Assembly: GCA_016288255.1 (NCBI GenBank)
Contig: JAEEYS010000158.1
Span: 1 to 14,928, forward strand
DNA length: 14,928 nucleotides
DNA from: Bacillota bacterium
Lineage (GTDB): Bacteria; Bacillota; Tb-RUG-66
Direction of reading: 5' to 3'
Shown here piece by piece: positions 1 through 14,928 of this stretch (position 1 is its first letter; each line of letters begins with the position of its first letter). Under the pieces are notes generated by a model that saw only the letters and a program-made list of their open reading frames with translations, had not been told where the DNA came from and searched no databases. The position numbers and the translations under genes were made by a program.

Positions 1-15
1 AAAGGAGAAAAGCGT

Positions 16-909
16 ATGGGTCGTCTTGGAAAGTTCCTTACCGGATTTACAAGTTTGTTTCTGTTTTTAATAGGAGGCATTTTGCTTCTCCCAACTATCT
101 TTTTTATGGCTGTAGATACCGGCAGAGGTGAATTGAGCGGCATGATCCACACTACTTCCATTGTTTACGGTGTCCTCAGTTTGATCCATCTTGTTCCGGG
201 GATCTTTGGACTCTCCTTCGCAAGCAAACGAAAAGGCGCTGTTCTTTGCTTTATCACAGGGGCGATCTCTTTTATTTGCCTGCTCTCACTGACTTTGCCC
301 ATAGATTTTTTACATATCCAATCTTTTGAGATCTTCTTGAAATTAGATTCTTTTTATAAAGGCCCTTATTTATTCTTACCCAGCTTGTGCCTTGTCCTGT
401 TTTATCTGATCGGTTGTGTTCTTAATTTTCGGGCTGCTTCCGCAGAGGACGAAGAAGAAATAACAGAAGAGGCTACTCCTGTCAAGGAAAACACTCCGGC
501 CGATGAAAATATCGCAGATAAAGAAAATGCTCCGGCAGAAGAAAAAATAATGGCAGAAGAAAAAACGCCGGTGGAAAAAATGATGGCAGAAGAAAAAACA
601 ATGATAGCGGAAGCTTCTGCAGTCGAAAAACCCACCGCAGCAGAAGAAAGCATCGATGAACAGATAGCAAAAGCGGAAGCCGCTTTTCAGGCAGAAAATA
701 CCGATTTTTCCTCTTCTGTCCTTTTAGAAGACGATGATCCTGTTTTTGCCGCTGATCTGTCTGAGATCCCGTTATCCGAACTGGAAAAATTGCTGAAAAC
801 GGAAGATCTTTCCGACAGCGCAGAAGAAGTCCATGCATTCCATCAAGATACTATGGCAGAAGCTGCCATGGCGCAAGAAAATTCAGACAGGGGAAAAAGT
901 TCCTTTTGA
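16..909 (+). CDS. Four-helix membrane protein with acidic repeat tail, unknown function
   Basis: I do not recognise a family. The 297-aa product has four hydrophobic stretches, at about residues 10-32, 47-69, 75-95 and 117-137, consistent with a four-pass inner-membrane domain. After residue 140 the rest is hydrophilic, very rich in Glu, Ala and Lys, with imperfect repeats of the type MAEEK / PAEEK / PVEK between about 150 and 215. A further acidic segment follows to the end. The tail is probably cytoplasmic and poorly ordered (inference). The ATG start is well supported by AAGGAG at bases 2-7, eight bases upstream. The gene is followed by a hairpin terminator, so it ends its transcription unit; what lies upstream is outside the window. 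The reading frame is intact. No catalytic motif is visible. Confidence 0.8.
   Translation: MGRLGKFLTGFTSLFLFLIGGILLLPTIFFMAVDTGRGELSGMIHTTSIVYGVLSLIHLVPGIFGLSFASKRKGAVLCFITGAISFICLLSLTLPIDFLHIQSFEIFLKLDSFYKGPYLFLPSLCLVLFYLIGCVLNFRAASAEDEEEITEEATPVKENTPADENIADKENAPAEEKIMAEEKTPVEKMMAEEKTMIAEASAVEKPTAAEESIDEQIAKAEAAFQAENTDFSSSVLLEDDDPVFAADLSEIPLSELEKLLKTEDLSDSAEEVHAFHQDTMAEAAMAQENSDRGKSSF
534..598 (+). repeat. Short in-frame repeat in the acidic tail
   Basis: The 14-base unit GGCAGAAGAAAAAA occurs three times, at 534-547, 552-565 and 585-598. The spacings of 18 and 33 bases are both multiples of three, so copy changes would keep the frame. The units encode the AEEK-like repeats of the tail. Confidence 0.75.
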
Positions 910-983
910 TTTTGTTTCTAAACGAAAACACCTCCGTCAGTCATTATGGCGGCGGGATCAAATCAAACGTTTCACAATCTTTT

Positions 984-1014
984 AAAACTGATCTCTTTTG
1001 GGAGATCTTTTTTT
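984..1014 (+). terminator. Intrinsic terminator after the membrane protein gene
   Basis: A 6-bp stem, GATCTC (990-995) with GAGATC (1002-1007), and a 6-base loop are followed directly by seven T (1008-1014). The stem is short but the T tract is good. It lies between the first gene and the promoter of the next. Confidence 0.65.
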
Positions 1015-1043
1015 ATTGTCTCGGCCTATTTTGTTTCCATTTT

Positions 1044-1079
1044 AAACAATTGACAACTGTTTTTATTTCGAATTACAAT
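1044..1079 (+). promoter_or_regulatory. Promoter with overlapping 19-bp palindrome (candidate operator)
   Basis: TTGACA at 1050-1055 and TACAAT at 1074-1079 form a sigma-A type promoter with an 18-base spacer, about 50 bases before the start of the MBL-rubredoxin gene. The -35 box sits inside a near-perfect palindrome, AAACAATTG-A-CAACTGTTT (1044-1062, 8 of 9 pairs matching). A symmetric site over the -35 box is a typical repressor position. The cognate regulator is not identifiable here; the shape would fit a MarR- or BlaI/CopY-type dimer (inference). Confidence 0.6.
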
Positions 1080-1133
1080 GTTATCAGATCAAGTATCTAA
1101 AAGTATCATTTGTATCAAGAAAGGAGTTATTTT

Positions 1134-2090
1134 ATGATCATTAAAGCGGTTAAACTCTATGAAAATGGTTTTATGACACAGCCTTTTGCTTTCGGCGGTG
1201 AAGAAGGAATGGAAAAATTTGATCCCTCGGTCAAATATCGTTCCAGCCTTCAAAATTATGTGATTGATACAGGAAAAGAAGTCATTCTTGTGGATACCGG
1301 TATGCCAAAAGGAGTACCTGACGCTGTCCCGGATGAAACCACAATGATTTATATGGGAAGCACGATAAAAGATTATGTCTCTGCCTTAAAAGACGTGGGA
1401 TATGAACCGGAACAGGTCACAAAGATCCTTTTGACCCACAAACATGCCGATCATTCCGGCGAATTGAAAAGTTTCCCCAACGCTAAAATCTACACTTCTC
1501 CCGAAGAAGCAGAAGCAGATGAACTAAAGGGGATCTCTGTCATCCCTGCGCAGTATCAGGACGGCCCTTACTATAATTTTGACGCTTGTGAAAAAATCGC
1601 TGACGGCGTATATTATCTGCCTGCCAAAGGCCACACTACCGGCAACAGTATCGTTATTGCGGAAGATAACGGTTTGTTCTATTTGATCCACGGTGATGTT
1701 ACTTATACGGATGAAGCGCTGTATGAAAATAAGCTTTCTATTGTGTTTGAAGATATCGCTGCTGCAAGAGATACCCTAAATCGTGTCAGAGATTTCGTTC
1801 AGAATCATCCGACGGTATATCTTTCTACGCATACCCCTCTTGGATATGAAAATTTAGAAGCAAAAAAAGTCATTGATTTGAACAATCCGCCGGAAAGTAT
1901 TCCGCCTGTTGCCGTAGAAGCAAAAGAATCCACCGGTAAATATGTATGTTCTATCTGCGGATTCGTTTACGATCCCGCAGTCGGTGATCCGGAACACGGT
2001 ATTCCCGCGGGGACAAAATTTGAAGATCTGCCTGACGACTGGAAATGCCCGCGCTGCAGACAGGCTAAAAGCAATTTTAACAAAGCGTGA
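1134..2090 (+). CDS. Metallo-beta-lactamase-fold hydrolase fused to C-terminal rubredoxin
   Basis: The 318-aa product has two domains. Residues 1 to about 245 are a metallo-beta-lactamase fold resembling the N-acyl-homoserine-lactonase-like branch: VDTG at 53-56, the metal motif HKHADH at 102-107, a further His at 167 (KGH), the bridging Asp at 188 (HGD) and the last His at 233 (STH). Residues 268-318 are a complete rubredoxin with Cys272, Cys275, Cys305 and Cys308 (CSICG and CPRC), which should bind one Fe as an electron carrier. There is no flavodoxin domain between them, so it is not a flavodiiron protein of the usual order. The substrate is unknown; a redox or detoxifying role in an anaerobe is inferred. 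The start is the ATG at 1134, preceded by AAGGAG at 1121-1126, not the in-frame codon 24 bases earlier. It is a single-gene unit with its own promoter and terminator. Confidence 0.88.
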
Positions 2091-2107
2091 TCTACAAACG
2101 ATATTAC

Positions 2108-2155
2108 AAAAACTCCCGAAGAGCAAAAGCTCGTATCGGGAGTTTTTCTTTTTTT
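2108..2155 (+). terminator. Strong intrinsic terminator of the MBL-rubredoxin gene
   Basis: A perfect 12-bp arm pair, AAAAACTCCCGA (2108-2119) with TCGGGAGTTTTT (2136-2147), encloses a nested GAGC-AAAA-GCTC hairpin (2121-2132). A T-rich run to 2155 follows. It begins 17 bases after the stop codon. Confidence 0.92.
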
Positions 2156-2224
2156 GCTTTTTACTTTTCTTTTTCTCTGTTATCTCTCGTTTTTGTTCCC
2201 TTTCCTCTGCCTTTTTACTTCCGC

Positions 2225-2299
2225 TTTTCCCTTTTTTGCTCTCTTCTTTTTGCCTTCCCGCCTTTTCCTTTTTCGCTCTCTTCTTTTTGCCTTTCCGCC
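2225..2299. repeat. Two tandem copies of a 37/38-bp pyrimidine-rich unit
   Basis: Unit 1 (2225-2262, 38 bp) and unit 2 (2263-2299, 37 bp) are nearly identical. Both start TTTTCC, share GCTCTCTTCTTTTTGCC and end CCGCC; a third partial TTTTCC follows at 2300. They lie in a C/T-rich stretch from about 2148 to 2335 between two convergent transcription units. I see no credible gene in this stretch; Lys-rich or Phe-rich readings of it are low-complexity artefacts. Confidence 0.75.
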
Positions 2300-2335
2300 T
2301 TTTCCTTATATCCCTTTGAACGTCCTCTGGCCGCA

Positions 2336-2364
2336 ACAAAAAACAGCACCTTACAGGTGCTGTA
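2336..2364 (-). terminator. Terminator of the cysK-isc-mnmA-rrf2 operon
   Basis: Read on the - strand, ACAGCACC/GGTGCTGT (arms 2343-2350 and 2356-2363, closed by one more pair) is followed by six T (A at 2338-2343 on the + strand). It lies 23 bases beyond the stop codon of the Rrf2 gene and faces the + strand terminator at 2108-2155. Confidence 0.85.
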
Positions 2365-2386
2365 AAATTTCATGATTGCCGACAGA

Positions 2387-2815
2387 TCAAATCACATAAT
2401 TATCCGAAAAGTCATTTTCCATCAGATCCGCAATGGTAACACTGTCCAAATATTCATTGATGATCTCATTTAATTTTCCCCACATGGGAAAGGTGGGACA
2501 CCCCGCTACTTTGGCGCAGGGTTTTGCGTCTTGTGCCAAACAGGATACGGGCGCCAGATCGCCTTCCGTCAGTCTTAAAATTTCTCCTATTTTATACTCT
2601 TGCGGTTCTCTGGTCAAACGATATCCGCCCCCTCTTCCGTGCACCCCTTCGATCAAATGATTCTGGGTCAGCACAGGAAGTATTTTTTCAAGATATTTTA
2701 AAGAAATTTCCTGCCGTTTCGCTACATCTTTTAACGGGATATAGCCGCCGTTAAAATGTTCCGCCAAATCGATCATAACATGAAGAGCATATCTGCCCCT
2801 GGTCGAGATCTTCAC
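2387..2815 (-). CDS. Rrf2-family regulator with IscR-like cysteine triad
   Basis: This is a 142-aa Rrf2-family DNA-binding protein. The winged helix covers about residues 1-85: the start reads (V/M)KISTRGRYALHVM, the recognition region is around LKYLEKIL, and the wing is GRGGGYRL at 60-67. Cys92, Cys100 and Cys106 (C-x7-C-x5-C) lie where E. coli IscR has its three [2Fe-2S] ligands, so cluster sensing is likely. The alternative is a CymR-type regulator of cysteine metabolism, but that type lacks such a triad. I chose the GTG at 2813-2815: it begins at the conserved family start and AAGGGGTG lies just upstream. A longer in-frame reading to 2845 adds only a basic stretch that includes this ribosome site. 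It is the last gene of the operon and probably controls the operator at 7840-7868. I do not assign iscR formally because the target regulon is unproven. Confidence 0.9.
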   Translation of the reverse strand: MKISTRGRYALHVMIDLAEHFNGGYIPLKDVAKRQEISLKYLEKILPVLTQNHLIEGVHGRGGGYRLTREPQEYKIGEILRLTEGDLAPVSCLAQDAKPCAKVAGCPTFPMWGKLNEIINEYLDSVTIADLMENDFSDNYVI

Positions 2816-2874
2816 TCTTGCCACCCCTTTCCTTCTTTTGGTCACAATTTCATGAATTTATTTCTCAAAAAGTC

Positions 2875-3939
2875 CTATTTCAAAATCACACCGCCGCCCA
2901 AGACCACATCTTCGTCATAGACTACCGCAGCTTGTCCCGGTGTAATGGCTCTCTGCGGCTGTTCAAAACGGATATGCACCGTTTCTTCACTGGTCGGTAT
3001 TACCGCGGCGGGCTGTTCTTTTTGCCGATACCGAATTTTCACTTTACACCGTATCTCCCTCTTAGGCGCTTTTCCCGAGATCCAATGAAAATCAGCCACA
3101 TCTGTTTCCGACCGAAACAGATCTTCCGCTCTGCCAAGGATCACTTTGTTTTCCGCCGCGCAAATACCGCAAACATAAAACGGCGCGGAAGAAGAAATCC
3201 CCAGCCCTTTTCGCTGTCCTATGGTATAATGGATGATCCCTTTATGCTGTCCCAGAACCGTTCCTTTTTGATCAACAAAATCTCCCGGTAAATAGTTTTT
3301 CCCGGTACGATGTTCTATCATCTTTCCATAATCCCCGTCCGGCACAAAACAAATATCTTGGCTTTCCGGTTTATGGGCATTTAAAAATCCGTTTTCTTCC
3401 GCGATGCCCCGTGTTTCGGATTTGTTTAAGCTGCCCAAAGGGAACAATGTATGCGCAAGCTGTTTTTGCGTCATGGAATACAAAACATAGCTTTGATCTT
3501 TTGTTTCATCCAACGCTTTTTTCAGCACATAGGTATCTCCGTTTTGTTCGATCCGCGCATAATGTCCCGTCACGACCGCATCACAGCCCAATACCATTGC
3601 CCGATCAAACAGTCTGTCGAATTTCATATACCGGTTGCAATCGATACAGGGATTCGGCGTCATTCCTTTCTCATAGCTTTGGATGAATTTTTGGATGACC
3701 TTTTCTCGAAAATCTTCCGTAAAATTAAATACATAATAAGGCATTCCCAGTCTATAAGCTACATTCCGCGCGTCTTCCACATCATCCAAAGAACAGCAGG
3801 TCCTGCCGGAAGGCACTCCTACATCCGCGTTTTCATACAGTTTCATGGTACAGCCGATACAATCGTATCCTTTTTCTTTCATCAAAAAAGCAGCAACACT
3901 GGAATCCACGCCGCCGCTCATTGCAATCAATACTTTCAT
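2875..3939 (-). CDS. mnmA: tRNA-specific 2-thiouridylase MnmA
   Basis: MnmA activates U34 of the Lys, Glu and Gln tRNAs with ATP and inserts sulfur to give s2U34. At 354 aa it has the usual length. The PP-loop motif SGGVDSS is at residues 8-14. The two reactive cysteines are Cys98 (in NPCIDCNR) and Cys197 (in SQDICFVPDGDY), and other family stretches such as TGHYAR, TIGQRKGLG and the C-terminal beta-barrel are present. The start overlaps the hydE stop by four bases (ATGA at 3936-3939), with a GAGGCGG-type ribosome site inside hydE, so the two are probably translationally coupled. Sitting in one operon with a cysteine desulfurase suggests direct sulfur supply by the neighbouring NifS/IscS, as for YrvO-MnmA in Bacillus (family knowledge); no Tus relay genes are seen here. 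Confidence 0.97.
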   Translation of the reverse strand: MKVLIAMSGGVDSSVAAFLMKEKGYDCIGCTMKLYENADVGVPSGRTCCSLDDVEDARNVAYRLGMPYYVFNFTEDFREKVIQKFIQSYEKGMTPNPCIDCNRYMKFDRLFDRAMVLGCDAVVTGHYARIEQNGDTYVLKKALDETKDQSYVLYSMTQKQLAHTLFPLGSLNKSETRGIAEENGFLNAHKPESQDICFVPDGDYGKMIEHRTGKNYLPGDFVDQKGTVLGQHKGIIHYTIGQRKGLGISSSAPFYVCGICAAENKVILGRAEDLFRSETDVADFHWISGKAPKREIRCKVKIRYRQKEQPAAVIPTSEETVHIRFEQPQRAITPGQAAVVYDEDVVLGGGVILK

Positions 3940-5006
3940 TCATTTCCGCCTCTTTTGACATCCCCAATATCTGTCACGATCCGATATCCGATACCGGCCA
4001 CTCTCTGTTCCAAACAGCTTTTGCATTCCGCCGCTTCTTCTCCCGTGCAGATCTTATTTTCATACAGCTCATATTTTTTACGCACCTGTACAGGCGATAA
4101 ATTCGGCATTACAACATTTGCCCCGGCCTCAAGTCCCATTTCTCTGCCTAAAGGATGGATGGTGCCCAGCGCCGTTGTTGCCGGGATCAACGCATAAGGA
4201 AACATCAGCCTGAGAACAGAGATCAAACGAACCGTCAATTTCAAGCTTCCTTTCGGAAACGCGGCAAAAGGCGTTTCCCGATGGGTGATGAAAGGTCCTA
4301 TCCCGATCATGTCCGGTTTCAATTCCTGCATGAATCTTAAATCCGCAACGATATTTTTTGTTGTTTGATAAGGAGACCCTACCATGATCCCCGTGCCTAC
4401 CTGGTATCCGATCTCTTTTAGGTCAAAGAGACATCTTTTTCGATTCGCAAGGCTCAATTCTTTCGGATGCAGTTTATTATAATGCTCTTCTTCCGCTGTT
4501 TCATGGCGAAGAAGATACCGATTCGCGCCCGCGTCAAAATAGGCCTGATAGCTTTCCCTCGGCTTTTCTCCGATAGATAAGGTAATGGCGCAATCCGGAT
4601 AGCCTGTTCGAATGGCGGACACGATATCACAGATCTTTTCATCTGTATAAAAAGGGTCTTCTCCGCCCTGCAGTACAAAAGTACGATACCCAAGAGCATA
4701 TCCCTTTTTACAGCAGGACAAAATTTCCTCTTTTGTCAAGCGATACCGCTCTGCCATACGGTTATCCCGTCTGATTCCGCAGTAATAGCAGTCGTTTTTA
4801 CAATAATTTGTAAATTCGATCAATCCGCGGACATAAATTTGATCTCCGTAAATACTTCTTCTTACCGAATCGGCAGCTGCCGCAAGCGCTTCATCCATCT
4901 TGTCCGTATCCAATAATTCCACCAGCGCGTCGTCGGGCAGATCTTTATCCCGCCGCAAGGCTGCCACCGGATCCCACGTATCATGTATCATCATTTTATT
5001 CACCAT
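3936..5006 (-). CDS. hydE: [FeFe]-hydrogenase maturation radical SAM enzyme HydE
   Basis: HydE is a radical SAM enzyme of H-cluster assembly, acting on the Fe(CO)2(CN)-cysteine product of HydG before HydF loads the hydrogenase. The 356-aa protein has the radical SAM cluster motif at Cys69, Cys73 and Cys76 (IEFTNYCKNDCYYCGIRRDN). Family stretches follow: VLQGGEDPFY, the TLSIGE stretch, RYLLRHETA, MIGIGPFITHRETP and IPATTALGT. Near the C terminus, Cys320-x7-Cys328-x2-Cys331 matches the second, non-essential cluster site known in Thermotoga maritima HydE. BioB and PylB are related, but these stretches favour HydE. The start is uncertain: the ATG at 5006 has no clear ribosome site, while ATG codons at 4994 and 4991 follow a GGTGA. 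It starts 10 bases after iscU and overlaps mnmA by four. No hydF, hydG or hydrogenase gene is in the window, so a separate location or another role is possible. Confidence 0.92.
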   Translation of the reverse strand: MVNKMMIHDTWDPVAALRRDKDLPDDALVELLDTDKMDEALAAAADSVRRSIYGDQIYVRGLIEFTNYCKNDCYYCGIRRDNRMAERYRLTKEEILSCCKKGYALGYRTFVLQGGEDPFYTDEKICDIVSAIRTGYPDCAITLSIGEKPRESYQAYFDAGANRYLLRHETAEEEHYNKLHPKELSLANRKRCLFDLKEIGYQVGTGIMVGSPYQTTKNIVADLRFMQELKPDMIGIGPFITHRETPFAAFPKGSLKLTVRLISVLRLMFPYALIPATTALGTIHPLGREMGLEAGANVVMPNLSPVQVRKKYELYENKICTGEEAAECKSCLEQRVAGIGYRIVTDIGDVKRGGNE

Positions 5007-5016
5007 AATCTATTAT

Positions 5017-5436
5017 TTAGTGTTCATCATCATGAATCACGAACTGGGCAGGATCATATTCGATCCCATTTTTGTCATAATAATCTTTTAATGCCAATTT
5101 GATCGCGTCTTCTGCCAAAACACTGCAGTGCATTTTATGAGCCGGCAGTCCGTCCAATGCTTCCGCGACTGCTTTGTTGGTGATCTGCAGGGTTTCTTGG
5201 ATGGTCTTCCCTTTGATCAGTTCCGTAGCCATAGAGCTGGAAGCAATCGCGCTTCCGCAGCCGAAGGTTTCAAATTTTACATCTGTAATGATGTCATTAT
5301 CGATCTTTAAATAAATCTTCATAATGTCCCCGCAAACAGGATTCCCTACTTCACCGATCCCATCCGCGTTTTCTATGGAACCTACATTCCGCGGATTCCG
5401 GAAATGATCCATTACTTTTTCACTATATAATGCCAT
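5017..5436 (-). CDS. iscU: Iron-sulfur cluster scaffold protein IscU/NifU-N type
   Basis: The 139-aa scaffold builds [2Fe-2S] and [4Fe-4S] clusters from sulfur donated by the desulfurase encoded directly upstream. The three conserved cysteines are Cys35 (NPVCGD, with the conserved Asp37), Cys60 (FGCGSAIASSS) and Cys104 (HCSVLAEDA). The chaperone-binding loop, LPPVK in proteobacterial IscU, reads LPAHK at 97-101; no hscA, hscB or fdx genes accompany it, as is common in Clostridia. It lacks the zinc-ligand insertion of SufU, so the Isc/NifU type is preferred. Its ribosome site GTGAGGTG overlaps the nifS stop codon, and the start is 12 bases after that stop. It is followed by hydE after 10 bases. 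Confidence 0.95.
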   Translation of the reverse strand: MALYSEKVMDHFRNPRNVGSIENADGIGEVGNPVCGDIMKIYLKIDNDIITDVKFETFGCGSAIASSSMATELIKGKTIQETLQITNKAVAEALDGLPAHKMHCSVLAEDAIKLALKDYYDKNGIEYDPAQFVIHDDEH

Positions 5437-5448
5437 ATTGATTGCACC

Positions 5449-6642
5449 TCACTTTAAAAATATATGTTGTCGTTTCCCTGATACCAAGTCTTTCCACAGA
5501 GGAGACATATTTCTCAGATATTCTACAACTTCCGCAACGGATTTGATCATATAGTCGATTTCTTCTTCCGTGATATCTTCGCCAATGGACAGCCGAAGGG
5601 AACCGTGAGCTACTTCATGAGGCCGGCCGATCGCCAACAGTACGTGGCTTGGATCCAATGACCCGGATGTACAGGCACTGCCGGAAGAAGCGGAAATCCC
5701 TTTGTCATCCAAAAGCAGTAAAAGAGATTCTCCTTCGATTCCTTCAAAACAGAAATTCACATTGCCGGGCAAACGGCAGACCGCATCACCGTTTAATTCG
5801 GAATAAGGGATCTGACTTAATCCTTCTATCAATCTGTCCCGCATGGCCACCAGTTTTTTTGTGTTCGCATCCATATTTTGAACTGCCTCTTCCATAGCTG
5901 CAGCCATTCCCATAATGGCAGGCACATTTTCTGTCCCCGCGCGTTTTCCTCTTTCCTGCGCGCCGCCTTCGATCAAGTTGGTAAGACGGATCCCTCTTTT
6001 TACATAAAGGGCGCCGATCCCTTTCGGCCCGTGAAATTTATGCGCGGAAAGGGAGAGCATATCGATATTTTGTTCTTGCACATCGATCGGCAAATGTCCC
6101 ACTGCCTGCACGGCGTCCGTATGGAAAGTGACTCCTTTTTCACGGCAAACTTTGCCGATCTCCGCAATAGGCTGGATCGTTCCGATCTCGTTATTGGCAT
6201 ACATAATGGTCACAAGGCAAGTTTCCGGCCGAATCGCTTCCGCCACTTGTTCCGGTGTTACAAGACCGTTTTGATGCACATCCAAAAGCGTGATATCAAA
6301 TCCTTCTCTTTTCAGCTTGTTTAGAGTATGCAGCACCGCATGATGTTCAAAAGCGGTGGAAATAATATGTTTTTTCCCTTTTCTTTCTCCCAGGCGCGCC
6401 GCGGAAATAATTGCCATGTTATCCGCTTCACTGCCGCCGGAAGTGAATGTGATCTCTTTTGGATCGCATCCCAAACAGAAAGCCACTCGTATTCTGGCGT
6501 CTTCCAATGCTTCTTTTGCTTCCTGCCCAATGGTATAAAGGCTGGAAGGATTTCCGTAAACTTTATCCATGTAAGGCAACATTGACTGTATCGCTGTACG
6601 ACTCATTTTGGTTGTAGCTGCATTGTCCGCATATATTTTCAT
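5449..6642 (-). CDS. nifS: Cysteine desulfurase, NifS/IscS family
   Basis: This PLP enzyme takes sulfur from cysteine as a persulfide and releases alanine. From the ATG at 6642 the protein has 397 aa and starts with the typical [11 protein letters not shown]. The PLP lysine is Lys202 ([11 protein letters not shown]). His100/His101 lie in the cofactor region, and the sulfur-carrying Cys324 sits in [10 protein letters not shown], the long-loop class I form. The C terminus runs past the usual MSPL end by about 16 residues. The ribosome site AAAGGAG is unusually far (16 bases) from this ATG. A GTG at 6675 would put the ribosome site inside the coding region and has no site of its own, so I reject it. 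It is coupled to iscU, and lies downstream of cysK across a hairpin/T-tract. iscS is an equally fair name. Confidence 0.95.
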
Positions 6643-6675
6643 AATGACTTTTTGATAACTCCTTTCCTTCTTCAC

Positions 6676-6714
6676 AAAAAAAGCTCCGGTAAATTGCAGC
6701 CCGGAGCAAATTTT
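6676..6714 (-). terminator. Hairpin and T-tract between cysK and nifS (probable partial terminator)
   Basis: On the - strand, GCTCCGG (6701-6707) pairs with CCGGAGC (6683-6689) around an 11-base loop, and seven T (A at 6676-6682) follow at once. It overlaps the end of cysK and ends about 10 bases before the nifS ribosome site. I see no clear promoter between it and nifS, so the downstream isc genes would depend on read-through. It may set a higher cysK:isc ratio, or be a processing site. Confidence 0.75.
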
Positions 6715-7644
6715 TTAGTCTGCAAACAAAGGTGTCGATAGATACCTGTCCCCCGTATCCGGCAGAAGAACAACGATATTTTTGCCTTTGTTTTCTTCTC
6801 GTTTCGCAAGCTGGATAGCTGCCCATGCTGCCGCGCCGGAGGAGATCCCTACCAAAATACCTTCTTTTTTCCCGATCAGTTTGCCGGTTTCAAACGCGTC
6901 TTCATTGGAAACCGCAATGATCTCATCATAAATATCGGTATTTAATGTTTCGGGAACAAATCCCGCACCAATGCCTTGAATTTTGTGACTTCCAGCAACT
7001 CCGGTAGATAAAACCGCAGAAGAAGCAGGTTCCACCGCTACAATTTTTATATTTGGATTTTTTGATTTTAAATATTCACCAACGCCTGTTATGGTCCCGC
7101 CGGTCCCAACACCGGCCACAAAAATATCCACTTTGCCGTCCGCATCTTCCCAGATTTCCGGTCCTGTGGTTTCTCTGTGCGCTTTCGGGTTTGCCGGATT
7201 GACAAACTGTCCCGGAATAAAACTATTTGGGATCTCCTGCGCCAATTCTTCCGCTTTTTGGATCGCGCCTTTCATTCCCTTTGCCCCTTCTGTCAGCACC
7301 AGATCGGCGCCGTACGCTTTCATCAATTGTCTGCGTTCTACGGACATGGTTTCCGGCATTACGATCACGATCGGATACCCTTTTGCCGCGGCAACAGCAG
7401 CAAGCCCGATCCCTGTATTCCCGGAAGTGGGTTCAATAATGGTCGCACCCGGTTTTAATTTCCCGGACTTTTCAGCATCTTCCACCATCGCTTTTGCGAT
7501 TCTGTCCTTTACCGATCCTGCCGGATTCAAATATTCCAATTTCGCGATCACTTTTGCATTTAAATTTTCTTTTTCCTCAATATGAACAAGTTCCAAAAGA
7601 GGCGTTTTGCCGATCAGCTGATCAGCTGAAGTATATATTGACAT
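6715..7644 (-). CDS. cysK: Cysteine synthase A (O-acetylserine sulfhydrylase)
   Basis: CysK makes L-cysteine from O-acetylserine and sulfide with PLP, in the cytoplasm. The 309-aa protein has the PLP lysine Lys46 in NPAGSVKDR, the substrate loop TSGNTG at 73-78, the phosphate-binding GTGGT at 180-184 and the cofactor-contact region GISSGA at 267-272. All are typical of CysK rather than CysM or cystathionine beta-synthase. I start it at the ATG at 7644 because AAGGAG lies 9 bases upstream (7654-7659). A longer in-frame reading to 7695 would overlap the leader ORF and lacks family similarity. It is first in an operon with the desulfurase, so the enzyme that makes cysteine and the one that consumes it are co-expressed. 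The start lies 20 bases after the stop of the leader ORF. Confidence 0.97.
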
Positions 7645-7664
7645 ACTTAGTTTCTCCTTCATCC

Positions 7665-7787
7665 CTATTTTAATTCTTTTTCCCCTGATTGACAAGTTTT
7701 ACTTCTGAGGTTCTCCTCTATGCAACATCGGTGCATACGCTCGTAAAAGCCGTTTCTTTTTAAGTATTTTTGACCTGCAAGATCCAT
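7665..7787 (-). CDS. 40-aa cysteine-containing leader ORF upstream of cysK
   Basis: This short ORF starts with ATG at 7785-7787, preceded six bases away by a perfect AGGAGG (7794-7799), the best ribosome site in the operon. It runs 40 codons to TAG at 7665-7667. The product begins [18 protein letters not shown], is basic and hydrophilic, and has three Cys: two tandem (residues 21-22, codons TGT TGC) and one at 32 (TGT). I recognise no family. It lies wholly in the transcribed leader, after the promoter and operator, and its stop is 20 bases before the cysK start. A leader peptide whose translation reports cysteinyl-tRNA, or a translational coupler, would fit (inference); an ordinary small protein is possible. 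An inverted repeat covers the Cys codons. Confidence 0.7.
7719..7737 (-). repeat. Inverted repeat over the tandem Cys codons of the leader ORF
   Basis: TATGCA and TGCATA (7732-7737 and 7719-7724) can form a 6-bp stem with a 7-base loop. On the - strand the loop ends with the first Cys codon (TGT) and the second Cys codon (TGC) opens the 3' arm, so a ribosome stalled there would disrupt it. A 4-bp GAGG/CCTC hairpin (7707-7718) follows. There is no T tract, so this is not a terminator by itself. Confidence 0.5.
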
Positions 7788-7804
7788 ATCAATCCTCCTG
7801 CTGC

Positions 7805-7833
7805 AAAATCAAATCAGAACCTTTTTTGATTTT
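7805..7833 (-). repeat. A/T-rich inverted repeat in the operon leader
   Basis: AAAATCAAA (7805-7813) and TTTGATTTT (7825-7833) form a perfect 9-bp stem with an 11-base loop. It lies between the operator and the ribosome site of the leader ORF. It is weak because it is A/T-rich; it could shape access to that ribosome site. Confidence 0.45.
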
Positions 7834-7839
7834 CGTCTG

Positions 7840-7868
7840 TATTAACCTACCTACCCACTAGGTTGATA
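7840..7868. promoter_or_regulatory. Candidate operator of the isc operon
   Basis: The palindrome TAT-n-AACCTA-(9 bases)-TAGGTT-n-ATA spans 7840-7868 and overlaps the predicted transcription start (about 7864), a classical repressor position. Rrf2-family dimers bind long interrupted palindromes of this kind, and the only regulator gene in the operon is the Rrf2 gene at 2387-2815. Assignment to that protein is inference. Confidence 0.65.
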
Positions 7869-7870
7869 TT

Positions 7871-7899
7871 ATAATAACACGAGCAGCACCTTTTGTCAA
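7871..7899 (-). promoter_or_regulatory. Promoter of the cysK-nifS-iscU-hydE-mnmA-rrf2 operon
   Basis: On the - strand the -35 box is a perfect TTGACA (7894-7899). With a 17-base spacer the -10 box is TATTAT (7871-7876); an overlapping TATAAT (7868-7873) has a 20-base spacer. A/T-rich sequence lies just upstream of the -35 box. The 5' leader to cysK would be about 220 bases. Confidence 0.8.
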
Positions 7900-7907
7900 C
7901 AAAAAAT

Positions 7908-7922
7908 CTATACTTTCTATAG
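7908..7922. promoter_or_regulatory. CTATA-N5-TATAG dyad upstream of the -35 box
   Basis: The dyad is centred about 50 bases before the predicted transcription start, where activators commonly bind. It contains a T-N11-A core as in LysR-type regulator sites, which often control cysteine genes. The arms are only 5 bp, so this could be chance. Confidence 0.3.
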
Positions 7923-8075
7923 TCTTTTTATCGCTTTGTTCCTAAATGATATTTTCCCTTTTTGTCTGTCCCCGAAAGACTTCCTTTTTGACTGTTTTCT
8001 CTCTTTTCTGTTGTACCGTTCCCCGCTGGACAGGCCATCACAAGTTTGCTCCGCAAAACAAAAAAACATCCATTT
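7923..8075. other. Intergenic stretch with no identified feature
   Basis: These bases lie between the isc promoter region and the terminator of the sigma/anti-sigma operon. The stretch is T-rich on the + strand. A 61-codon + strand reading frame spans 7936-8121 but runs through that terminator and has no ribosome site. I see no RNA gene or repeat. Confidence 0.6.
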
Positions 8076-8107
8076 AAAAAGCCGCTTTCCATACAGAAAG
8101 CGGCTTT
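8076..8107 (-). terminator. Terminator of the sigma/anti-sigma operon
   Basis: A perfect 12-bp stem, AAAGCCGCTTTC (8078-8089) with GAAAGCGGCTTT (8096-8107), has a 6-base loop. On the - strand five T follow (A at 8076-8080). It begins 29 bases after the anti-sigma stop codon. Confidence 0.88.
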
Positions 8108-8136
8108 GCCATCTCCCTTGATTTTATTTTCTTTTT

Positions 8137-9114
8137 TTAAAAAGGGCTGTTCAACCCTGCTTTTTCTATCAGCTCCTGCAGAAGACTGACATCTTTTCCG
8201 CAGTCTTTGATAGGGTGCCCTGCAAAGGCCGACGCTTCCTCTGCCGTTACTGTAAGCGTGCGCACCGTTCCTTCCACCTGATATTCATAGATCACTTCGT
8301 CCAGGTTGTCGATCACAGACAGCATCACATAGGCAAAAGACCGCATCGCTTTTTCTTTGGCGCTCCCCATTCCCGATGAGATCCTTTGTTCCAAAACGAT
8401 CTTCCATCCGTAAGGCTGCTGACCGGTCAGCAGTTCATTGCTGTAGGAGCCCAGCACCTCACTGATCCGAAGCGCCTGTGCCGTTTGATTGTTTGCCGGC
8501 ATATCTCCCATATATTCATGTCCGGTTTGATACACCTCTGACGTGATTTTTGAAATATTCTTTCCTTTGTCCCACAAAATACGATCATTCAACCGCACCT
8601 GCACAATATCTTCTTGTGCCGCATATTCGGAAGAAAACTCCCCTTTGTGAAACGGGCTTGCCAAAACCGCTTTTGTTGTTCCCGTTACCACGCCATCTTT
8701 TTCTTCATACCGAATGGTCGAAACACCGTGCACACTGTCCATGACCGTTCCGTTCAAAGTCATATAACGGTTATCCACCTTGACGTCACAGGTGATCCAG
8801 TCCCCATACAGGTAATCTCCCACAATATATAATCGGGTAAACAATACGCCGCCAATGATGAGAAGCGCGGCAAGCAGACTGCCTGCGATCACTTTCAGGT
8901 TCTTTTTTCTGTTTTTCTTTAAAAAATCGATCTCTTTTTGATCCTTTTCACTGATCGGCGCCGCTTCCGCATGCTTCATGTTTTCCATTGCCTGTTTGCA
9001 GTCCGCGCAGCCATCCATATGTTCTTCCACCAGCTGATTCGTCGTCTGACTGGTCAATCCGTCAATATAAGACGGCAATAAATCCAAAATCGTATCACAA
9101 GGTATTTTATTCAT
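8137..9114 (-). CDS. Zinc-type transmembrane anti-sigma factor
   Basis: The 325-aa protein has an N-terminal anti-sigma zinc-finger domain: Cys6, then His32-x3-Cys36-x2-Cys39 (EEHMDGCADC), in the common Clostridial form that opens with a CDTILDLLPSYIDG-like helix. One transmembrane helix follows at about 75-97. The remaining 228 residues or so should be outside the membrane; I do not recognise a domain in them, and they presumably carry the sensing role. The gene overlaps the sigma gene by eight bases (9107-9114), which implies coupled translation and balanced amounts. By family knowledge it holds the adjacent ECF sigma factor inactive until an envelope signal or redox change at the zinc site frees it. 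The signal is not visible from sequence. Confidence 0.88.
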   Translation of the reverse strand: MNKIPCDTILDLLPSYIDGLTSQTTNQLVEEHMDGCADCKQAMENMKHAEAAPISEKDQKEIDFLKKNRKKNLKVIAGSLLAALLIIGGVLFTRLYIVGDYLYGDWITCDVKVDNRYMTLNGTVMDSVHGVSTIRYEEKDGVVTGTTKAVLASPFHKGEFSSEYAAQEDIVQVRLNDRILWDKGKNISKITSEVYQTGHEYMGDMPANNQTAQALRISEVLGSYSNELLTGQQPYGWKIVLEQRISSGMGSAKEKAMRSFAYVMLSVIDNLDEVIYEYQVEGTVRTLTVTAEEASAFAGHPIKDCGKDVSLLQELIEKAGLNSPF

Positions 9115-9586
9115 CCTGATCCATATCCTTTCTTAATTTTTCTTTTCCTCGATAGAAAGTAACCCGTGCCCAGTTTTCCGTTTTTCCAAAAATGTCTCCG
9201 ATCTCACGGAATGATAAAGTGCCAAAGATCCGAAGATACAAGATCTCGCGGAACGGTTCCGGACACAGATGCAGTCTTTTTAAAAGGTCCACTCGGCTTA
9301 TGGATTCCAACGCGTCTTTTTCCGCGGATTCCGTTAAAACATCCTGCTCATTGATCTCTTCCAGCGCGGGATGCTTGCGACGATAGGACCAAAGCTGTCT
9401 TTTCGCGATAGCGCAGAGCCAAGTGGAGATCGAAGAGCTGCCATCAAAACGGTCAATGCTTCGGATCGCTTGATAAAAAGTCTCTTGGGTCAATTCTTCC
9501 GCCAAAGCGCTGTCGTGAGTCATAGATAGCAGATATTGATAGACTGTTCTGGCATATTTTTGATAGATCTCTTCCATCTGCTGCAC
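9107..9586 (-). CDS. ECF (sigma-70 family, group IV) RNA polymerase sigma factor
   Basis: This is a 159-aa two-domain sigma factor. Region 2 covers about residues 8-75, with AEELTQETFYQAIRSIDRF and the STWLCAIAKRQLWSYRRK segment that recognises the -10 element. Region 4 covers about 105-155, with LRIFGTLSFREIGDIFGKTENWARVTFYRGKEKL as the helix-turn-helix for the -35 box. The start is GTG at 9584-9586, with a perfect AGGAGG seven bases upstream (9594-9599); the internal ATG at residue 4 is less well placed. It is first in a two-gene operon with its anti-sigma factor. Such pairs are normally self-regulated, and a candidate promoter lies at 9617-9645. Target genes are unknown. Confidence 0.93.
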   Translation of the reverse strand: MQQMEEIYQKYARTVYQYLLSMTHDSALAEELTQETFYQAIRSIDRFDGSSSISTWLCAIAKRQLWSYRRKHPALEEINEQDVLTESAEKDALESISRVDLLKRLHLCPEPFREILYLRIFGTLSFREIGDIFGKTENWARVTFYRGKEKLRKDMDQDE

Positions 9587-9616
9587 TTTTTATCCTCCTT
9601 TTCCCTTTCTATCTTG

Positions 9617-9645
9617 TTAATGCAAATTTTTCTCGTTTCGTTACA
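9617..9645 (-). promoter_or_regulatory. Candidate ECF-type promoter for the sigma operon
   Basis: On the - strand, TGTAAC (9640-9645) resembles the AAC-containing -35 box of many ECF promoters. It is followed after 17 bases by CATTAA (9617-9622). The -10 part does not match the usual CGTC/CGTA core, so the call is tentative. Confidence 0.35.
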
Positions 9646-9661
9646 AGGATTTCAAAATTTT

Positions 9662-10297
9662 TTATTTTTCTCTTTCCGTGATTTTGACATGGACCAAATC
9701 GCCCGGTCCTTTACCAATGGCGGACCGGATTTTTTTGTTTATCCCGATGATGTAGCAGGTACGACCCGTTTCATCTTTGACTCCCATATTGACAATGCTC
9801 CCGTCATACGCTGCGCTGTCGAACACCGCATGGACTTTGACTCTGCCTTTTCCAAAAACAGACCGAATGTCATAGGGAAAGATCACATAAGCCGCGTCCT
9901 GATCCGGCACTTTTTGTATCACCGCGTCAAACTGATATTCTCTTTTTTCATCTTTCTGTGCTTCCGCTCTTTCTTTTTTTACCGCTGTCTTCTTTTTTCC
10001 CGCCGGAAGCTCCTTTACCATCGCTTCCACTAAGGATCTTAAAAAAGCGCTGTCCTCCACCCTGTCCACCAAAAGCATTTCTTTTGCTCCTTCATAGGGC
10101 AGTTCATAAGCCGCGTCCGGCATCATGGAAACTGCGGATCCGGTGGGTTTGACCAAAAAACGGTCGTCATAGATCCCGCCGATCACCTTGCCTTGACAGT
10201 ATAAAATATACTCTCCCAGCATTTTTCTATAAGTAATATCCTCCGTTTCGGATAACTGTTCCAAAATAAACTCCAAATATTCTTTGCTGGACGCCAT
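9662..10297 (-). CDS. TfoX N-terminal domain fused to a DUF1905 domain
   Basis: The 211-aa protein has two recognisable parts. Residues 1 to about 98 match the TfoX N-terminal fold (YRKMLGEYILYCQGKVIGGIYDDRFLVKPT is diagnostic), found in competence-related TfoX but also in many small stand-alone proteins. A Lys/Glu-rich linker spans about 99-120. Residues 122-208 match DUF1905, a small beta-barrel (FPYDIRSVFGKGRVKVHAVFD, then GINKKIRSAIGKGPGD). The lack of a TfoX C-terminal domain argues against a true competence regulator. Molecular function is unknown. The start ATG has AAGGAG upstream. It has its own extended -10 promoter and ends 16 bases before the candidate sigma promoter, with no clear terminator of its own, so read-through into the sigma operon is possible. 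Confidence 0.85.
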   Translation of the reverse strand: MASSKEYLEFILEQLSETEDITYRKMLGEYILYCQGKVIGGIYDDRFLVKPTGSAVSMMPDAAYELPYEGAKEMLLVDRVEDSAFLRSLVEAMVKELPAGKKKTAVKKERAEAQKDEKREYQFDAVIQKVPDQDAAYVIFPYDIRSVFGKGRVKVHAVFDSAAYDGSIVNMGVKDETGRTCYIIGINKKIRSAIGKGPGDLVHVKITEREK

Positions 10298-10336
10298 CTT
10301 CTTCCTTCTCCTTTTCCTGATTTACATATCTATTTC

Positions 10337-10345
10337 ATTATACCA
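10337..10345 (-). promoter_or_regulatory. Extended -10 promoter of the TfoX_N-DUF1905 gene
   Basis: On the - strand TGG-TATAAT (10337-10345) is a perfect -10 box with the TGn extension. No good -35 box lies 17 bases upstream, which the extension can compensate for. It is about 40 bases before the gene start. Confidence 0.6.
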
Positions 10346-10383
10346 AATAACTGTCAGATAAAAAGAAATGTCCTTCCTTTTTT

Positions 10384-10426
10384 ATAAAAAAATAAGAAGA
10401 GCTTTCTCTTCGCTCTTCTTATTTTT
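10384..10426 (-). terminator. Terminator of the redox gene cluster
   Basis: A 15-bp stem pairs 10388-10402 with 10412-10426 (core AATAAGAAGAGC / GCTCTTCTTATT) around a 9-base loop, flanked by A/T runs on both sides. It lies 25 bases after the flavodoxin stop codon. Both strands carry T tracts, so it could act in either direction. Confidence 0.9.
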
Positions 10427-10451
10427 CTTTGTTGTCTCTTTTTTTACCTAT

Positions 10452-10934
10452 TTATGCATCGATACTATCTACCCATGCTTTCAATTCTTCTACGGTAGAT
10501 TTTCTGTTCAGCACTTTGCCTTCTTTCATCACGGTATCTTCCGCCACACTGCCTTTCAATCCTTTCACCGTATCCCCGAATCCGCTTCCGCCTGAGGTCG
10601 CGAACAGGATAACCGTCTTTCCGCTGAAATCATACGCTTCCAAAAAAGTGTTGATAATGGTAGGCGCTACATACCACCAAATGGGGAATCCCACAAAAAT
10701 CACGTCATATTCTTCCACTTTTGCGTCTTTGTCTGCCAGCGCCGGGCGGGAAGATTTGTTTTTCATTTCTTTTGTACTTCTGGAAAAAGGATTCATCCAG
10801 TTGAGATCCGCTTTTTGATAAGGCACTTCCGGTTTGATCTCATAAAGATCCGCCCCTGCCGCTTCCGCTAATTTTTTTGCGGCTCCTGCCGTCACACCGC
10901 TTGCGCTGAAATAAGCAACTAATTTTTTACTCAT
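10452..10934 (-). CDS. Flavodoxin (Flavodoxin_4 type)
   Basis: This 160-aa FMN-binding electron carrier is of the type often annotated as a flavodoxin-like or NAD(P)H-dependent protein. The phosphate loop is YFSASGVTAGAA at about 8-19. VGFPIWWYVAP (81-91) supplies the aromatic residues that usually stack on the flavin, and FATSGGSGFG at 111-120 is the third flavin contact. The length matches the family. A ribosome site GAAGGAG precedes the ATG by about 9 bases. It is the last gene of the redox cluster, 35 bases after the lipoprotein gene, and is followed by a strong terminator. It could serve as redox partner to the upstream flavoprotein or alcohol dehydrogenase (inference). Confidence 0.92.
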   Translation of the reverse strand: MSKKLVAYFSASGVTAGAAKKLAEAAGADLYEIKPEVPYQKADLNWMNPFSRSTKEMKNKSSRPALADKDAKVEEYDVIFVGFPIWWYVAPTIINTFLEAYDFSGKTVILFATSGGSGFGDTVKGLKGSVAEDTVMKEGKVLNRKSTVEELKAWVDSIDA

Positions 10935-10969
10935 ATTATTTTCTCCTTCTCAAATTGATTCTTTTTTCT

Positions 10970-11875
10970 TTAAACTTCTGCTTCAACAGGCCCTCTTCCT
11001 TTGGCATTCATCAGAAAAGTTCCGTTTTGATAAAAGAACGGGCCTTCTTCTGTTCCATCACCAAAGTATTCCGGCCTTTCGCATAACAGATCCATCAATT
11101 CTTCCACATTTTTTACCTTGGATACCTGATAAGGTTGTTCGAATGCAATTTTTTCCACAAACAACAGATACTCTCCGCAATCGATCAGCACGCCCGTATG
11201 TCCCACAAACACCACATCATCGAAAGGATCATGTATGACCACGCTGAACAAGGATACCTTTTCACTCTCGATACGGCAAGCTGCTTTGTCCCATTCCTCC
11301 GAAAACGCATTTTGGATCTCATCCGGCGTCTTCTCCTTCACGTCGATCTCTCCAAACAAGTTTTGGAACAGCGCTTCTTTTTCTTTTATCCTTTCATATT
11401 TTTCCGCATTTTCAACGGCATCCAAATCAAACATCAAATAGGTTCCCTCATAAACCGGATCAATTTTTTCTCTTTGGATCCGGTCAGAGAGCAGTAAAAA
11501 AGCAGTGATACGGCAGTTGGAATCATATTCGCCGCGGTCATAGGCCTCTTGCCAAGCCAAAGAACACGCGCTTTGATCCGGGCGCAGTTTGGCTTTTGCC
11601 GTCCAGTCTCCCGCAAGATTCGCTTTTTCTCCTACCAACGCGGCATAATCCTTTACCCATTCGGAAAAGATGTCCACATTAGACAATTGATTTTCCTTTA
11701 AAATAGCTGTGACTTCCTCCAATACGGCATCGGAAGCCAGATTGCTGACCATGACAGAATCTGTTTTGGTTGTTTCCTGCACTATCTTTTCCGTATTCTG
11801 CTTTACGGGACCGCATCCCGACAGCAAACCCCCTATCAGAAAAAACACCAAGACCCATTTACTAGATCGCTTCAT
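10970..11875 (-). CDS. Lipoprotein, DUF4300-like
   Basis: The 301-aa protein has a lipoprotein signal peptide: a basic start, a hydrophobic stretch, and the lipobox LSGC with Cys21 as the acylated residue. It should be anchored on the outer face of the membrane. The mature part begins its conserved region near VSNLASD at about 43. It contains a paired stretch GHTGVLIDCGEYLLFVEKIAFEQPYQ followed by NVEELMDLL, which I associate with DUF4300 lipoproteins of Clostridia and streptococci; that assignment is from memory and moderate. No function is established. It starts only 17 bases after the alcohol dehydrogenase stop codon, with AAAAGGAAA as a weak ribosome site, so it is co-transcribed with cytoplasmic redox enzymes, an odd pairing. 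Confidence 0.75.
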   Translation of the reverse strand: MKRSSKWVLVFFLIGGLLSGCGPVKQNTEKIVQETTKTDSVMVSNLASDAVLEEVTAILKENQLSNVDIFSEWVKDYAALVGEKANLAGDWTAKAKLRPDQSACSLAWQEAYDRGEYDSNCRITAFLLLSDRIQREKIDPVYEGTYLMFDLDAVENAEKYERIKEKEALFQNLFGEIDVKEKTPDEIQNAFSEEWDKAACRIESEKVSLFSVVIHDPFDDVVFVGHTGVLIDCGEYLLFVEKIAFEQPYQVSKVKNVEELMDLLCERPEYFGDGTEEGPFFYQNGTFLMNAKGRGPVEAEV

Positions 11876-11892
11876 TGTTTTTATTTCCTTTT

Positions 11893-13068
11893 TTATCGAT
11901 AAGATCTTTCATAGATCCCGGCGATCTCTTCATCTGTTGTTTCCGCCGGGTCGCAGGCAAACAATCCGCCCATCGTTGCTCTGGCATTTTTTGCGAGCGT
12001 CATGCATTCTTCTTTCTTGATACCGTAATCAGACATTTTTAGATTCGCTACACCGCAGTCTTCCTGCAGTTTTACCAAAGCTGTCAGAAAATCTTCCGGT
12101 TTTTCCGCGTCTGTTTTCCCAAGAAATCTTGCCATATCCACAAAGCGGTCATCACAGACATGTTTATCGATCCAGAATTTAAAATATTCTTTTGAGATCA
12201 TGATAAGGCCCGCTCCATGAGGCAATTTCGGATGATAAGCGCTCATGGCATGTTCCATGGAATGCTCGCTGGTGCACGCTGCCGCTACCATAGAATAACC
12301 GGATAACGTATTCGCAAAGGCGACCGCTTCTCTTGCTTCCATATCATTGCCGTCTTTCACGGCTCGCGCAAGATATTTCCCGATATTTTCGATCGCCGTT
12401 CTTTCTACCATGTCGCTCATCAGATTGTGCACATTGGCTATATAGCCTTCCACAGAATGGAACAAAGCGTCAAATCCCTGATATGCCGTATATTCTTTCG
12501 AAACGGTCTTCATCAGTTCCGGATCGACGATGGCAAAAGCGGCAAACATGGAATCCGCGCCGCCTACGCCGATCTTTTCATAAGTGGCCAGGTTCGTGAT
12601 GACCCCTGCCTGGTCCACTTCCGAACCGGTTCCTGCCGTAGTGGTGATGGCCACCCACGGAAGAGGTTCCTGATCCAATTCTTTGCCTTTTCCCGTTTCT
12701 CCGAAAGCATAATCCCAAAGATCCTCAGAAGGCTGCGGCGCCAGCATAGCGATCACCTTTGCCGCGTCCATTACAGAACCGCCTCCCAAAGCGATCACAA
12801 AATCACATTCATTTTCTCTGACTGTTTTTGCGCCTTTTTCCACCATCTCTTTTTGCGGATTAGGAGCGATCTGATTGAATACCACATATTTGCATCCCGC
12901 TTTTTCCAATTCACTTTTTGTCTTTGCAAGCGCACCGTTTTTCAAGCTGGATACCCCGTTGGAAACAGCGATCAACGCTTTTTTCCCCGGTAAATTTTGC
13001 TCATGCAGCTGCCCTAACGCTCCTGCGCCAAAAATCACTCTTGTCGGATCATAAAAGTTATAAATCAT
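11893..13068 (-). CDS. Iron-containing alcohol dehydrogenase
   Basis: This is a 391-aa group III (Fe-dependent) alcohol dehydrogenase, using NAD(P)H. The dinucleotide-binding loop is GGGSVMD at 95-101, followed by the TTAGTGSEV stretch at 143-151. Metal ligands are Asp200 and His204 (FDALFHS), His269 (within HSMEH) and His284 (LPHG). The range of alcohols or aldehydes cannot be read from sequence; the family includes butanol and 1,2-propanediol dehydrogenases and methylglyoxal or aldehyde reductases. The ATG has AAAGGAG about 8 bases upstream. It lies 56 bases after the iron-sulfur flavoprotein gene and 17 before the lipoprotein gene, in the middle of the redox cluster. Confidence 0.95.
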   Translation of the reverse strand: MIYNFYDPTRVIFGAGALGQLHEQNLPGKKALIAVSNGVSSLKNGALAKTKSELEKAGCKYVVFNQIAPNPQKEMVEKGAKTVRENECDFVIALGGGSVMDAAKVIAMLAPQPSEDLWDYAFGETGKGKELDQEPLPWVAITTTAGTGSEVDQAGVITNLATYEKIGVGGADSMFAAFAIVDPELMKTVSKEYTAYQGFDALFHSVEGYIANVHNLMSDMVERTAIENIGKYLARAVKDGNDMEAREAVAFANTLSGYSMVAAACTSEHSMEHAMSAYHPKLPHGAGLIMISKEYFKFWIDKHVCDDRFVDMARFLGKTDAEKPEDFLTALVKLQEDCGVANLKMSDYGIKKEECMTLAKNARATMGGLFACDPAETTDEEIAGIYERSYR

Positions 13069-13124
13069 ACTCTTTCTCCTTTTTCGTATCCTCTTTTCTG
13101 TATTCTGTTTTATCTCCAGCTATG

Positions 13125-13769
13125 TTATTTTCCTGTTCTGATAAAGTTTGTGGCAATCCTGACCTCTTCTCTTTTGGGAGTCGTGATCCCTGCTTTTTCT
13201 CCCGCTTCTTTCAGTTTTAAGAACCAAGCCATGTTTCTGCCCAGCACCCGCATGATCTGGAGTCCTTCCTGATCCTGCGTCACTTCTTCCGGCGCGCTTC
13301 CATGCACCATATTCCAATAGCGGGAAGAAATGACAGGCATTTCACTATACAAAAAATATTTGTTCATTTGATCCAGCGCCGATGTGGTTCCGGCTCTTCT
13401 GGCAGATACCACCGCTGCCGCAGGTTTGTACCGAAACGGATGGGGATCCTGCGCGGAAGAAGAAAAGAACACACGGTCCATAAAGCTCATCACGTTTCCG
13501 TTCATGCCGGAAAAATAGACCGGCGACCCAAAAATAAATCCGTCATACTGTACCGCCAGCTCCGTAAACTCATTCACGCAGTCTTGAAACATGCATTTTC
13601 TTTTCATGGTGCACACATAACACCCTTTACACCCGACGATATCTTGATTTCCTACCCAGTAAAAATCCGACTGGATCCCTTCTTCTTCCAGTGTTTTTTG
13701 CACTTCCGCCAGTGCTGTATAGGTACATCCCTTTTGATGAGGACTTCCGTTTACCAACAATACTTTCAT
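13125..13769 (-). CDS. Iron-sulfur flavoprotein (Isf-type, NADPH-dependent FMN reductase fold)
   Basis: The 214-aa flavodoxin-fold protein starts KVLLVNGSPHQKGCTYTAL, the FMN phosphate loop. Cys47-x2-Cys50-x2-Cys53-x5-Cys59 is the compact [4Fe-4S] motif of archaeal and Clostridial iron-sulfur flavoproteins. FGSPVYFSGM at about 80-89 is the second flavin contact. Archaeal Isf reduces O2 and H2O2 to water using ferredoxin electrons, so a protective role is possible; general oxidoreductase is the safer call. I chose the ATG at 13769, which has AAGGAG seven bases upstream and begins at the conserved beta strand; the reading upstream to 13823 is a low-complexity basic stretch. It follows the CMD-like gene after 28 bases. 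Confidence 0.9.
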   Translation of the reverse strand: MKVLLVNGSPHQKGCTYTALAEVQKTLEEEGIQSDFYWVGNQDIVGCKGCYVCTMKRKCMFQDCVNEFTELAVQYDGFIFGSPVYFSGMNGNVMSFMDRVFFSSSAQDPHPFRYKPAAAVVSARRAGTTSALDQMNKYFLYSEMPVISSRYWNMVHGSAPEEVTQDQEGLQIMRVLGRNMAWFLKLKEAGEKAGITTPKREEVRIATNFIRTGK

Positions 13770-13797
13770 TGATTTTCTCCTTGTTCTGTTTTTTGTT

Positions 13798-14121
13798 TTA
13801 TTCTTTCCCGTATACTTCTTCAATGAGCGGGAACGTGCTCCACGCTTTCGGCCATCCGCAATAAAAAGCCAGCTGCGTCACGATCTCTACCGCTTCTTCT
13901 TTGGTGATGCCATGCTCTTTCCCTATAGTAAGGTGCGCCTTTAACTGCGGATACTGCCCCGCTGAAAAAAGCGCCGCAATAGTGATCATACTGCGGTCCC
14001 TCGGACTCAATTCCGTTTCTCTCGCCCACACTTCTCCAAACAGTACATCGTCATTCAATTCTGCAAATTTCGGCGCCAGTTTTCCCAAAATATCCCGGCC
14101 TGCCGTTTGTTTTTTTGCCAT
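13798..14121 (-). CDS. Carboxymuconolactone decarboxylase-like protein
   Basis: The 107-aa protein matches the all-helical carboxymuconolactone decarboxylase/AhpD-like fold: the SPRDRSMITIAALFSAGQYPQLKAHL stretch at 39-64, then GITKEEAVEIVTQLAFYCGWPKAWS at 71-95. There is only one Cys (Cys88) and no CxxC pair, so an AhpD-type peroxidase reaction is unlikely; true aromatic degradation is also unlikely in this setting. Such small proteins are common next to oxidoreductases in Clostridia, with unknown reaction. The ATG at 14121 is preceded by GAAGGTG; a GTG at 14154 would add 11 residues and cannot be excluded. It is first of the redox cluster, 108 bases after the lipoprotein gene, in a gap where I see no clear promoter. 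Confidence 0.88.
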   Translation of the reverse strand: MAKKQTAGRDILGKLAPKFAELNDDVLFGEVWARETELSPRDRSMITIAALFSAGQYPQLKAHLTIGKEHGITKEEAVEIVTQLAFYCGWPKAWSTFPLIEEVYGKE

Positions 14122-14229
14122 ATCAAGCACCTTCTTTCTCTCTATCTTTATCACAAACTCCTGTCACAGTTTTGATCTGTCCGCTGATCTTTCACCCTTT
14201 TGTTCTGGGAGCCTCTTCTCTGCCGCTTT

Positions 14230-14775
14230 TTATTTTACTGCGGTGATCGTAATATTCCCTGTCAAGTTCTGGATCTTTTCTGCTCCGGAAACCGCTTCTC
14301 CCAAAAGATATAATCCGGAATAAGCGTCAAACGCGTCATAATACATAACAACGTCTCCCCAGGGAGAAAAATAAGCGAGTATCCCTATACCGCCGCTTCC
14401 TTCGGATACATTTGAAACGTCTAATTTTTCCGAAGGATAAAATATTTTTTCATTGTTGCTATAGTTTTCCACTTCTGTCGTAAGCGGAAGCATTTGATAG
14501 AGGCTTTCTGCCGCGGAGCTGTCATTGAGCTGAAAAATGATCTCATTTGTACCATCTGAAACCAAAATTCTTTTCTCGTTTTTTTCCTGCTCTTTTTCTC
14601 CGTCCGCGCCTTCCTCGTTTTCCTTCAGATCTCCTGTTCCTTCTGTCTTTTCCTGCTTTTCTGTGTCCGTCTCTTCTGCTTTTATCTCACCTGTATCGGG
14701 CTGCTTTTCGCAAGCCGCGCAAAATAGCAGTACGATCAATAGAAAAAGACAGAATAGTTTTATTTTTTTACTCAT
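14230..14775 (-). CDS. Lipoprotein with cyclophilin-like domain
   Basis: The 181-aa protein has a hydrophobic signal ending CAAC; Cys22 is the likely lipid-bearing residue, although a Cys at -3 is unusual in a lipobox. Residues 23-68 are a Glu/Lys/Gly-rich linker. Residues 69-179 look like the small cyclophilin-like fold seen in many Clostridial proteins of unknown function: GTNEIIFQLNDSSAAESLYQMLPL, then FYPSEKLDVS, then the LAYFSPWGDVVMYYDAF stretch. No peptidyl-prolyl isomerase activity should be assumed. The start ATG has a strong GAGGAGGGG site. It lies 41 bases after the partial SIMPL-like gene, and probably shares its transcript. Confidence 0.82.
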   Translation of the reverse strand: MSKKIKLFCLFLLIVLLFCAACEKQPDTGEIKAEETDTEKQEKTEGTGDLKENEEGADGEKEQEKNEKRILVSDGTNEIIFQLNDSSAAESLYQMLPLTTEVENYSNNEKIFYPSEKLDVSNVSEGSGGIGILAYFSPWGDVVMYYDAFDAYSGLYLLGEAVSGAEKIQNLTGNITITAVK

Positions 14776-14816
14776 GATACCCCTCCTCTTCGTTCTATTG
14801 ATCTTTTTCGATGTTG

Positions 14817-14928
14817 CTACGCGATCTTCCAGATCACCGTAACTTTTTCTTCCACAGTAATGTCGTCCGCTTCTATGTCGATGTCATAGCTGCTTCCGGC
14901 AGACACTGCTTTTGGCGCAGGCATCCGC
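14817..14928 (-). CDS. 3' end of a probable SIMPL/DUF541-domain protein (partial)
   Basis: The last 36 codons and TAG stop (14817-14819) of a gene that enters from the right edge. The frame is open through the edge and ends SYDIDIEADDITVEEKVTVIWKIA. A hydrophobic alternating strand after an Ile-x-x-x-(Asp/Gly)-x-Ile turn at the very C terminus resembles the end of SIMPL (DUF541) proteins, which are usually secreted or membrane-anchored. The fragment is short, so the family call is tentative; the coding call rests on the in-frame end and the downstream gene spacing. Confidence 0.55.
   Translation of the reverse strand, partial: RMPAPKAVSAGSSYDIDIEADDITVEEKVTVIWKIA

Follow-up and report, generated by a model that had tools for sequence, protein, structure and literature searches.

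The short open reading frame (ORF) upstream of cysK in the window (the whole stretch of 14,928 nucleotides analysed here) is a member of a recurrent family of upstream ORFs (uORFs) that carry a Shine-Dalgarno (SD) sequence and precede cysK, mainly in Oscillospiraceae-type, uncultured, and gut Clostridia. Conserved within these uORFs is an in-frame codon pair, CGA-TGT, often located after a promoter with an inverted-repeat box. We consider it probable that the uORF acts in cis on cysK, with a ribosome pausing at CGA-UGU under Cys-tRNA shortage and an output that does not require a hairpin switch. A preliminary description of this DNA had proposed a cysteine leader ORF that senses charged tRNA in the classic way; a cysteine leader ORF is supported by our results, while a classic attenuator is not. 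The coordinates of all features are collected in Table 1.

Table 1. Features of the cysK leader and downstream genes in the window
Feature	Position	Strand	Basis
Leader ORF (uORF), 40 codons	7665..7787	(-)	ORF translation and family statistics
Shine-Dalgarno AGGAGG of the leader ORF	7794..7799	(-)	Sequence
Conserved core CGATGTTG, i.e., CGA TGT TG(C), Arg20-Cys21-Cys22	7723..7730	(-)	Family comparison
Extended sigma-70-like promoter: TTGACA (from 7899), 17-nt spacer, TG-TATTAT (to 7871)	7871..7899	(-)	Consensus scan, 11/12 matches
Inverted repeat, core AACCTA-N9-TAGGTT, candidate operator, directly past the -10 box	7840..7868	(-)	
cysK, cysteine synthase A, 309 aa	6715..7644	(-)	TIGR01139, 463.8 bits, cutoff 350.95
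nifS-type cysteine desulfurase	5449..6675	(-)	TIGR03402, 549.9 bits, cutoff 530.75
nifU-type scaffold protein	5017..5436	(-)	PF01592
Rrf2-family regulator, candidate ligand of the operator	2387..2845	(-)	TIGR00738, 123.9 bits, cutoff 73.3

The 40-codon ORF was found as first described, with six bases between AGGAGG and its ATG, tandem Cys codons (TGT at 7727 to 7725 and TGC at 7724 to 7722), a third Cys codon (TGT, 7694 to 7692), and 20 bases between its stop and the cysK ATG at 7644. Its placement in a leader also holds, with a predicted promoter upstream and cysK downstream. The codon pair occupies codons 20 and 21; with 19 codons separating them, ATG and motif are farther apart than in any other member. 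Over its full length, the peptide is not conserved, a search of 5.77 billion proteins returning a single match, 98% identical (A4T), on a contig of 630 bases. Since the whole-peptide search gave this near-copy only, the comparison was moved to the leaders of cysK relatives. NCBIfam held no family for the two leader peptides tried, and Rfam matched no known RNA in the window.

Two sets of leaders were used. The first derived from the best 80 CysK matches listed, two of which (L039 and L084) were nearly devoid of upstream DNA. An SD-led ORF with Arg-Cys followed by Cys or a stop occurred in 8 of these 80 leaders and in none on the other strand, and shuffles that preserved base composition alone gave 0.26; without the SD condition, there were 14, compared to 6/80 on the other strand and 3.4 in shuffles of the same kind. 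The peptides (MKRC, MDYLYLRRC, MNYFKCHERCCHIKHPKTVLYY, and MYVLTNDESNGKRRCCL, each followed directly by a stop) had little in common beyond Arg-Cys, apart from those of L032, L034, and L059, near relatives with mutually similar peptides, while at the nucleotide level they shared CGATGTTG. The second set came from a CysK search of 295 genomes of the order of R. flavefaciens ND2009, of which 250 had a match; 30 loci, 100 further listed places, and loci from the earlier set were read, and about ten low-scoring listed places as well as unlisted ones were left out. Together, the two sets gave 213 distinct cysK leaders, among which L159 was the sole one selected by motif, all others coming from, or being also listed by, the CysK searches.

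The exact CGATGTTG was present within 170 nt of the cysK start in 28 of the 213 leaders, whereas 200 scrambled motifs, preserving base composition alone, gave a mean of 0.04 and a maximum of 1, and the other strand gave 0/213 (stretch from -160 to -30). In 27 of the 28 motif-bearing leaders, it was in frame in an SD-led uORF, so the loss of frame in relatives that the preliminary description had named as a refutation was not observed; in the 28th, L044, the motif was in frame with an ATG that had an SD-like AAAGG very near it. There were 10 one-mismatch sites in the 213 leaders, 6 of them in frame, including 4 with CGATGTCG (L036, L202, L208, and L227). A motif-blind scan that took every SD-ATG uORF of 3 to 45 codons, ignoring Cys, yielded 56 uORFs in 52 leaders; CGA-TGT was the commonest codon pair (28/56 uORFs) and accounted for 28 of the 31 Arg-Cys pairs. 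The minus-strand control gave 30 uORFs with no Arg-Cys and a Cys content of 2.8%, compared to 7.9% in the leader uORFs. The recurrence of in-frame Arg-Cys codons in the cysK leaders of other species is thus beyond chance.

These figures bear directly on one alternative, a chance ORF without function. It would fit the motif being missing from most cysK leaders, a peptide lacking a homologue beyond one near-copy, and the closest CysK relative of the window among the matches listed, L021 (88%), the nearest SD-led uORF of which (MVHKEAKYKVAVQSCKSL) has one Cys and no Arg-Cys. Against the family statistics, with 28/213 exact motifs (scrambled mean of 0.04) and 28/31 Arg-Cys pairs written CGA-TGT, we regard it as extremely unlikely. 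The conservation expected for a cysteine leader ORF was found in part: a constrained Cys codon exists in some of the relatives, but 185 of the 213 leaders are without the exact motif. Separately, L021 has a 46-residue signal-peptide-like, Cys-rich ORF at -402 to -264 from cysK, with RCC written CGATGTTGC (at -333); this distant frame, about 340 nt upstream and one of the eight Arg-Cys ORFs, may be unrelated to the leader family.

The codon choice was uncommon relative to that of long genes. In ORFs of at least 200 codons from 10 family loci, CGA was the rarest Arg codon (4.8% of 1281), TGT was used 113 times versus 319 for TGC, and, with the window added, 2 of the 31 Arg-Cys pairs in such ORFs were CGA-TGT. 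For the window alone, CGA (13/149 Arg codons of its long ORFs) was tied with AGG as the rarest. Genome G532, which carries a uORF (L193), had 51 listed tRNA places, of which 49 genes were read; its Arg anticodons were TCT, CCT, ACG, and CCG, with no TCG, and it had one tRNA-Cys (GCA). With this set, the ACG tRNA should decode CGA, and TGT should be decoded by wobble. The ACG anticodon of tRNA-Arg is generally modified to inosine. Both codons thus appear to be wobble-read, CGA through the ACG/inosine tRNA-Arg and UGU through a G.U pair with the GCA tRNA-Cys. In the window genome (75% complete), the 33 tRNA places gave only TCT and CCG as Arg anticodons, and a CGA reader was not seen among them.

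In order to describe the anatomy of the element, we used 32 members, from which L339 had been dropped as doubtful and in which motif positions 1 to 6 are invariant by construction. The third codon was TGA in 14, TGC in 12, CGA in 2, and CGC, TGG, TGT, or AGA in one each, i.e., it could mean Cys, stop, Trp, or Arg, while base 8 was G in 32/32, whatever the third codon encoded. Neither Cys richness nor tandem Cys codons are conserved, with a TGA stop after CGA TGT in 14/32 members; the tandem TGT TGC emphasized earlier is real in the window, but the conserved feature of the family is CGA TGT instead. The bases neighboring the motif held little information, and outside Arg-Cys the peptide was free in length and sequence, from MKRC plus stop to the 40-mer of the window. 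The exact codons and the constant G at position 8 go beyond simple Cys-tRNA sensing and hint at a constraint at the nucleotide level.

Such a constraint could also belong to a protein-binding site in RNA or DNA, with CGAUGUYG merely lying inside an ORF. The conservation of bases 7 and 8 regardless of the meaning of the third codon would agree with this; however, a site of that kind would be in frame by chance in at most about one third of cases, compared to the 27/28 found within SD-led uORFs, which makes it very improbable indeed. Distances speak to another alternative, start-stop coupling, in which ribosomes loaded by the uORF would reinitiate at cysK, with the Cys codon being incidental. 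It has been proposed that leader genes can increase the translation of what follows them (PMC4833913), and in the window 20 nt lie between the uORF stop and cysK. Across the 32 members, however, the distance from uORF stop to cysK varied from an overlap of 4 up to 135 nt (quartiles of 37 to 65), while the motif lay 59 to 87 nt before cysK in 27/32 (median of 70.5, quartiles of 69 to 84). Moreover, the conserved unit is the codon pair itself, and only some members have overlapping frames that stay open from the motif to cysK, so that coupling seems unlikely to us. Frameshifting and an ATG-TTG restart were rejected because the other frames are likewise open to cysK in only some members.

A recognizable promoter was present in 28 of the 32 members, with an exact CCTA-N-TAGG box beside it in 15 of these 28 and a box with up to one mismatch in 23; control arm orders reached at most 11 exact and 18 with one mismatch, the highest being the overlapping ACCT-AGGT. 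Among all 139 promoter-bearing leaders, the exact CCTA-N5..11-TAGG occurred in 31 (other palindromic arm orders, 0 to 14), and a box with one mismatch was common (76, with 1 to 55 for other arm orders). The uORF was found by script in 28 of the 45 promoter leaders with 110 to 240 nt from the -10 box to the start, a count that rises to 30 with L234 and L227 read by eye, and the CGA-TGT uORF in 0 of the 92 shorter ones, a contrast that is in part built in, as a short leader has little space for a uORF that ends 60 nt before cysK. Within 250 nt, though possibly upstream of the promoter, 11 of these 92 short leaders had some SD-ATG uORF, none with CGA-TGT. A CysK tree of 153 rows contained 31 rows with the uORF, a distribution that required at least 19 changes, 6 of them forced by supported branches. 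The label was clustered, since shuffles required a mean of 28.5 changes and 0/500 were as low as 19. The window fell in a supported group of 64 rows together with five other carriers (L202, L208, L209, L218, and L036), all of which have RCC or RCR and none a stop after RC.

The box at the window promoter is arranged as in Rrf2 (CymR/IscR-type) regulons and is a candidate operator, putatively of the Rrf2 type given the Rrf2 gene downstream. An Rrf2 repressor bound to it would add a second, transcriptional layer. The window regulator is neither CymR nor IscR proper by the equivalog profiles, on which it scored below cutoff (IscR, 114.7 versus 207.55; CymR, 99.6 versus 195). The genes after cysK are, in order, the nifS-type desulfurase (408 codons counted from GTG, the true start being probably further in), nifU, hydE, a gene that looks mnmA-like in translation, and the Rrf2 regulator. 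Given this set, the earlier label of an isc operon downstream of cysK is only approximate. The gene hydE, for the radical SAM maturase of the hydrogenase H cluster (3936 to 5006, minus strand), lies inside the cysK-nifS-nifU-mnmA-Rrf2 string, a placement that links hydrogenase maturation with Fe-S and cysteine genes. Directly upstream of the cysK operon (8137 to 9586, minus strand), a likely ECF sigma factor (Sigma70_r2) precedes a possible anti-sigma protein with a membrane anchor, the latter judged from its translation. Elsewhere in the window, a metallo-beta-lactamase-like protein with an apparent rubredoxin-like end (CSICG...CPRCR) is encoded at 1110 to 2090 (plus strand), as judged from translation only.

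Further members and other target genes were sought by pattern. The box pattern gave 23 matches in 22 of 398 genomes of the window's phylum, none of which showed on inspection a box followed by an SD and a uORF; the reversed box, used as a control, matched in about as many genomes. An SD-ATG-CGATGTTG search of 31 genomes led, besides known cysK leaders, to nine new stretches, of which only L159 was before cysK. In the 295 genomes, 38 had pattern matches, and the 32 loci read contained 11 in-frame SD uORFs, nine of them before cysK (L170 and L172 were not); all nine were also in the motif-free CysK listing. A search for box plus motif in 197 genomes gave seven in-frame uORF matches by eye, all of them known cysK leaders, and 12 others that were discarded as chance by appearance. 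The family of Mogibacterium (119 genomes, 104 with cysK, 30 leaders read) provided one clear member, L336. A doubtful distant match from the same family, L339, was excluded from the member, promoter/box, and tree counts. In Mogibacterium pumilum (L026, identical to L333), the leader ORF MVYAPGKPCRCYK has AGA TGT, a possible codon variant.

A class-wide pattern search found matches in 81 of 391 genomes, from which 30 loci and 11 stretches were read, the remaining matches being inspected as motif strings only. Eight in-frame short SD uORFs were found among these 41 loci, seven of them in stretches that had been picked by eye for the box (L441 to L447), and six preceded cysK. At L432:1580, the uORF MEHTKFYFNRCCLSFSLLLNIDRM and a box stand before a metY-type gene (a PLP enzyme of Cys/Met metabolism), and regulation may cover the sulfhydrylase step as a whole. 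At L444:211, a box and an in-frame uORF, MTQLYKRCRMRMCKLTVNRNKKI (CGA TGT CGA), are followed by a gene (284 to 1474) for a secreted protein with weak Ig-like matches; its genome, G946, has a uORF before cysK as well, and the L444 uORF is either chance or a new target. With six of eight before cysK and one before a metY-type gene, the element goes mainly with cysteine synthesis, L444 being an unexplained exception.

In contrast to these regularities of sequence, no common RNA structure was predicted. The coding strand had no terminator-like site between 6500 and 8500, and the window leader folded like its shuffles (z of -0.15). From the motif onward, the predicted folds of 33 leaders (L339 included) had a mean z of +0.45 (against shuffles preserving base composition alone), and the predicted accessibility of the cysK SD was 0.50 free and 0.52 with the motif covered. 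A general hairpin on the motif was not found, hairpins being present in some members only (e.g., L183 and L034). No T-box was matched by Rfam in the window or in 18 loci, where the sole riboswitch match was a SAM riboswitch at L209, on the far side of cysK. This absence of predicted structure argues against hairpin attenuation and against sequestration of the SD. A nascent-chain arrest peptide was also rejected, as the peptides differ beyond Arg-Cys, and a member that consists of MKRC argues against arrest by tunnel sensing.

Classic transcription attenuation, in which the position of the ribosome on Cys codons would decide whether an antiterminator or an intrinsic terminator forms before cysK, has in its favor the tandem Cys codons of the window, the fact that cysK makes the end product, and the description of such leaders for cys operons and cysS elsewhere (PMC1262725, PMC8632094). 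Apart from the terminator scan, the folding scores, and the SD accessibility given above, a stop directly after one Cys codon in 14/32 members speaks against it, and we find it very unlikely: a short SD-led ORF with end-product codons exists as had been claimed, but the terminator and antiterminator hairpins were not found by prediction. A translation-dependent cleavage of the mRNA, with a Rae1/YacP-type nuclease or another A-site factor cutting the in-frame CGA-UGU-YG and thereby tuning cysK to cysteine, would explain a fixed frame together with fixed exact nucleotides. Rae1 is described as a ribosome-associated A-site endoribonuclease (PMC8266666), and an NYN_YacP domain was found in 5 of 6 genomes searched, including that of the window (183-residue frame). 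However, in 4 of these 5 genomes, the domain is in a frame of about 850 to 945 aa rather than a stand-alone Rae1, G532 has no NYN_YacP match despite its uORF, and recognition of CGA-UGU-YG by Rae1 is a guess. Cleavage as the whole explanation is thus improbable in our opinion, although the fixed nucleotides leave room for a role in in-ribosome cleavage or decoding kinetics.

The lack of structure and the existence of MKRC plus stop favor pausing at CGA-UGU, which would affect cysK by protecting the mRNA or by way of ribosome delivery. We infer from the sequences that the leader ORF would sense charged tRNA-Cys, and the pause, the cysteine response, and the change in cysK output are proposed on the same basis. 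When Cys-tRNA is short, the ribosome would pause while CGA occupies the P site and the A site over UGU is empty, and since both codons are apparently wobble-read, the pair would be an unusually sensitive brake. CGA-CGA pairs are described as inhibitory in yeast (PMC6301793), a comparison that serves as a lead only. As no hairpin switch is visible, the paused ribosome would presumably act directly on the short, unstructured leader; in the simplest outputs, it would protect the mRNA against decay at its 5' end or alter ribosome delivery to cysK, about 70 nt downstream of the pause, and cysK output would rise at low cysteine. For this output step, the predicted folds offered no supporting structure. 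A frequent stop as the third codon, leaving one Cys codon only versus several in classic sensors, counts against pausing. More tentatively, and with rather less than even confidence, we propose that a single invariant, doubly wobble-read CGA-UGU makes an amino acid sensor without a hairpin; its sensitivity would depend on the exact nucleotides rather than on how many Cys codons there are, and its output would come from control by the paused ribosome or from in-ribosome cleavage of the unstructured leader.

If the pausing mechanism is true, Clostridia would have another route to control cysteine synthesis besides T-boxes and CymR-type repressors. In this family, conservation appears to act on a codon pair rather than on an amino acid or a peptide, and nature offers the case repeatedly; it raises a testable claim about decoding, namely, why the rare CGA must directly precede UGU. 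Without an NCBIfam family for the two peptides or an Rfam family for the leader, annotation pipelines would miss these uORFs, which a simple rule finds. The family is apparently undescribed: a literature search of titles and the beginnings of abstracts gave no description of CGA-TGT cysK uORFs, which is weak evidence of novelty given that few subscription journals were covered and that the lists of results were of limited length.

Several known systems resemble it in part. Gene and signal are shared with the Cys-specific T-box of Clostridium perfringens cysK, which senses through tRNA-Cys (PMC2940859); there, the RNA binds the tRNA directly and prefers a TGC specifier, while the uORF family has no T-box and a fixed TGT. 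The uORFC-8-2 motif before cysS in Rhodobacterales (PMC8632094) shares tandem Cys codons in a uORF but is described with two stems and a terminal U run as terminator, neither of which was seen here, and the gene is cysK instead of cysS. Actinobacterial cys leader peptides (PMC1262725) place Cys codons close to the stop and lack a conserved terminator hairpin, as in the present family; they belong to another phylum and contain runs of Cys codons, and the available text of that source mentions no fixed Arg codon. Finally, mycobacterial cysteine operons are preceded by polycysteine leaderless uORFs that are described as a cysteine-responsive attenuator (Canestrari et al. 2020, cited in PMC13236596), again short ORFs with Cys codons before genes of cysteine biosynthesis. 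The mycobacterial uORFs are leaderless and, by the title of that work, polycysteine, whereas the window ORF has an SD and a predicted leader, and the cysK family, from a different phylum and with no sequestering structure found, is SD-led, often has one or two Cys codons, and is marked by its fixed CGA-TGT.
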